A DNA stretch of 64,000 bases from Fusobacteria bacterium ZRK30 (lineage in GTDB: Bacteria > Fusobacteriota > Fusobacteriia > Fusobacteriales > Fusobacteriaceae). The translations under genes were made by a program, and so were the position numbers. The stretch lies in the NCBI GenBank assembly GCA_024628785.1, contig CP102405.1, forward strand, positions 124,001 through 188,000. The letters are read 5' to 3'. A model generated the notes under the pieces. That model was not told where the DNA came from and made no database searches. It saw only the letters and a list, made by a program, of their open reading frames with translations. The number at the start of each line of letters is the position of its first letter. Positions within the stretch are counted from its first letter, which is position 1. This document shows, piece after piece, positions 1-64,000 of the stretch.

Positions 1-90
1 GAATATATAGTCTGCCTCTTTTAGAATTCTTACCCCTCTATAAGTCATATCCTCTAGGTTACCTATTGGAGTTGCTACAATATATAACAT
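1..90 (-). CDS. rsmI: 16S rRNA (cytidine-1402-2'-O)-methyltransferase RsmI, N-terminal part only
   Basis: The first 30 codons of a leftward gene that runs off the left edge. The visible protein begins [16 protein letters not shown], the typical N-terminus of RsmI, a tetrapyrrole-methylase-fold enzyme that methylates the ribose of C1402 in 16S rRNA. An AGGAGAAAAT-type ribosome-binding site precedes the ATG. It lies 21 bases downstream of tlyA, another rRNA methyltransferase gene, in the same direction. Only the first strand and the SAM-binding PIGN motif are visible, so the call rests on the N-terminus. Confidence 0.88.
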
Positions 91-111
91 ATTTTCTCCT
101 TTTTTAATTTT

Positions 112-912
112 TTATCTTAACTTTTTACTCTCTTCTACAACTTTATCTATATCTACAGTGTTTTTAGTCTCTGCCAATGAAAATAATGAAATATATTCTA
201 TATTTCCTTTCCCCCCTGTTATAGGAGAAAAGTCTAATTGATGTAATTTTACTCCATATTCAGCTGCACTTTCCACCACCATCTCTATGGCCATCTTGTG
301 CTTCTTAGGATCTTTTACTATCCCACCTTTTTCGATGTTTTCACGTCCTACCTCAAATTGCGGCTTGATTAAAGCCATTAATTTAGTATCTTCATTCATA
401 AATTTAATCAGATGGGGAATTACCTTAGTTATAGAGATAAAAGATACATCCATAACAATAAAATCTATTTCACTATTATCAATTTCTTCTAAAGTAAGAT
501 CTTTTATATGTCTTCCCTCGATTGATTTTACCTGCTCATGTTTACGAAGTTTCCAGTCTAATTGATTGGTTCCTACATCCATCGAATAGGCAAAAGATGC
601 ACCATGTTGAAGTGCACAATCTGTGAAGCCGCCTGTAGAAGCTCCTACATCTAGTATTTTTTTCCCTGAAAAATCAAGGTTCCATATCTTTATAGCTTTT
701 TCTAACTTAAGCCCTCCACGACTAGCATACTTCAAAACTTCCCCTTTGATCCTAATCTCAGGGAGTTCATCGGTCCATTTTATCGCGGTACCTGCTTTCT
801 CTATTTTTTTATTATCCACTATTACAACTCCTGCCATAATAGCTCTTTTAGCTCTTTCCCTTGTTTCAAAAAAACCCTGTTGTACCAAAAGTACATCTAA
901 TCTCTCTTTCAT
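112..912 (-). CDS. tlyA: TlyA family rRNA (cytidine-2'-O)-methyltransferase
   Basis: A 266-residue protein with an S4 RNA-binding domain (about residues 1-60, starting MKERLDVLLVQQG) followed by an FtsJ-type SAM-dependent methyltransferase fold. The SAM motif DVGASTGGFTD is at residues 88-98 and a later motif, DFIVMDVSFIS, matches the family. TlyA proteins 2'-O-methylate cytidines in 16S and/or 23S rRNA; in some bacteria they are annotated as haemolysins. The length is normal. It sits between the HD-domain gene (12-base gap) and rsmI, all leftward, probably one transcript. Which rRNA sites are modified cannot be told from sequence. Confidence 0.92.
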   Translation of the reverse strand: MKERLDVLLVQQGFFETRERAKRAIMAGVVIVDNKKIEKAGTAIKWTDELPEIRIKGEVLKYASRGGLKLEKAIKIWNLDFSGKKILDVGASTGGFTDCALQHGASFAYSMDVGTNQLDWKLRKHEQVKSIEGRHIKDLTLEEIDNSEIDFIVMDVSFISITKVIPHLIKFMNEDTKLMALIKPQFEVGRENIEKGGIVKDPKKHKMAIEMVVESAAEYGVKLHQLDFSPITGGKGNIEYISLFSLAETKNTVDIDKVVEESKKLR

Positions 913-924
913 CTACAACCCCTT

Positions 925-1758
925 TTACAGATTTCTATCAAATATTTGATTATCGTTGAAATATTTGAACAATTCACATTGTTTTACCAGTGTTTCAAAT
1001 CCAAATTTATCTACTTTTTTAATTAAGTCCTTTGTCTCGGTGATCCTTTTTATAAAAAATTCATCTCCGATAATAATCTTTTTATTGGCATTATAATAAT
1101 TAAGTAATTGTTTATTTGTTTTTAATTTCAACTCTACCTTTGCTCTTTTAAGTCTGTCTTTTATAATTCCGCTGGTACAGTCTAGTTTTTCTTTGATCTC
1201 ATCCAGACTATAACCTTTGGCCATTAATTCCACTATCTTATCTGCACCAATAGGATTTATCCTATGATATTTTGCCGAGTATTCATCGGCTTTATGAACC
1301 ATAAGAGCTTCCTTAGTACTAGGAGAGACCCTCCCCCATCTACCATGGTGAGACAGTACAATATGAACTATCTTCCTCTCAGTATTAGGATCCAGGATTA
1401 ACCCGGTTTCCTCTTCCATCTTCTTTAATATACCTGTAGCTTCCTTTCTTATCCTATCAGGTTTTTTCAACATTACCTGACTATGAGATAAGATAGAATC
1501 TCCTCCTACCCTTAAACTTGCTTTTGAAGTATCATGAATTATTATTCCCACAAGCATAGCAAATAGGTCCAATTCCTCTCCTGCTCTTTTTAGATTACGA
1601 TAAGATTTCTTTAGATCTCTTATGGCAATCTCCAAAACATCATAGGTATGAGTTGTTACAGAAACCCCTAAATCTTCCATCTCTTTCAGTTGATCTATTA
1701 CCGGAAATTCCAACAATATATCTATATATTTTTTTGCTTTTCTATTAATATTTTGCAT
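925..1758 (-). CDS. HD-domain protein, probable metal-dependent phosphohydrolase
   Basis: A 277-residue protein with an HD-superfamily core: H37 in THTYDV, the HD pair at residues 75-76 (IIIHDTSKA) and a later SHHGRWG segment. Such domains usually hydrolyse nucleotides or cyclic dinucleotides in a metal-dependent way. After the HD core, the segment YSLDEIKEKLDCTSGIIKDRLKRA resembles a helix-turn-helix, so a nucleic-acid-binding tail is possible. The start overlaps the end of dxs by 14 bases, which implies translational coupling. The substrate is unknown. Confidence 0.75.
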   Translation of the reverse strand: MQNINRKAKKYIDILLEFPVIDQLKEMEDLGVSVTTHTYDVLEIAIRDLKKSYRNLKRAGEELDLFAMLVGIIIHDTSKASLRVGGDSILSHSQVMLKKPDRIRKEATGILKKMEEETGLILDPNTERKIVHIVLSHHGRWGRVSPSTKEALMVHKADEYSAKYHRINPIGADKIVELMAKGYSLDEIKEKLDCTSGIIKDRLKRAKVELKLKTNKQLLNYYNANKKIIIGDEFFIKRITETKDLIKKVDKFGFETLVKQCELFKYFNDNQIFDRNL

Positions 1759-3556
1759 TTACACACCTTTCAATATCATTAACAAGAGGTCTCCCCCTAA
1801 GTCCAAATTCTTCTAAAAGTTCTCCTCTTTTACCGTGAGGTATAAAATCACACTCTATTCCCAATCTAAAGATTTTCTTGTAGATGTCCATAGAATTTGT
1901 CATCTCCAAGAGAAAACTTCCGAAGCCACTTTTTATCCGACCTTCTTCCAACGTTATTATGTTTTTATATTTTTTAAAATTTTCCTCTATATATTTTTCA
2001 TCTAAAGGTCTAATACTAGACACCCCTACTATAGTAGGTGATATCCCTCTAGTTTTTAGTTCTTCCTTAACATTAACAACTTCTTTTATCATACTTCCAA
2101 CAGCTAATATCAAGGTATCATCACCTTTCTCTATCTCTTTCCATTTTCCAAATTCAAATGCAGGAGAGTTATAATCCCAGGCATTGTCTCTCGGAATCCT
2201 GATACTCAGTGGTCCACCTTTATAGGTAGATGAAAATTCCAAAACTTCTTCCAGTTCTTTTTTAGTTGTAGGAGCTAATATATTTATATTTGGAATTGTC
2301 AACAGATATGGTATATCGTATAATCCCTGATGGGTTTTCCCATCCTCTCCTACTATTCCTGCCCTATCTAAGATAAAATTCACAGATAGATTTTGAATAG
2401 ATATATCATGGATAAGCTGACCATAGGCACGCTGTAAAAAAGTCGAGTAGATAGCTACATATGGTGTTTTCCCCTGGGTAGCCAGTCCCCCTGCAAAGGT
2501 TACTGTATGTCCTTCAGCTATCCCCATATCATAGGATCGGTCCTTAAACTTAGCAAAGTAATCGGATAAGCCGGTTCCTTTTACCATCCCACAACATAAG
2601 GCATAGATGTCATCATTTGTTGTTGCCATCTCAGTTAACTTATCCCCAAATACCTTAGAATAAGATATTCCACCCTTAGGTGTTTCCCCAGTTTCTATAT
2701 TAAAAGGAGATATTCCGTGGAATTTTTCCGGATTTTCTTCTGCAGGAAGATAACCCTTTCCCTTATGGGTTTTTATATGCAAGAATATAGGGCCCTGTAA
2801 GTTTTTAGCTTTTTCCAGTGCCGGCAACAGCTCCTCAAAGCTATGTCCATCCACCGGTCCTACATATTTAAATCCTAAAGATTCTGAGATACTGACAGGA
2901 GCAACCATGGTTTTTACTCCATGTTCGACCCTGCCTATTACATCAGCGATCTTATTCCCAATTTTTCCACGCCTAACTATTCCTTCAACTTCGTTTTTAA
3001 ACTCTAAATAAAATTTACTGCCCATCAAACGGCTAAAAAATTTCGAAAGTGCTCCTACATTGTTTCCAATAGACATCTCATTGTCATTTAAAATGACTAT
3101 AAGATTTTCACACCTTCCATCCATATTATTTAAAGCTTCCAAAGAGTGGCCGTTAGCTATAGATGCATCACCTATAACTACTATGACTTTATCCTCCTTA
3201 TCAGCTGTTGCTATCCCAAAACCTGCTGAGAGAGCTGACCCTGCATGACCAGATATAAAGTGATCATGGGGAGATTCAGCCCTATCTGTAAATGGTCCTA
3301 TACCGTGTCTTTGACGGAGGGTAGAAAACCTATCTTTTCTTCCAGTCAGTAATTTATGTACATAGGATTGATGCCCAACATCAAATAATATTTTATCCTT
3401 AGGCGAGTTAAAAACACTATGAATTGCCAAGGTTAACTCCACAATTCCTAAATTAGGGCCAATATGCCCTCCATTTTTACTCACTGTTTCAATTATTATT
3501 TTTCTAATTTCATTAGATTTAATTGTTAACCCCTCTATCAGCTTTTTTTTATCCAT
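1745..3556 (-). CDS. dxs: 1-deoxy-D-xylulose-5-phosphate synthase
   Basis: A 603-residue thiamine-diphosphate enzyme that condenses pyruvate and glyceraldehyde 3-phosphate, the first step of the MEP isoprenoid pathway. The N-terminus has the DXS signatures FDVGHQSYVHKLLTGR and SGHAGSALSAGFGIA. The TPP/Mg motif is GDASIANGHSLEALNN, and the catalytic Glu region is DMGIAEGHTVTFAGG. The C-terminal transketolase domain is complete. Length is slightly under the usual 620 residues. It is followed by the overlapping HD gene and preceded by yhbY with a 26-base gap. Confidence 0.95.
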   Translation of the reverse strand: MDKKKLIEGLTIKSNEIRKIIIETVSKNGGHIGPNLGIVELTLAIHSVFNSPKDKILFDVGHQSYVHKLLTGRKDRFSTLRQRHGIGPFTDRAESPHDHFISGHAGSALSAGFGIATADKEDKVIVVIGDASIANGHSLEALNNMDGRCENLIVILNDNEMSIGNNVGALSKFFSRLMGSKFYLEFKNEVEGIVRRGKIGNKIADVIGRVEHGVKTMVAPVSISESLGFKYVGPVDGHSFEELLPALEKAKNLQGPIFLHIKTHKGKGYLPAEENPEKFHGISPFNIETGETPKGGISYSKVFGDKLTEMATTNDDIYALCCGMVKGTGLSDYFAKFKDRSYDMGIAEGHTVTFAGGLATQGKTPYVAIYSTFLQRAYGQLIHDISIQNLSVNFILDRAGIVGEDGKTHQGLYDIPYLLTIPNINILAPTTKKELEEVLEFSSTYKGGPLSIRIPRDNAWDYNSPAFEFGKWKEIEKGDDTLILAVGSMIKEVVNVKEELKTRGISPTIVGVSSIRPLDEKYIEENFKKYKNIITLEEGRIKSGFGSFLLEMTNSMDIYKKIFRLGIECDFIPHGKRGELLEEFGLRGRPLVNDIERCVNAKY

Positions 3557-3582
3557 GTTAAACCCCTAATTAAACTTTTTAG

Positions 3583-3888
3583 TTATATTCTTCTAAGATC
3601 TTCAGATACTACTGGATGATCTTTATTTTCTTTGTATAAAGTAATAATTCTTCCTGTTATTCCTACTACTTCACAACCACTTTTTTCAGCTAATTCAGCA
3701 GCTAATTCTCTCTTGTCTACCTCAGAGTTTTGTAATATTTTTACTTTGATTAACTCTCTCTTTTCAATTGCATCCAATATACTCTTTACTATATTTTCAC
3801 TAAATCCATCTTTTCCAACTCTTACTAATGGTGACATGTCATGTGCTACTTTTCTTAAATATGCTCTTTTTTTACTTGTTAATTTCAT
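3583..3888 (-). CDS. yhbY: YhbY family RNA-binding protein (CRM domain)
   Basis: A 101-residue single CRM-domain protein. It opens with LTSKKRAYLRKVAHDMSPLVRVGKDG, contains the family's GxxG-like loop region and ends with the VVGITGRIITLYKENK strand. YhbY binds pre-50S ribosomal subunits and takes part in assembly. The length is standard. It stands between RNase J and dxs in the same direction. Confidence 0.9.
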   Translation of the reverse strand: MKLTSKKRAYLRKVAHDMSPLVRVGKDGFSENIVKSILDAIEKRELIKVKILQNSEVDKRELAAELAEKSGCEVVGITGRIITLYKENKDHPVVSEDLRRI

Positions 3889-3967
3889 TTTTTACCGTCC
3901 TCTACTTTAATTAATGGGCAGTAAGATATACTACCCTTATATTTTTTATTTTAAAATCCTATTTTTA

Positions 3968-5884
3968 CTAAACTTCCATTACTATTGGCAAGATAATCGG
4001 TGATCTCTTGATCTTTTCATAGAAGAATTTATTAGCTGTATCTTTTGTTATAGTTTTTAAAGTTGACCAATTTTTAGCATCCTCTTCTTTTAGAGCCACT
4101 ATTTTTTCCCTGATGATTACCTTAGCTTCATTGATCATGATATCTGCATCTTTAGAGTAAACAAATCCTCTAGTAACTATATCCGGTCCTGCTAATAATT
4201 TACCAGTTGTTTTATCGATAGTAAGTACTATTATTACTACACCATCTTCAGCTAGTTGCTGTCTGTCTCTAAGAACTATCTTACCGATATCTCCTACTCC
4301 TAATCCATCTACTAATGTTATTCCAGAAGTTACTTTCCCTGCTAATTTAGCATAAGATTTTGTTACCTCAACTCTGCTTCCATTTGTAGCTATGATTATT
4401 CTTTCTTCAGGTATTCCAGTCTCCATCCCTGTTTTTTTATGGGCTATCAGCATCTTATAGTCTCCATGTACAGGCATAAAGTTTTTAGGTCTAACTAAGT
4501 TAAGCATTAATTTCTGCTCATCCTGACTTCCATGTCCAGATACATGGATACCAGCTATTTTTTTGAAAACAACATCTGCATCATTTTTTAACAGGTTATT
4601 TATGTTGTTATAAACTGCTCTCTCATTTCCAGGAATTGGAGTTGCAGATATTATTACTGTATCGCCTTTTCTGATCTTGATATGCTTATGCATATTTTTA
4701 GCTATTCTTGATAGGGCTGCCAATGGCTCACCTTGAGTTCCAGTACATAACAGCACTGCTTTCTCATCTGGTAATTTTTCAATCTGCTTTAAACTTACCA
4801 TTATTCCTTCTGGTAACTTTAAATATCCTAATTTAGAAGCAATATCAAAGACCTTTACCATACTTCTTCCCTCTACAGCAATCTTTCTATTAACCCTATG
4901 AGCTTCATTTACAATTTGCTGTAGTCTATATATATGAGATGCGAAAGAAGCTATTATTACCCTTCCAGTAGCTTTTTCAAATTCCTTTCTTATAGATTCT
5001 CCTACACTTCTTTCAGATGGAGTGTATCCCTCTAATTCCGAGTTTGTACTGTCTGAAAGTAAAAGATCTACTCCTTCATCTCCTAATCTGGCTAACCTGC
5101 TGAAGTCTACTCCGTCACCGTCAACTGGTGTTAAGTCTATTTTAAAGTCTCCTGTATGAAGTACTTTTCCAGCTGGTGTTTTTATACAGATAGCGTATGC
5201 ATCTGCTATACTATGAGTTACACTTATGAATTCTACTTCAAAATATTTTCCAATCTTAAATTTACTTCTTCCACGAGCTTCCTTCATCTTAGGTGTAAAT
5301 TTACCAAAAGATGATTTTTCAAATTTAGATTTTGCTAAAGCCAGTGCTAATTTACCACCATACATAGGAACATTATGGTCGATAGTCTGGTAAAGATATG
5401 GCGTCCCACCGATATGATCCTCATGACCATGGGTGATTAAAAGTGCCTTTATCTTGTCCTTATTACTTGCTATATAGCTATAATCTGGAATTACTACATC
5501 TATTCCCGGTAATGCTTCATCTGGAAATGCTATTCCTGCATCTATTATTACGATCTCATCTCTATATTGAAATAAAGTCATATTTTTTCCTATCTCGTCT
5601 AAACCACCTAGAGGTATAACGAATAATTTTTCCTCTTTTTTCTTAGGTTTAGGAGCAGTCTTATCATTTGTAACTATTTTTTTAGGTCCTTTATGTACCT
5701 TTTTTCTATGCTTTATATCCTTTATCGAATCTTTTGCTACTGCATCTTTTTTCACTTCTACAGTTTCTGATTTTTCCACAGTCTCAACATTAGTTTTTTT
5801 AGGTCTTTTAAAAAAACTTTTGACTCTTTTTACAGGATTATCAGATAAAGATTTATTCATCTCTACCTTTTCCGTTGTATTCAT
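3968..5884 (-). CDS. rnj: Ribonuclease J
   Basis: A 638-residue metallo-beta-lactamase/beta-CASP ribonuclease. The zinc motif THGHEDHIGG places ligands at H152, H154, D156 and H157. The later motifs SDSTNSELEGYTPSE, the beta-CASP region and the GHGSQDEQKLML/MPVHGDY C-terminal motifs are all present. RNase J has 5' exonuclease and endonuclease activity in mRNA turnover and rRNA maturation. The first 85 or so residues are a lysine-rich extension longer than in Bacillus RNase J. The chosen ATG follows an AAGGAGGAGAAAA ribosome-binding site; a start 16 codons upstream is open but lacks one. Confidence 0.93.
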   Translation of the reverse strand: MNTTEKVEMNKSLSDNPVKRVKSFFKRPKKTNVETVEKSETVEVKKDAVAKDSIKDIKHRKKVHKGPKKIVTNDKTAPKPKKKEEKLFVIPLGGLDEIGKNMTLFQYRDEIVIIDAGIAFPDEALPGIDVVIPDYSYIASNKDKIKALLITHGHEDHIGGTPYLYQTIDHNVPMYGGKLALALAKSKFEKSSFGKFTPKMKEARGRSKFKIGKYFEVEFISVTHSIADAYAICIKTPAGKVLHTGDFKIDLTPVDGDGVDFSRLARLGDEGVDLLLSDSTNSELEGYTPSERSVGESIRKEFEKATGRVIIASFASHIYRLQQIVNEAHRVNRKIAVEGRSMVKVFDIASKLGYLKLPEGIMVSLKQIEKLPDEKAVLLCTGTQGEPLAALSRIAKNMHKHIKIRKGDTVIISATPIPGNERAVYNNINNLLKNDADVVFKKIAGIHVSGHGSQDEQKLMLNLVRPKNFMPVHGDYKMLIAHKKTGMETGIPEERIIIATNGSRVEVTKSYAKLAGKVTSGITLVDGLGVGDIGKIVLRDRQQLAEDGVVIIVLTIDKTTGKLLAGPDIVTRGFVYSKDADIMINEAKVIIREKIVALKEEDAKNWSTLKTITKDTANKFFYEKIKRSPIILPIVMEV

Positions 5885-5985
5885 TTTTCTCCTCCTTAAC
5901 TTTTGAGAAAGAGCTTCTTTACTTTCTCTCAAAAATTTAACAATAACATAACTCTCTTAATTTAAGAGTAACCTTTATCTTGCCC

Positions 5986-7779
5986 TTATTTTTTATTTTT
6001 TTCCTTTTCTAAATAAGCATCTACAAAGATTTTGGCTACTTCGGCTGCATCTTTACCTCCAGAACCTCCACCTTCTATAAAAGCTGTAAACGCTATTTCT
6101 GGCTTATCAGCTGGAAAATAGCCTGAAACCCAAGAATGAGGCTTCTTATATTTTGAGTTTTGAGCTGACCCGGTTTTAGCAGCCACCCTTACTCCCTCTG
6201 TCCTCAATCTTTTTGCTGTTCCATCTTTAGCTTCTACAGTTTGTACCAAGGCTTCTTTAATCTCTTCCATATACCTCTTATTGTACTTTACTTCCTCCCT
6301 CTCACCTTTTATTTCCTTTATTTTTCCTTCTTCAGTTACTATTTTTTCAACTAAGTGGGGAGTATAAGTATACCCCTTATTAGCTAATATCGAATAAGCT
6401 TTTGCCATTTGAAGAGGGGTTACCAATAAGTATCCCTGTCCTATGGACAAATTTATAGAATCCCCTGTATACCAAGGTTCCTTTAATTTACTTTTTTTCC
6501 AATCGTTATCTGGCAGGAGTCCTGGTTTTTCTCCCGGTATATCTACTCCTGTTTTTTTACCTATTCCAAAGGCATCTGCCACTTCCAGCATCTTCTTTCT
6601 TCCATATTTGTCTGCTGCTCTATAGTAGTAATAGTTTACAGATTCCACCAAAGATTTGGACAGATCTGTATACCCGTGTCCCCCTCTTTTCCAACTTCTC
6701 CACTTCCATTTACCTATTTGGTAGTATCCAGGATCAAAGAACTCCTCATTGGGATTCATTCCTTCCTCTAAAAAAGCAAGGGCCGATAAAACTTTAAATA
6801 TTGAGCCTGGCGGATATCTACCTGTTATAGCTCTATTTTCTAAAGGCCTGTCTTTATTAAACATGATGTCATCCCATTCCTTAGTTGTCATCCTAGAAAT
6901 TATTGTATTCAGTGGATACTCAGGATTACTTACCATAGTTATTATCCTACCTGTTTTTGGCTCTATAGCGACGAAAGCACCTTTCATCTTTCTTTTATTC
7001 ATATAATCAGTTATTTTCTGTTGAAGATCAAAATCTACAGTGAGATAGATATCATCTCCTATTTTAGGATTTTTCTCCTCTAAAGTTTTAACAAACCTAT
7101 TATGTGCATTTACCTCAATATATCTATATCCATTTTCTCCTCTGAGATATGGTTCATATTCTTTTTCAATTCCCTGTTTTCCTATTATATCATCTTTTTT
7201 ATACCCACTGTCCTTCATCTTTTCATACTCATCTGAGGAAACGTTCCTTACATACCCCAAAATATGAGATCCTAAGGAATCATGAAGATATTTTCTTTTA
7301 GAATAAATTTGAACTTCTAAATATGGGTAATCTGAATTTTTTTCTATTATCTTATGAGCTCTTTCTTTGGAGATATCATCAAAAATAACATTTTCTCGAG
7401 TATAATTATAGATCTCTCCATACTTTATCCTCTTCTCTATTACTTCTTTATCGTATCCCAAAAGTTTTGACATTTCATCCAATTTTTTCTCATCATATTT
7501 TCTTTCATTTAGATAAACTAATCTGTATCCAGCTTCATTATTTACTAAGAGCTTTCCCTCTGAATCGTATATTTTACCACGATAACCGTTTATCCTCTTC
7601 ACTTTAATACTATTTTTATTAGACATCTTTTTATATTTTTCTACTTTTACTATCTGCATAAAAAAAAGTCGGGCAAAAATTAAACTATATATTATTGCAA
7701 CTATTATCAAGAAGTTCTCTCCCCTTCCTTTTTCCGACCTTTTTAATTTTACCGACAGCATTTTTCTTTTTAATTTCAT
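5986..7779 (-). CDS. mrdA: Penicillin-binding protein 2 (peptidoglycan DD-transpeptidase)
   Basis: A 597-residue class B PBP with one N-terminal membrane segment (about residues 23-42), a pedestal domain and a transpeptidase domain. The catalytic motifs are S326-x-x-K329 (PPGSIFK), S380-V-N382 and K535-T-G537. It cross-links lateral-wall peptidoglycan in the elongasome. Its start overlaps the stop of the upstream MreD-like gene by four bases, the common mreD-mrdA arrangement, which supports PBP2 rather than a division PBP3. Confidence 0.93.
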   Translation of the reverse strand: MKLKRKMLSVKLKRSEKGRGENFLIIVAIIYSLIFARLFFMQIVKVEKYKKMSNKNSIKVKRINGYRGKIYDSEGKLLVNNEAGYRLVYLNERKYDEKKLDEMSKLLGYDKEVIEKRIKYGEIYNYTRENVIFDDISKERAHKIIEKNSDYPYLEVQIYSKRKYLHDSLGSHILGYVRNVSSDEYEKMKDSGYKKDDIIGKQGIEKEYEPYLRGENGYRYIEVNAHNRFVKTLEEKNPKIGDDIYLTVDFDLQQKITDYMNKRKMKGAFVAIEPKTGRIITMVSNPEYPLNTIISRMTTKEWDDIMFNKDRPLENRAITGRYPPGSIFKVLSALAFLEEGMNPNEEFFDPGYYQIGKWKWRSWKRGGHGYTDLSKSLVESVNYYYYRAADKYGRKKMLEVADAFGIGKKTGVDIPGEKPGLLPDNDWKKSKLKEPWYTGDSINLSIGQGYLLVTPLQMAKAYSILANKGYTYTPHLVEKIVTEEGKIKEIKGEREEVKYNKRYMEEIKEALVQTVEAKDGTAKRLRTEGVRVAAKTGSAQNSKYKKPHSWVSGYFPADKPEIAFTAFIEGGGSGGKDAAEVAKIFVDAYLEKEKNKK

Positions 7780-8186
7780 ATATTTTTCCTTAATTTTTTT
7801 ATAAAACTATAGTTAAATAGCAGATATCCGCCAAACATAATTACCCCTTGATAGGGATGAAAATATGGCAATTTTATATATAAATATGTTCCATAAATAA
7901 TAAATTGTATCAAACTATAGTAAACTATATTTATCTTTTCATATCCTAATACCTTAGATAAGAAATAACTTATCATAAATATAATCACAAAAATAATCCA
8001 TAGTTCTGTCAAAACATTTTTGTCCTTAGATATTATCAGGCAGATTAATATAACCTCAAATATCCCATTTTTACCTCTTTTATAAGCTAAGTATGTTAAA
8101 TACGGTAGTGCTATTATGTTATAAGGAAAAGTTACTACCAAAGAGTTTTCTAAAAAGATTAAAACCAGAATAAGAAAATTAAGCAT
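7776..8186 (-). CDS. MreD-like membrane protein (putative rod-shape protein)
   Basis: A 136-residue, almost entirely hydrophobic protein with about four to five predicted membrane spans and no catalytic motif. The MreD assignment is inferred from size, hydrophobicity and its four-base overlap with the PBP2 gene. MreD links the PBP2/RodA synthase to the MreB cytoskeleton. Sequence similarity to MreD is weak by eye. The start overlaps the end of rsfS by eight bases. Confidence 0.6.
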   Translation of the reverse strand: MLNFLILVLIFLENSLVVTFPYNIIALPYLTYLAYKRGKNGIFEVILICLIISKDKNVLTELWIIFVIIFMISYFLSKVLGYEKINIVYYSLIQFIIYGTYLYIKLPYFHPYQGVIMFGGYLLFNYSFIKKLRKNI

Positions 8187-8523
8187 CTAATCTAGGAAAA
8201 ACCACATTAGCATATCCCCATAACTCCTCTAATCTGTATAGATCTCTCGTCTCTTGATCTAGAACATGGATCATTACATCATCCCCATCGATCAATATCC
8301 AATGAGCTTCATCCTGTCCCTCTATATGCAATCTTCTTTCATCCAATTCCATTAATTTAACTTCTACTTCCTCTGAGATAGCCCTTATATTTCTATTAGA
8401 TGATCCTGTACATATCACAGCATAATCACATAGAGAATTTTTCCCTTGGAAATCAAGGATTATTAATTCTTCTCCCTTCTTACTCTCAATAGCTTCAACT
8501 ATCTTTTCCAACTTTTCTAACAT
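8179..8523 (-). CDS. rsfS: Ribosomal silencing factor RsfS
   Basis: A 114-residue RsfS/Iojap protein. Recognisable motifs are CDYAVICTGSSNRNIRAI, EGQDEAHWILIDGDDVMIHV and the C-terminal RLEELW. It binds ribosomal protein L14 and blocks subunit joining, silencing translation under starvation. The length is standard. It is nine bases downstream of the LytR_C-domain gene and overlaps the MreD-like gene. Confidence 0.93.
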   Translation of the reverse strand: MLEKLEKIVEAIESKKGEELIILDFQGKNSLCDYAVICTGSSNRNIRAISEEVEVKLMELDERRLHIEGQDEAHWILIDGDDVMIHVLDQETRDLYRLEELWGYANVVFPRLDA

Positions 8524-8531
8524 AGCTCCCC

Positions 8532-9500
8532 CTATTCTTTTATGTAGACATTAATTATGTTATTTTCTCCACTGTTACTTTCTACCATATTTTGTATTCC
8601 TAATTTCTTAGCTATCTTATAGGCTATATAGTAGTCTTCTGATCTATATTCTACTACAGTTAGATTACCATTTTCAGTTCCTGTAGAGATATTTTTATAC
8701 CCGTCTTTTGCCAAAATATTTTTAGCAGATCCAGTTACCTTGTCTGTACCATGGATATTAATTTTAGTTTGTATATTTTCCTCTTTTCCTAAAATTATCA
8801 CAGCGTTAGCCAGAGTCGGCAGATCTAATTCTGATTTTATCTTAATATATTTTTCGTCTAAACTCATAATTAAATCTTCTATTTGATGAGTTTGTAAATC
8901 TTTGTTGATTATATAACTATATTCACTGTCCCTCTCATAGTTAGCGGCATTATATTTGTACGAAAGTGCAGCCTCTATCTTCTTTCCTGTTCTACCTGCA
9001 TATCCAGATCTTCCATTACCATTCAATACATCCACTATTACATTTTCCGCAGTTTTACCATTAGATTTATAATATTTTTTCATGAACAATGAATTTAAAT
9101 TAGAAGTTAATACATACCTTTTATCTTCTATCACAACTTCCGGGACATTATATTTATAGGCTACGTTTAATCTGACTTCACCATTTTTTACCACTTCAAA
9201 ACTATCTACCTTTTCTGGAAGAAGTTCATTTATTCCATCCATGATCCCACGATAGTTACCTACCTTATTCAAATCTGCTATAGTTTTCTCTCCGTTTAGC
9301 TGGATATCAAAAGGTATACTCAATGATAATTTATCTTCATACACAACAAATACATTTTCTTTTCCAATAACCATATATCTCGGAATATCTATTATCCTTT
9401 TGTTATTATTGTTAATATTCATATACAATAAACCTATTAGAGTTATCACAAGAAATATTATAATGCTCAATAATTTAGATTTTTTCTGTCTCTTTGCCAT
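8532..9500 (-). CDS. Membrane-anchored protein with LytR C-terminal-type domain(s)
   Basis: A 322-residue protein with a basic N-terminus and one membrane segment (about residues 10-28), then an extracytoplasmic part. Around residue 155 the stretch VDVLNGNGRSGYAGRTGKKI matches the start of the LytR_C domain; a second copy may follow near NIHGTDKVTGSAKNIL. The catalytic LytR-CpsA-Psr domain is absent. LytR_C domains occur in cell-envelope proteins, but the function is not settled. It overlaps the end of mtaB by 26 bases. Confidence 0.6.
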   Translation of the reverse strand: MAKRQKKSKLLSIIIFLVITLIGLLYMNINNNNKRIIDIPRYMVIGKENVFVVYEDKLSLSIPFDIQLNGEKTIADLNKVGNYRGIMDGINELLPEKVDSFEVVKNGEVRLNVAYKYNVPEVVIEDKRYVLTSNLNSLFMKKYYKSNGKTAENVIVDVLNGNGRSGYAGRTGKKIEAALSYKYNAANYERDSEYSYIINKDLQTHQIEDLIMSLDEKYIKIKSELDLPTLANAVIILGKEENIQTKINIHGTDKVTGSAKNILAKDGYKNISTGTENGNLTVVEYRSEDYYIAYKIAKKLGIQNMVESNSGENNIINVYIKE

Positions 9501-10788
9501 AAAGTTTCCCCTCTTCTAAATATATTTCTACTTCTACTATCTCACTTACTTTATATCCGGAATCTATCATTTTTATCCTGTGATAGTTTTCTGTATATCC
9601 GTAAGCATAACCGTCTTTTATAGTTTCCACCAATACCTTTGTCTTCTTACCAACATTTTTTTCCTTCGATAAGTCTTCCATCTCTTTTCTCAAACTCTCT
9701 AGCTTTTTAGTCCTGTTTTTCTTATCATTTCCATCTACCTTACCAGGTAATCTACTGGCTACAGTATTTTCTCTATCAGAATATGGAAAGATATGAAGAT
9801 TTGAAAATCCAATTTCCCCTATCAAGTTGTAGGTGTTTTGAAAGTTTTCATCTTTTTCTTGTGGAAATCCTACGATTACATCTGCTGTAAATTCCAGGCC
9901 TTTCACTTTTTCTTTCAACCCTAATAACCTGTTTTTTACGAGCTCCGTTCCATATTTCCTCTTCATTAATTTCAGAACTTCATCATCACAAGACTGGAGA
10001 GAGATATGCAGATGCGGCATCATTTTAGAATTATTTGCCATAATATCTATAAATCTATCATTTATCTTGTCTGGATAGATAGATCCAAGCCTTACTCTTT
10101 CTACACCTTCTATTGCAGTAACTGCTTCTAATAGGTCTTCAAAGTTTTTTCCCTCTTCTAAATCTTCACCATAGACACCCATATTTATACCTATCAAGAT
10201 GATTTCCTTATACCCTTCTCCAGTCAATATTTTGATCTCAGTCAGAATACTGTCTAATTTCCTGCTTCTGCTTCTCCCTCTGGCAAATGGGATCTTACAG
10301 TAAGAACAAAATTCATTGCACCCATCTTGAATCTTTACATAAGCTCTACTCATCTCTCTCATTGTGGCAAATTCTAATTCGCAATATTCATGATCTTCAA
10401 ATATATTATGAGAAACTACTTTTTCTGTTTCTTTTTTTTCATCTATCGATCTTACTAATTTCAAGATATCAGTTTTATTAGTATTTCCCACAACGTAGTC
10501 TATATAATCTTTTTCTAAAAGACTCTCGCCGTCAGTCTGAGCATAACATCCCGTTATTATAACTATAGAATTTTCGTTTAGCTTTTTTGCACGGCTCAAA
10601 ATATTTCTAGTTTTTTTATCAGCTATACTGGTTACAGTACATGAATTTACTATATAATAATCTGATTTCTCTTGAAAACTTACCTCTTCATACCCTTCTT
10701 CTAAAAACTGCTTTTTTATACTCTCAGTCTCATATTGATTTACTTTACATCCTAGAGTATAAAAAGCTACTCTCTTACCAAATTTCAT
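9475..10788 (-). CDS. mtaB: tRNA (N6-threonylcarbamoyladenosine(37)-C2)-methylthiotransferase MtaB
   Basis: A 437-residue radical SAM methylthiotransferase. The N-terminal UPF0004 domain has three cluster cysteines (YTLGCKVNQYE, NSCTVTS, TGCYAQ); the radical SAM motif is CNEFCSYCKIPFARG; a C-terminal TRAM domain follows. The opening FYTLGCKVNQYE is typical of MtaB rather than MiaB or RimO. It thiomethylates t6A at position 37 of ANN-decoding tRNAs. It overlaps rsmE upstream by 14 bases. Confidence 0.92.
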   Translation of the reverse strand: MKFGKRVAFYTLGCKVNQYETESIKKQFLEEGYEEVSFQEKSDYYIVNSCTVTSIADKKTRNILSRAKKLNENSIVIITGCYAQTDGESLLEKDYIDYVVGNTNKTDILKLVRSIDEKKETEKVVSHNIFEDHEYCELEFATMREMSRAYVKIQDGCNEFCSYCKIPFARGRSRSRKLDSILTEIKILTGEGYKEIILIGINMGVYGEDLEEGKNFEDLLEAVTAIEGVERVRLGSIYPDKINDRFIDIMANNSKMMPHLHISLQSCDDEVLKLMKRKYGTELVKNRLLGLKEKVKGLEFTADVIVGFPQEKDENFQNTYNLIGEIGFSNLHIFPYSDRENTVASRLPGKVDGNDKKNRTKKLESLRKEMEDLSKEKNVGKKTKVLVETIKDGYAYGYTENYHRIKMIDSGYKVSEIVEVEIYLEEGKLYGKETEKI

Positions 10789-11482
10789 TTAAAATTACTC
10801 CTCCTGCTACTATAGCTGCTGTCTCCGCTCTCAGTATTCTTCTCCCCAGAGAAATTATTTTCACACCTTTTCTTTGTAAAAACTCTACCTCTGAATCATC
10901 AAATCCACCCTCTGGACCTATAAGATATAAGATTTTTTTTAATTTATCCAACCCATCATAGTTGGTTATCTTATTTCCATTAGCTCCCTCATAGGGTAAG
11001 AATACCAGATCATAATCCTCATAATTAATATCCTTTAGATTAGTAGGTTCAGCTATCTCTACTTTTCTTACTCCCTGGCATTGTTTCAAGGCTTCTGTAG
11101 ATACTACAACCCATTTATCTTTTTTTTCCTTTACTTTTACAACTGTTCTTTTGGTTTTCATAGGAATAATTTTATTTATCCCTATCTCCGTCAATTTTTG
11201 TATAGACAGGTCCATCTTGTCGTTTTTTAACAGTCCTAAGGCAATATCCACCTTTACAGAAGTTGAATAATTATCTTCTAAAACTTCCTTTATTTCACCT
11301 AAGATTTCTTTCTTTTCCAATGAAAGTATCTCACACCTATACTCTTTTTCACCATCAACTACTCTGATTTCATCTCCTACACTCATACGAAATGAATTTT
11401 TCAGGTGATTGATATCTTTTTTATCCTTTATCTCAACTATATTTCCCTTTATATTTTCTTTTTCTACAAATACACTTATCAT
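10775..11482 (-). CDS. rsmE: 16S rRNA (uracil-1498-N3)-methyltransferase RsmE
   Basis: A 235-residue SPOUT-class methyltransferase. The C-terminal knot motifs YLIGPEGGFDDSEVEFL and SLGRRILRAETAAIVAGG are diagnostic of RsmE; the N-terminal PUA-like segment precedes them. It methylates U1498 of 16S rRNA. It starts three bases after the Rrf2-regulator gene and overlaps mtaB, so these form one translationally coupled unit. Confidence 0.93.
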   Translation of the reverse strand: MISVFVEKENIKGNIVEIKDKKDINHLKNSFRMSVGDEIRVVDGEKEYRCEILSLEKKEILGEIKEVLEDNYSTSVKVDIALGLLKNDKMDLSIQKLTEIGINKIIPMKTKRTVVKVKEKKDKWVVVSTEALKQCQGVRKVEIAEPTNLKDINYEDYDLVFLPYEGANGNKITNYDGLDKLKKILYLIGPEGGFDDSEVEFLQRKGVKIISLGRRILRAETAAIVAGGVILNEIW

Positions 11483-11485
11483 GGA

Positions 11486-11905
11486 CTATATCATATCCTT
11501 GTTTTTCATAAGATCTGCTAAAGTAGTTTTTCCTAAAATCTCCTTCAATGCATTATCTAATTGCGACCACAAACAACTGGTTCTACAATCTTCTTTGATA
11601 CATCTTTGATTATTCCCTTCATTACAGTCCACTACCCTTACCTCTTCATCTAAGATTTCATAGAGTTCAAGTACTGTAATATCTTCAGGTGCTCTAGTAA
11701 TCTTATATCCCCCATTAGGTCCTCTTTTTCCCTTAATTATATCTTTCTTCTTCAATTTAAAAAGAATTTGCTCTAAATACTGAACAGATATATTTTGATC
11801 TTGGGATATCTCTTTTATTCTTACCAGTCTATTTTCACTTAAATTTCCTTCTGCTATATTTATAACGGCTCTTAGCCCATATCTTATTCTCGTGCTTATC
11901 TTCAT
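11486..11905 (-). CDS. Rrf2 family transcriptional regulator (IscR-like)
   Basis: A 139-residue winged-helix regulator. The N-terminus [20 protein letters not shown] and the recognition segment [12 protein letters not shown] are typical of Rrf2. Three or four cysteines near residues 93-110 ([20 protein letters not shown]) are in the region where IscR binds its Fe-S cluster, so it is probably a redox or iron-sulfur sensor. It overlaps ruvB by four bases. No iscS gene is adjacent, so its targets are not evident. Confidence 0.85.
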
Positions 11906-12912
11906 AGGTTTTCCTCCGTTTTTTCTTTTTTATTAAAATGTTTATATGCTTTTGGGGTTACAACCCTTCCCCTATGGGTTCTTTTTACAAATCCAATCTT
12001 TACTAAGTACGGTTCATAGATCTCCTCTAAAGTTCTCCTGTCCTCTCCTAATAAAAGAGCCAGTGTCTCAATTCCTACCGGTCCACCACCATAATTATCT
12101 ATGATAGCCAAGATTATTTCACGATCTAATTCATCTAATCCATAATCATCGACTCCTAATAAACTCAAAGCTTCTTTAGCTATCTTTAAAGTTATTATTC
12201 CATCGCCACGAATCTCAGCATAATCCCGGACTCTCTTTAAGAATCTATTGGCTATTCTGGGAGTTCCCCTGCTTCTAAGAGCTATTTCCAAAGCTCCCTC
12301 AGGCTCTATACCAACTTCTAATATATTAGCTCCCCTCATGATGATCTTCAAAAGATCATCGGTAGAATAATAATCCATCCTGTGAACCAAACCAAATCTG
12401 TCTCTCAAAGGTGCACTGAGCAGCCCTGCTCTGGTTGTAGCTCCTATCAAAGTAAAGTTTGGCAATTCTATCCTGATAGACCTCGCTGTAGGTCCTTTAC
12501 CTATTATAATATCAATCTCACGATCTTCCATAGCCGGATAAAGAATCTCCTCCACCGATGTATTCAGTCTATGAATTTCATCTATAAACAGGATATCCTG
12601 TTCCTCTAAAGATGTTAAAATTGCTGCCAAATCTCCTGCTTTATCCAAAACAGGTCCAGAGGTTACCTTTAGATTAGTTCCCATCTCTGTGGCTATAACT
12701 CCTGCCAAAGTAGTCTTTCCTAATCCGGGAGGCCCATATAAAAGAGTGTGATCCATAGATTCATTCCTGTTCTTAGAAGCAGTCATAAATATTTCCATTT
12801 TTTCCTTTAACCTGTCCTGACCTATATATTCATTTAAAGTTTTAGGCCTTAAATTTCTCTGTACTTCTATTTCCCCACCAAATTCAGCTGCCGACAACAG
12901 TCTTTCATCCAT
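11902..12912 (-). CDS. ruvB: Holliday junction branch migration ATPase RuvB
   Basis: A 336-residue AAA+ helicase. Visible motifs are Walker A ([14 protein letters not shown]), Walker B ([11 protein letters not shown]), sensor 1 ([21 protein letters not shown]) and the C-terminal winged helix ([21 protein letters not shown]). It drives branch migration with RuvA at Holliday junctions. The length is standard. Neither ruvA nor ruvC is adjacent. Confidence 0.96.
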
Positions 12913-12929
12913 AAAATACCCCTATTCGT

Positions 12930-13532
12930 CTATATATACATACTGATTGCAAATTGTATTCCGCCTATTACAGCTCCTAAGATCGCTCCTATAATCTCTA
13001 TATGCTTTAATTCGTTATTTGCTATTCTATATACCATTTTTTCCAATTCATCCAACTCAAAGTTTTCAATTTTTTCGATAATTATATTTTTCATATCTAC
13101 ACTGTCTTCCATCTTTTTTATCACTACTGTAAAAAATTCGTCTTTATTTTCATCGATAGCATCTTTTATATGACCTTTAATCTTCAATATCATACTGTCG
13201 GTTATAAACAAGCTTGCCATTGGAATCTTTGCCAAGACCTCTTTTTCTAATTTATCTTCTACAATTCTGTCTACAATTAGGTCAATCTCTTCTCCTAGCT
13301 CTATATCCCCAATATTTGCAGTTATATCCTTCATGGATATTAATTCTTCTTGGATAGTATCAGCTATACTTTCAGCCATCTCCATCTTTCTTTTTGGAAT
13401 AAGCCCCTGGATTTTAAATCCTAATATATTTATCTCTTTCAATGGTCTAAATAACATCTTAATTGCAAAATAATTTGTTATCCACCCAATTAATGCTCCT
13501 ATCACTATCATCAAACTTGCTTTTAATAACAT
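12930..13532 (-). CDS. DUF445 family membrane protein
   Basis: A 200-residue protein with membrane segments at both ends (about residues 4-22 and 180-198) and a charged helical middle. The opening LIGWITNYFAIKMLFRPLKE is the DUF445 signature. The family's role is unknown, although some members are linked to envelope or sporulation functions. It is 17 bases upstream of ruvB and likely heads this operon. Confidence 0.8.
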   Translation of the reverse strand: MLLKASLMIVIGALIGWITNYFAIKMLFRPLKEINILGFKIQGLIPKRKMEMAESIADTIQEELISMKDITANIGDIELGEEIDLIVDRIVEDKLEKEVLAKIPMASLFITDSMILKIKGHIKDAIDENKDEFFTVVIKKMEDSVDMKNIIIEKIENFELDELEKMVYRIANNELKHIEIIGAILGAVIGGIQFAISMYI

Positions 13533-13943
13533 CTCTTCCTCCTACTTTTCCCATTACAAAGTAACCGTAAAGATAATCACCAAAGTATCTAAAATTTTAC
13601 TCTGTAATTTAAAAGCTTTGATATATAAATTTATTTATAAACTAAAAATAAAAAACATTAAGAATTCCTTTCTGAAGTTTTTTTATTTCTTTTCTTTACG
13701 ATCAACTTTTGAATATTCGTTACTTATATTTTTGGTGTTTTTCAATATTTATTTCTATTTATAACCATTTTTTTCGATACTTAAAACAATATAACATTTT
13801 ATCATATTTAGCCCTTTTTTTCAATTCCCTTATTAATTTAGTAAAGAAAATAAAATGAATAAAAAATTCTTCTTTAATTTTATTCAAAAACTAAAAAAAG
13901 TGGTAGAAAATCTACCACTTTTAAACATTTCAAATATATATAA
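13533..13943. other. Intergenic region between DUF445 and cold-shock gene
   Basis: About 410 very AT-rich bases without a credible gene. Its right end holds the cold-shock gene terminator (13897-13922); its left end should hold the promoter for the DUF445-ruvB-rsmE operon, but no clear -35/-10 pair stands out. Confidence 0.6.
13893..13923 (-). terminator. Intrinsic terminator of the cold-shock gene
   Basis: A perfect 11-base stem, AAAGTGGTAGA / TCTACCACTTT, with a three-base loop. Read leftward it is followed by a run of T, 22 bases after the cold-shock stop codon. Confidence 0.88.
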
Positions 13944-14144
13944 TTATACAGTTTCGATGTTTGAAGCTTGAGGACCTTTAGCACCTTCAGTGATTTCGAA
14001 AGTTACTTCTTCGCCTTCTTTTAAAGTTTTGAATCCTTCTTTGTTGATTTGAGAGAAATGTGCAAAGTAGTCATTTCCATCTTCAGCAGAAATAAATCCA
14101 AATCCTTTATCATCGTTAAACCATTTAACTGTTCCTTTTAACAT
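13944..14144 (-). CDS. Cold-shock protein, CspA family
   Basis: A 66-residue single-stranded nucleic-acid-binding OB-fold protein. RNP1 is KGFGFISAE and RNP2 is DYFAHFSQI; the opening [18 protein letters not shown] is canonical. Such proteins act as RNA chaperones and cold-shock antiterminators. A strong ribosome-binding site (GGAGGTAACACAC) precedes the ATG. It is a single-gene transcript with its own promoter (14225-14253), a leader of about 70 bases and a terminator. Confidence 0.96.
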
Positions 14145-14224
14145 GTGTGTTACCTCCGTAAATTTTGATACAGCGAATCTTACTAATTTCCAATTGAAAT
14201 TGTCAGCTCCCTGTTACTATTTAT

Positions 14225-14253
14225 ATAGTATCTTAAAAGTTATATAAAGTCAA
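14225..14253 (-). promoter_or_regulatory. Promoter of the cold-shock gene
   Basis: Read leftward: TTGACT, a 17-base spacer, then TACTAT. It lies about 80 bases upstream of the cold-shock ATG and directly after the addA stop codon. This gives a leader of about 70 bases, a feature common in csp genes. Confidence 0.8.
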
Positions 14254-14270
14254 CTTTATTTTCTATTTAT

Positions 14271-17200
14271 TTAATCTAACTTTAAAAACTCAGTCTTTAT
14301 ACTGTATTCATCTCCTACCTTTTCCCTGATAACCCTCTCATATCGTTTCAACTGTTCATCGTCCATAGATACCCCGGATTTATAGTCGTAGATGACTATT
14401 TCCTTCTTTTTTTCATCCAAGTTAAGCCTGTCTATGATGTGAGTCTTTCTTTTAGTTATTTCTATTCTATCGACCTCTTCTTTTTCAAAAGTAACCAACT
14501 CTAACTCCTTAAAAATAGTCCATCTCTTATGAAAAACTCCGGAATTTTTAGATATAAATTTTTCCACTCTCTCAATTATCTTTCGAGTTCTTTCAATTCC
14601 CAGCATATTACTATACTTATTCAGCGTCATCTGTTTAGCTGTTTTTTTCTCCTCCAATCCAGCATATTCTATATTTTCTAAATAATAATGGATAGCCAGA
14701 CCTGATTTTCTCTTTAATTCTTTTTCTACACTATGTTCTATGGGGTTTTCATTTTTTTGATTGATTTTGTCTTCTCTTTCCCCACGAACTTTTAGGACCA
14801 CAGCATCTCTATATAGATCAGGTTCTATATAAAAAATTTCATCCCTGCTGTCATCGTCTATTTTTTCCTCATAGGGGATAAATTTACCCAGCATCTGGGT
14901 TCCACCTTCTAAGAGGACTTCTCTGGATACATCAAAATATTTTTCAATTGGAGTTATTAGGATGTCGTTGTTAAGTACAAATATCTCCTCCTTTTTCTTA
15001 GTAGTTTTTGTAGGCTCAATACATAAAAATAGATTTGCACGGGGTCTGGTCATCCCTACATAGAGAGTATTTATCTCTTCATCTAAAAATATTTGTTCGC
15101 TATGTTCATATATCTCTGTTTTTTTTATAGCGCTGTTATAGATCGAATTAGTAAATAGATAGTCTTCTATATATTCATAATTTTCATCCAGTTTAGCCAA
15201 CAGCTGGACTTTATGTTGCATCCCCTTATCTGAATATCCAGTCAATTTATAGCTTGATCCCTTATCTGATAAAAACATATATTCTGTATGAAAATCCAAA
15301 CCCTTAGATCCATGGATCGTCATCAAAACTACAGAGTTTAGTTCAGATATTCCCACCTGTTTCAACCCATTGGAATCACTGTTCATCTTCAAAAAACTCA
15401 TAAAATCAGACAGATAATCATATTCCTCCATAAGTTCCAAGAAAAAGTTGATATTTTTTATATCCCTTGTAGCACCATAAGTTTCTGCAAAGTTATATTC
15501 CTCGACTATGCCCCTTCCCATTCTTCCATAGGGCAACTCTTTTATTTTTTTTATTCTATTCAATTCTATTCTCAAATTTTCTTTTATAACGACTTCTTCT
15601 ATATCTTCATTTTTTATCTCTTCACTCTCAATCAATAGATATTTCAGTATGTTTCCCCTATTATTCAGTAAATATTTAAGATCTTGCTCTCCCACTTCAA
15701 TGGTTTTCCTGAAAAACTCCACCAGTGACATAAAATCATTATGAATAAAAAAATTGAATAATCGGAGTATCTCCTCCACACAGGGGTGCTGCACAATAGA
15801 AAGGCTGTTTTCCATTATATATGGGACCCCCAACTCTTTTAGCTTATCTCCTATCTTACTGAGATCCTTCTTTTTCCTCCCGACTACTCCTATTCCTCTA
15901 TAATCAGGATTTCCATCTGTACCTCTATCTGCGAACCTGTCTTTAATATCTATGGCAATTTCAGAATGAATTTCAGAGTCTACCATCACTGCTACAAATC
16001 CCTTATCGTCTTTTTTACAGCACTTAACTTCCTTATATTCCCACCTGTCATCTTCATTTTTAGTATGATGATTTTTAGAAACATGATCAAAAAATAAGTT
16101 AACAAAATCTATTATCTTTTTTTCACTTCTATAATTTGTTGGCAGTGATTCAGTCCCAGCTCCTAGGATTCTGTCAAAACTAAGAAATAACCCCTTGTCA
16201 CCTCCACGCCACGAATAGATACTTTGTTTTTCATCTCCCACAATAATTATGTTGTCGCACCCCTTAGCGATAGGTTCAATTATCCTCCACTGGGATACAC
16301 TGGTGTCCTGTGCCTCATCCAAAAATAAAGTTGAGATCTTCCCTCCGATTATCTCATAAAAATTATCTGTGACTATACCACCATTTACAAGGTCCAGGTC
16401 TTCTTCTACCATATATTCACTGGTATAGTTGGTTATATCGGAAAAAGTAAATTTCTTCTCCCTGAATTTTATATCATCATAGATAGACCTGGTTATCTTC
16501 TCTATCTCCAATATATCTTTTTCATAGGGAACGACCTCTTCAATGAAAATTATACTTTCCAGTAACCTATGGATCTCACCTTGGACTTCCAAAACCTGAG
16601 CCTTTATATGCTCTCTGGCTTTCCCTCCCATCTGAGTCCCATTAATAATTTTATTTTCTAAAAAGTCTTTTCTTTTCTCCAATATAAGGGTAATCAATCT
16701 CTCCTTATCATCTAAAATACCATGAAATTCTTCCTCTATGATCTTTCCTGCTTTGGCCAAAACCTTTTCATAGACCTTACCATGATCTGTCACTAGTTCA
16801 TCAACCAATTCAAAGGTTCTCACTATATTTCTATACAATTCAGCTTTTATACTATCCGTATCATCACTTATCTCTTTTTTTCCTATCAGAGCAAACTTCC
16901 ATCTCTCCTCAGATATTTTTTTTATGAGATCGATATATTTCTCTACCTCTCTATCTGCTGTTTTTTCCAAAAATTTCTTTATTTTATGAAACTCCTCACC
17001 CTTTATAATACGACTGAATACCTCACCATAGATCTCCTCAGCTTCCACAGTATTACTCATAGAATAAGTATAGATATTGAGTGACGGTCCGATAGCTTTT
17101 TTAAAGATCTGGGCAATAAATGAATCTATTGTATAGATCCTTATCTTATCTTTATTTAATAAAAGTTCGGTTTTCACTTTTTTTATCCTGTCTGTATCTA

Positions 17201-17453
17201 TCTCAATTTCCGGATATAATATTTTAATATTTTCTTCTAATTCTTTATTCCCCTGACTAAGGTCATCTAAAAATTCAAAGATTCTGACCTTGAGTTCTGC
17301 TGTAGCTGCACGGGTAAAGGTCATAAACAATATCTCATTGTAATCCTCACCCAACAATATTCTAGATATATACTCTATGGCAAGTCTGTAAGTTTTCCCT
17401 GTTCCTGCACTGGCTTTCACTACTTTTTTATTCTTATTGTCCCTTGTTTTCAT
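14271..17453 (-). CDS. addA: ATP-dependent helicase/nuclease subunit A (AddA-like)
   Basis: A 1060-residue UvrD-type helicase fused to a C-terminal PD-(D/E)XK nuclease. Walker A is KASAGTGKTYRLA at the N-terminus; motif II is TLFLDEAQDTS; later motifs include YRSEKKIIDF and VVLMTIHGSKGLDF; the nuclease core is EIVIYDYKSG near the C-terminus. With AddB it processes DNA double-strand ends to Chi-like sites for RecA loading. It overlaps the addB end by 20 bases. Somewhat shorter than Bacillus AddA (about 1230 residues). Confidence 0.9.
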   Translation of the reverse strand: MKTRDNKNKKVVKASAGTGKTYRLAIEYISRILLGEDYNEILFMTFTRAATAELKVRIFEFLDDLSQGNKELEENIKILYPEIEIDTDRIKKVKTELLLNKDKIRIYTIDSFIAQIFKKAIGPSLNIYTYSMSNTVEAEEIYGEVFSRIIKGEEFHKIKKFLEKTADREVEKYIDLIKKISEERWKFALIGKKEISDDTDSIKAELYRNIVRTFELVDELVTDHGKVYEKVLAKAGKIIEEEFHGILDDKERLITLILEKRKDFLENKIINGTQMGGKAREHIKAQVLEVQGEIHRLLESIIFIEEVVPYEKDILEIEKITRSIYDDIKFREKKFTFSDITNYTSEYMVEEDLDLVNGGIVTDNFYEIIGGKISTLFLDEAQDTSVSQWRIIEPIAKGCDNIIIVGDEKQSIYSWRGGDKGLFLSFDRILGAGTESLPTNYRSEKKIIDFVNLFFDHVSKNHHTKNEDDRWEYKEVKCCKKDDKGFVAVMVDSEIHSEIAIDIKDRFADRGTDGNPDYRGIGVVGRKKKDLSKIGDKLKELGVPYIMENSLSIVQHPCVEEILRLFNFFIHNDFMSLVEFFRKTIEVGEQDLKYLLNNRGNILKYLLIESEEIKNEDIEEVVIKENLRIELNRIKKIKELPYGRMGRGIVEEYNFAETYGATRDIKNINFFLELMEEYDYLSDFMSFLKMNSDSNGLKQVGISELNSVVLMTIHGSKGLDFHTEYMFLSDKGSSYKLTGYSDKGMQHKVQLLAKLDENYEYIEDYLFTNSIYNSAIKKTEIYEHSEQIFLDEEINTLYVGMTRPRANLFLCIEPTKTTKKKEEIFVLNNDILITPIEKYFDVSREVLLEGGTQMLGKFIPYEEKIDDDSRDEIFYIEPDLYRDAVVLKVRGEREDKINQKNENPIEHSVEKELKRKSGLAIHYYLENIEYAGLEEKKTAKQMTLNKYSNMLGIERTRKIIERVEKFISKNSGVFHKRWTIFKELELVTFEKEEVDRIEITKRKTHIIDRLNLDEKKKEIVIYDYKSGVSMDDEQLKRYERVIREKVGDEYSIKTEFLKLD

Positions 17454-20115
17454 CTAATTCACCAACCTTACAGATATCTAGATATTCACATCTGTCACAC
17501 TTACTTGTTTTATTCCTCTCAAAAATTCCTGAGTTCAAAAATTCTTTCAGTTCTATTTCCAAAACCCCTAATTTCCTTTCCTTCCCATCAGGATCTATTT
17601 TATTCTTGCCAATTTCATCTTTTACCAACTTGATTTTTTTACTCTTTTCCAAACTTCCCTTATCCACATTAAATATATATTTTTCTGTCAGGTCTGCCTC
17701 TCCTGCATGTAAGATACTATAGAAATCCAGCTGCCTTTCATTCAGGTTTCCAGTTTTAAAGTCGATAATATAATCCATTCTATCGGTTTTAATTATAAAG
17801 TCTGCCTTAGCTCTCCCTACAATACCTATAGTTTTATTTTTTATATCATCCTTCAAAAGTTCCTCTATTAGAAGTCCCTTTATCTCCTTACCACGTAGCT
17901 CCTTTGAGATCTTTCTAAAAAATTCTCCCACACTGTCAGCTAAATTTTTATAGATGATCTCCCTATAATACCTTTCATTTAACCTCGGCAATTTCAATCT
18001 TCTGCTGCCTACCAACTCTTCTAAGACTCCCATAACTATCCCCACTTCTATCCCGCCTTCTTTCAGCAAGGAATAATCCCTGGTCAACTCTATTTTTTTT
18101 AACACTGCCTCAAATAGTTCATGGGCAAGGTTTCCATATTCCCGACGTGTGAGATCCCTCTCCACCTCAAGCTCCTCCCTATTCAGCTTCACCAAATATC
18201 TGAGATACATCTTATATTTACAGTTAAACAACTCATCACACATATATGCTGTTATCCCAAATGGGTTTTGTAATTCTTCCGTTTCAAACTTCATCTCAGT
18301 AGGTTTTTCTCCCTCAAACAACTCTTCATCATCTTCTATATTTTCTACTCTAGAGTCCGGTCTTATTAATTCTAAGTAGTTTTCCAAGGGTTGCTTCAAA
18401 TGTTTAGATTTTACTTTAAATTGTCCCAGGAGTTCCTCCACAAACGGAGAAAGGGAACTGTCTGAACCCATATTTTTTATAGCTAATATAGTAGAGTTTT
18501 CACTGGTCATCACAGCCCTGAATAAATTATATTTCTCTTCTAGTCTTATCTCATCCACACCTTTTACACCTAAGTTTTTTTTCTGCTGCTCTGTAAATAA
18601 AAATGTATTCTGTTTATTTTGGGGTATAAAACTATCTGAAATATTCATCAATAAAAGGTTTTTACTCCTTGTAGTTTTTATCTCTTCGAGCCCTTGTTTC
18701 CTTAATATCGTATCCAAATTGCCTGATATCTCCTTAAACTCTAAATATTTTAATATCAATTTCAGCAATCCTTCTGCTGTTTTTCCCTGTCCAAAAAAGT
18801 TTTTCCAGCCATCTACCACATCCAGGTCTTCTATAACCTCTATCTCACTGAGAGCCTCAAAATACTTCCCGATATTTTCACTTCCATCCAATACTTTTTC
18901 CAGCTGTTCAGTAGAAAAAGTAAGTTCTTCAGTCCATTTTTTTAAGTTATCGTAGGTTTTCATCTGCTCTATATCTTCGAATATCCTGTAGATAAAGTTT
19001 TCATCTCCAAGTCTTTCTGCTATAACATATTTCGTCAAATATTTGTAACCTTCATTCACCAAAACCTTGAATTTATCAAAATCCTCAGGTACGATCTTAT
19101 AGTATTTAGAGATCTCATCTCCTTTTATAATATCCACAACAGTGTAAAGTTCCAAAGCCAATTCCCCTTCTATCTCCTCCAGGGTAGACAATAATTTGTG
19201 CAGCCCCTCCAAAAGGGAAAAGATAGGGAGATCCGATATATACCTGGTTTCATTAAAAAAATTGTTATATTTGTAGTTATCGTTATTTGCATCAAAAATT
19301 TTAATACCTCTATTTTTATCATCCATATTTTTAATCTTTTTTTGTATCTCCAAAACTTTTAAAAGTTCTGTAAATTCATCATCTACAGTATAAACTTCTA
19401 TTTTTTTAGTGGTATTAGCTACCCCTATTTTTACATCCTTTATAGCCAACGTTTCCTCACAAAAATCCTCTTTAGCCATCTGTAATTTTAGAGTTACTAT
19501 AAATCCATCACTCTCTAATTTTTCAACTACCCATTTTTCCAACGGGGTAAAATGGATCTTATTATATATAACTATATCCCTATATCCATCCAGACTTTTA
19601 GAACTATAGTTTTCATCCTTTATTATAAAAGTAGGATCAGTATAATTTTTATCCGACAAAAATTTTATATAATTTTTTTCAATATCCAAAAATGTATCAT
19701 ATATCTTCTTCTGCCACTTCCTGAGGTCTCTCACCTCTGTTAACCTATATTCCTTCAACAGTTTAAAGAAATTTAAAAAATTAGCGGCAATGTCGATTAC
19801 ATCGTAGTAACTTTCTACCCCTAATTCCTTTCTGTTTTTGGAGCTCAACGACCTGTAAAAGGCTATCACCTGTTTCTCTTCCCTTAACACCATCTCGTCA
19901 CTTAAAAACAAGTTAGTTTTAAACTCTCCTAATCCCATAAATTTTGGCTGTTTCAAAAATATATTGGGACCTTCATTGTCTTTATTTTTTTCCATACTCT
20001 CCATATATCTTTCTTTAGCTAAACTTTTATCTACCGACTTAGGAAAGATATGGATCTTTCCCGGTTCTATATTTTGTATTATCTCCTCATTGTATGAGTA
20101 ATATTCTTTTTTCAT
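17434..20115 (-). CDS. addB: AddB-like nuclease subunit with C-terminal Fe-S cysteines
   Basis: An 893-residue protein. The C-terminal PD-(D/E)XK nuclease core is MDYIIDFKTGN and the end carries CDRCEYLDIC, part of the iron-sulfur staple seen in AddB-type nucleases. No convincing Walker A was noticed, as in many divergent AddB/RexB-like proteins. It would partner AddA in double-strand-break repair; the gene overlaps addA. The chosen ATG has AAGGAG eight bases upstream; a frame open 37 codons further upstream lacks a ribosome-binding site. Confidence 0.85.
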   Translation of the reverse strand: MKKEYYSYNEEIIQNIEPGKIHIFPKSVDKSLAKERYMESMEKNKDNEGPNIFLKQPKFMGLGEFKTNLFLSDEMVLREEKQVIAFYRSLSSKNRKELGVESYYDVIDIAANFLNFFKLLKEYRLTEVRDLRKWQKKIYDTFLDIEKNYIKFLSDKNYTDPTFIIKDENYSSKSLDGYRDIVIYNKIHFTPLEKWVVEKLESDGFIVTLKLQMAKEDFCEETLAIKDVKIGVANTTKKIEVYTVDDEFTELLKVLEIQKKIKNMDDKNRGIKIFDANNDNYKYNNFFNETRYISDLPIFSLLEGLHKLLSTLEEIEGELALELYTVVDIIKGDEISKYYKIVPEDFDKFKVLVNEGYKYLTKYVIAERLGDENFIYRIFEDIEQMKTYDNLKKWTEELTFSTEQLEKVLDGSENIGKYFEALSEIEVIEDLDVVDGWKNFFGQGKTAEGLLKLILKYLEFKEISGNLDTILRKQGLEEIKTTRSKNLLLMNISDSFIPQNKQNTFLFTEQQKKNLGVKGVDEIRLEEKYNLFRAVMTSENSTILAIKNMGSDSSLSPFVEELLGQFKVKSKHLKQPLENYLELIRPDSRVENIEDDEELFEGEKPTEMKFETEELQNPFGITAYMCDELFNCKYKMYLRYLVKLNREELEVERDLTRREYGNLAHELFEAVLKKIELTRDYSLLKEGGIEVGIVMGVLEELVGSRRLKLPRLNERYYREIIYKNLADSVGEFFRKISKELRGKEIKGLLIEELLKDDIKNKTIGIVGRAKADFIIKTDRMDYIIDFKTGNLNERQLDFYSILHAGEADLTEKYIFNVDKGSLEKSKKIKLVKDEIGKNKIDPDGKERKLGVLEIELKEFLNSGIFERNKTSKCDRCEYLDICKVGELDENKGQ

Positions 20116-20385
20116 ATTTATTCTCCTTATATCCTCTGTAAAACTTCTCCTTTTAATACAGTTCAAATCCTGACTTAACTCTAAAATTATACAACAATCT
20201 CCCCATATAAAAAAGACGGTATACAAAATATTATATACAAAGTCACTACCATTAATTATCGATTATCACCTTCCCCTTCTTTTTCCTTGTGCTATAAAAT
20301 GTAATTATATTTTTTATTTAGTACAAATTTATAGTCCAATAAAAACACACAAATGGTATTTTCTTGATCGAATCAAGAGAAAATT

Positions 20386-20414
20386 TTGATTTTATACATA
20401 AAGTGTGTTAAAAT
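20386..20414 (+). promoter_or_regulatory. Promoter of the permease leader RNA
   Basis: TTGATT, a 17-base spacer, then TAAAAT. It predicts a transcript start near 20421, about 270 bases before the permease ATG. Confidence 0.75.
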
Positions 20415-20420
20415 AGGAAA

Positions 20421-20693
20421 AAGAATACAATGTGAAGTAAATTAAATGATTACTTAATTGGCGAGATTTACAATGTTTTTTAATAGTGTAGATACGAACT
20501 AATTGAACAAAAGGAAAATTTAATTTGAAAAATATTTGTAGAACTGGGGTTTACTTAGGGTCTCAATTGAGGCAACGAGTTATGCTACTTATGTGGCATA
20601 TTGTGAGTCTATATGACGAAACTTAAACACTCTAACTCTGCTACCTTTATGGTGGTGTAGTTAGGGTGTTTTTTTATTTTTAAAGGAGTGATT
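20421..20693 (+). ncRNA. Candidate cis-regulatory leader RNA (class unassigned) upstream of the permease
   Basis: About 270 transcribed, non-coding bases end in an intrinsic terminator that would stop transcription before the permease gene. Local structure includes a hairpin ATGCTAC-TTAT-GTGGCAT near 20583-20600. The segment TTAGGGT at 20555-20561 can pair with ACTCTAA in the terminator's 5' arm, so it could act as an antiterminator. The arrangement is that of a riboswitch or attenuator. The conserved cores of lysine, T-box, SAM, TPP, glycine and c-di-AMP elements were not recognised. The aptamer function is inference. Confidence 0.5.
20626..20676 (+). terminator. Leader terminator before the permease gene
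   Basis: Two 20-base arms (20626-20645 and 20651-20670) pair with one mismatch and a few G-U pairs around a five-base loop. A run of seven or more T follows. It stands between the promoter and the permease ribosome-binding site, so it can only serve conditional (attenuated) expression. Confidence 0.85.
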
Positions 20694-22103
20694 ATGTTAA
20701 AAAAAGAAATTAATAAATTGGACATATTATCGTTGGCCATAGGAGCTATTATTGGATGGGGAGCTTTTGTTCTTCCGGGAGATTTATTCTTAAAGGCAGG
20801 AATTTTAAATTCAACTATCGCAATAATTACAGGGGCATTAATAATGATCGGAATTGAAAAAAATTACGGTTATCTACTTCATAAGTTTCCAGTAGCAGGG
20901 GGAGAATATGCCTTCACCTATGATGCTTTTGGATGGAAGCATGCCTTAGCATGCGGTTGGTTTTTAGCTCTGGCATACATAAGTATTGTTCCGTTAAATG
21001 CTACAGCATTAGCTTTAGTAGCAAAGTTTACCATGCCGGGATTTTTAGAAGTGGGTCATCTTTATAGTATCGCGGGATCTGAGATCTATTTAGGAGAAGT
21101 AGGAGTAGCTCTATCTGCCCTTTGTTTATTCGCTTATTTAAACATTAAAGGGATAAAATTAGCTTCTCAACTACAGAAGATAATGGTAATTTTATTGGTA
21201 GGAATAGTATTTTTATTTTTAAGCCTGGTTATCGCCAGAGCAGGAATTACTAATCCAAATACCATGTCATTTATAGATTCAGAAACAGTAAGTTTATCTA
21301 AAATATTAAAGATACTATCTATTGCTCCAATGTTATTTGTAGGATTTGACTGTATCCCTCAAGTGGCAGAAGAACTGGATTTTGAAGCTAAAGAAGCATC
21401 TCATCTGGCTATAATTTCTATCTTAGTAGGGGGACTTGTTTACGTATTAATCATTCTTTTTACTTCTTTCGGAGTTACAAGTGAGCAAATAATGAATGGT
21501 CAAATCTCTTGGGCAACAGGATATACTACAGAATATTATTTTGGAAAGATAGGAATAATACTTTTAATAGTAGCACTTACATCAGCTATAGTAGCCGGGA
21601 TAAATGGATTTTATATGGCAGCCAGTAGATTGTTATTTGCCATGTCTAGAGGAAAGATATTACCAGAATTCTTCGGAGTATTGGATAAAAAATATCACAC
21701 TCCTAAAAATGCAATTTTATTTACCCTAGGTATATCTTTGATAGCTCCTTGGTTTGGTAGAAATGTATTGTTATGGATAGTTGGAACTTCCAGTGTAGGA
21801 GCATCTATTGGATATCTATATACAAGTCTTTCATCTTATAAACTATATAAGGAAGAATATGGAAAAACATTTATACCAAGTATTTTTGGTTCTATCTCAG
21901 GGATAATATTTTTAATCCTTTTATTGGTACCGGGACTAGACAGTTCTCTAAGCCTTCCATCTATAATAGTTTTAGTAGTTTGGGGTATAATAGGATTATC
22001 ATTTTATAAGTTTTATGATCTTAAGGTTGTACATTATACCAAAGAAGAGTTGGACGAATTAATTCTAAACAGGGATGCTGATGGAAATTTTAAAGAAAAA
22101 TAA
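20694..22103 (+). CDS. APC family amino-acid/amine permease
   Basis: A 469-residue integral membrane protein with about 12 membrane segments. The first segment has the APC motif LSLAIGAIIGWGAFVLPGDLF, followed by the family's VAGGEYAFTYDAFG region and a later conserved SRLLFAMSRGKILPEFFG loop. Such permeases exchange or import amino acids or polyamines; the substrate is not evident. The ATG has AAAGGAG six bases upstream; a GTG two codons earlier overlaps that site and is unlikely. Expression is probably controlled by the terminated leader RNA. Confidence 0.88.
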   Translation: MLKKEINKLDILSLAIGAIIGWGAFVLPGDLFLKAGILNSTIAIITGALIMIGIEKNYGYLLHKFPVAGGEYAFTYDAFGWKHALACGWFLALAYISIVPLNATALALVAKFTMPGFLEVGHLYSIAGSEIYLGEVGVALSALCLFAYLNIKGIKLASQLQKIMVILLVGIVFLFLSLVIARAGITNPNTMSFIDSETVSLSKILKILSIAPMLFVGFDCIPQVAEELDFEAKEASHLAIISILVGGLVYVLIILFTSFGVTSEQIMNGQISWATGYTTEYYFGKIGIILLIVALTSAIVAGINGFYMAASRLLFAMSRGKILPEFFGVLDKKYHTPKNAILFTLGISLIAPWFGRNVLLWIVGTSSVGASIGYLYTSLSSYKLYKEEYGKTFIPSIFGSISGIIFLILLLVPGLDSSLSLPSIIVLVVWGIIGLSFYKFYDLKVVHYTKEELDELILNRDADGNFKEK

Positions 22104-22106
22104 AAA

Positions 22107-22121
22107 GTAACTTTACGTTGC
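22107..22121. repeat. Interspersed palindromic repeat, copy A (degenerate)
   Basis: GTAACTTTACGTTGC preceded by AAAAA, a degenerate form of the palindrome GCAACGTGACGTTGC found at 22990-23004 and of GCAACGTGATGCTGC at 32386-32400. It lies just after the permease stop codon. Confidence 0.5.
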
Positions 22122-22188
22122 TTTCAGATATGCACAATTTAGATTTTTATAGTGGTTATTCCTCTTTCGGGTGTAATTCCTAGACAAT

Positions 22189-22229
22189 AAAAAAAGGTAA
22201 TATACAGTCTACTGTATATTACCTTTTTT
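22189..22229. terminator. Bidirectional intrinsic terminator
   Basis: A perfect stem AAAAAGGTAATATACAG / CTGTATATTACCTTTTT around TCTA, flanked by A/T runs on both sides. It separates the convergent permease and small membrane-protein genes and can serve both. The core GGTAATATAC recurs in the terminator at 23142-23172. Confidence 0.9.
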
Positions 22230-22526
22230 CTATCTCTTATTCATATTTTCTAATTCCTTTTCCCTCTGTTTCATCCTCTCTTCAGGTGAAAGTGATCTAT
22301 CAGATTTAGGCATAATATCTCTAAAACTATTTAAATCAAAATTCCTATTGTTCCTTTTTTCCTCTTGGTTTTTCTGCATTCTAGTCCCTCTTTGTCTGTC
22401 AGATCTTCTAGGAGTAGAATTTTTTCTGTTATTAGATCCCATATTTTTCTTTTTATTTACTTTACTCATAATTATTCTAACTATTATCATATAAACAATA
22501 ATTTTTATTATAACATCAAGTTCCAT
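22230..22526 (-). CDS. Small single-span membrane protein, function unknown
   Basis: A 98-residue protein with one N-terminal hydrophobic segment (MELDVIIKIIVYMIIVRIIMSKV), then a very polar, Lys/Arg/Asn-rich tail (NKKKNMGSNNRKN, RQRGTRMQKNQEEKRNNR) ending in a Glu/Arg-rich helix. No family is recognised. It lies directly after the selenoprotein gene. The ATG with AAGGGG upstream was chosen; a GTG three codons earlier overlaps the upstream stop codon and is also possible. Confidence 0.6.
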   Translation of the reverse strand: MELDVIIKIIVYMIIVRIIMSKVNKKKNMGSNNRKNSTPRRSDRQRGTRMQKNQEEKRNNRNFDLNSFRDIMPKSDRSLSPEERMKQREKELENMNKR

Positions 22527-22531
22527 ACCTA

Positions 22532-22963
22532 TCACCCCTTACAAACTTCTAAAACTTCCTCTACATGCCCCTTCACCTTTACTTTTCTCCACTCTTTTAT
22601 GATCTCGTTGTTTTCATCCAATAAAAATGTAGATCTTACTATTCCCATAGATGTTTTCCCCATGAATTTCTTTTCCTGCCAAACACCAAATTTTTCACAT
22701 ATTATACCCTCAACATCACTGAGTAAACTAAATGGTGTTTCTAATTTTTTAGCAAAGTTAGATTGTTTTTTTACAGTATCTCTACTTATTCCAAAAATTT
22801 CTATCCCTAATCCCTTAAACTCTCCGTAGGATTCACCGAACCCTTTCGTTTCTGTTGTTCACCCAGGTGTATTTGCTCTAGGATAAAAAAACAAGATCTT
22901 TTTTCCTTTATGAGCTGATAAATCAATCATTTCTCCATTCTGATTCTCTAAAATAATTTCCAT
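22532..22963 (-). CDS. bcp: BCP-type peroxiredoxin, selenoprotein (Sec at residue 35, encoded by UGA)
   Basis: A 143-residue thioredoxin-fold peroxidase that reduces peroxides. Translated through one in-frame TGA (22859-22861), the whole family sequence is intact. It reads FFYPRANTPG-U-TTETKGFG, where the recoded residue 35 is exactly the peroxidatic Cys of the TPGCT motif. Later motifs FSLLSDVEGIICEKFGVW and GIVRSTFLLDENNEI match BCP/PrxQ. No other stop or frameshift occurs, and a good ribosome-binding site (GGAGGTTTAA) precedes the ATG. A hairpin 15 bases after the TGA fits a bacterial SECIS. The usual resolving Cys five residues later is absent. Standard gene finders would split or miss this gene. 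Confidence 0.85.
22829..22843 (-). promoter_or_regulatory. Candidate bacterial SECIS hairpin in the bcp mRNA
   Basis: In the mRNA, GGGUUC pairs with GAAUCC (one G-U pair) around a GGU loop. The stem begins 16 bases after the UGA codon. Bacterial SECIS elements usually lie about 16-37 bases downstream and carry a G in the first two loop positions, which this one does. Confidence 0.65.
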
Positions 22964-22989
22964 TTAAACCTCCATAAATTTGATAAAAA

Positions 22990-23004
22990 GCAACGTGACG
23001 TTGC
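22990..23004. repeat. Interspersed palindromic repeat, copy B (perfect)
   Basis: GCAACGT-G-ACGTTGC is a perfect palindrome around one base, preceded by AAAAA. It lies 26 bases upstream of bcp. Related copies are at 22107-22121 and 32386-32400. It could be an operator or the end of a small non-autonomous repeat. Confidence 0.55.
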
Positions 23005-23141
23005 ACCCACTTAAGAATAATCTAGGTTTTTATAAATTTTAATCTACTTGGTAAATTTTATCTCAAAATTCTATGTTTATAAAGTAACCTAATAGTATTT
23101 TGACGATGCCCCCTGGGAGTATAATTCCCTAACTATTAAAG

Positions 23142-23172
23142 AAGGTAATATACAAAATATGTATATTACCTT
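23142..23172. terminator. Intrinsic terminator downstream of the SPFH gene
   Basis: A perfect 12-base stem AAGGTAATATAC / GTATATTACCTT around a seven-base loop, 14 bases after the leftward SPFH stop codon. The T run on the leftward strand is short and interrupted. Confidence 0.75.
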
Positions 23173-23186
23173 TTATGATTAATTAC

Positions 23187-24077
23187 TTATTTTCCTTTAT
23201 TTTCTCCTACTGCTGTAAAAGCTGTAGCGATATTAGCTACATTTTGTAATTCTGATGGGATTATAATCTTAGTTGCCTTCCCGTCTGAAACTTTTACAAA
23301 TGCTTCCATTGCTTTAAGTGAAAGAACTTCCTTAGTTGGATGAGATTCATTCAATAATTTCAATGATTCTGCACGAGCTTTTGTCACTTCTAAAAGTGCT
23401 TCTGCTTCCCCTTCTGCTACTCTTACTGCAGCTTCTTTGTTAGCTTCTGCTCTTAAGATAGCTGATTGCTTTTCTCCCTCTGCTACTAATATTGCTGAAG
23501 TTTTTTCCCCTTCTGCAATCAATATCTTTTGTCTTCTCTCTCTTTCTGCTTTCATTTGTTTTTCCATAGCATCCTGGATTTCTGCAGGTGGCATAATATT
23601 TTTCAATTCTACCCTGTTTACCTTGATTCCCCATGGATCTGTAGCTTCATCCAGTATAGATCTCATCTTAGTATTTACAACATCTCTAGATGTTAGTGTA
23701 GAATCTAGTTCTAATTCCCCTATTATATTTCTAAGGGTAGTAGCTGTCAGGTTTTCAATAGCACTTAAAGGATATTCTACCCCATAAGCATATAATTTAG
23801 GATCCGTAATTTGAAAATAGATTACAGTATCTATCTGCATAGTTACATTATCCCTCGTAATAACTGGTTGTGGAGGGAAATCTATAACCTGTTCCTTCAA
23901 CGATACCTTTTTAGCTATCCTATCTACAAATGGAACCTTAATTTTTAAACCTACACCCCAAGTACTCATATAGGCTCCTAACCTCTCTATAACATATGCC
24001 TGTGATTGCGGTACAATTCTGATGTTAGTTACAATCAGTAATATCACCACTAATATCAATGGAAAAAATAATAACAT
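23187..24077 (-). CDS. SPFH/Band 7 (stomatin-like, QmcA-type) membrane protein
   Basis: A 296-residue protein with an N-terminal membrane anchor (about residues 1-18), an SPFH domain (VPQSQAYVIERLGAYMSTWGVGLKIKVPFVDRIAKKV) and a long Ala/Glu-rich coiled coil with repeats such as IAEGEKTSAILVAEGEKQSAI. SPFH proteins form membrane microdomain scaffolds. The next gene encodes an NfeD protein, the usual partner, which supports the call. Confidence 0.93.
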   Translation of the reverse strand: MLLFFPLILVVILLIVTNIRIVPQSQAYVIERLGAYMSTWGVGLKIKVPFVDRIAKKVSLKEQVIDFPPQPVITRDNVTMQIDTVIYFQITDPKLYAYGVEYPLSAIENLTATTLRNIIGELELDSTLTSRDVVNTKMRSILDEATDPWGIKVNRVELKNIMPPAEIQDAMEKQMKAERERRQKILIAEGEKTSAILVAEGEKQSAILRAEANKEAAVRVAEGEAEALLEVTKARAESLKLLNESHPTKEVLSLKAMEAFVKVSDGKATKIIIPSELQNVANIATAFTAVGENKGK

Positions 24078-24089
24078 TTCTGCCTCCTC

Positions 24090-24512
24090 TTATATTTTTT
24101 TCTTAAGTATCAATTTATTTCCTTCTACTCTTTTTACAACTCCTGTATCTCCTACTTCCAACTTTTCGTCACAAGTAGCTCTCCAATATTTACCGTCCAG
24201 TTTCACCTCATAGAGATCCATTTCTATTTTTTTAGATATTTCGACATCCTGGCCAAATATCCTACTTTCAATAGGTTTTCTTTTCTCTAAAAGTTTTTTA
24301 GCTATTGGTCTGGTCAATATCAGAAAAAATCCACTGAGTCCTACAAAGATATAAAATTCGTTTATAGGATTTTTTACCATTCCTGATATCAGCGTCAATA
24401 TTATAGCTGCAAAGGCAAACCATATACTCACCAATGCCGGTGCTGCTAACTCTACACCTATAAATACGATGGTTAATAAAAACCACCAAATCATTCCGCT
24501 ATCCCATATCAT
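24090..24512 (-). CDS. NfeD family membrane protein
   Basis: A 140-residue protein with three or so N-terminal membrane segments and a C-terminal OB-fold domain (LDGKYWRATCDEKLEVGDTGVVKRVEGNKLILKKK). NfeD proteins pair with SPFH proteins; here the two are 12 bases apart. Its start is four bases after the stop of the first duplicated gene. Confidence 0.88.
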   Translation of the reverse strand: MIWDSGMIWWFLLTIVFIGVELAAPALVSIWFAFAAIILTLISGMVKNPINEFYIFVGLSGFFLILTRPIAKKLLEKRKPIESRIFGQDVEISKKIEMDLYEVKLDGKYWRATCDEKLEVGDTGVVKRVEGNKLILKKKI

Positions 24513-24516
24513 CCTA

Positions 24517-24996
24517 TCACCCCATATTTTTCTTGATCCACTCTTTTACTTCTACATCCTCTATAGTTAGCTTATCTGTTCCGTTAATTTCGTCTGGCTT
24601 TATCATAAAGAAGTTTATATATAAGGTATTACCTTTTTTATAGAATAAATCAAGGTGTAGTGGTAAGAATATAACTTCTCCATCTCCTAATCCTTCTAAA
24701 TTTAATTTTTTTAAAGGATATATTACCTTATTCATATATTCCATATCTTCTAACATCCACATATTATTATTCCAAAATCTACTTTCATTTTCAGTTCTAC
24801 CTTTAAATGCTTCCCTGTTTGCGATAGCACTAAGAACTTTGCTTACAGATTCATCATCAAAGTCATCATTGTATGTGTCTTTCATTCCTTGTTCTTCATA
24901 TATAGATGCTAAGAATTCCTCTCCTACTTTTCCTCTTTCAGTCAAAGTACTCCAATAATATATCATTGATTCCAAAACTTCTAAATTTTTTTCCAT
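24517..24996 (-). CDS. Uncharacterised protein, tandem duplicate copy 1
   Basis: A 159-residue, acidic, soluble-looking protein without a recognised domain. Notable segments are LESMIYYWSTLTERGKVGEEFL, SRFWNNNMWMLEDMEYMNKVIYPLKKL and a C-terminus ending in TIEDVEVKEWIKKNMG. It is paralogous to the gene at 25242-25745; the last 55 or so residues are almost identical and the first 100 clearly diverged. The upstream region duplicates the upstream region of copy 2. Confidence 0.7.
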   Translation of the reverse strand: MEKNLEVLESMIYYWSTLTERGKVGEEFLASIYEEQGMKDTYNDDFDDESVSKVLSAIANREAFKGRTENESRFWNNNMWMLEDMEYMNKVIYPLKKLNLEGLGDGEVIFLPLHLDLFYKKGNTLYINFFMIKPDEINGTDKLTIEDVEVKEWIKKNMG

Positions 24997-25164
24997 TTTG
25001 TTACCCCCTATTAATTATCTACTTCTCAAGTTCAGTATACCAGATAAACTACTTCTACCCAATCTTTTTTTTATAAAAATTTAAGAATTTTAATAAAAAT
25101 AGGGAATTAAATTCTTAAGATTCTCCATAAAATAAACTAGGAAAAACCATATTCTGTATATAAC

Positions 25165-25197
25165 TAAAAAAACCCAGCATGTTTGCTGGGTTTTTTT
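25165..25197 (-). terminator. Intrinsic terminator after duplicate copy 2
   Basis: A CCCAGCA / TGCTGGG stem flanked by A7 and T7 runs, active in either direction. It is a duplicated copy of the terminator at 25915-25940, carried along by the tandem duplication. Confidence 0.85.
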
Positions 25198-25200
25198 AGT

Positions 25201-25232
25201 TTACTTTATTTTTGGATATATAGCCATTCCGT
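25201..25232 (-). pseudogene. Fossil 3' end of the DAK2/DegV gene
   Basis: About 30 bases encode GMAIYPKIK and a stop codon, the exact C-terminus of the DAK2/DegV protein that ends at 25951, 750 bases away. The copy marks one boundary of the tandem duplication. It is not a functional gene. Confidence 0.8.
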
Positions 25233-25241
25233 ATCATACTA

Positions 25242-25745
25242 TCACCCCATATTTTTTTTGATCCACTCTTTTACTTCTACATCCTCTATAGTCAGCTTAT
25301 CTGTTCCGTTAATTTCGTCTGGCTCTACCATAAAGAAGTTTATATATAAGGTATTACCTTTTTTATAGAATAAATCAAGGTGTAGTGGTAAGAATATAAC
25401 TTGTCCTTCTCCTAAATCTTCTACACTTAATCTTTTTAATGGATTTATTATCTTGTTCATATAATCCATTTTCTCTATCATCCACATGTTATTAGTCCAG
25501 AATTTTCCTTCATTTAGTGTGTCACCTATAAATGGTTCTACATTTGAGATAGCACTAAGTACTTTTCTTACTGATTCAGCATCAAAATTCTCATCATATG
25601 TAGCTTTCATCCCTCTATCTTGAGCTAGAAAATCTATAAACTGCTCACTTACCTTTTCTTTCTCTGCTACAGTATTCCAGTAATATATCATTGATTCCAA
25701 TACGTCTAAACTTTTTCTCATTTTTTTTGCCCCCTTATTAATCAT
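25242..25745 (-). CDS. Uncharacterised protein, tandem duplicate copy 2
   Basis: A 167-residue paralogue of the protein at 24517-24996. It shares LESMIYYWNTVAEKEKVSEQFI, FWTNNMWMIEKMDYMNKII and an almost identical C-terminal third. The annotated ATG is possible, but the internal start MRKSLDVLESMIYYW (25721) aligns better with copy 1. The unit is bounded by terminators on both sides, so it is probably its own transcript. Confidence 0.7.
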   Translation of the reverse strand: MINKGAKKMRKSLDVLESMIYYWNTVAEKEKVSEQFIDFLAQDRGMKATYDENFDAESVRKVLSAISNVEPFIGDTLNEGKFWTNNMWMIEKMDYMNKIINPLKRLSVEDLGEGQVIFLPLHLDLFYKKGNTLYINFFMVEPDEINGTDKLTIEDVEVKEWIKKNMG

Positions 25746-25914
25746 CTATTTCTCAAATTCAGTATACCAAATAAACCGCTTCTACCCAATCTTTTTTTGT
25801 AAAAATTTAGGATTTTTAATGAAAACATATAATTTAATTCTTAAATTTGTCTAAAAATAGAATAAATTTACAAATATAAAAAATGGTTTTCATCTTAAAA
25901 TTTACTCTGTATAT

Positions 25915-25940
25915 AATAAAAACCCAGCATCTCTGCTGAG
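25915..25940 (-). terminator. Intrinsic terminator of the DAK2/DegV gene
   Basis: Read leftward: CTCAGCA, a four-base loop, TGCTGGG and TTTTTATT, about 11 bases after the DAK2/DegV stop codon. Confidence 0.8.
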
Positions 25941-25950
25941 TCTCTATATT

Positions 25951-28455
25951 TTATTTTATTTTTGGATATATAGCCATTCCATATAGTGGTCCTGAATGAG
26001 AACCAATAGTCGATCCGACTTCACATCTCGATTGATAGTCTACATTATCAAACTTTTCCACTGATTTTCTAAGTTCATCTGCATTTTCAGACTGATGTTT
26101 AGTTCCACCCCAGCCAGTATACAATACTATCGATCCATTCTTAGCTTCTTGCTTAAGTAATTTTTCCATATATTTCATAGCACCCTTATCTCCGATAGCT
26201 TTTTTCTCATTGTGAACTTCACCATCTTCGACTTTTAATATAGGTTTTATATTCAGTACTCCACCAATTTTAGCAGATGCTTTTCCTATTCTTCCACCTC
26301 TTTCAAGGTATTTTAATTCATCTACTACAAAGTATATTTTCCCTTTATTTCTCATCTCTTCTACATTTTCTATGATAGTCTCAAAGGATTCTCCCGCTTT
26401 AGCCATCTTAGCCGCTTCTAAAACTAAGTGTCCAGACCCTAACCATACATTCTTTGAGTCAATTATAGCTATATCTTTTTCTTCCGGTAACATCCCACGA
26501 GCTACCTTGGCAGCCTGCTGTGTCCCACTTAATTTACTAGAAATCAATATTGTTATTATCTTTTTATATCCTCTCTTCAGCAATCTTTGATATAAATTTT
26601 TAAATTCTGCTGGAGAAGGTTGAGAAGTTTTAGGTACAACTCCCTCAGTTATAATCTTATGCCAAAAATCTGTTTTAGATATATCTATCCCATCTTTATA
26701 ATATTTATTCCCATCAAATTTTATCTTTAGAGGAATGATATTAACCGACAGATCGCCGATAAGTGCTGGTGTCAGATCTGAAGTAGAGTCTGTAATTATT
26801 GCTATTTCAGGCTGATTTGGGTCTTTATTTTCGATATACAGGTAGTAGTGATAATTATCCTGTTTTCCTATATATTCCTCGTGTTTTACACCTCTAGTAT
26901 TTAGTATAGCTCGATTTCCTTCATCTGTACTTTCGTTCCCTAATACTGCAAATATATTTAGAGTGTTATCATCTATATTTTCTTCATACAGGTCAGATAT
27001 TAAATCTGTTAAATTTTTATTTTCATACATAATCTTTCCATTCACTAAAGCTATATAGTTTCCTTCGTTGATAATTAGGTCTCCGACCTTTGTATCTCTT
27101 ACAGCTTTTGTAATCTCAATGGATTTATTTCTTCTGGCATCTTTCACTACCTGTTCCAAATTTTCAGACTTGTTTTTTACATAGAAGTTTCCTTCTAACA
27201 TAGTTTTAGTTTCATAAACTTCTACATTTTTAGCTGCTCTTTCGGCCACTATTTTGGCAGCTGAGATAATATTTTTATTGTTTGGTAACAACACTATCTC
27301 TTCTGCATCTATCTTGGCTATAGCCATCTCCATGTCTGCTACACTTGGATTCTGCCCCTGCCCACCAATAAGTACACAAGTTGCTCCGGATTTAATGAAC
27401 AGCTCTCCCATCTCATAGGTATCAGCTATTACAAAATAAGCTTTCTTTTCTGTGTTTTCATTTTGAACCATTACATGAGCTGAATTTTGATCCATTAGAT
27501 CTCCCTCTGCCAAATGTAAACTTCTATGCTGTAACTCCATATTGTCTATCTTAATGTTATCCAACCCACCATATTTCATAGCTATTTCTAATACTGCTCC
27601 TGGATTGTTTGTATGAATATGTGTTTTCGTTTTAGTCGAACTTTGAGCCACTACCATTGAGTCTCCCATACCTTTTATCTCTTCCTTCAGCTCTTCTATG
27701 TTAAATTTCCCTGCCTGAACAATAAATTCGGTACAATATTTAAACTCAATATCAACCTCAATATTGGTAGCTTCCAGTCTTTCTTTTCTATGGGCTTGGC
27801 TCTTTACTATTCTTTCCAAGTCTTTTAACATCTCAGGGTCAGTTATTGATTTTTCAAATCCTTCAATAAGATAGAAAACACCCATTCCACCTGCATCTAC
27901 AACTCCTGCTTCCTTTAATTTTAATAATTGATTGGGAGTTTCCTCTACAGCTTGATGAGCCGCTTCCTTTACATATGAAAGGTATGGAATAAAGTTATCC
28001 TTTGGACCATCATATTCTTTGGCTTTTTCAGCTATAACTCTGATTACAGTAAGCATAGTTCCTTCTACAGGGTTACTTACAGCTTTATAAGCTAATTTAG
28101 CAGCCTGTTCAAAAGATCTTGTGATATCATCTATATTTAATTCTTCCTTATCTTCAAATCCATTTAAAAAACCTTGAACAATTTGAGATAAGATCGTCCC
28201 AGAATTTCCTCTGGCTCCTAATAATATTGCTTCTGATAATAATTCGCAAAATTCATGCATTGTAGGCTCATGGTTTAATTTCACCAATTCATTCTCTACA
28301 GCCTGCATGGTCATAGACATATTTGTCCCTGTATCTCCATCTGGTACAGGATATACATTTAAGTCATTCAATATATCTGCATATTTAGACATCCATCTAC
28401 TACCTGCGATAAATAACTTAATTAACCTCGTAACATTCAAGTGTTCTATCTTCAT
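25951..28455 (-). CDS. DAK2-DegV fusion protein (FakA-FakB-like fatty acid kinase)
   Basis: An 834-residue fusion. Residues 1-200 are a DhaL/DAK2 kinase domain with NVYPVPDGDTGTNMSMTM and ARGNSGTILSQIVQGF, followed by the FakA middle and C-terminal regions (about 230-530). From about 555 a complete DegV domain begins (IAIITDSTSDLTPALI, TSQPSPAEFKNLYQ, ISSKLSGTQQAAK). In Firmicutes FakA phosphorylates a fatty acid presented by a separate DegV protein, FakB. Here both are on one chain, suggesting a self-contained fatty acid kinase. The function is inferred from the family. The gene is separated from kdsC by 18 bases. Confidence 0.88.
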   Translation of the reverse strand: MKIEHLNVTRLIKLFIAGSRWMSKYADILNDLNVYPVPDGDTGTNMSMTMQAVENELVKLNHEPTMHEFCELLSEAILLGARGNSGTILSQIVQGFLNGFEDKEELNIDDITRSFEQAAKLAYKAVSNPVEGTMLTVIRVIAEKAKEYDGPKDNFIPYLSYVKEAAHQAVEETPNQLLKLKEAGVVDAGGMGVFYLIEGFEKSITDPEMLKDLERIVKSQAHRKERLEATNIEVDIEFKYCTEFIVQAGKFNIEELKEEIKGMGDSMVVAQSSTKTKTHIHTNNPGAVLEIAMKYGGLDNIKIDNMELQHRSLHLAEGDLMDQNSAHVMVQNENTEKKAYFVIADTYEMGELFIKSGATCVLIGGQGQNPSVADMEMAIAKIDAEEIVLLPNNKNIISAAKIVAERAAKNVEVYETKTMLEGNFYVKNKSENLEQVVKDARRNKSIEITKAVRDTKVGDLIINEGNYIALVNGKIMYENKNLTDLISDLYEENIDDNTLNIFAVLGNESTDEGNRAILNTRGVKHEEYIGKQDNYHYYLYIENKDPNQPEIAIITDSTSDLTPALIGDLSVNIIPLKIKFDGNKYYKDGIDISKTDFWHKIITEGVVPKTSQPSPAEFKNLYQRLLKRGYKKIITILISSKLSGTQQAAKVARGMLPEEKDIAIIDSKNVWLGSGHLVLEAAKMAKAGESFETIIENVEEMRNKGKIYFVVDELKYLERGGRIGKASAKIGGVLNIKPILKVEDGEVHNEKKAIGDKGAMKYMEKLLKQEAKNGSIVLYTGWGGTKHQSENADELRKSVEKFDNVDYQSRCEVGSTIGSHSGPLYGMAIYPKIK

Positions 28456-28473
28456 AATTCTACTCCTTCTTTT

Positions 28474-28995
28474 TTACTTTTTACTCTTGTATTCCTCTAT
28501 AATCTTGCTCCAGATCCCATTGGCTTTTAATATAGTCTCTATAAATTCCCTCACAGCACCATATCCGCCATTATATCTGCTTTTAAAATGTGCAAATTCC
28601 TCTATCTCTGATACAGCATCTGCTGTTATTCCTACATAATCTGCTCTCATCATAGCAGGGATATCATTGATATCATCTCCCATATAGGCCACATTTTTAT
28701 AGTTATAATCATATTTTTTGAGCAATTCATCCAGGGTTGCAATTTTATTTCCTACCCCTTGATATATATCCAATATCCCTAATTCTGTGGCCCTATGTTC
28801 CACCACTTTAGAGGTTCTTCCTGTTATTATAGCTACTTTTATTCCATATTTTATAGCCTGAGCTATTGCCATCCCATCTTTTACATTAAATGACTTTGTC
28901 TCTGTTCCATTGTTGTCATATGTGATCTTTCCATCGGTCATGGTACCGTCTACATCTAAAATTATTATCTTTATTTCCTTTAAATTTGGTTTCAT
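28474..28995 (-). CDS. kdsC: KdsC-type HAD phosphatase (KDO-8-phosphate phosphatase)
   Basis: A 173-residue HAD enzyme without a cap domain. The nucleophile motif is ILDVDGTMTDGKI, motif II is IITGRTSKVVEHRA and the metal-binding motif is MGDDINDIPAM. KdsC dephosphorylates KDO-8-P in lipopolysaccharide inner-core synthesis, consistent with a Gram-negative envelope. The length matches. It lies 11 bases after the cupin regulator gene. Confidence 0.87.
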   Translation of the reverse strand: MKPNLKEIKIIILDVDGTMTDGKITYDNNGTETKSFNVKDGMAIAQAIKYGIKVAIITGRTSKVVEHRATELGILDIYQGVGNKIATLDELLKKYDYNYKNVAYMGDDINDIPAMMRADYVGITADAVSEIEEFAHFKSRYNGGYGAVREFIETILKANGIWSKIIEEYKSKK

Positions 28996-29006
28996 TTTTC
29001 ACCACC

Positions 29007-29555
29007 TTAAAATGTTGGAGGAGTTACTACCCATATTGCTCTCGCTAGCCTGTCGCTAACGTTTCTAAATTTATGCTTTTGAGTAGATTTAAAATACAAA
29101 CTATCTCCCTCTTCTAATTCATAATTTTTACTTTCTATCTGTACTTCTAACTGCCCTTCTAAGACAAATATAAACTCTTCCCCATTATGAGTATAATAAT
29201 CTCTGCCACTCTCTCCTCCAGGCTCAATCTCATACAATATTGGTTCCATATGTTTTTCTATATTAGAAGTAGTCAATAGAGAGATCATTGTTTTAGAGTC
29301 TATACTTTCTACCTTATTTCTTTCGTCTTTTCTTACTACATCAGTATCTTTTTTCTCATCCTCTTCCTCTATCAACGAGCTTACCCTTACATCCAATTCA
29401 TTAGCAATTTTCTTTAAGTTTTCGATAGACGGAGATGCTTTACTTTGTTCAATTTGAGATAAAAAACTAGCTGATAAGTCTACTTTAGAAGCCAGCAGTC
29501 TCAAAGAATACCCCTTATCCTTTCTACATTTTTTTATCTTTTCTCCTAATGCCAT
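29007..29555 (-). CDS. XRE-cupin transcriptional regulator
   Basis: A 182-residue protein with an N-terminal Cro/cI HTH (about 5-60: GYSLRLLASKVDLSASFLSQIEQ) and a C-terminal cupin (about 110-180: EFIFVLEGQLEVQIESKNYELEEGDSLYF). The architecture is that of PuuR/SinR-like regulators that sense small metabolites. It is six bases downstream of cinA. The ligand and targets are not evident. Confidence 0.88.
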   Translation of the reverse strand: MALGEKIKKCRKDKGYSLRLLASKVDLSASFLSQIEQSKASPSIENLKKIANELDVRVSSLIEEEDEKKDTDVVRKDERNKVESIDSKTMISLLTTSNIEKHMEPILYEIEPGGESGRDYYTHNGEEFIFVLEGQLEVQIESKNYELEEGDSLYFKSTQKHKFRNVSDRLARAIWVVTPPTF

Positions 29556-29561
29556 CTTACT

Positions 29562-30758
29562 TCACCCCTTTAAAATTTTAAGTACTTCAAACATTGCTCT
29601 CATCATGGTAATTCTTCGTATTTTTTCTCTATTTCCACTAAAGAGATATTTTTTTATGTATTTTGTATCTCCTACAACTACCCCAATATATACAGTTCCT
29701 ACTGGTTTTTCTTCTGTCCCGCCATTTGGTCCGGCTATCCCTGTCACAGCTATCTTTACGTCTGTAGTTAATCCATCTAACATCTCATTGCACGTCTCAT
29801 AGGAGACAGCTCCATAAAGATCTAAAGTCTCTTTCTTTACCCCTAGTCTAGCCTGCTTAGATTCATTGCTATAGCATACTATTCCTTCTTTAAATACACT
29901 GGATATTCCATCCACTTCAATAAATTTAGAGGCTATCATTCCCCCAGTACATGACTCTGCAAGGGATATATCATATTTTTTATCCTTTAAATAGTTATAG
30001 ATCGAGGTTTCTAACCTCTCATGGTCTTCACCTATTATATTATCACCTATCACCTCATATAGATTTGATGTTATTTTATCTACATTCGGTTTATTGGTGC
30101 TTATTGTCTGCAGTCTTATTATTATACCATAATCTTTCACCAAGAACTCATAATGAATTCCCTTTAACTCAAATAAATGAATGACTTTTGTTTCTAGTAC
30201 CGATTCAGGTATCCCCCATACTAAGATATCTTTTATATAGATATTTTTCTCTAACTTTTCCTGAGATATCAGTAATTTTAAAAACTTGGGAAATAAATTA
30301 TATAGTTCCCTGGGTACTCCGGGAAATGCTGCTATTTTGTCGATGTATATTCCCTTACACATCCCTACATCATTAGGAATCGTTTGGCTTTCATATGGCT
30401 TTTCAGCTTCCCTCAGATTTTTATCTTCCAGCACAAGTTTATGGGAATCATACTTTTCCTTTAAGTCTATATAATCCTCTTTCTCTACCACTAAATCTAC
30501 ATTTAAAAATTCAGCGATAGCTGATTTTGTCAGATCATCCATAGTCGGACCCAATCCGCCATTCAATATAACTAAATCTGATTTTGAATTCCCATATTCA
30601 ATAGCTTCTACAATATCTCTTATATTGTCACCAACCACTAGTTTATGTTTTATCTCTATCCCATATTTATTGAGTTCCTCTGCTATATATATACTATTGG
30701 TATCCACAGTCATTCCGTTTAGGAGTTCTGTCCCAACCAATATAATCGTTGCATCCAT
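29562..30758 (-). CDS. cinA: CinA family protein (nicotinamide-nucleotide amidase)
   Basis: A 398-residue two-domain protein. The N-terminal MoCF-like domain starts ATIILVGTELLNGMTVDTNS and contains LNGGLGPTMDDLTK. The C-terminal amidase domain has SLAESCTGGMIAS and TGIAGPNGGTEEKPVGTVYIG. CinA proteins deamidate NMN in pyridine nucleotide salvage and may have ADP-ribose pyrophosphatase activity. The length is standard. It follows pgpA by 10 bases. Confidence 0.92.
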   Translation of the reverse strand: MDATIILVGTELLNGMTVDTNSIYIAEELNKYGIEIKHKLVVGDNIRDIVEAIEYGNSKSDLVILNGGLGPTMDDLTKSAIAEFLNVDLVVEKEDYIDLKEKYDSHKLVLEDKNLREAEKPYESQTIPNDVGMCKGIYIDKIAAFPGVPRELYNLFPKFLKLLISQEKLEKNIYIKDILVWGIPESVLETKVIHLFELKGIHYEFLVKDYGIIIRLQTISTNKPNVDKITSNLYEVIGDNIIGEDHERLETSIYNYLKDKKYDISLAESCTGGMIASKFIEVDGISSVFKEGIVCYSNESKQARLGVKKETLDLYGAVSYETCNEMLDGLTTDVKIAVTGIAGPNGGTEEKPVGTVYIGVVVGDTKYIKKYLFSGNREKIRRITMMRAMFEVLKILKG

Positions 30759-30768
30759 ATTATCTCTC

Positions 30769-31266
30769 CTAGAAAATTATTGTCATCAACATTATCAATA
30801 AGAAATTTGCCACAACTCCTGCTAAAAAATCGTCTAATACTACGCCTAATCCATGTCCATAATGCTGTGATTTATCTATGGGACCTAACTTAGTTATATC
30901 GAAAAATCTGAACAATAAAAATCCTAAAATTACAGCTACTATAGTCTCTTTATACCCCACCGGGTTCACTAAAAACATTGTAACCATAAACCCTAAAACC
31001 TCATCTATTACTACTTTTTGCGGATCTTTTTCCTTAAATATTTCCCTTTCACATCTATCCGATACATATATTGACAGGGCGAAAAATCCCGTTAAAAATA
31101 TAAAATAAAATGAGTTATATAATCTAGCATCAGCTATTACTAATCTAAATGAGTTCAACATAAAAAATAATGGTATTGCACCTAGTGTTCCCATCGTTCC
31201 CGGAGCTTTAGGTAGATCTCCTAGTCCAAACCAAGTAGCTAAGCCTCTTACAACCTCTTTTTTCAT
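30769..31266 (-). CDS. pgpA: Phosphatidylglycerophosphatase A
   Basis: A 165-residue membrane protein with four or so membrane spans. It opens with ATWFGLGDLPKAPGTMGTLGAIPL and contains DRCEREIFKEKDPQKVVIDEVLGF and DDFLAGVVAN, the PgpA signatures. It dephosphorylates phosphatidylglycerol phosphate. The ATG with GGAGGAGAAAATT upstream was chosen over one five codons earlier. Confidence 0.92.
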   Translation of the reverse strand: MKKEVVRGLATWFGLGDLPKAPGTMGTLGAIPLFFMLNSFRLVIADARLYNSFYFIFLTGFFALSIYVSDRCEREIFKEKDPQKVVIDEVLGFMVTMFLVNPVGYKETIVAVILGFLLFRFFDITKLGPIDKSQHYGHGLGVVLDDFLAGVVANFLLIMLMTIIF

Positions 31267-31325
31267 AATTTTCTCCTCCATTTTTTCATATAGAAACTAA
31301 CCCCGTGAGGGTGTTTCAACTAGTT

Positions 31326-31354
31326 ATTATAACATATTTTAACTTTGAACTCAA
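31326..31354 (-). promoter_or_regulatory. Promoter of the pgpA-cinA-cupin-kdsC-fak operon
   Basis: Read leftward: TTGAGT, a 17-base spacer, then a perfect TATAAT. It is about 60 bases upstream of the pgpA ATG. A small C/G hairpin (ACCCTCACGGGGT) lies in the leader. Confidence 0.8.
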
Positions 31355-31365
31355 AGCAGAGAGCC

Positions 31366-31400
31366 TTTTATTTAAAAGCCCCCTTGCCCTTAACAGGGGT
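31366..31400 (-). terminator. Probable terminator of coaE
   Basis: Read leftward right after the coaE stop codon: CCCCT...AGGGG stem followed by CTTTTAAATAAAAG. The stem is short and the T run interrupted, so termination may be inefficient. Confidence 0.5.
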
Positions 31401-31979
31401 TCACTTTATTATTTCACTATATATTAGTTCCACTTTTTTTAATAATTCCTCTAAATTTCCATTATTTTCAATATGTAACTCTGCTTTTTCTCTCTTTTCC
31501 GATAAGGGCATCTGTGCATCAATTATTTTCTTAGCTAACTCCTCTTCTATCCCATCTCTGGCTTTTATCCTCTCTACCTGGATATTCTCATCTGTACATA
31601 CCACCAATACCTTGTCACAGAGGTACTCAAGCCCTGTTTCGTATAAAAGAGGAATATCCAATATTATCAGCTTTTCCCTCCTGTTCTTTTCTATCTCTTC
31701 TACAATTTTTTTCACTATAACAGGGTGCATTATATTATTTAAAAGTTCCCTTTTTTTATCGCTTCCGAATATTATCTCCCTTAATTTTTGCCGATCCAGA
31801 TGCCCCTGATCTATTATTTCAGAACCAAAGTTTTCCTCTAACACTTTTAATACTTTCGTGGAATCAGAAACTTCTCTTGAAATTTTATCTGCATCTATTA
31901 TATAACTGCCTAATTCTTTTAATTTTTTACTCACTGTACTCTTTCCGCTGGCTATTCCGCCTGTCAGCCCTAATATCAT
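31401..31979 (-). CDS. coaE: Dephospho-CoA kinase
   Basis: A 192-residue P-loop kinase. Walker A is ILGLTGGIASGKSTVSKKL at the N-terminus; DADKISREV and LIILDIPLLYETGLE are the other family motifs. It phosphorylates dephospho-CoA in the last step of CoA synthesis. The ATG preceded by GGGAGAAAATTT was chosen; an upstream in-frame start 18 codons earlier is not needed for the fold. Confidence 0.93.
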   Translation of the reverse strand: MILGLTGGIASGKSTVSKKLKELGSYIIDADKISREVSDSTKVLKVLEENFGSEIIDQGHLDRQKLREIIFGSDKKRELLNNIMHPVIVKKIVEEIEKNRREKLIILDIPLLYETGLEYLCDKVLVVCTDENIQVERIKARDGIEEELAKKIIDAQMPLSEKREKAELHIENNGNLEELLKKVELIYSEIIK

Positions 31980-32101
31980 AAATTTTCTCCCTTTTTTTAA
32001 CATCTCTGACATAACTAAAATACAAATTGTCATCCCTGTGAATTACCATCTATCCTATTATACCTCAATTTAATAAATATATTTTGTTATCTTGTGTCAA
32101 T

Positions 32102-32133
32102 TTAAAAGCCCCCAGTAATTCCTGAGGGCTTTA
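32102..32133 (-). terminator. Intrinsic terminator after the 66-residue gene
   Basis: Read leftward: AAAGCCCTCAG, a six-base loop, CTGGGGGCTTT (one G-U pair), then TTAAATT. It starts a few bases after the small gene's stop codon. Confidence 0.82.
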
Positions 32134-32138
32134 ATATT

Positions 32139-32339
32139 TTATAATTTGTCATGCAGATTGTTACTAGTGCTGCATTTACACCCTAAAGCTACCTCTATAG
32201 CTTGTTTTTCATCTATATATCTTACTTCCCATCCTATACATTCAGGATCTCCGTCATCAAATTTTATAACTTCTTTCTTCTCTACCTTTAATTTTGCTTC
32301 TGTCGTTCCTATTGATTTTAAAAATTCGTCTTTTGTCAT
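32139..32339 (-). CDS. Small protein of unknown function (66 aa)
   Basis: A 66-residue, slightly acidic protein with an upstream AGGAGGATGAAAACGT and its own terminator, so it is probably real. It contains DDGDPECIGWEVRYIDEKQA and a terminal GCKCS with two cysteines two residues apart. No membrane segment or known domain is seen. It lies between coaE and a palindromic repeat copy. Confidence 0.6.
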   Translation of the reverse strand: MTKDEFLKSIGTTEAKLKVEKKEVIKFDDGDPECIGWEVRYIDEKQAIEVALGCKCSTSNNLHDKL

Positions 32340-32385
32340 ACGTTTTCATCCTCCTGATATATCCCATACAAACTAATAATAAAAA

Positions 32386-32400
32386 GCAACGTGATGCTGC
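32386..32400. repeat. Interspersed palindromic repeat, copy C
   Basis: GCAACGTGATGCTGC preceded by AAAAA, two mismatches from the perfect palindrome at 22990-23004. It is 46 bases upstream of the 66-residue gene. Confidence 0.5.
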
Positions 32401-32470
32401 ATACTGACTTTATGATCAGATATTTTTCAGTTTGAATTTGAACTTATTATATCATATTTTTATAAATTAT

Positions 32471-32515
32471 TTGACTCTCTATCAAAACTAGTGTACTATC
32501 TACCTAGAACACTAG
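32471..32515 (+). promoter_or_regulatory. Promoter and operator of the GntR-ABC operon
   Basis: TTGACT (32471-32476), a 17-base spacer and TACTAT (32494-32499) form a promoter. The inverted repeat CTAGTGT (32488-32494) / ACACTAG (32509-32515) overlaps the -10 box. This position suggests autorepression by the adjacent GntR protein. Confidence 0.7.
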
Positions 32516-32535
32516 AGCGATAAAGAGGAGGAGAT

Positions 32536-32892
32536 ATGGAATTCAAAAAAAATATCCCTATTTATTTACAGATAATGGATAAATTAAAACAGGATATATC
32601 CCTGAAAATACTAAAACCCGGAGAAAAGATGATGTCTACACGGGAACTGGCAGTAAAACTTAAAGTTAACCCCAATACAGTCTCCAGAGTATACAAGGAG
32701 TTAGAATCAGAAAATATTGTTTTTACAAAAAGAGGGATGGGAACATTTGTTGTAGAAGACGAAACTATCCTGGAAAATATAAAGCAGAAGATGGCTAATG
32801 ATATCGTGATTAAATTTATTTGCGACATGAGAGATCTCAATATCTCCCCAAAGGAAGCAATAAAGATGTTGAAAGACATGGAGGAGGAATAA
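32536..32892 (+). CDS. GntR family regulator, YtrA subfamily
   Basis: A 118-residue winged-helix regulator: IPIYLQIMDKLKQDISLKILKPGEKMMSTRELAVKLKVNPNTVSRVYKELE. The C-terminal part is a short dimerisation helix pair of about 40 residues, as in YtrA-type repressors that control adjacent ABC transporter operons. The stop codon overlaps the ATPase start (TAATG). The inverted repeat over its promoter is a likely target. Confidence 0.88.
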   Translation: MEFKKNIPIYLQIMDKLKQDISLKILKPGEKMMSTRELAVKLKVNPNTVSRVYKELESENIVFTKRGMGTFVVEDETILENIKQKMANDIVIKFICDMRDLNISPKEAIKMLKDMEEE

Positions 32893-33587
32893 TGGAAAAT
32901 CTAATTATAAACAACTTAACTAAGGGTTATTTTAAAAAAAAGGCCTTGAATAACTTTTCATACTCATTTAAAAGAGGGATGGTCTATGGATTGATCGGTC
33001 CAAATGGAAGTGGAAAAACAACTCTGATGAAAACAATCTATGGATTAGTTAAACCTACTAAAGGGGACTTATCTATAAACAGCAGCAAAATTTCATTCAA
33101 AACCAGAAAAAATATTGCTTTTATGCCTACAGAAGATGTTTTTATGTCAAATCTTGTGGTTTTGGATATTTTAAATTTTTATAATAATACCTTTGAAGAT
33201 TTTTCTTTGGAAAAAGCACACCAGATCCTGGAAAATATGAAGCTGCCTCTAGATGAAAAGATAGAAACCTTTTCAACAGGAATGAAAATGAGATTAAAGG
33301 TGACTCTATGTCTTTCCCGGAATGTAAAATTTTACATGTTTGATGAACCATTAAATGGAATAGATGTTATTTCAAAGGACCTCATTAAAAATACAATCAT
33401 CAGCATGACCACAGAAAACAGTACTATTGTGATCTCCTCCCATGCTTTAAACGAGATGGAATTTATTCTGGAACAGGTTTTATTTTTAAATGAGGGGTCA
33501 CTTATCAGGGATATTAATTTAGAGGAATTCAGAGACAGTGAAAATAAGTCTTTAGAATCACTTTATTGGGAGGTATATAATGTTTAA
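32892..33587 (+). CDS. ABC transporter ATP-binding protein
   Basis: A 231-residue ATPase. Walker A is LIGPNGSGKTTLMK; the signature is divergent (ETFSTGMKMRLKVTLCLS); Walker B is VKFYMFDEPLNGID; the H-loop is TIVISSHALNEME. It is translationally coupled to the GntR gene and to the permease (eight-base overlap). It resembles YtrB-type transporters responding to cell-wall stress, but the substrate is unknown. Confidence 0.9.
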   Translation: MENLIINNLTKGYFKKKALNNFSYSFKRGMVYGLIGPNGSGKTTLMKTIYGLVKPTKGDLSINSSKISFKTRKNIAFMPTEDVFMSNLVVLDILNFYNNTFEDFSLEKAHQILENMKLPLDEKIETFSTGMKMRLKVTLCLSRNVKFYMFDEPLNGIDVISKDLIKNTIISMTTENSTIVISSHALNEMEFILEQVLFLNEGSLIRDINLEEFRDSENKSLESLYWEVYNV

Positions 33588-34281
33588 TTTAATCAAGTTT
33601 GAGATGTTAAAGCATAAAAAAATGTTTTCAATTTTAGGAGTCTTATTTCTATTGATGCAGGTATTTATCATCTATAAAACTTCTATTTTGACTACAACTG
33701 ACAACGATCTTATCGACAAAGGAGGCCTATTAGTTTTTATCAGTTATATTGGCTTTATATATTCATCAATACTCACTTTTTCAAAGGATATTAATTCTAC
33801 TGATAGAAGTGTTGTCTTTATGACTCCTAATAGTGGTTTTAAAATAGTTTCTTCTAAATTTTTAACTACAATTATCTCAGGGACAGCATTGGTTTTAACA
33901 ACGTTTATATGGTTTATCGCAAACGCTTATTATGTAGATCCTAGGATAAAGTTTGAGATTATTGAATACTTAAAAAATGGAGAACTTCTCCTAACAACCC
34001 ACATTTTAATCTTAATTTTTCTTTCAATAGGGAGTTTCTTTGCCTTGGTATTTTTAAGTATTATCATTACCAAGACCTTCCTGTCTAAATTAAAATTTAA
34101 AACACTTATTATTATTATTGTCATGTCTATTTTATCTAAATTCTTTAACTTCGTTTTCTGGGATAACTTTGAAGGAACTATAACTACAACTATGGGAATG
34201 TCTATTGTCGCAATGACATTTATTACTACTTTGATGCTATGGATAAGTGGATGGTTGATAGACAATAAAACAGATTTTTAA
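33580..34281 (+). CDS. ABC transporter permease, YtrC/ABC-2 type
   Basis: A 233-residue membrane protein with about six hydrophobic segments and no catalytic motif. It starts inside the ATPase gene. Together with the ATPase and GntR protein it forms a three-gene operon. The substrate is unknown. Confidence 0.8.
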   Translation: MFNLIKFEMLKHKKMFSILGVLFLLMQVFIIYKTSILTTTDNDLIDKGGLLVFISYIGFIYSSILTFSKDINSTDRSVVFMTPNSGFKIVSSKFLTTIISGTALVLTTFIWFIANAYYVDPRIKFEIIEYLKNGELLLTTHILILIFLSIGSFFALVFLSIIITKTFLSKLKFKTLIIIIVMSILSKFFNFVFWDNFEGTITTTMGMSIVAMTFITTLMLWISGWLIDNKTDF

Positions 34282-34306
34282 GGTTTATATTTTAGGAGGA
34301 CTTATA

Positions 34307-34906
34307 ATGAAAAAAGCACTATTAGTTGTAGATATTCAAAATGATTTTTGCAGCGGAGGAGCATTGGAGGTGGGGGGAGCTGACGAGATCTTTCCCACAG
34401 TGAATAAATTAATAGATGAGTTTAACAAAAATAATGATCTGGTAGTAGCAACTATAGATTGGCATCCTGCTGATCACGGAAGTTTTGCTTCTAATTCTCC
34501 GGGGGAAATTGGAGAGATGGGGGAACTGAACGGTATCCCTCAAATTTGGTGGCCGGACCACTGTGTCCAAGGAAGTATAGGAGCTGAATTACACAAGGAT
34601 TTAAAATCTATAAAAAATAAAATTAATAAGGGACAAAATCCAAAATATGACTCCTACAGCAGTTTTTTTGATGCCAATAGGAAAGCTACAAAATTAAACC
34701 CTCTACTAAAAGAAAATGATATAGATACCCTATATATAGTTGGATTAGCTACCGATTATTGTGTAAAGTTTACTGTGCTGGATGCACTGGAACTGGGATA
34801 TAATGTATATTTGGTAGAAAACGGGTGCAGGGGAGTTAACCTAAATCCCTCCGATTCAAAAGAGGCTGTCAAAGAGATGAAGAGATTAGGAGCTATAGTG
34901 ATATAA
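34307..34906 (+). CDS. pncA: Nicotinamidase (pyrazinamidase)
   Basis: A 199-residue isochorismatase-fold hydrolase converting nicotinamide to nicotinate in NAD salvage. The catalytic triad is D9 (VVDIQNDF), K108 (NKGQNP) and C152 (GLATDYCVKF). The metal site is D51, H53 and H57 (DWHPADH). The length is standard. It has a good ribosome-binding site (AGGAGGACTTATA) and lies 25 bases after the ABC permease. Confidence 0.95.
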   Translation: MKKALLVVDIQNDFCSGGALEVGGADEIFPTVNKLIDEFNKNNDLVVATIDWHPADHGSFASNSPGEIGEMGELNGIPQIWWPDHCVQGSIGAELHKDLKSIKNKINKGQNPKYDSYSSFFDANRKATKLNPLLKENDIDTLYIVGLATDYCVKFTVLDALELGYNVYLVENGCRGVNLNPSDSKEAVKEMKRLGAIVI

Positions 34907-34928
34907 CTGCTGATTTTCTCTACCTCTC

Positions 34929-34957
34929 TTGACAAAAATAAGTTCATAGAGTATATT
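34929..34957 (+). promoter_or_regulatory. Promoter of the GNAT gene
   Basis: A perfect TTGACA, a 17-base spacer, then TATATT, about 45 bases before the GNAT ATG. Confidence 0.78.
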
Positions 34958-35001
34958 TACTAGCAATATATAGCAAAATGATTTTTTAGGAGGTAGAAAT
35001 T

Positions 35002-35493
35002 ATGAATATTTCAATACGTCATGTTAATAAAGGAGATGCTAAAGATATAACTAAAATTTTTCTAGAAAAATCCAATTACAGGAATACTTTAGCAGTTCCA
35101 TATCTCCATGATAATGTTTGGGAAGAAAGAGTTAATAATGTATCACCAAACGTTATCTCATTAGCCGCTGTAGTTGACAAAAAAGTTGTAGGAGTTATTG
35201 GTTTACATATTGAGACTAATATTCGGAGGAAACACTGTGCTGGTATTGGTATTAGTATTTCAGAGAAATATCAAAATAATAAGATAGGAAGCAGATTATT
35301 AAAAGAAATTTTAGATCTTGCAGATAATTGGCATAATATCAGGAGAATTGAATTAGAAGTTTATACAGACAATGAAAAAGCGATTAATCTATATAAAAAA
35401 TTTGGTTTTAAAACCGAAGGTACCCTTAAAGATTATGTTTTTGGAGAGGGGAAATATATAGATGCCCATATTATGGCCAGGTTAAAAATCTAG
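35002..35493 (+). CDS. GNAT family N-acetyltransferase
   Basis: A 163-residue acetyltransferase with the acetyl-CoA motif region ISISEKYQNNKIGSRLLKEIL and the C-terminal VYTDNEKAINLYKKFGFKTEGTLKDYVF, which resembles RimJ/RimL or spermidine-type N-acetyltransferases. AGGAGGTAGAAATT precedes the ATG. The substrate is not evident. Confidence 0.88.
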   Translation: MNISIRHVNKGDAKDITKIFLEKSNYRNTLAVPYLHDNVWEERVNNVSPNVISLAAVVDKKVVGVIGLHIETNIRRKHCAGIGISISEKYQNNKIGSRLLKEILDLADNWHNIRRIELEVYTDNEKAINLYKKFGFKTEGTLKDYVFGEGKYIDAHIMARLKI

Positions 35494-35612
35494 ATTATAT
35501 TTTATAAAAATATAATACCTGTATAATCCAGGCTTATTTCTATTGGGTAGTAATATAATTTTTTTATTTAATTTGATAGTATGTTTCAAATTAATTTTTA
35601 GGTGTAGATATA

Positions 35613-35645
35613 GGGGATTATATAATAATTAAAACATAATACCCC
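35613..35645. terminator. Possible terminator after the small peptide gene
   Basis: GGGGATTAT and ATAATACCCC pair around an AT-rich loop, between the convergent GNAT gene and the peptide gene. There is no strong T run, so it may only be an RNA-stabilising hairpin. Confidence 0.4.
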
Positions 35646-35716
35646 AATCATCTATCCTTAATTTTATTGACTAGTCATATAATCTGTTTTACTTTATATC
35701 TTAATTTTATACTTTT

Positions 35717-35842
35717 TTAGCCTGATTCAGATGTTGTTGATGTTACTGAGGGTTGTTCCCTAATTTGACCTATATCTTCATTGCATAAAACTAAGGTAAA
35801 AAACATTAAAACCCCAATTAAAAGTAATATTCTTCTATTCAT
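35717..35842 (-). CDS. Small exported peptide (41 aa), candidate Phr/SHP-like signalling pre-peptide
   Basis: A 41-codon gene with a strong ribosome-binding site (AAAAAGGAGGTTATATCT before ATG), 17 bases downstream of the TPR regulator's stop codon and in the same direction. The product has a basic start (MNRR), a hydrophobic stretch (ILLLIGVLMFFTLVLC, residues 5-20) and a polar tail of 21 residues ending VTSTTSESG. That is the layout of an exported pre-peptide whose C-terminus is processed and re-imported to act on a TPR regulator, as in Rap-Phr or PlcR-PapR. C20 could also be read as a weak lipobox. No database family is recognised; the signalling role is inference from size and context. 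Confidence 0.65.
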   Translation of the reverse strand: MNRRILLLIGVLMFFTLVLCNEDIGQIREQPSVTSTTSESG

Positions 35843-35859
35843 AGATATAACCTCCTTTT

Positions 35860-37068
35860 TTATAAATTAATATTTTTAATTAAAAATAATGCTTCATATT
35901 CCATATTGTTATCAGTATAATATTTTAATATAGACATAATAAACTCTGAATTTAGATATTTAAATTCAATTTGTGTAATGTGTTTTATGAGTTTTGCCTG
36001 TTTTAGAGGCTTTCTTCCATAGAGAATCACAAGAGATTTAATACTATCTAAGTGTTTTTCAATATTAAAAGAGGTGTTGTTGAAGTTTATTTTAAAAGCA
36101 ATCTCTTTTTCAAATGCTTCTACAGCCTTTACCTTATCTTTTAAATATAAATAAATTTTTCCTATGTTCCAATAAGTTTGATAAAAAATTTCCCCTTTGA
36201 GACTATTTAAGGTAATTTCTAATTTTTTTAAAGTATTTATCATAAGGGCTTCATACTTCATCTCTTTAGCACACGAAAGAATATTGACATAACATATTTT
36301 TAGCTGTTTGTAATTTGTAGGGTCGCTTACACTTTTTTTAAAAAATTCAATGGCTTTTTCATATTCACCTAGATTTTGATAACAAATACCTAAATTGGTA
36401 TAAGAGTAGTAAAAAGGTTTGGTAATTTTCTGCATATTTACAACAACTTCAAAACATGAGATGGCTTTATTCCATTTTTTTGTTCTTAAAAGATTTACTC
36501 CGGTATTATAGGCCAAATATGCCTTTATTTTATATGGTGCGAGATTGATTTCTTTTTGATATTTTAGGTATATTTCATAGGTTAATCCTATCTTTTCCAA
36601 TCTAATTACCTCAATTAAGATTGAATAAAAGAAGTTAGAGCAATGAAAGTTATTTAATAGATCGTAGTAGATCTTTAAAGCCTCTTCTTTCTTACCTATC
36701 TTTTGATTGTGTTTAGCTATAATATATCTATATTTACAGCTATGAATTTCTTTTTCTCGTCCAAATAATTCTATTTCTTCTTGTTTTTCTTTGGAGTAGA
36801 TTGTTCTACCTATAAGGCTGTTGTTCACTAATTTATCTAGCTCTTGCTGGGGAGTAATATATAGGTCTTCTATAGTAATAATTTTATTTATATTTCTTTC
36901 TTGAAAAATTTTATTAAGTGAAGTTACCAAGCATGGTAAATATTTTGGCTTTAAAGGTGTCTTTCCACTTCGAACTTTATATAATAAAGCTAAAGTCATT
37001 TTTGGGTTTTCTAGTTCTTTAATTCCTATTTTATATTCTTTTATAAGTTCAAATATTTTATTATTCAT
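35860..37068 (-). CDS. TPR protein with N-terminal HTH-like segment (RRNPP-like regulator)
   Basis: A 402-residue protein. The first 60-70 residues (MTLALLYKVRSGKTPLKPKYLPCLVTSLNKIF) resemble a degenerate XRE-type HTH. From about 95 to the end are helical tetratricopeptide repeats, e.g. YTNLGICYQNLGEYEKAIEFFKK and NIGKIYLYLKDKVKAVEAFEKE. HTH plus TPR of about 290-450 residues is the plan of Rgg/PlcR/NprR/PrgX peptide receptors. The tiny exported-peptide gene immediately downstream supports that. The region upstream carries TTCTAA repeats at about 20-base spacing, possible binding sites. An ordinary TPR scaffold cannot be excluded. Confidence 0.7.
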   Translation of the reverse strand: MNNKIFELIKEYKIGIKELENPKMTLALLYKVRSGKTPLKPKYLPCLVTSLNKIFQERNINKIITIEDLYITPQQELDKLVNNSLIGRTIYSKEKQEEIELFGREKEIHSCKYRYIIAKHNQKIGKKEEALKIYYDLLNNFHCSNFFYSILIEVIRLEKIGLTYEIYLKYQKEINLAPYKIKAYLAYNTGVNLLRTKKWNKAISCFEVVVNMQKITKPFYYSYTNLGICYQNLGEYEKAIEFFKKSVSDPTNYKQLKICYVNILSCAKEMKYEALMINTLKKLEITLNSLKGEIFYQTYWNIGKIYLYLKDKVKAVEAFEKEIAFKINFNNTSFNIEKHLDSIKSLVILYGRKPLKQAKLIKHITQIEFKYLNSEFIMSILKYYTDNNMEYEALFLIKNINL

Positions 37069-37104
37069 AAGCCCTCCTTATTTTAATAAAAGTATATAAC
37101 AAAG

Positions 37105-37169
37105 TTCTAAAAAAATAGAAAGATTTCTAAAGAATTATATTTTAGAAAAAAAATAGGAAAAAATTCTAA
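37105..37169. promoter_or_regulatory. Phased TTCTAA repeats upstream of the TPR regulator
   Basis: TTCTAA occurs at 37105 and 37125, TTTAGAA (inverse) at 37141 and TTCTAA at 37164, roughly two helical turns apart. They lie between the divergent regulator and RiPP genes, where regulator operators would be expected. The AT-rich setting raises the chance of coincidence. Confidence 0.35.
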
Positions 37170-37229
37170 TTTCTATGTTTGTTTTAAAAAAAATTGAAAA
37201 TTCATTTTAATAAAACTTACGTTGTCAAA

Positions 37230-37646
37230 TTAAATGCAACACTTTTCAATTTCACCCCAAAATACTTCTTTTGGGGTTTTCCAATTTAAACACTTCCTTG
37301 GTCTATTATTAATTTTGTTTACCGCTTTATAAAATTCACATCTCTTTATCTTACTAAAAATAGTCCCTTTAGGGAAAGTTCTCCTTAATAAACCGTTTGT
37401 ATTCTCATTTGTTCCTCTCTCCCATGAGTGATAAGGGTTAGCAAAATAAGCTTTAATACCTAATGCTTCCTCTAATTCTTTAAATTTAGAGAATTCTTTC
37501 CCGTTATCCGATGTAAATGTTTTTATGTATTCTTTAGGTATATATTTAAAATTCTCTATTGTTGCCTCATTAAAAGTATCTGATTTTCTATTAATCATTA
37601 GCTCCGCTACAAGATATCTTGATTTCCTATCAACATAAGTCATCAT
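37230..37646 (-). CDS. IS30 transposase, C-terminal frame (orfB)
   Basis: A 138-residue frame carrying most of the integrase core: MTYVDRKSRYLVAELM, the second Asp in FTSDNGKEFSKF and the Glu in ERGTNENTNGLLRR. It continues the upstream frame after a one-base shift; alone it lacks the HTH and the first Asp. It overlaps the upstream frame by four bases (ATGA). Confidence 0.85.
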   Translation of the reverse strand: MMTYVDRKSRYLVAELMINRKSDTFNEATIENFKYIPKEYIKTFTSDNGKEFSKFKELEEALGIKAYFANPYHSWERGTNENTNGLLRRTFPKGTIFSKIKRCEFYKAVNKINNRPRKCLNWKTPKEVFWGEIEKCCI

Positions 37647-38218
37647 AGCACCTTTTTTCCTGCGCCAACGATAGTATCGCTTTCAAAATGACCAATCTCA
37701 CTTCTATCATTCGCTTCTTCAGACCTTTCTTCTATCATCTTTTTATTAGGGATTTTACCCCTTGTTTCTTTCAATCCTCTAGGCTTTTGTTTGCCTTTTC
37801 TAGTTAAAAGGTATTTAGTACTCTCCGTAAGAAAATCAAGATATATTGCTCTATAAATTGTTTTAAATGAAATAGAATATTGGTTGTCTAATTTAGCTCT
37901 TCCTGATATTTGTTCTGGACTCCAACCTGATTCTAACTTTTCTTGAATATCTACCAAAAGGATCGAATCTCTTAATTTGTGCTTTCTTCCACAAAGTTGT
38001 TTTCTTTTTTTGTATAAAAACTGGGCTTTATTAGGAGTGTACTCACCATCAACTGAATTTCTATTAATTTCTCTATAAATACTAACTCTATTTTTCTTTA
38101 ATTTAGCTGCAATAAAACTAATTGATTTTTTTTGCGCTAAAAATTTAAATATACTTTCTCTTTCTTCAATGGTAAAATGTTTATGATTCATAAATACTCC
38201 TTTAATGTTTGGTCGCAC
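37643..38218 (-). CDS. IS30 transposase, N-terminal frame (orfA)
   Basis: A 191-residue frame with the IS30 N-terminal HTH (HFTIEERESIFKFLAQKKS, RVSIYREINRNS) and the first catalytic Asp (GHFESDTIVGAGKK). It ends three codons after an A-AAA-AAG heptamer (37652-37658, leftward). A -1 shift there joins it exactly to orfB to give the usual family sequence, so the gene may use programmed frameshifting. Confidence 0.85.
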   Translation of the reverse strand: MRPNIKGVFMNHKHFTIEERESIFKFLAQKKSISFIAAKLKKNRVSIYREINRNSVDGEYTPNKAQFLYKKRKQLCGRKHKLRDSILLVDIQEKLESGWSPEQISGRAKLDNQYSISFKTIYRAIYLDFLTESTKYLLTRKGKQKPRGLKETRGKIPNKKMIEERSEEANDRSEIGHFESDTIVGAGKKVL

Positions 38219-38343
38219 TTACATTATACCAAGGAAATATTTATGAATTTTTTTTGTTGCATTTAATTATACAATTCAAGAAATAATATACTACAGTAAC
38301 ACATTAGGAGAGAGTTAAAAATAAATGAAAAAGGAGGTGAAAA

Positions 38344-38421
38344 ATGAAAAAAATTAATTATACTGTTACTAAAACACAAAGACATTGTGGTGGTGGTTGT
38401 TGTGGACATTCGGAGTGGTAA
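38344..38421 (+). CDS. Cys/Gly-rich RiPP precursor peptide (25 aa)
   Basis: A 25-codon gene with a strong ribosome-binding site (AAGGAGGTGAAAA before ATG). The product has a leader-like start (MKKINYTVTKTQRH) and a core CGGGCCGHSEW with cysteines at 15, 19 and 20. A radical SAM gene with CxxxCxxC follows 78 bases later. Short Cys-rich peptides beside radical SAM/SPASM-type enzymes are typically thioether-bridged RiPPs (sactipeptides or ranthipeptides); Clostridial Cys-rich peptide/CcpM pairs are the nearest analogy I know. The modification is inferred. Confidence 0.75.
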   Translation: MKKINYTVTKTQRHCGGGCCGHSEW

Positions 38422-38422
38422 T

Positions 38423-38471
38423 AAATTTTTAAAGATAGCAACTATAATTTAGTTGCTATTCTTAAAAATTT
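38423..38471 (+). terminator. Attenuator-like hairpin between RiPP precursor and maturase genes
   Basis: Two 21-base arms (38423-38443 and 38451-38471) pair with two mismatches around a seven-base loop. It follows the precursor stop codon directly. Such hairpins allow the precursor to be made in excess over its modifying enzyme. There is no long T run after it, so it may stabilise the short transcript rather than terminate fully. Confidence 0.65.
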
Positions 38472-38499
38472 ATTTCAAGATATTAAAAGGAGGAATAAA

Positions 38500-39182
38500 A
38501 TGTATAGTAATAACTGTTACCTAAGTAAAGATAATGTTTTATTTAATTTAAATGATTTTAATCTTTATGAATTAGATTCAAATATATCTACCGAAGTGAA
38601 AAAAATAATGTCTGGATATAAAAATTCAAATAGTGAACTTACTAAGTATTTTAATAAACAGCAAGAAAGAGTAGTAGATGAAACTTTAAAAATCTTAAAA
38701 ATTAACGTTAATAATAAGTGCAATTTAAAGTGTAAGTATTGTTATGCTTCTGAAGGAACTTATAATGGGGAATCAAAAGAGATATCTGATAATACTATTT
38801 TAGAAGTAGAAAAATTAATAAAAAAGTTTAAGACGATAGATACTATAACATTTTTTGGAGGAGAGCCTATGCTTTCTATAAAAAAAATTAAAAATATTTG
38901 TGAAAGAACTAGGAAAATTAATGAAGATATATCATTTTTTATGCAAACAAACGGAACAACTCTCTCTCAAGAAGGGATCAAAATAATAAAAAAATATAAT
39001 ATTCAAGTAACCTTAAGTGTTGATGGTCCTAAAGAAATTAATGATAAAAATAGAGTTTTTAAAAATAATAAAGGAACTTATGATAAAATTTATAAAAATT
39101 TTAAAAAAATTGAAAATCATATAAATTTTATCCAAGCAACATATTGTAAAGAAACTAAAATGACTAAAGAAGAAATTTATAG
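38500..39182 (+). pseudogene. Radical SAM peptide maturase, truncated by IS21 insertion
   Basis: About 227 codons of a radical SAM enzyme. The cluster motif is CNLKCKYCYASEGTY (about residue 78), followed by ITFFGGEPMLSIKKI, MQTNGTTL and VTLSVDGPKEINDKNR, all typical of SPASM-type peptide maturases. The N-terminal 70 residues probably bind the precursor leader. The frame enters the insertion sequence at 39183 and stops at 39228. The C-terminal region with auxiliary Fe-S cysteines is missing, so the enzyme is probably inactive. A good ribosome-binding site (AAAGGAGGAATAAA) precedes the ATG. Confidence 0.85.
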
Positions 39183-39264
39183 TGTAAATGTCAATCAAGA
39201 ATTGACCCATGTGGCAGTTAATTTTTGACCCACCTAAGGGTAATTAAAAAGTGACCCACCCTGC

Positions 39265-39997
39265 CTATTTCGCAGAGACCCTGTAAGAGTCACCATTCAT
39301 GTTTAAAATATGTCCTCTAAATGTTACGCGATCTATTAAAGCTGTTGTTAACATTGTATCAGGGAAGAATTCTTCCCACTCTGAAAATGCTAAATTAGTA
39401 GAAATTATAATACTTCCCCTCTCACTTCTTTCTGAAATCACTTGAAATAGGAGTTCTGATTGATGTTTGTTAAAGGAGAGGTAGGAAAGCTCATCTATTA
39501 TGAGTAGATCTAATCTTGCTAATTGCCTTAAGAATCTCCCTAAATTACTATTTTCTTGCGCTTCAACTAATTTATTTGATAAGTTAGCAGCTGTAGTAAA
39601 GTACACCTTATGTCCACAGTTGCAAGCTTTAAGTCCTAGAGCTATAGAAAGATGTGTCTTTCCAGTTCCTGGGTTCCCTATCATTATTATATTTTCTTTT
39701 TTTTTTGATAAACTCACAGCTGGAGAGTTCGCCTACTACTGAAGGTTTTAAATAGCTAAGACGTTTAACTTCAAACTCTTCTAGCGTTTTTTCAAAGGGA
39801 AATTTAGCTCCGCGCTTTAACCTGAAAAGTTTATTGTCTTGTCTAGTTAATACTTCCTTTTCTAATAGTGTAAGCAGAAATTCTTCATATCCTTGTTTTG
39901 AATTTATTGCTTGGCGCTGAACCTCATGATAGTCTTTGAAGCTAGATAGTTTTAAAGCTTTGGAAAAAAGTTTAATTTTTTCACTAATTACACTCAT
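39265..39997 (-). pseudogene. istB: IS21 helper ATPase IstB, split by a frameshift in an A10 run
   Basis: Two overlapping frames (39629-39997 and 39265-39717) together make an intact IstB. The N-terminal part ends ...GELSSCEFIKKK; the second frame gives KKKENIIMIGNPGTGKTHLSIALG (Walker A) and LDLLIIDELSYL (Walker B). They are out of phase by one base inside ten consecutive A (39697-39706, leftward). Nine A would restore one frame. It could be a real mutation, a sequencing error or transcriptional slippage. Confidence 0.85.
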
Positions 39998-41352
39998 TGG
40001 ATCACCTCTTGGGAAATTAAGTTATCATATTTACCTAAATTATTTCTTTGAACTTCTATTTGGTCGTTGATTTTAGGAAGACCGACTTCTTCTCTTAGAT
40101 ATTCTAAAAAGAGTTTTGAATCTCCTTTAGAGTGATACATTTCAAAAATTGCTTTAGGAATATTTTGTATAACTGGATCAGCATTAAATACAGCTCGCGG
40201 TTTTCTTTCTAAAGCTTTAAGATAGTGAATTAATTGATAACTATGCTTATTTTTTTTAAATATTCTCTGGTGAATTGCAACAACTTTACCTTTATGAAGA
40301 AATTGTATTTCTGAATGACCAGTTTTTAAAATCACCTCAGTTCCTACTAATTCACAGGGTAATGAATATTTATTAGTTTCAAAAGTTACAGTTGAAAACT
40401 TAGTGACTCTTTTATAGTCTCTTTTAGAAATATCTAGTGAATGGCTAGGAAGCTCTAAAAGGTTATTAGCTTCAATCTGGAATTTTTGTTTAACACTTAA
40501 GCTTTCACCGCCAACTTTATGATTTTCTAAGTAGTTATCACAAGCCTTTTTTATTTTGATATTTAACTCATTCAAACTTTTAACTCTAGGGATAGGAACC
40601 ATAGTATTTCTTCTGATAAGTCCTACTAAATTTTCAACCAAACCTTTTTCATTTCCACTTCTAACATTGCAAAATTTAGGTTTAAAAGCATAATGAGCAA
40701 CGAGAGTTTCATACCCTTTAGTTATTTTAGTTACATGTTTTCCATAGCCTTCTGATACAGCAACTCTGGCATTATCAAAGAGAACTTCTCTAGGAACACC
40801 ACCAAAATATTCAAAAGCAGAGATGATCCCATCTAAAAAACATTCTTCTCTTTCTGCGAAGTAGGCCTTAGTAAAGATATGAGCGCTATATGCTAACCGA
40901 GCACAAAAATATTTTATTTCCTGCTTTTCATCATTGAGAAAGATATGCGCTGAACCAAAATCAATTTGCATAGCTTCCGCAGGATTAAAGGTAAGTGGTA
41001 GAAAAACCTCTTTTGTTTTACCTTTTAATTCTCTAAATGCAACCTTAACAGAAGAATATGAACCAAGAAACCCAACCTCTTCTTTGAGTCTAACCCAAAC
41101 CCTATTAGCAGTGTGCCTCTGTTTTGAATGAGTATGCTCGTTGTCTTCAAAAATACAAGCTTCAATAAAGTCTAAGACTTCTCTAGTCATAACTTGTTTT
41201 CCTCGAGAAGAAAACTTTTTTTCTCCAGGAATTGTATCTCCATTAATATACTTTCTAACAGTGTTTCTAGAAATATGAAGATCTCTAGAAATTTTTCTAA
41301 TAGAAACCCCTTCAACTAGATGAAGTCGTCTAATTTTTTTATATGTATCCAT
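39994..41352 (-). CDS. istA: IS21 transposase IstA
   Basis: A 452-residue transposase. The N-terminal HTH is IRRLHLVEGVSIRKISRDLHISRNTVRKYI; the DDE core shows AMQIDFGSAHIF, EVLFDNARVAV and GNEKGLVENLVGLIRRN. The start MDTYKKIRR was chosen because it matches the family; an open frame extends 24 codons upstream. The sequence appears intact, so the element could be active if IstB is made. Confidence 0.9.
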   Translation of the reverse strand: MDTYKKIRRLHLVEGVSIRKISRDLHISRNTVRKYINGDTIPGEKKFSSRGKQVMTREVLDFIEACIFEDNEHTHSKQRHTANRVWVRLKEEVGFLGSYSSVKVAFRELKGKTKEVFLPLTFNPAEAMQIDFGSAHIFLNDEKQEIKYFCARLAYSAHIFTKAYFAEREECFLDGIISAFEYFGGVPREVLFDNARVAVSEGYGKHVTKITKGYETLVAHYAFKPKFCNVRSGNEKGLVENLVGLIRRNTMVPIPRVKSLNELNIKIKKACDNYLENHKVGGESLSVKQKFQIEANNLLELPSHSLDISKRDYKRVTKFSTVTFETNKYSLPCELVGTEVILKTGHSEIQFLHKGKVVAIHQRIFKKNKHSYQLIHYLKALERKPRAVFNADPVIQNIPKAIFEMYHSKGDSKLFLEYLREEVGLPKINDQIEVQRNNLGKYDNLISQEVIQ

Positions 41353-41477
41353 ATGAATTGCCACCTCAAACCTCCTGTACATCTCTTTAAAAAGATTGTA
41401 CAGAGTAATATTAGGGTGGGTCAATAATTAGCTGCCTTTTTTATCTCAAAAGGGTCAATTTTATATTACCCTTTACA

Positions 41478-41573
41478 AATATTTTATTAGATAGTAACTA
41501 TACTCTCATCATCATAAGTCACAAGAATGACTCAGAAGCTATAAAGAAATATGATGAAATTATTAATTTATAG
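41478..41573 (+). pseudogene. C-terminal remnant of an ABC transporter ATPase
   Basis: Directly after the IS21 right end, 31 codons and a stop encode a fragment ending in the H-loop region of an ABC exporter: TLIIISHKNDSEAIKKYDEI. This matches the TxIIISH...KxxDEI end of peptide-exporter ATPase domains and not a radical SAM C-terminus. It is in the same direction as the RiPP genes, so it is probably the end of the cluster's exporter gene. The call rests on a short segment. Confidence 0.6.
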
Positions 41574-41613
41574 ACTCTTTTTATACGAAAAGTTATAAAT
41601 TTTAGAAAAAATA

Positions 41614-41664
41614 AAAAAGAGGGTGACCAAAGTAGAAAATCTACTTACGGGTCAGCCTCTTTTA
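41614..41664. terminator. Bidirectional terminator between atpC and the accessory region
   Basis: AAAAGAGG-TGACC pairs with GGTCA-CCTCTTTT with one mismatch, and the inner AAGTAGA pairs with TCTACTT. It is flanked by A-rich and T-rich runs. It ends the atp operon (leftward) and could end the ABC remnant's transcript (rightward). Confidence 0.88.
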
Positions 41665-41672
41665 TTTTTAAC

Positions 41673-42074
41673 CTATCTGTTTTCTACCATTCCTACCTTA
41701 GTTAAAGCTGACTCCAGAGCTTTTTGCGTTACAGCAATATCTCTATCCTCTTTTAACTTAGCTAACTTTTGTTTAGCTAATTCTGCTTCTTTTCTAGCTA
41801 CTTCTATATCAATATCGTTGACATTGATAGCTTCATCAGCTAATACTAAAGTTCTATCTTTAGAGATCTCTAAAAAACCACCAGCTACGAAGAATCTCTC
41901 CTCGCCACCATCAGTTTTTATCTTCATCTCTCCTACAGCTAATTCTGCAACTAAGGGAGCATGTTTTGCTAATATACCCATATCTCCCTCAGAAGTTCTA
42001 AGAATTACCCTTTCAACTTCTTTTTCTAATACTTTTTTCAGAGGAGTTATAACTTCTAATTTAAAAGTCGCCAT
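41673..42074 (-). CDS. atpC: F-type ATP synthase subunit epsilon
   Basis: A 133-residue epsilon subunit with an N-terminal beta-sandwich (VITPLKKVLEKEVERVILRTSEGDMGILAKHAPLVAEL) and a C-terminal helical hairpin (VARKEAELAKQKLAKLKED). It couples F1 rotation and can inhibit ATP hydrolysis. It is the last gene of the atp operon, three bases after atpD. Confidence 0.95.
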   Translation of the reverse strand: MATFKLEVITPLKKVLEKEVERVILRTSEGDMGILAKHAPLVAELAVGEMKIKTDGGEERFFVAGGFLEISKDRTLVLADEAINVNDIDIEVARKEAELAKQKLAKLKEDRDIAVTQKALESALTKVGMVENR

Positions 42075-42077
42075 ATC

Positions 42078-43493
<1,416 letters not shown>

Positions 43494-43499
43494 TTATTA

Positions 43500-44354
43500 T
43501 TATTGCTGTGCCAATGATCCACTTACGATTTCTGCAATCTCTTGTGTTATGGCAGCTTGTCTAGCTCTGTTAAATTGCAGAGTTAAACTTCCTACTAATT
43601 CATCGGCATTGTCAGTTGCATTTTTCATGGCAGTTTTTCTAGCTGCATGCTCACTGGCCGTATTATCTAGTATAGATTGATATAATACTATATTTAGATA
43701 TTTAGGTAACAATGTCGATAATATATATTCTGCTGAAGGTTCAAAGATATACGGCTCATTAGATTCACTCTCTACTTTTTCAATAGGAATAAGTCTCTTA
43801 GTCGTAAGATCTGAGCTTACAGCTGAAACAAATTTTGAATATATGATGTAAACTTCATCAAATATATCTTCTAAATAAAAATCAACAATATTCTCACTGA
43901 TCTCTTTAGCTTTATCAAACATACTTTCTGGAATTAACTGAATATATTCACCTTTTAAATCATAATCTCTTTTTTTACAATAATCTCTACCTTTTTTACC
44001 CACGGCAATTATTGAAACTTTCTTATCTGGATTTTCTGCCTTTAGTCTTTCAAGAGCCTTGTTTGCCTGGGAATTGAATCCCCCGCAAAGTCCTCTGTCA
44101 GAAGTCATAAGTACAACTCCTATCTTCTTAACTTCAGCTTTTCCATCAAACAAAGAGTTTTTCTCATTCTTAATACCAGTTGCAATATTACGTAATATTC
44201 CATCCATGGCCTCTGAATAAGGTCTTGATTCTCCTACTAATTTAGAGTATCTCTTGAATTTTGTAGAAGAAACAACTTCCATTGCCTTAGTTATTTTATG
44301 GGTAGATTGTACTCCTTTGATCCTGCTCTTTATTTCTTTAATATTCGCAGCCAC
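43500..44354 (-). CDS. atpG: F-type ATP synthase subunit gamma
   Basis: A 284-residue central-shaft subunit with both conserved coiled-coil ends: [28 protein letters not shown] at the N-terminus and [28 protein letters not shown] at the C-terminus, plus [10 protein letters not shown]. It transmits rotor torque to F1. Confidence 0.97.
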
Positions 44355-44367
44355 AATCTCACCTCAC

Positions 44368-45870
44368 TTAACTAAAATTTGCTTTAAATTCTGATATAGC
44401 CTTGTCTATCTTAGCTTCTAAATCTTTGTCTAAAGCTTTCTTTTCTGCTATTTCATTTAAAACAGTAGAATTATTTCTTAAATCAGCTATTAAATCACTT
44501 TCAAATCTACCGATATCTTCTAATGCAACTGAATCTAAGTGACCCTTAGTTACAGCGTAGAATGAGATTACTTGCTCTTCTACTTTATATGGTCTATATT
44601 GAGCCTGCTTTAACATTGCCATGATTCTATGTCCTCTTTCTAACTGAGCTTTAGTTGCCTTATCCAGGTCAGAACCAAATTGTGAGAAAGATAATACTTC
44701 ATTATATTGAGATAACTCTAATTTAACTTTAGAAGCTACTTGCTTCATCGCTTTGATTTGAGCTGATCCCCCAACTCTTGATACAGATATTCCTGCGTCA
44801 ACTGCTGGTCTTTGTCCTGCATTGAATAGGTCAGTAGTTAAGAATATTTGCCCATCTGTAATCGAGATTACGTTTGTTGGGATATATGCTGCTACGTCTC
44901 CTGCTTGAGTTTCGATGATTGGTAATGCTGTGATTGATCCAGCTCCCATCTCATCTGATAACTTAGCCGCTCTCTCCAATAATCTACTATGTAGATAGAA
45001 AACGTCTCCAGGATATGCTTCTCTGCCTGGTGGTCTCTTTAATAGTAATGACATTTCTCTGTAAGCGATGGCATGTTTAGTAAGATCATCATATATGATT
45101 AAAACGTGCTCTCCCTTTTCTGAGAAGTATTCTGCCATTGCTACACCTGAGTAAGGTGCAATGTATTGTAATGAAGCTGCTTCAGATGCTGTTGCTGCTA
45201 CTACGATAGTGTTATCCATAGCTCCTGCATCCTCTAACTTTTTAACGATATTTACTACAGTCGATCTTTTTTGACCAATTGCTACGTAAACACACTTAAC
45301 TCCAGTACCTTTTTGATTTATAATTGTATCGATAGCTACTGCTGTTTTACCAGTTTGTCTATCTCCGATTATAAGTTCTCTTTGTCCTCTACCGATTGGA
45401 ACCATTCCGTCTATTGACTTGATTCCAGTTTGCATTGGCTCATGTACAGGTTTTCTTTGGATGATACCTGTAGCTTTCTTTTCTATATTCATTCTAGTTT
45501 CGGCTTTTATTTCACCTTTACCATCTATTGGATCTCCTAGTGCATTTACTACTCTTCCTAATAACGCCTCTCCTGCTGGAACAGATGCTATTTCTCCTGT
45601 AGCTCTTACTTCGTCCCCTTCTTTAACTGCAGTTGCGTCTCCTAAAAGTACCGCACCTACGTTATTTTCCTCAAGGTTTTGAACCATTCCTCTTACACCA
45701 TTTGGAAATTCTAATAATTCTCCGGCTTTTGCATTGCTTAAACCGTATATTCTAGCAATTCCGTCTCCAACCTCTACTACAGATCCTGAAGTTTTTATAT
45801 CTAAAGATTTTTTATAATTTTCGATTTCAGTCTTTATAATAGAGCTGATCTCTTCCGGTCTAATTTTCAA
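44368..45870 (-). CDS. atpA: F-type ATP synthase subunit alpha
   Basis: A 500-residue non-catalytic nucleotide-binding subunit. Walker A is [17 protein letters not shown]; the signature [17 protein letters not shown] is present. The length is standard. It is between atpH and atpG. Confidence 0.98.
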
Positions 45871-45888
45871 CTAGCACACCTCCTACCA

Positions 45889-46413
45889 CTATTTTTTCCA
45901 TAAAGTTTCTAGTTGTCTCTTGATACTACCGTCTGTAATTTCGTCCCCAATTTTAAGGATTCCACCTGCGATAATAGAGCTGTCTATCTTTACAGTTAAG
46001 TTTATTTTTTTACCTGTTTTAGTCTCTAATTTTTTAATTAGATTTTCTTTTTGTACTTCACTAGGTTCTAATGCAAAAGTAGCTTCTACATCTATTATTT
46101 GATTTCTCTCATAATAGATCTTTAAGTACTCTGCTACAATAGACCTGATGTCTAGTAGTCTATCTTTGTCAATTAAGTAATCTACTATATCCATCTCAAT
46201 TTCATCAAAGTCAGGAAACACTTTTTTTACAAAGCTTTTCTTATCCTCTTTTAAAATAAGTGGATGAGCTACTAAATTTTTAAACTCTAAATTTTCTAAA
46301 TATGTTTCCATAATAGAATTAAGAGTATTATAGACTTCATTTACTTTATTTTCTCCTGCAGCAATCTCATAGATTGCTACAGCATATCTTTTTCCTACTT
46401 TTGCTCCTATCAT
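45889..46413 (-). CDS. atpH: F-type ATP synthase subunit delta
   Basis: A 174-residue peripheral-stalk subunit (AKVGKRYAVAIYEIAAGENK at the start; GGILKIGDEITDGSIKRQLETL at the end, matching the family's GGxxIxxGxxxxDxSxxxxL motif). It overlaps atpF by four bases. Confidence 0.93.
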   Translation of the reverse strand: MIGAKVGKRYAVAIYEIAAGENKVNEVYNTLNSIMETYLENLEFKNLVAHPLILKEDKKSFVKKVFPDFDEIEMDIVDYLIDKDRLLDIRSIVAEYLKIYYERNQIIDVEATFALEPSEVQKENLIKKLETKTGKKINLTVKIDSSIIAGGILKIGDEITDGSIKRQLETLWKK

Positions 46414-46916
46414 TTAGTATCCCCTACCTCGTCAATGAATTGATCTAGTAAGTTTCCTCCTAGTTCGCTGTTCATCTTTTCATTGATCATCTTTTCAGCT
46501 AATGTCGCTGCTAACTTAGTAGCTTCAACTTGTAATTCTTTTCTAGCTTGAGATTTCATCTTAGCGATATCAGCTTCTGCTGTTGCTATCATCTTTTCTC
46601 TAGTAGCATTTGTTTCTTTAAGAATAAGCTCTTTTCTCTCTTCAGCCTTTTTTTCCGCTATAGTAATTATCTTGTTAGCTTCTAATTTTGCTGTTTTTCT
46701 TGTCATAGCTGCTTCTTCATTTAAGCTAGCTGCTAATTCCCTATCCTTTTTAGCATGAGTTAATTCTCCTGCTATTTTTTCTCTTCTTGTTTCTAAGAAA
46801 TCATTCAATGGTTTATGAAAATATTTCTTGAAAACAAAAATAAGTATAACAAAGTTTATTATTTGCCAAAATAGATTAATATCTATACCTACTGCTGGCA
46901 TGATTGTCTCGTTCAA
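46410..46916 (-). CDS. atpF: F-type ATP synthase subunit b
   Basis: A 168-residue peripheral-stalk subunit with one N-terminal membrane helix (FWQIINFVILIFVFKKYFHKPLNDFLETRREKI) and a long charged Ala/Lys/Glu-rich helix. It connects the a subunit to F1 through delta. Confidence 0.95.
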   Translation of the reverse strand: MNETIMPAVGIDINLFWQIINFVILIFVFKKYFHKPLNDFLETRREKIAGELTHAKKDRELAASLNEEAAMTRKTAKLEANKIITIAEKKAEERKELILKETNATREKMIATAEADIAKMKSQARKELQVEATKLAATLAEKMINEKMNSELGGNLLDQFIDEVGDTK

Positions 46917-46976
46917 ACTAACTACCTCCTCTCTTAGAAATTTAATCTAAAATCTATCTATTAGATTCAAGTTAGT

Positions 46977-47252
<276 letters not shown>

Positions 47253-47292
47253 TTACCTCCTGAAATTTTTTATAAATAATTTTTGTTATTGC

Positions 47293-48168
47293 TTAATCTT
47301 CTGTTGCCATTGACCCTTGAATATATACCATCGTTAACATGGTAAATACGAAACTTTGTACCAGACCTTGGAATAGGTCAAAGTATAGATGTAATGGTGC
47401 TGGTAATACTGCTGGTGCTGCCATATATAACAGTCCCATGATAACCATTCCTGCAAATGCATTTCCAAACAAACGCATAGATATATTAGTTGGTTTAGCT
47501 AATTCTCCGATTATATTCATCGGTAACATAACTGGTGTTGGATCACATAATCCTCCTACATATCCTTTTATACCATTTTCTTTAATAGCAATATATACAA
47601 ACATAAATGTTGTAATAAGTGCTAATCCTAACGTAGTGTTGATGTCTGCCGATGGAGATCTAAGTAACGGTGAAATTACAAGTTGTCCATTTGCTGTACT
47701 GAATCCTGGAATTGGAAAAAATGATGTAATATTAGATATAGCTATAAAACTTATTAAAGCTGATATATAAACTACAAATTCCTTTCCTCTTTTACCAAAC
47801 ATCTGTGTTACTAAACTATCATATACATCATATAACGTTTCGAAAAATGCTTGTTTTTTCCCTGGTACCATCTCAAGATTCTTTAATCCCCAATTGAAAA
47901 ATAGGAAAAATAAAGCTATCAATGCCCATGTTGTTACAACTGTAATTGTTACTGGAATCCCATATCCTCCATTTGCCATTTCCATAGCGAACGAAAATTT
48001 ATGAGGAGTCGGTATAAAGAATACTACCTTCGGTCCTTCAACTAGTGGCGGCGTAATCACGCTTACAGCTCCAGCTTTCACAGCAACTTTTAATACAAAG
48101 TTTATAACTACTGCTACCACTATCGCTACCATTGCAAAGACTTTAAAACTCATTGGTTTCTTACTCAT
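47293..48168 (-). CDS. atpB: F-type ATP synthase subunit a
   Basis: A 291-residue membrane subunit. The essential Arg is in ELAKPTNISMRLFGNAFAGMVI, the standard helix-5 motif. About six membrane segments. It forms the ion half-channels against the c-ring. Confidence 0.96.
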   Translation of the reverse strand: MSKKPMSFKVFAMVAIVVAVVINFVLKVAVKAGAVSVITPPLVEGPKVVFFIPTPHKFSFAMEMANGGYGIPVTITVVTTWALIALFFLFFNWGLKNLEMVPGKKQAFFETLYDVYDSLVTQMFGKRGKEFVVYISALISFIAISNITSFFPIPGFSTANGQLVISPLLRSPSADINTTLGLALITTFMFVYIAIKENGIKGYVGGLCDPTPVMLPMNIIGELAKPTNISMRLFGNAFAGMVIMGLLYMAAPAVLPAPLHLYFDLFQGLVQSFVFTMLTMVYIQGSMATED

Positions 48169-48194
48169 AGTAAAACTACCCTCCTTTCATGAAG

Positions 48195-48572
48195 TTAATT
48201 TTTTAATCTGTGTTTCAATTTATTTATAAATCCATTAACACCAAATAATAATATGTTGAACTTAACATTTAAAAGTCCCATTCCTCCCATTACAATACCA
48301 CTAAACCCGATGAATTTAGCCATTAAAAATAAAAATATTCCATATATAAAATACCTTTTGGTATATCCTAATATCGTTAATTTGTTAGCATTTGAACTAT
48401 GTACCGAAACTTCTGCGTCCCTTATGGTCATATACAAAGTCAAAAGCGAAACTAAAGAGCCGCCAAACACAGCCAGCAGTACTAATTTATCCCAAGTTAC
48501 TATCCCATATATAAGTATCAGTGCCGACGTTATCACACTGTTTCTTATGAGTATTTTCAATTCTTTTCCCAT
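48195..48572 (-). CDS. atpI: ATP synthase protein I (AtpI-like)
   Basis: A 125-residue protein with four hydrophobic segments, directly upstream of atpB with a 26-base gap. Size, topology and position match AtpI/UncI, which assists c-ring assembly. Sequence similarity is low, as is normal in this family. Confidence 0.75.
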   Translation of the reverse strand: MGKELKILIRNSVITSALILIYGIVTWDKLVLLAVFGGSLVSLLTLYMTIRDAEVSVHSSNANKLTILGYTKRYFIYGIFLFLMAKFIGFSGIVMGGMGLLNVKFNILLFGVNGFINKLKHRLKN

Positions 48573-48673
48573 AATTATACCTCGTTTTTCATTTATTTTC
48601 CCTTTTATAAATTTACTCTATTTTCTGCTATAAAGTCAATCTTTTATCCACTCAAATTAAACTTAAAACAAAG

Positions 48674-48889
48674 TCATTTCTTTTTCATTATCAGTTTATA
48701 AGCGTTATAAAATCCCCCTATAACACCTAATATTATAAAAAAAACAAATAAAAATATATTTTCACCTATAAATTTTGCAATTACTTTATAGATAAAAATA
48801 CATATCAAAATACTAAATATTATAGTGAACCCCAATTGAGTCAATAAAGATAAGTAATAAAATATGTCATTTTTGCTGCCCATATCCAT
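48674..48889 (-). CDS. atpZ: AtpZ/AtpI-type small membrane protein at the head of the atp operon
   Basis: A 71-residue protein with two membrane helices (YYLSLLTQLGFTIIFSILICIFIY and IFLFVFFIILGVIGGFYNAYKLI). The QLG...GxxxA(Y) layout is that of the F0F1-ATPase gene 1 family. It starts the atp operon, with GGGAGGATATGGAT in front of the ATG region. Confidence 0.75.
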   Translation of the reverse strand: MDMGSKNDIFYYLSLLTQLGFTIIFSILICIFIYKVIAKFIGENIFLFVFFIILGVIGGFYNAYKLIMKKK

Positions 48890-48917
48890 ATCCTCCCACT
48901 GAGATTTTCATACAAAT

Positions 48918-48947
48918 ACTTTACTACCTGCTGGTCGGTTGTGTCAA
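48918..48947 (-). promoter_or_regulatory. Proximal promoter of the atp operon
   Basis: Read leftward: perfect TTGACA, an 18-base spacer, then TAAAGT. The predicted transcript begins about 20 bases before the atpZ ATG. Confidence 0.75.
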
Positions 48948-48985
48948 GGGGTATATATTTAAACCACTCTTGATATAATAATACA

Positions 48986-49078
48986 TTAGTATTGTTTTTT
49001 CATTTGTATTCTTAATTTATTCTTAAATTTATACTTTTTTTTGCTTTTACATACGTTTTTATTACATTCGGCACACAT
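48986..49078 (-). CDS. Possible 30-aa Cys-rich basic microprotein
   Basis: A 30-codon frame giving MCAECNKNVCKSKKKYKFKN and then a Lys/Arg-rich tail, with CxxC plus a third Cys. It lies between the distal and proximal atp promoters. The ribosome-binding site is weak (TTTGGAAATTTAT), so it may be chance. Confidence 0.25.
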   Translation of the reverse strand: MCAECNKNVCKSKKKYKFKNKLRIQMKKQY

Positions 49079-49110
49079 ATAAATTTCCAAAGTTATTAAT
49101 TTCACTAAAA

Positions 49111-49150
49111 ATCTTATCATATAATGTGTAAAATGTAAACATTTTTACAC
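49111..49150 (-). promoter_or_regulatory. Distal promoter with overlapping operator-like palindrome
   Basis: Read leftward: TTTACA, a 17-base spacer, then TAAGAT. The -35 box lies inside a 25-base inverted repeat at 49126-49150 (arms GTGTAAAA / TTTTACAC, nine-base centre). This suggests a regulator-binding site controlling the distal atp transcript. Confidence 0.5.
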
Positions 49151-49194
49151 TTTGGACTCTTTTTTTTAGACCAATCGTCCTTAATTTTCAGTAA

Positions 49195-50340
49195 TCATTT
49201 TTTCTTGAATTTTAAAAAAAGTGATATAGATAACATCAATATAGTCGTTATTAATCCTATTCCCATAGTTAACATTACATTAAAGTTACTGCTTACCCAT
49301 CCAGAGACAGGAGAATATATTATCCCTCCTACAGACCCCGAAGTCATTATAAAGGTCATCAGACTAGGGCTTATACTTTTTCTTCCCTCAGTCCCCAAAG
49401 CTATGATAGACGGATATAAACTTGAAAATCCAAATCCCAGAAGACCTACAAAGATATAGGTTACCCAAACTCCTTGAACCAGCATCAAAGTAAAGTACGA
49501 TATCAGTGCCACAACCAATAGAGTTATGACCATATTGATCACTGTAAATTTATGACCTAATTTCCCGGCTATCAGTCTTCCACCTGCTATAAACAACCAA
49601 AATATAGAAAGTGAGATCTTAGCTTCCCCTCCATAGGCTCCTTTACCTACCATATATTCCACTATCCAATATGAAAATATCATCTCTGTAAAAACATATA
49701 AAAAGAGCATTGCTGCTGATAAATATACCTTAAAATCCCATTTAGCTGAGTCAGATTCATTTTTTTCATCTTTTTCATGGACAACACCACTAAAGTCAGT
49801 CCTTAAACCCAGGAAGATAATTACGGCCACCAAAGTCAGAAGAATCGTATATACCATATTCCAGCTCAGACTGACCCCTATGAGTGCTGCTGCTATAATA
49901 GGAGTCACTACTGCACTTATGGAATATGAAAAATGTAAAAAATTAAGTTTTCCATTTCTATCTTCAGTAAACGTATTTATAATCAAATAACTTGCCAAAG
50001 ATATATATACTCCTATCCCTAAACCTGACAGTATTAATCCCAACATAAATATATTTACATCTTTTGTCAAAATCATAAAAAATGTTCCAACCAATATAAA
50101 TAAACTGGATAAAATAACCTCTAATTTTAGTGGAACTATATCTAAAAATACCTTATTGGCAATCACTGTAATCATACTTGCCGTTGAAAATACTGTAAAT
50201 AAGTATTGTAATTTTGAGGTAGTTATTCCAAAACTGTCTGCCATCTCTAATTTTAAGGACCCTTGGGATAAAAAAGCTATCCCCATATACGCAAACATGA
50301 TATATGATATTACCATGATATTTTTTCTGTTCTTTTCCAT
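49195..50340 (-). CDS. Major facilitator superfamily transporter
   Basis: A 381-residue protein with about 12 hydrophobic segments and MFS-type loops (GLGIGVYISLASYLIINTF, FGFSSLYPSIIALGTEGRKS). It resembles fucose/sugar-permease-like MFS proteins, but the substrate is unknown. The ATG with GGGAGAAAAA upstream was chosen over one 24 codons earlier. Confidence 0.82.
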   Translation of the reverse strand: MEKNRKNIMVISYIMFAYMGIAFLSQGSLKLEMADSFGITTSKLQYLFTVFSTASMITVIANKVFLDIVPLKLEVILSSLFILVGTFFMILTKDVNIFMLGLILSGLGIGVYISLASYLIINTFTEDRNGKLNFLHFSYSISAVVTPIIAAALIGVSLSWNMVYTILLTLVAVIIFLGLRTDFSGVVHEKDEKNESDSAKWDFKVYLSAAMLFLYVFTEMIFSYWIVEYMVGKGAYGGEAKISLSIFWLFIAGGRLIAGKLGHKFTVINMVITLLVVALISYFTLMLVQGVWVTYIFVGLLGFGFSSLYPSIIALGTEGRKSISPSLMTFIMTSGSVGGIIYSPVSGWVSSNFNVMLTMGIGLITTILMLSISLFLKFKKK

Positions 50341-50529
50341 TTTTTCTCCCTTTCCCTCCTTTGACATCGTAAAAACCATATTTATTAAATATAATTTTTT
50401 CGTACTAGTCAATCAGAGAAACACTTATTTCCCTATCAATTTAAAGTTTTTTGACACAGAGGTTCACATAAATTCATTATTTTCTCTGTATAACTCTCTT
50501 TTCTGTACAACTATGTGTCCAATTTTTAA

Positions 50530-51246
50530 TTATTTTTTAAGAGTAAAGAATATTCTTTCTCCTGCTAATTCAGAGTTTTCTTCTACTTCTACCACTTGAA
50601 ACCCTACTTCTTTAGCAGTATTCATTATCTCATCCACAGTAAATATCTTCTTAACATATTCCTCTGTTATCTTTTTAAACATCCCATTTTTTTGTTTTAC
50701 AAAGAAAGTAGTATCCACATAATCTATCCCTTCCTCTATATCTTCCTCATGTTCCCAGATGATCATTATATCTCCCCTATCATCTATAAAGTTCCCCCCT
50801 GGAAACATCTCTTCCATCAGTTCTCTGGTAACTACATCAAATATATAGAGCCCATCTTCATTTAAATTTTCCCATACACTGGAAAAAGTTTTTTTCAGTC
50901 CCTCTAAAGAGATCAAATGATTTACCGTGTCAAAAAGAGAGATAACCACATCATGTTTTTTCTCTAATTTTAATCCCCTCATATCCTGCACATAAAATGA
51001 TGCTGAATCTATCTTTCTATTGGCTATTTCCACCATCTCTTTGGATAGATCTACTCCTGTCATCTCATAATCAGAAATTAATCTGAGGAGTACTTCTCCT
51101 GTCCCGCATCCTAAATCTAAGATAGTTTTAGGAGAATCTCCATACCTTTCAATCTTTTCTTCGATGATATTCTTCCATCCATCATAATCTGCATATTCCA
51201 TCATTATATCGTATACTTTGGAAAAATTTTTATACATACTCATCAT
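50530..51246 (-). CDS. SAM-dependent methyltransferase
   Basis: A class I methyltransferase of about 236 residues. Motif I is TILDLGCGTGEVLLRL, followed by MTGVDLSKEMVEIANRK and HDVVISLFDTVNHL. Related proteins are often found in Firmicutes without a known substrate. The true start is probably the fourth codon (ATG at 51237), better spaced from AGAGGA. Confidence 0.85.
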   Translation of the reverse strand: MMSMYKNFSKVYDIMMEYADYDGWKNIIEEKIERYGDSPKTILDLGCGTGEVLLRLISDYEMTGVDLSKEMVEIANRKIDSASFYVQDMRGLKLEKKHDVVISLFDTVNHLISLEGLKKTFSSVWENLNEDGLYIFDVVTRELMEEMFPGGNFIDDRGDIMIIWEHEEDIEEGIDYVDTTFFVKQKNGMFKKITEEYVKKIFTVDEIMNTAKEVGFQVVEVEENSELAGERIFFTLKK

Positions 51247-51281
51247 CCTCTGTTTTTATAATTTTTTAGGTGATTTTCAGA

Positions 51282-51314
51282 TAAAAAGAGACCCTTATAA
51301 AGAACCTCTTTTTA
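51282..51314 (-). terminator. Intrinsic terminator after glmM (read leftward, 3' of glmM)
   Basis: AAAAAGAGG and CCTCTTTTT-like arms pair around a loop, a few bases after the glmM stop codon, with T-rich sequence following on the leftward strand. Confidence 0.82.
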
Positions 51315-51319
51315 TTTAA

Positions 51320-52684
51320 TTATCCTAATTCTTTTTTTACTACATCTGCTATCTCAGCTGCCACTGAATCTACTTGAGTTTTATCTTTTCCTTCTACCAT
51401 TACCCTTACTAGCGGTTCCGTTCCAGAAGTTCTAACTAATACTCTTCCTAACCCGTCCATCTCTTTTTCCTTTATCCTTATAATCTCTTTTATTGCACTA
51501 TTTTCATTCCAAGTATTTTTCTTAGAATTTTCTACCCTTACATTGATTAAAATTTGCGGCCAGTCAACTATACCAGACACTAATTCATCTATAGATTTCT
51601 CACAGTCACGGAGTGCTTCTACTAATTTTAGAGATACTAAGATTCCGTCTCCTGTAGTATTGTAATCTGACATTATTATGTGTCCTGATTGCTCCCCTCC
51701 AAGATTCAGTCCTTGTTCCTTCATCTTAGCTATCACATATCTGTCTCCTACATTAGCTCTTACTAAAGTAATTCCTTTGTTTTCAAGGTATTTTTCAAAT
51801 CCCATATTACTCATGACAGTAGTCACTACCTTATTATTGTTTAACTCATCTTTCTCTTTTAAATTTAAAGCTAATATAGATATGATCTTGTCTCCATCTA
51901 TTATATTTCCGAATTTATCTACTGCCATCAATCTGTCGGCATCTCCATCATAGGCTAGTCCTAGATCTGCACTGTACCCAACTACAACTTTAGCTAAAAT
52001 TTCCGGATGAGTAGATCCACACTTTACATTTATATTCGTTCCATTAGGCAGGTCATTTATAGATACTATCTCTGCTCCTAATCTTGAAAATATTGATCTG
52101 GCTAATTTAAATGCTGCTCCATTAGCTGAATCTAAGATTATCTTCATCCCTGAAAAATCTCCCTTTACAGTAGATAATAAGAAATCTCTATATAAGAAAT
52201 AATCGTCATCTTCCATTAGAACTTTACCAACCTTGTCCCCTGCTACACATTCCTTCGAAATTTCCTCATAGTTATCCATTAAACCTTCTAATTCCAACTC
52301 TATCTCATCTGGTAACTTTGTACCATTACTTCTAAATATCTTTATCCCATTATCCTTAGCCGGATTATGAGAAGCTGAGATCATTATTCCTGCATCAGCT
52401 GATTTTGCCTGGGTAAGGTATGCCACACCTGGAGTTGGCAACACTCCTACATAGGTAATATGAACACCCATTGAAGACAACCCTGCCATAAGAGCTGATC
52501 TTAACATATATCCAGATATCCTGGTATCACTTCCAATAACTACATCTATCTTTTTTTTATCAGGATTTTTTTTCTTTAAATAATAAGCCAGGGCATATCC
52601 CAGTCTCATAGCTATATCCACCGTCAGTTCCCTGTTGGCTTCTCCCCTTATCCCGTCTGTTCCAAAATATTTTCTCTTTTGCAT
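51320..52684 (-). CDS. glmM: Phosphoglucosamine mutase
   Basis: A 454-residue alpha-D-phosphohexomutase. It starts RKYFGTDGIRGEANRELT; the phosphoserine is S105 in GIMISASHNPAKDNG; the metal loop is AYDGDADRLMAVD; the phosphate-binding loop is RTSGTEPLVRVMVEG. It converts glucosamine-6-P to glucosamine-1-P for cell-wall and LPS synthesis. The length is standard. Confidence 0.96.
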   Translation of the reverse strand: MQKRKYFGTDGIRGEANRELTVDIAMRLGYALAYYLKKKNPDKKKIDVVIGSDTRISGYMLRSALMAGLSSMGVHITYVGVLPTPGVAYLTQAKSADAGIMISASHNPAKDNGIKIFRSNGTKLPDEIELELEGLMDNYEEISKECVAGDKVGKVLMEDDDYFLYRDFLLSTVKGDFSGMKIILDSANGAAFKLARSIFSRLGAEIVSINDLPNGTNINVKCGSTHPEILAKVVVGYSADLGLAYDGDADRLMAVDKFGNIIDGDKIISILALNLKEKDELNNNKVVTTVMSNMGFEKYLENKGITLVRANVGDRYVIAKMKEQGLNLGGEQSGHIIMSDYNTTGDGILVSLKLVEALRDCEKSIDELVSGIVDWPQILINVRVENSKKNTWNENSAIKEIIRIKEKEMDGLGRVLVRTSGTEPLVRVMVEGKDKTQVDSVAAEIADVVKKELG

Positions 52685-52743
52685 CTCGTATCCCCCTGTA
52701 TTTTACCCTCATTTTCCTGTACGGGCAATTTATGAATATCCCT

Positions 52744-53274
52744 CTATAAATTAGAGGGTCTCAATTTTAATCTACTGGCTATAATTCCTATAATTCCTCC
52801 AGATACCACTCCTATCCCTAAAAATATCATAACAAATATCAATATAGATCTTCCCATAATATCAGTATTTCTAAATAGAAGGAAATACACCACTATCAAT
52901 TGTACTATATTATGGGTCAGAGCTGAAAAAATACTTATTGCCACAAGACTTATATGTTTTTTTAAACTATATAAAAAACACATGGCTCCTGTACTTATTA
53001 CCCCAGATGTCAAACTTATAAAAAATCCTGGGGTAAACAAAGTCCCTATCATCATCCCTTGGATGAGAATCCTTAAAAACAAAACCTCAAAGGCCATCTT
53101 TTTTCCAAATTTTACTAAAACTATTATTGTAGCTAGATTAGCTAACCCCAATTTCATCCATGGAAAGGGTTTTGGAATTATAGTTTCAAATAACGAAAAA
53201 TAGAGAGCTAGCAGCACAAAGGCTACTAAATAAAGCTCTCTTTTCTTATTTTCGTTTTTTTTATTTCTTTTCAC
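52744..53274 (-). CDS. Gx transporter / heptaprenyl diphosphate synthase component I family protein
   Basis: A 176-residue membrane protein with five or so membrane segments and KPFPWMKLGLANLATIIVLVKFGKKMAFEVLFLRILIQGM, typical of the Hpre_diP_synt_I/Gx family. Related proteins lie in NusG/FMN-linked or isoprenoid contexts; the role is unclear. It is two bases downstream of purB. Confidence 0.75.
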   Translation of the reverse strand: MKRNKKNENKKRELYLVAFVLLALYFSLFETIIPKPFPWMKLGLANLATIIVLVKFGKKMAFEVLFLRILIQGMMIGTLFTPGFFISLTSGVISTGAMCFLYSLKKHISLVAISIFSALTHNIVQLIVVYFLLFRNTDIMGRSILIFVMIFLGIGVVSGGIIGIIASRLKLRPSNL

Positions 53275-53276
53275 AA

Positions 53277-54719
53277 CTATACTCTTAAGCCAGCTTCCAT
53301 CCCAAGTAAATACTCATATTTTTTTATGATTGGGTTGATCTCTTCCTCTATAAATTCCACTGTTTGTTGAGGAGCAAATCCTACGAATCTCTTTGGATCT
53401 AATATTTTCACTAATTCTTCCTTATCAATGTTAAAGTATTCATCAGCTAAGATTCTTTCAATAAGGTCATTTTCCTTACCTTCTATCTTAACTTGTTTTC
53501 CTGCTTCCATAGAGTGTTCTCTTATTCTTTCGTGTAATTCCTGTCTGTCTCCACCATTTTTTACACCTTCCATGATAACGTATTCAGTTGCCATAAATGG
53601 TAATTCAGACATAATTCTTTTCTCTATCATCTTTGGATATACTACCATTCCATCAAAGATATTTTGTAAGATTACTAATATTGAATCCACTGCTAAAAAC
53701 GCCTGTGGTACAGATAATCTCTTATTTGCTGAGTCATCTAATGTTCTTTCAAACCATTGAGTTGCAGATGTCATAGCTGTACTTTGCTGCATAGCTATTA
53801 CGAATTTTGCTAGTGATGATACTCTCTCACTTCTCATTGGATTTCTCTTATATGCCATAGCTGAAGATCCGATTTGTTTTTTTCCAAATGGTTCCTCTAT
53901 CTCTTTTAAGTGTTGTAATAATCTGATATCGTTAGTTAATTTATGAGCTGTTTGAGCTATATTAGACAATAGGTTCAATGTTTCTGAATCTATCTTTCTA
54001 TCATAAGTTTGACCTGTTACCATAAATCTTCTGTCAAAACCTAATTTTTTAGAAACCATCATATCAAGCTGCTTTACCTTGTCATAATCTCCGTTGAATA
54101 ACTCTTCGAAACTAGCCTGAGTTCCAGTCGTTCCCTTCACTCCTCTAAACCTCATATTTTCCATTCTGAATTCTAACTCTTCGAAATCTAACATTAAACT
54201 TTGTAACCATAATGTAGTTCTCTTTCCTACAGTAGTAAGCTGTGCAGCTTGGAAATGTGTAAATCCAAGGGTAGGAAGATCTTTATATTCCATTGCGAAA
54301 TCAGACATATTTTTAAATACATTTACAAATTTCTTCTTTAAGATCTCGTACCCGTCTTTTATTTGAATCAAATCTGTGTTGTCTCCTACGTAAGCAGAAG
54401 TTGCCCCTAAATGGATAATTGGTGCTGCTGTTGGTGCCTGTACACCAAATGCATGTACATGGGCCATTACATCATGTCTTACCTCTAATTCTCTTTCTGC
54501 TGCAACATCATAGTTGATATCGTTTACATATTTTTTCATCTCTGCTATCTGTTCATCGGTTATATTCAATCCTAATTCTTTCTCTGATTCTGCCAAGGCA
54601 ATCCAAAGCCTTCTCCAGCTTGAAAATTTCTTATTCGGTGAAAAGTTTTCTAACATCTCTTTAGATCCATATCTCTCTACTAACGGGTTTGAATATACAT
54701 TCATCATTATTCTCTTCAT
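53277..54719 (-). CDS. purB: Adenylosuccinate lyase
   Basis: A 480-residue fumarase/aspartase superfamily lyase. The signature loop is IGSSAMAYKRNPMRSERV; the catalytic His regions are VMAHVHAFG and GATSAYVGDNTD. It acts in IMP synthesis and AMP formation. The most likely start is MNVYSNPLVERYGS (codon 6), since the first ATG abuts the AGGAG. Confidence 0.95.
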   Translation of the reverse strand: MKRIMMNVYSNPLVERYGSKEMLENFSPNKKFSSWRRLWIALAESEKELGLNITDEQIAEMKKYVNDINYDVAAERELEVRHDVMAHVHAFGVQAPTAAPIIHLGATSAYVGDNTDLIQIKDGYEILKKKFVNVFKNMSDFAMEYKDLPTLGFTHFQAAQLTTVGKRTTLWLQSLMLDFEELEFRMENMRFRGVKGTTGTQASFEELFNGDYDKVKQLDMMVSKKLGFDRRFMVTGQTYDRKIDSETLNLLSNIAQTAHKLTNDIRLLQHLKEIEEPFGKKQIGSSAMAYKRNPMRSERVSSLAKFVIAMQQSTAMTSATQWFERTLDDSANKRLSVPQAFLAVDSILVILQNIFDGMVVYPKMIEKRIMSELPFMATEYVIMEGVKNGGDRQELHERIREHSMEAGKQVKIEGKENDLIERILADEYFNIDKEELVKILDPKRFVGFAPQQTVEFIEEEINPIIKKYEYLLGMEAGLRV

Positions 54720-54733
54720 CTCCTAATATATTT

Positions 54734-55177
54734 TTATCCACCACATTTTATGGTAGTTATTAAACTCTTTATGTCTTCCTTCTTTTTTTCCAGATGAGAC
54801 ATTATTTTTTCCACATCTTCTGCCGATCTTATTGTCCAAGTTAAAGTCAGTGTATCTCCCTCTAAATTTTTAGGGACATCCACTACCAATCCCTTATTTT
54901 TTATTGAATTTGATAACCCCTTAACTTTATTCATAGCTTTACTCATAACAGGATTTCTATATTCCCTTATGATCTTTAAAAACTTCATTGTGTCGTGTTT
55001 TCTGTTATTGTTTAATTCTATCTTCATTTTTTCTATAAATTCTAAAAAATTTATACCCTTTATATTTTTTAATTCCTTAAAAAATTCTCCTACCTCTTTT
55101 TCAGCAGAATATGAAAGGTGCAGGTGTTTTTCTGCAAACTCTATTATATCTCTATCTTCAATAAATTTATATTCCAT
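54734..55177 (-). CDS. Uncharacterised protein (about 147 aa)
   Basis: A lysine/glutamate-rich, mostly helical protein without a recognised domain. It starts MEYKFIEDRDIIEFAEKHLHL after AGAGGGGTTT; an open frame extends ten codons upstream. A central segment VVDVPKNLEGDTLTLTWTIRSAEDVEKI is beta-like. It lies 14 bases upstream of purB and downstream of rimI. Confidence 0.6.
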   Translation of the reverse strand: MEYKFIEDRDIIEFAEKHLHLSYSAEKEVGEFFKELKNIKGINFLEFIEKMKIELNNNRKHDTMKFLKIIREYRNPVMSKAMNKVKGLSNSIKNKGLVVDVPKNLEGDTLTLTWTIRSAEDVEKIMSHLEKKKEDIKSLITTIKCGG

Positions 55178-55246
55178 AAACCCCTCTTTTACCATCCTTT
55201 CCTGCATCAGGAAAAAATTCTAAACCACACTACATTACCTCTTCCT

Positions 55247-55684
55247 TTAATTGCAAGAAGAAGTTTCAAACAGATAAACTATACCGTCTTCCCCTGTATC
55301 TCCATAATATCCCTTTCGGATATTGATCTTTTTAAATCCCAGACCTTCATATAGGCTGATGGCCGTTTCATTGGATACCCTTACCTCTAAGATCAAGTTT
55401 TTATCCAGATCTTTCAAAACAGAAGTTAAAAGTTTTTTCCCCAGTCCTCTCCCTCTATAATTAGGAGAAACAGCTACCTTTATCACCTCATATATATCTA
55501 TACTATCGAGCAGTATAATATAACCTGCCAGCCTGTTCCTGTTAAATATTCCGAGGAATTTATAAGATGGGTTCCCGTACATATCAGCCAAAGTTGAGAT
55601 CCTGTAACTATTTTTAAAGGAAATCTGCTCTATATCAAAAAGGTCCATCAATTCATCCTCTTCTACCTCTCTTATATCTATCAT
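55247..55684 (-). CDS. rimI: Ribosomal protein alanine N-acetyltransferase RimI-like
   Basis: A 145-residue GNAT enzyme. The acetyl-CoA motif is VAVSPNYRGRGLGKKLLTSVL and the C-terminal motif LEVRVSNETAISLYEGLGFKKINIRKGYY is characteristic of RimI. It acetylates the N-terminal alanine of ribosomal protein S18. It is six bases after the acyltransferase gene. Confidence 0.88.
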   Translation of the reverse strand: MIDIREVEEDELMDLFDIEQISFKNSYRISTLADMYGNPSYKFLGIFNRNRLAGYIILLDSIDIYEVIKVAVSPNYRGRGLGKKLLTSVLKDLDKNLILEVRVSNETAISLYEGLGFKKINIRKGYYGDTGEDGIVYLFETSSCN

Positions 55685-55690
55685 TTTTTA

Positions 55691-56734
55691 TCATGCTCCT
55701 ATTAATTTTCTACTGTGCTTGGGCAAAACTTTTTTTATGAGAGAAGCTATAAAACACGACCCCATGGTTATCACAAAGGCAATTATTAACAGACCTAATA
55801 TCCCGCTCTGAAAATTTAATCCCAGAACTTTCTTTAACTCCATCCCATTCATCAGAAGGTATCCATGGATAAAAAACACTGCAAAACTATACTTAGCCAT
55901 AAAGTCCAATATCCATATTTTTTTATCTTCCAGCCTGTGAAGTAAGATCATTAAGAAATAGATCATAAATACTTTTTGATAGATCGTCAGGTCTATTCCT
56001 CTATATTCAAATATAGCTTTTTGATAATTATACGGATGATCCAGCACTACCCCCTGGAAATAACCCATAGCTAAAAATCCCAGAGCCAGCCATATCTCTT
56101 TACCCTTTAATTTTTCATAGATAATGCTCTTATTTATAGATGACCAAATTCCCATTACGTAGATTGGTGAAAAATAAATAAGCGACTGTAAGGTGTTAAA
56201 ATTATTAGTCGGCCTGTGGATAAAGCCTGATAAAATTATCCCTGCCACTATCAATATAATCTGTGTTTTATTACTTAATTTTATATATCTCAAATAGATT
56301 GGAGAAGCTACAAACAATAAGATTGCAAAGGGTATATACCAATAGGCTATCATATGGTAGCCTGTCCCATAATAAAATAAAATTGCAGTAATCTTATTGT
56401 TTATCTCTATACCTATATCTTTTAAATTCAAATAACTTCCTTTAATAAATACAGCCTTATAGATCACATAACCAGACATTATTAAATAAGGTATCACTAC
56501 ATTTTTTCCCTTGTTCATCAGGAATTTTTTATAGTCAAATGTTCTCTTATAAAAAACATGGTGGAACATAAATCCGGAAACAAATACAAATAATGCTGTC
56601 CCCCCTGTAGCTATAGCTTCAAAAGTTTTCTCTGCATTTGTCGTTGCCTCAAAACCTGCCAGCCAATAACTATGTCCTAAAACGATTATAAATATAGCTA
56701 TTCCTCTAAAATAATTTATAGAGTTTAAAAACAC
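55691..56734 (-). CDS. Acyltransferase 3 family membrane protein
   Basis: A 347-residue protein with about ten membrane segments. It begins INYFRGIAIFIIVLGHSYWLAG with the conserved RGxAIxxVxxxH motif of acyltransferase 3 proteins, which O-acetylate surface polysaccharides or peptidoglycan. The substrate is unknown. It is 15 bases after lepB. Confidence 0.86.
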   Translation of the reverse strand: MFLNSINYFRGIAIFIIVLGHSYWLAGFEATTNAEKTFEAIATGGTALFVFVSGFMFHHVFYKRTFDYKKFLMNKGKNVVIPYLIMSGYVIYKAVFIKGSYLNLKDIGIEINNKITAILFYYGTGYHMIAYWYIPFAILLFVASPIYLRYIKLSNKTQIILIVAGIILSGFIHRPTNNFNTLQSLIYFSPIYVMGIWSSINKSIIYEKLKGKEIWLALGFLAMGYFQGVVLDHPYNYQKAIFEYRGIDLTIYQKVFMIYFLMILLHRLEDKKIWILDFMAKYSFAVFFIHGYLLMNGMELKKVLGLNFQSGILGLLIIAFVITMGSCFIASLIKKVLPKHSRKLIGA

Positions 56735-56749
56735 CCTCTCACCTCTTTT

Positions 56750-57676
56750 TTACTTTAACAATCCGATTCTATTCAATGGCCAAAATCTTACAAAAGCTTT
56801 TCCTTCAATCCTATGCTGAGCTACAAATCCCCACATTCTGCCATCATAACTTCCATCGGTATTATCTCCTAGTGCTAAGAAATAATCCTCAGGTATGGTA
56901 GTTTCTATCGTTTCTCCAGATAACAATTTGTTTAATACCTCTTCATCATGGATATAGTCTAGTATCATCCCTGTTTTTTTGCCATTTATATAAAAATCTA
57001 CATTTGGTAATACCTGAGCCAGTGCCCCAGGTTTATCCAATAAATATTTTTGAACTTCAGCTATCTTTACATTATTTTGTTTAAATTCTTCACTGTAATT
57101 TTCCATGGGAATTATAGTCAATTTATCCCCTTTCTTAGGAACTATCCACTGATTATAATCTAGCTCTCCTAAGTTAGAATATCTCCTGTCTGATACCTGT
57201 TTCCCGTCTATTACCAGTCTTTCACCATAGATTTCTACAGTCTCACCAGGGAGCCCCATAAGTCTCTTTGTATATAATACCTTATTTTCTACAGGCTCCT
57301 TAAACACTATTATGTCTTCCCTTGAAGGCTCAGTGAATTTATAGATCACCATATTTCCAAACAATCTGTCCTTTGGAACAATAGTCGGGATCATAGATCC
57401 TGTAGGTACTAAAAAGTTCCCTAAATAAAATTTTTGAATTATAAGTACTAAGATTAGCGCTGATCCTATTGCTTCAGTAAAGTTAATAGTTTTTTTTATT
57501 CCTGCTTTTCCATATTTAGACTTTATATTTAACTTTTTAATTATAGATTCTGAAAATCTATCTCTGTAAACTCTTATCTGCGCCACTACTTTTTTCTCTT
57601 TCAACCATAAGAAAATAAAAAAAGTCGTAAGTATCACATAAAATATCCCGTTTATTATCAATTTATTAGTTTCCAT
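56750..57676 (-). CDS. lepB: Signal peptidase I
   Basis: A 308-residue membrane serine protease with two N-terminal membrane segments. The catalytic Ser is S94 in VPTGSMIPTI and the Lys is K137 in YTKRLMGLPGE; the box E motif is FLALGDNTDGSYDGRMWGF. It cleaves Sec signal peptides. The ATG METNKLI was chosen after GAGGAGG; the open frame extends 41 codons further without support. Confidence 0.93.
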   Translation of the reverse strand: METNKLIINGIFYVILTTFFIFLWLKEKKVVAQIRVYRDRFSESIIKKLNIKSKYGKAGIKKTINFTEAIGSALILVLIIQKFYLGNFLVPTGSMIPTIVPKDRLFGNMVIYKFTEPSREDIIVFKEPVENKVLYTKRLMGLPGETVEIYGERLVIDGKQVSDRRYSNLGELDYNQWIVPKKGDKLTIIPMENYSEEFKQNNVKIAEVQKYLLDKPGALAQVLPNVDFYINGKKTGMILDYIHDEEVLNKLLSGETIETTIPEDYFLALGDNTDGSYDGRMWGFVAQHRIEGKAFVRFWPLNRIGLLK

Positions 57677-57901
57677 ATCAGCCCCTAATCCTCCTCTAAA
57701 TTCCTTATAATATCTGCATATTCTACCATATTTATCATTTTTTTTCCACGAATAAAAACCTCGAAAACTAACGATGCTGACCATAATTGAACTCAACACC
57801 TAATTATCATAGATTATTTTTTAGTTCCAATTACACACATGCCCATTAATGAGAACACCTTATATAATTTATTTTGTTTACCATCGTCTTTTGACCTTCT
57901 A

Positions 57902-58720
57902 CTAACTATACTTTTTATTGAGTGCTTTTAAAATTGCAAAGGTCTCTAAATCCATCTCTCCTGTTACTCTAGCCGGTCTGAAATGAGCTTGAAAAGCTCC
58001 TATAACCTTTATAGTTTCTCCATCATTTTCCCCGCTTATTTTAATCCCATACCCATACCTTCTAAGTTCCATCTGAATATCTGCTTCACTATATTTTTCA
58101 TACAATTCTTCATCGTAGAATTTATGAAAATCTTCCATCTCATACCAGGCTCCTACACCATATTTCCTATACAACTCCTCCCATGGGAACATAGGCCCTG
58201 GATCCTGTTTTCTTGTAGGTGCTATGTCTGAATGCCCCAATACATTTTTAGGAGATATCTTATATTCCTTTACTAAATCTTGGAGAAGTCTTCCTATTTT
58301 TTTTATTTGATAATCCTCATAGGGGTAAAATTCCCTGTTAGCTATATTTTTAATTTCACTTTCTGTATCTAAGTCTACAACTGTTTTTTTGTACCCCTTA
58401 TTGACTATCTCTATCCCTATAGAGCTGTCGTTTAAGTTGGTCCTCCCTCCAAATTCACTTATACCTGCATGCCATGCCCTTTTTTCAAGAGGCACTAATT
58501 GATATATAGAGTCCCATCTTTTATCTGTTACCAAATAATGGGAACTTACTTTCCCCTGGGTTAGTGCTCTGATGGACCTGTCTGTATCTATTGCAGTATA
58601 ATGAAGTACTATAAACCTAACCCTTTCATTGTACCCTGTCGCCTTGTAGGTTTTACTATCTATCTTATAACAGGAGGTAAAAATCAATAATCCCGCTATT
58701 AAAAATATTATTTTACCCAT
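57902..58720 (-). CDS. N-acetylmuramoyl-L-alanine amidase, lipoprotein
   Basis: A 272-residue AmpD/Ami_2-type amidase. A lipobox (LLIFTSC) ends at C17. The zinc ligands are H40 (FIVLHYTA), the His of KRAWHAGISEF (candidate) and GHSDIAPTRKQDPG. A C-terminal peptidoglycan-binding-like region follows (YGIKI...FQAHFRPARVTGEMDLET). It cleaves the muramyl-peptide amide bond, probably in cell-wall turnover. Confidence 0.9.
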   Translation of the reverse strand: MGKIIFLIAGLLIFTSCYKIDSKTYKATGYNERVRFIVLHYTAIDTDRSIRALTQGKVSSHYLVTDKRWDSIYQLVPLEKRAWHAGISEFGGRTNLNDSSIGIEIVNKGYKKTVVDLDTESEIKNIANREFYPYEDYQIKKIGRLLQDLVKEYKISPKNVLGHSDIAPTRKQDPGPMFPWEELYRKYGVGAWYEMEDFHKFYDEELYEKYSEADIQMELRRYGYGIKISGENDGETIKVIGAFQAHFRPARVTGEMDLETFAILKALNKKYS

Positions 58721-58791
58721 AATTCACCCCGCTTATTAATTAATATTTCACAATAAGATTATACCACGATTGAAAGAGAATAACAGTTTTA

Positions 58792-58834
58792 AAAAAAGAC
58801 CTAAGACCTGCAAAGCATGTTCTTAAGTCTTTTT
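58792..58834 (-). terminator. Intrinsic terminator of the opu operon
   Basis: Read leftward: AAAAAGACTTAAGA and TCTTAGGTCTTTTT form a long stem with a small internal loop and a T run, about 45 bases after the stop codon. Confidence 0.82.
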
Positions 58835-58878
58835 ATCTATATATTTTATAAGATTAAAATTCACTCATAAAAATAATT

Positions 58879-60432
58879 TTATTTTGTAAATTCATCTATA
58901 AATTTTTCTGCTGCTTCCTTGGGAGTATAACCCTCTTCATCTACAAGATAATTTAACTCCTGCATCTGTTCATCTGAAATTTTCCCTGCAAGTTTATTGA
59001 ATATCTCAACCAATTCGGGATATTCATTTAAAACTCTTTTATTTAATATAGGAGCCACATTATACGGTGGAAAAAAGTTCTTATTATCATTTATGATCTT
59101 CAAATTATATTTTTTTATCCTGCCATCGGTACCAAACCCCACAATAACATCTAGCTCCTTATTGTTGATAGCTGTGAATAATAATCCCGGATCCATCCCC
59201 TTGACTCCTTTAAATTCAAGTCCATAGGTTTTATTCAGTGCTCCATTCCCGTCAGGTCTCTCTATATATTCATTAGAACCCCCAAGCTGGAAGTCTCCAT
59301 TATATTTTTTTATATCTGAAATGTTTTTTAGATTATATTTTACTTTGTTTTCTTCACTTGTAAGAAATACGTAGGTGTTGTTGAATCGTAGCGGTTTCAA
59401 ATATTTAAAGCCATATTCCTCTTTAAACTTATTTTTAACGATTTCATAAGTTTTGTCCCTGTCATAGATCTTCTTTTGTTTAAAAATAGACATATAAGCA
59501 GTTCCTGTATACTCCGGATACAGGTCTATTTCCCCTTTTTCCAAGGCTCCAAATGCAATCTGAGTCCCTCCGAGCTCAATAACTTTGCTGTTGTAATTAG
59601 TGTATTTTTCTATTAATTTCCCGTATACTTCTCCTAATATTCTCTGTTCTGTAAAACTTTTATGCCCCACTACAATAGTATTTTTCATTTCCCTGTATTC
59701 TTTATACTTTGCACTCCCTACAGCTATTATTGGAATTAAGAGAGCCATTAGGATCCCACCTAAAACTTTTTTTCTGTTTCTCTGTATATAACTGGTTTCA
59801 GTAGATTTTCTCTTAGGAGTCAGCGCTGTTTCAGCTACCCCCATTATATAATTTAACATAATTGCAAGTAGGGCCGTAGGGATTGCTCCCAGCAATATCA
59901 ATTGATTATTATTCATTGAAATCCCTCTAAATATAAAACTACCGAATCCTCCTGCTCCAATCAAGGCTGCAATTGTCGTCGTTCCTATACTGGCAACTGT
60001 AGATACTTTGATCCCTCCCATCATAACGGGAATAGCAAGGGGCAGTTTAATCCTGAATAAGATCTGTTTATTGCTCATCCCTATACCTGTTGCACTTTCA
60101 ATTAAAAAGTCCTCTACCTCGGTGATACCTATATATGTATTCATAATGATCGGCAGCAATGCATATAAAAATAAAACAAATACCGCCGGTTTTACTCCTA
60201 TTCCAAGAACCGGAATGATAAGTCCGAACAATGCCAGACTGGGAACCGTTTGAAAAACACTTACGACACTCAAAACATGCTTTGAAATCTTTTTACTTTT
60301 AGATATATATATCCCAACAGGAATACCGATTAAAATTGCCAAAGTCACTGCAGTTAAAGAGATCTGCAGATGTTCCAAAAGAGCTCTTAAAAGCTCCGCT
60401 TTATATTTAGCTATAAAATTTGTAAATTCCAT
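58879..60432 (-). CDS. Osmoprotectant ABC permease fused to substrate-binding protein (OpuB/OpuC type)
   Basis: A 517-residue fusion. Residues 1-210 are an inner-membrane permease with the EAA-type loop ATGIGMSNKQILFRIKLPLAIP. From about 240 a glycine-betaine/choline-type binding domain begins (IVVGHKSFTEQRILGEVYGKL, GEIDLYPEYTGTAYMSIF, GFGTDGRIKKYNLKIINDNK). It imports quaternary-ammonium osmoprotectants. The stop/start with the ATPase gene abut. Confidence 0.92.
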   Translation of the reverse strand: MEFTNFIAKYKAELLRALLEHLQISLTAVTLAILIGIPVGIYISKSKKISKHVLSVVSVFQTVPSLALFGLIIPVLGIGVKPAVFVLFLYALLPIIMNTYIGITEVEDFLIESATGIGMSNKQILFRIKLPLAIPVMMGGIKVSTVASIGTTTIAALIGAGGFGSFIFRGISMNNNQLILLGAIPTALLAIMLNYIMGVAETALTPKRKSTETSYIQRNRKKVLGGILMALLIPIIAVGSAKYKEYREMKNTIVVGHKSFTEQRILGEVYGKLIEKYTNYNSKVIELGGTQIAFGALEKGEIDLYPEYTGTAYMSIFKQKKIYDRDKTYEIVKNKFKEEYGFKYLKPLRFNNTYVFLTSEENKVKYNLKNISDIKKYNGDFQLGGSNEYIERPDGNGALNKTYGLEFKGVKGMDPGLLFTAINNKELDVIVGFGTDGRIKKYNLKIINDNKNFFPPYNVAPILNKRVLNEYPELVEIFNKLAGKISDEQMQELNYLVDEEGYTPKEAAEKFIDEFTK

Positions 60433-61575
60433 TTAGTTCACCTCCACTATAGATGGGGTTATATCTGAAATGACATTCAATAGATTAGACGGAGTTATTG
60501 CTCCTATTAAATTTCCGTTTTCATCATTCACCGGAAAAACCTTGAGTTTACTGTCCTTTATTTTATTAAGTACATCCAATAAATTCTCTCTTTCACCCAG
60601 GGTAATAAAATCCGTATACATCAGATCTTTTATGTCTGTTTCTGCAGTTAAAATTTCTCTTTTATGAAAGATTAATTTTTTAGTGATTATTCCCTTTATT
60701 TTGTTATCTCTCCCCTCCTGCTTCACAACAAAAACAGCATCGATATCATAATTTTTCATCTTCTCATAGGCCCTTGCTATATGGGAACTTTCCTGTACCA
60801 CAGGGATTTTAGTCTTCATAATATCTTTTACCAATAACATCTCAGGAGTTTTCCAGAGTCTGTCATTCCCTATAAAATATTCTACAAAAGAATCTTTAGG
60901 GTAGTGTAAGATATTTTCCGGAGTATCAAATTGCAAGATCTTTCCATCCCTTAATATAGCTATCTTATCCGCCAATTTGATAGCCTCATCCATATCATGG
61001 GTCACAAAAATAATTGTCTTTTTTAATTTTTCCTGTAGGGAAATCAGTTCATCCTGTAAGTTTTCACGGGTAATGGGATCCAATGCTGAAAAGGGTTCAT
61101 CCATTAGGATAATATCCGGATTTACAGCTAAGGCTCTGGCTATCCCAATTCTCTGCTGCTGTCCTCCTGATAGTTCTTCTGGATATTTGTCATAATATCC
61201 CCCATCTAAATCTACCAATTCCAATAATTCCATCGCTCTTTCTCTGGATTTTTCCTTACTCCATTTTAATAGACTGGGAACAGCTTCTATATTTTGCCCT
61301 ATTGTCATGTGCGGGAATAATCCGACCTTTTGAATAACATACCCTATTTTTCTCCTCAAAAGGACCGGATTATAATCCTTTATATTTTTCCCATCTATTA
61401 AAACCTCTCCTGAAGATAGTTCTATTAATTTATTTATCATTTTCATAATCGTTGTTTTACCGCATCCCGATTCTCCTATTAAACAATAGAATTTTCCACG
61501 TTCAAACTCTATAGATATATTTTTAATTATTTCTGACCTTCCGAAATTTTTAACTATACCCTTTAATTCAATCAT
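60433..61575 (-). CDS. Osmoprotectant ABC transporter ATPase with CBS domains (OpuBA/OpuCA type)
   Basis: A 380-residue ATPase. Walker A is LIGESGCGKTTIMKMINKL, the signature LSGGQQQRIGIARALA and Walker B ILMDEPFSALDP. The C-terminal part (about 250-370) is a pair of CBS domains, thought to sense ionic strength or nucleotides in such transporters. It precedes the fused permease/binding-protein gene with no gap. Confidence 0.93.
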   Translation of the reverse strand: MIELKGIVKNFGRSEIIKNISIEFERGKFYCLIGESGCGKTTIMKMINKLIELSSGEVLIDGKNIKDYNPVLLRRKIGYVIQKVGLFPHMTIGQNIEAVPSLLKWSKEKSRERAMELLELVDLDGGYYDKYPEELSGGQQQRIGIARALAVNPDIILMDEPFSALDPITRENLQDELISLQEKLKKTIIFVTHDMDEAIKLADKIAILRDGKILQFDTPENILHYPKDSFVEYFIGNDRLWKTPEMLLVKDIMKTKIPVVQESSHIARAYEKMKNYDIDAVFVVKQEGRDNKIKGIITKKLIFHKREILTAETDIKDLMYTDFITLGERENLLDVLNKIKDSKLKVFPVNDENGNLIGAITPSNLLNVISDITPSIVEVN

Positions 61576-61786
61576 CCATTCCCTCCTATAAATTTATTTA
61601 AATATCTCCCTCTATAATCTATTTTTTTAGTCCTGCTGCTAATAAAAATACAAAAAAGTTATAACACTATTATACCTTATATAATCAATATATATAAATT
61701 TAAGATTTGAATCTAAATATTTGTTATTACAATCAATATAGTGTAAACTTCTAGTATTCTTATAAAATATATACAATGGAGGCACT

Positions 61787-64000
61787 ATGAAATTACTAAT
61801 GCTACTTATGACCCTTTCTTTCCTTATCTCTTGTGGCAAGAAAGAAGTCGAAAAAGAAAAAGAGATGTTTAAACTCATCGAAACGAGAGAGGTTAAAAAT
61901 TTAGGAGCTACAAGTTATACCTATGAACATATAAAAACAGGTGCTCACGTTATTTATTTAGACGACCAATCTCCTGAAAAAGTTTTTGGTATTGCATTTA
62001 AAACTCCCGTAGTGGATGACACCGGAGTAAATCACGTATTTGAACATGCTGTTTTACAGGGATCCAAAAAATACCCGGATAAAAATTTATTCTATGAACT
62101 GGATACCAAAAATATCCCGTCATTTTTAAACGCTATGACTGGTCAGGACTATACAGTTTATCCATTTTCAGCAGTGGAACCAAAATCTTTTAATAATCTT
62201 ATGGATATCTATTTAGATGCCGTTTTCAATCCACTGGTATTAGAAGATGAAAATACCTTAAAAAGAGAGGGATGGAGATATGATAGAAACCCAAATAACG
62301 GTGAATTAATCATAAATGGGATAGTTTATAATGAGATGAAGGGAGCTTTTTCTAACCCATATAGAAACCTATCTTTTAGAATGAATAGATTGATGTATCC
62401 AGATGAGATGGCAAACTACAGGTTTTCTTCTGGAGGGTTACCCAGCAGTATCCCAAATTTAGACCTGGATCATCTAAGAAAAACTCACGAAAAATACTAT
62501 ACTCCCTCTAATTCCATTGTGGTCTTAGCAGGAAAACAGGATATAAAGAAAACATTAGCTAAATTAGATGAATACTACAGCCAATATGACAAATCAGAGG
62601 TAGCTGAAATTGAGACTCAGAATACAGAGTTAAAGGACGAATTCCATAATGAGAGTTATCCCGCTCCTAAGGGATCTCCAAATATCTATATCTACGGAAC
62701 CCTTATGAAACCTAAGACATCCCTACCGGAACTTATGTTTATAACATCTCTTTTGGCCGACTATGAGATCTCTCCACTAAAAAAATTATTTGTGGATGAA
62801 AAATTCAGCGGTAGTTTTGGTCTTTATAACGATAATACCATCCAGCCAAGAGGATATTACCTTATCCAGGGTGCAAAGAAGGAAGAAGTTGCTAAATTTA
62901 GAAAGTTGATGGATACTAAGATGAAGGAGATCGCTAAAACAGGAGTAGACCCTGAGATCGTTGAACTAGCTCTGAGAGATTATAAAAAACAACTGGCTAA
63001 GTCTCAATACTCCAAAGAAAGAGCATCTGATCTGACAACCAGTATAGCTACAAGTTATTTTTATTATGACAAACCATATCTATTTATCTCTGACGATAAG
63101 ATAAAAATATTGGAAGATTTGGCTAATAATCCTGAAAAAATTAAAAAATTAATAAAGGAATACTTCGTAAACAATACCAATAAATTGGAGATTTTCTTCA
63201 CTCCAGACGAAGATCTTTTAGCTGAAAATGAAACTTTGGAAAAAGAAAAGTTAAACAAATTTGAAGAAAGTCTAAACGATAAAGAATTAGAAAATTTAAA
63301 TAAAGAGATTAAAAAGTTCAATGCCTGGTCAAAGGAACCTGTAGATAAAAAAATTATCGATTCTATCCCCAGTGTGAAACTAGATGATCTTTCTGATTCA
63401 GAGATTCCTACTGTAAAAAGAAGTAAAGAATCTGTAGATGGAGTCACATTTGTAGACAACGATATCAATACCTACGATATCAACTTAGTTTCTTTAAAAT
63501 TCGATGCCAGCGGTTTAGATCAATCTGAAAAACTAGACTCGGAGTTATTTTCATATCTGATGACAACCAGCAGTACCAAAGACTTCTCCTTTGAGGAGAC
63601 CTCTAATAATTTAACTAAATATTTTTTCAAACTTAGTTTAAACAACAGGACTTCTCTTTTAGGTAACGACAGTATCTCCAGAAGATTTGTAATAAATTTT
63701 GAATATCTTCAGGATGACAGCGCAGAAGTATACAATACACTAGAAAATTTATTCTTAGAGGGAAATTTTGACAATAAATTAGAGATCAAAAAGAGATTAG
63801 AAGGTCTCCGTGATTCAATCTTAACTAGCTCTTCAGATGCCAATGTTATTAACAGGATGTCGGTAATCAAAGCTATGTCTATGATCAATCCAAACTATAA
63901 CTATTATTTAGATGAGGAAGTTAATTTTGGAGGTAGAGGTTACTATGTCTATCCTCCTATGCTGACTAAATTAAATAAAATTCTAGAAAATTATGATGAA
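61787..64000 (+). CDS. M16C insulinase-type zinc metalloprotease, lipoprotein (runs off the right edge)
   Basis: At least 738 codons with no stop before the window ends. A lipobox (SFLISC) ends at C16. The inverted zinc motif is H83-x-x-E86-H87 (VNHVFEHAVLQGSKK), and the third ligand lies in NGIVYNEMKGAFS. It resembles presequence-protease-like M16C peptidases, which degrade peptides in a closed chamber. As a lipoprotein it would act in the periplasm or on the outer membrane. ATGGAGGCACT supplies the ribosome-binding site. It is divergent from the opu operon. Confidence 0.9.
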   Translation, partial: MKLLMLLMTLSFLISCGKKEVEKEKEMFKLIETREVKNLGATSYTYEHIKTGAHVIYLDDQSPEKVFGIAFKTPVVDDTGVNHVFEHAVLQGSKKYPDKNLFYELDTKNIPSFLNAMTGQDYTVYPFSAVEPKSFNNLMDIYLDAVFNPLVLEDENTLKREGWRYDRNPNNGELIINGIVYNEMKGAFSNPYRNLSFRMNRLMYPDEMANYRFSSGGLPSSIPNLDLDHLRKTHEKYYTPSNSIVVLAGKQDIKKTLAKLDEYYSQYDKSEVAEIETQNTELKDEFHNESYPAPKGSPNIYIYGTLMKPKTSLPELMFITSLLADYEISPLKKLFVDEKFSGSFGLYNDNTIQPRGYYLIQGAKKEEVAKFRKLMDTKMKEIAKTGVDPEIVELALRDYKKQLAKSQYSKERASDLTTSIATSYFYYDKPYLFISDDKIKILEDLANNPEKIKKLIKEYFVNNTNKLEIFFTPDEDLLAENETLEKEKLNKFEESLNDKELENLNKEIKKFNAWSKEPVDKKIIDSIPSVKLDDLSDSEIPTVKRSKESVDGVTFVDNDINTYDINLVSLKFDASGLDQSEKLDSELFSYLMTTSSTKDFSFEETSNNLTKYFFKLSLNNRTSLLGNDSISRRFVINFEYLQDDSAEVYNTLENLFLEGNFDNKLEIKKRLEGLRDSILTSSSDANVINRMSVIKAMSMINPNYNYYLDEEVNFGGRGYYVYPPMLTKLNKILENYDE

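Follow-up and report, generated by a model that had tools for sequence, protein, structure and literature searches.

Within the window, by which we mean the whole 64-kb stretch of DNA analysed, a gene for an HTH and TPR protein is closely followed by a very small gene, and the question raised by this locus is whether the two constitute a peptide receptor and its propeptide in a fusobacterium. The original prediction had proposed a pair resembling Rap/Phr or Rgg/SHP. Based on the evidence set out below, we consider the pair to be an RRNPP-like, autoregulated intracellular peptide-sensing module with a probability of roughly 0.72.

The probable receptor and propeptide genes of the window

The larger gene (35860..37068, minus strand) is an ORF encoding 402 residues, in which TPR repeats are matched by Pfam and an N-terminal XRE-type HTH is recognised by profile comparison and through the paralogs. 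The ATG of the second gene (35717..35842, minus strand) lies 17 nt past the receptor stop codon and is preceded by a perfect Shine-Dalgarno sequence, AAGGAGGT (35850..35857, minus strand). Its 41-residue product, a putative propeptide according to its sequence, a propeptide filter, the family alignment and an HMM search, consists of MNRR, with two Arg near the start, and the 16-residue hydrophobic segment ILLLIGVLMFFTLVLC, together forming a 20-residue export sequence, followed by the 21-residue polar tail NEDIGQIREQPSVTSTTSESG. These features bear out the original prediction, which had described a 402-residue HTH-like and TPR protein, a 41-codon gene 17 bases beyond its stop codon with a near-perfect ribosome-binding site, and a small product with a charged start, a 16-residue hydrophobic segment and a polar 21-residue tail.

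The propeptide filter accepts ORFs of 20-65 aa with a basic start, an uncharged hydrophobic core, a polar tail and a Shine-Dalgarno sequence, and in the 64-kb window, read on both strands (128 kb in all), the 41-aa ORF was the only one to pass. Since this ORF is returned alone and almost all paralogous receptors of the genus have a homologous ORF behind them, the pair in the window is more than a chance juxtaposition. The export features of the propeptide recognised by this home-made filter are an n-region, an h-region and a plausible cleavage site. A lipoprotein was also considered and rejected, the Cys lying outside a lipobox (Leu at -1) and most paralogs having Ala or Ser there. As regards the features used by RRNPP_detector (PMC10075063), the receptor length of 402 aa falls within 250-500 aa, the required TPR HMM match is provided by Pfam TPR_2 (1.7e-13) and TPR_1 (4.1e-11), and the adjacent propeptide, sought at 10-100 aa and -60 to 400 bp with a strong RBS, is found as 41 aa at +17 nt behind AAGGAGGT.

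Searched on its own against Pfam, the window receptor matched TPRs only and no HTH. When the first 80 residues of the paralogs were made into a profile, hhalign matched it to a profile of other XRE-TPR proteins of fusobacteria (98.7%, E 2.3e-16), and all ten of the XRE-TPR proteins in that comparison profile match HTH_3. By this profile match to HTH_3-positive relatives, an HTH is present in the window receptor at residues about 4-57 (36898..37059, minus strand), with a type B recognition segment, LALLYKVRSGKTPL, placed by alignment. When the domain was modelled alone, helices appeared where expected; a Foldseek search with this HTH-only model gave lambda-repressor-like proteins as best matches, none significant. 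The full-length single-sequence model is weak (mean pLDDT 66), and Foldseek returned with it TPR proteins in general and nothing more specific. The original prediction had been staked on an HTH with a concave peptide groove and on conservation and translation of the small ORF: of these, the HTH was found by profile comparison with relatives, and the ORF is conserved in relatives, with the export sequence kept and the tail variable.

The TPR region, defined by Pfam TPR matches, conservation and model helices, covers residues about 110-402 (35863..36741, minus strand). Three asparagines, N188, N225 and N262, occupy the same position of three successive repeats at a spacing of 37 residues; all 15 sequences compared, down to about 25% identity, have N188 and N262, and 14 have N225. 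Every RRNPP member has a conserved Asn that touches the peptide backbone (PMC6458997), and this asparagine ladder, as placed by sequence, may likewise contact a peptide in the TPR groove.

Distribution of the pair in Fusobacteriota

In addition to the window receptor, the 3.6-Mb genome encodes intact paralogs that are 69% and 61% identical to it, as well as one frameshifted copy. Among 98 Fusobacteriota genomes searched, close relatives of the receptor were found in five genomes of the same genus, with 2-5 receptors per genome in the better ones, and relatives at 26-29% identity in three other genera. Downstream of the receptors of the genus lie homologous ORFs of 41-45 aa, for example MNKKLLIYIGLLMFFTLVLCDEDIGQIGKHPPLTPTSFESN (L020) and MKTKCLIFLGVLLLFSITFANKDDGQGRSAPKVPTDISQIIFESN (L027), which at most units begin 14-21 nt past the receptor. 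In two other Fusobacteriaceae genera, the nearest relatives are accompanied by a divergent secreted ORF of 30 aa (L032) or 41 aa (L033). The search for further fusobacterial TPR genes with tiny secreted ORFs, suggested in the original prediction, thus yielded paralogous pairs in the genus and in two other genera, the layout being Phr/PapR-like (co-directional, downstream) in the former and Rgg/SHP-like (divergent) in the latter. At L033, several short peptides with a GG-type leader, MKELQLNGITELNE(E/Q)EMM(M/N)IDGG, bacteriocin-like, are encoded 0.4-3.2 kb upstream of the receptor, beside the divergent propeptide gene.

In the tree, the paired receptors of all three genera, L032 and L033 among them, fall together in a single clade with branch support 100/99. 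L029, which is truncated and has no peptide, and L025b, which has no such peptide either, are counted in it because they fall inside the genus. No locus of the other XRE-TPR proteins in the family passed the propeptide filter (0/39), and pairing is therefore a property of the paired-receptor clade. The XRE-TPR proteins of loci L109-L147, of about 400-435 aa and often one per genome, occur in many Fusobacteriaceae genera and have no adjacent propeptide. A scan of genome contigs with the receptor alignment, using a generic TPR pattern, returned unrelated TPR proteins only, and a scan of viral sequences gave no matches. A phage or plasmid origin of the pair was considered and found unsupported, with no match in phage or plasmid collections.

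Throughout the propeptide family, conservation covers the export part and the residues just past the likely cleavage site, whereas the tail varies. Comparison of the orthologs L027 and L021 places six of seven amino-acid changes in the tail and four of five silent changes in the export part. A propeptide HMM applied to the 98 genomes gave 13 matches below E 1e-10, each next to a receptor or what remains of one, and no strong match elsewhere. Eleven adjoin a full-length receptor, ten of them downstream and one divergent (L032), although L032 and most of the other ten are themselves rows of the profile and their scores are not independent. A further match is found at L030, 2.2 kb behind its broken receptor. 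The last is at the scar locus L179 (G055:C2, about 54880-55100), where the receptor has been deleted and a decaying propeptide gene directly follows the operator and promoter.

Two groups of irregular units count against an RRNPP-like reading. The propeptide is missing or displaced at L029, L025b and L030. Furthermore, a poly-A run of 7-10 bases stands behind the propeptide ATG in L023, L024, L025, L026 and L028, and is in frame in two of these; in L023, L024 and L026 the propeptide ORF is out of frame at the run, the remaining frame being open and similar in two of the three. Phase variation, slippage or an assembly error are possible explanations.

Predicted operator, modular inheritance and proposed mechanism

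An inverted repeat, NNNGAA-N16-18-TTCNNN, is present in almost all receptor promoters, its left arm lying 101-108 nt before the start codon. In the window this predicted operator is TTAGAA-N16-TTCTAA, designated type B (37142..37169, unstranded), upstream of the receptor promoter, and it was recognised by an anchored test, a shuffling null and genome-wide matches; the anchored test was used because a generic inverted-repeat scan is too weak per locus in AT-rich DNA. At least five of the six arm pairs were matched in 12 of 13 tested promoters and all six in nine, against at most 1.35% and at most 0.5% per locus, respectively, in shuffled promoter sequences, although the pattern was defined on the same promoters, most of them related, which keeps the shuffles from being an independent test. 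Closer to one are the scar locus in G055 and the specificity of the operator across the genome: in the 3.6-Mb genome, searched for types A and B, the type A pattern has one match, at the type A receptor L030, and the type B pattern two, at the window receptor and at L027, both type-B receptors. The one tested promoter below five of six arm pairs belongs to L031, which has a transposase gene upstream, and the L023 promoter was too short for the test; the operator region appears to have been replaced at both. The three variable operator bases fall into the sets ACT, TTG/TTA and AAT, both arms being altered together.

The predicted -10 element of the receptor-propeptide operon, TATACT (37091..37096, minus strand), lacks a good -35 and was located from the sequence, aligned promoters and paralog geometry; an automated choice of the -10 fell elsewhere, and TATACT at -28 places the operator centre at about -71. 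In almost all units the spacing to the -10 is constant and puts this centre at about -72 relative to the inferred start, and most receptor promoters are likewise without a good -35.

Divergently from the window receptor lie a putative RiPP precursor gene encoding MKKINYTVTKTQRHCGGGCCGHSEW (25 aa, Cys/Gly-rich; 38344..38421, plus strand), proposed from its sequence and from a like arrangement in L030, and a gene for a PapB-like radical SAM/SPASM peptide maturase (38500..39228, plus strand), truncated by an IS21-type insertion. An IS30-type element (37222..38274, minus strand), recognised by transposase ORFs and terminal inverted repeats, separates receptor and RiPP gene, whose start codons would be about 222 nt apart upon its removal. 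L030 (G000:C2, about 1122000-1124000) is the second locus at which the pair is divergent from a radical-SAM RiPP gene, with a gene for a similar precursor, MKIIVIPKNEAFEMEARHNCCNGNTGGAS, that starts 227 nt from the frameshifted receptor and is followed by a maturase gene. Divergent neighbours at other units include MFS transporters. Judging from this gene order, the likely regulatory target is the operon itself and sometimes a divergent biosynthetic or export gene.

Distances between HTH segments and between operators are correlated (r 0.955, p 2e-4; 0.958 after removing TPR), as are those of TPR regions and propeptides (r 0.78; 0.59 with p 0.002 for the tail alone), and the correlations of HTH with propeptide and of TPR with operator are not significant. 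The window receptor is itself a natural chimera, its HTH being 82% like that of L027 and 39% like that of L020, and its TPR 81% like that of L020 and 65% like that of L027. Because each correlated pair is physically adjacent, recombination between paralogs could yield both correlations with no functional coupling; the changes of the operator in both arms are the part that recombination leaves unexplained.

The gene pair, the HTH, the operator, the TPR asparagines, the co-inheritance and the operon layout are, at the level of sequence, supported; we infer the remaining steps, namely export, processing and import of the propeptide, its binding to the receptor and the sense of regulation. We hypothesize that the receptor, as a dimer, would bind the inverted repeat ahead of its own promoter and control the operon of receptor and propeptide as well as, at some units, a gene divergent from it (a RiPP with its radical SAM maturase, or an exporter). 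The propeptide of 41-45 aa would be exported by Sec and cleaved after the hydrophobic segment, part of the variable tail giving rise to a mature oligopeptide, which an Opp-type permease could re-import and which, lodged in the TPR groove along the asparagine ladder, would alter DNA binding of the receptor. Activation with a positive feedback loop is moderately preferred over derepression, because the operator lies about 72 bp upstream of the inferred start and the promoters are mostly without a good -35.

Such a module could sense other cells or the cell's own periplasm. LpxC is encoded in the genome and shows that the cell has an outer membrane, so that Sec export alone would leave the propeptide in the periplasm, which counts against the RRNPP-like reading as a whole. 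If that reading is nevertheless correct, the pair could, though less probably than not, be a cell-autonomous timer between periplasm and cytoplasm, or a sensor of export state, rather than as quorum sensing, the peptide being re-imported by the cell that made it, as the site of Sec export and the abundance of Opp-type binding proteins (16 of the SBP_bac_5 type in the genome) would allow. The number and diversity of specificities fit signalling between strains better, and mature RRNPP peptides are short enough to pass through porins.

Two further explanations dispense with peptide sensing altogether. The secreted peptide could be an effector, bacteriocin-like or periplasmic, with the HTH-TPR protein merely its regulator and the TPRs sensing something else or serving as a scaffold for dimerisation; this we find unlikely, since the propeptide covaries with the TPR region but not the HTH, the asparagine ladder is conserved, the tail is short and polar unlike that of most bacteriocins, and no dedicated exporter or immunity gene recurs at all units, even though RiPP or GG-leader bacteriocin-like genes are found near some of them, bacteriocins also show variable tails and export is predicted from sequence features alone. 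Still less probable is a general stress or metabolic XRE-TPR regulator, as the peptide-less sister groups may be, co-transcribed with a small envelope protein of other function. The many sister XRE-TPR proteins that have no adjacent peptide speak for such a regulator, but the pair is kept in one clade across three genera and two orientations, and it is the tails that diversify, with the export sequence and the first part of the tail conserved. We accordingly retain the reading of the pair as an RRNPP-like peptide-sensing module.

Relation to known RRNPP systems

The core of the original prediction, an RRNPP-like receptor and propeptide in a fusobacterium, is well supported; its label did not hold, the window receptor giving no match at E up to 1 to the RRNPP-type profiles of Pfam or NCBIfam (Rgg, ComR, PlcR/PrgX, Rap). 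The named RRNPP subfamilies are likewise absent among the families listed for its relatives, and RNPP_C is absent from the genome. On this sequence evidence we call the family a putative new RRNPP-like lineage, outside the named subfamilies. Intracellular peptide-signalling pairs of this type are so far not known outside Gram-positive bacteria and their phages. A large published survey of RRNPP signalling covers Firmicutes and viruses only (PMC10075063), and a 2026 paper still describes such signalling as Gram-positive (PMC12998947). The literature searched contained no relevant paper on RRNPP or peptide signalling in fusobacteria; the original prediction had supposed, with reserve, that no such system was described in Fusobacteriota.

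We are somewhat inclined to the broader view that RRNPP-type signalling reaches beyond Gram-positives, a diderm phylum having its own diversified lineage in which operator with HTH, and TPR with peptide, are shuffled between paralogs as separate modules, and in which signalling is adapted to an outer membrane. If true, the fusobacterial lineage extends this type of signalling to outer-membrane cells and raises the question of how the peptide crosses that membrane. About ten receptors, peptides and operators, natural chimeras included, would then provide ready sets for studying the evolution of peptide and DNA specificity.

Among known systems, PlcR-PapR and Rap-Phr of Bacillus share the receptor followed, in one operon, by a propeptide of 40-50 aa with a Sec-type signal and a variable C-terminal tail; the fusobacterial pair differs from them in having no Pfam RNPP_C or RapH_N match, another operator and a cell with an outer membrane. 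AimR-AimP, the arbitrium system of SPbeta phages, likewise combines an HTH and TPR receptor with a small secreted propeptide, and Asn residues hold the peptide in AimR as Asn is conserved in the fusobacterial receptors; its operator, too, is a pair of inverted 6-bp boxes set far apart, by 25 bp for AimR against a shorter 16-18 bp here (PMC6458997). In contrast to AimR-AimP, the fusobacterial pair is without a match in phage or plasmid collections, and its operator lies upstream of the receptor's own promoter, whereas that of AimR precedes a separate target such as aimX. From Rgg/SHP the window's genus differs in its downstream, co-directional peptide gene, its longer propeptides with a Sec-type signal and the missing Rgg profile match, but in L032 and L033 the peptide gene is divergent from the receptor as in Rgg/SHP. 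Likewise, at the window locus and L030 a putative peptide-sensing regulator adjoins a radical-SAM RiPP cluster, as Rgg/SHP does with RaS-RiPP in streptococci, where regulation of RiPP genes by Rgg/SHP is established (PMC13361665, PMC8092268), and the fusobacterial pair may offer a possible switch for silent RiPP clusters.
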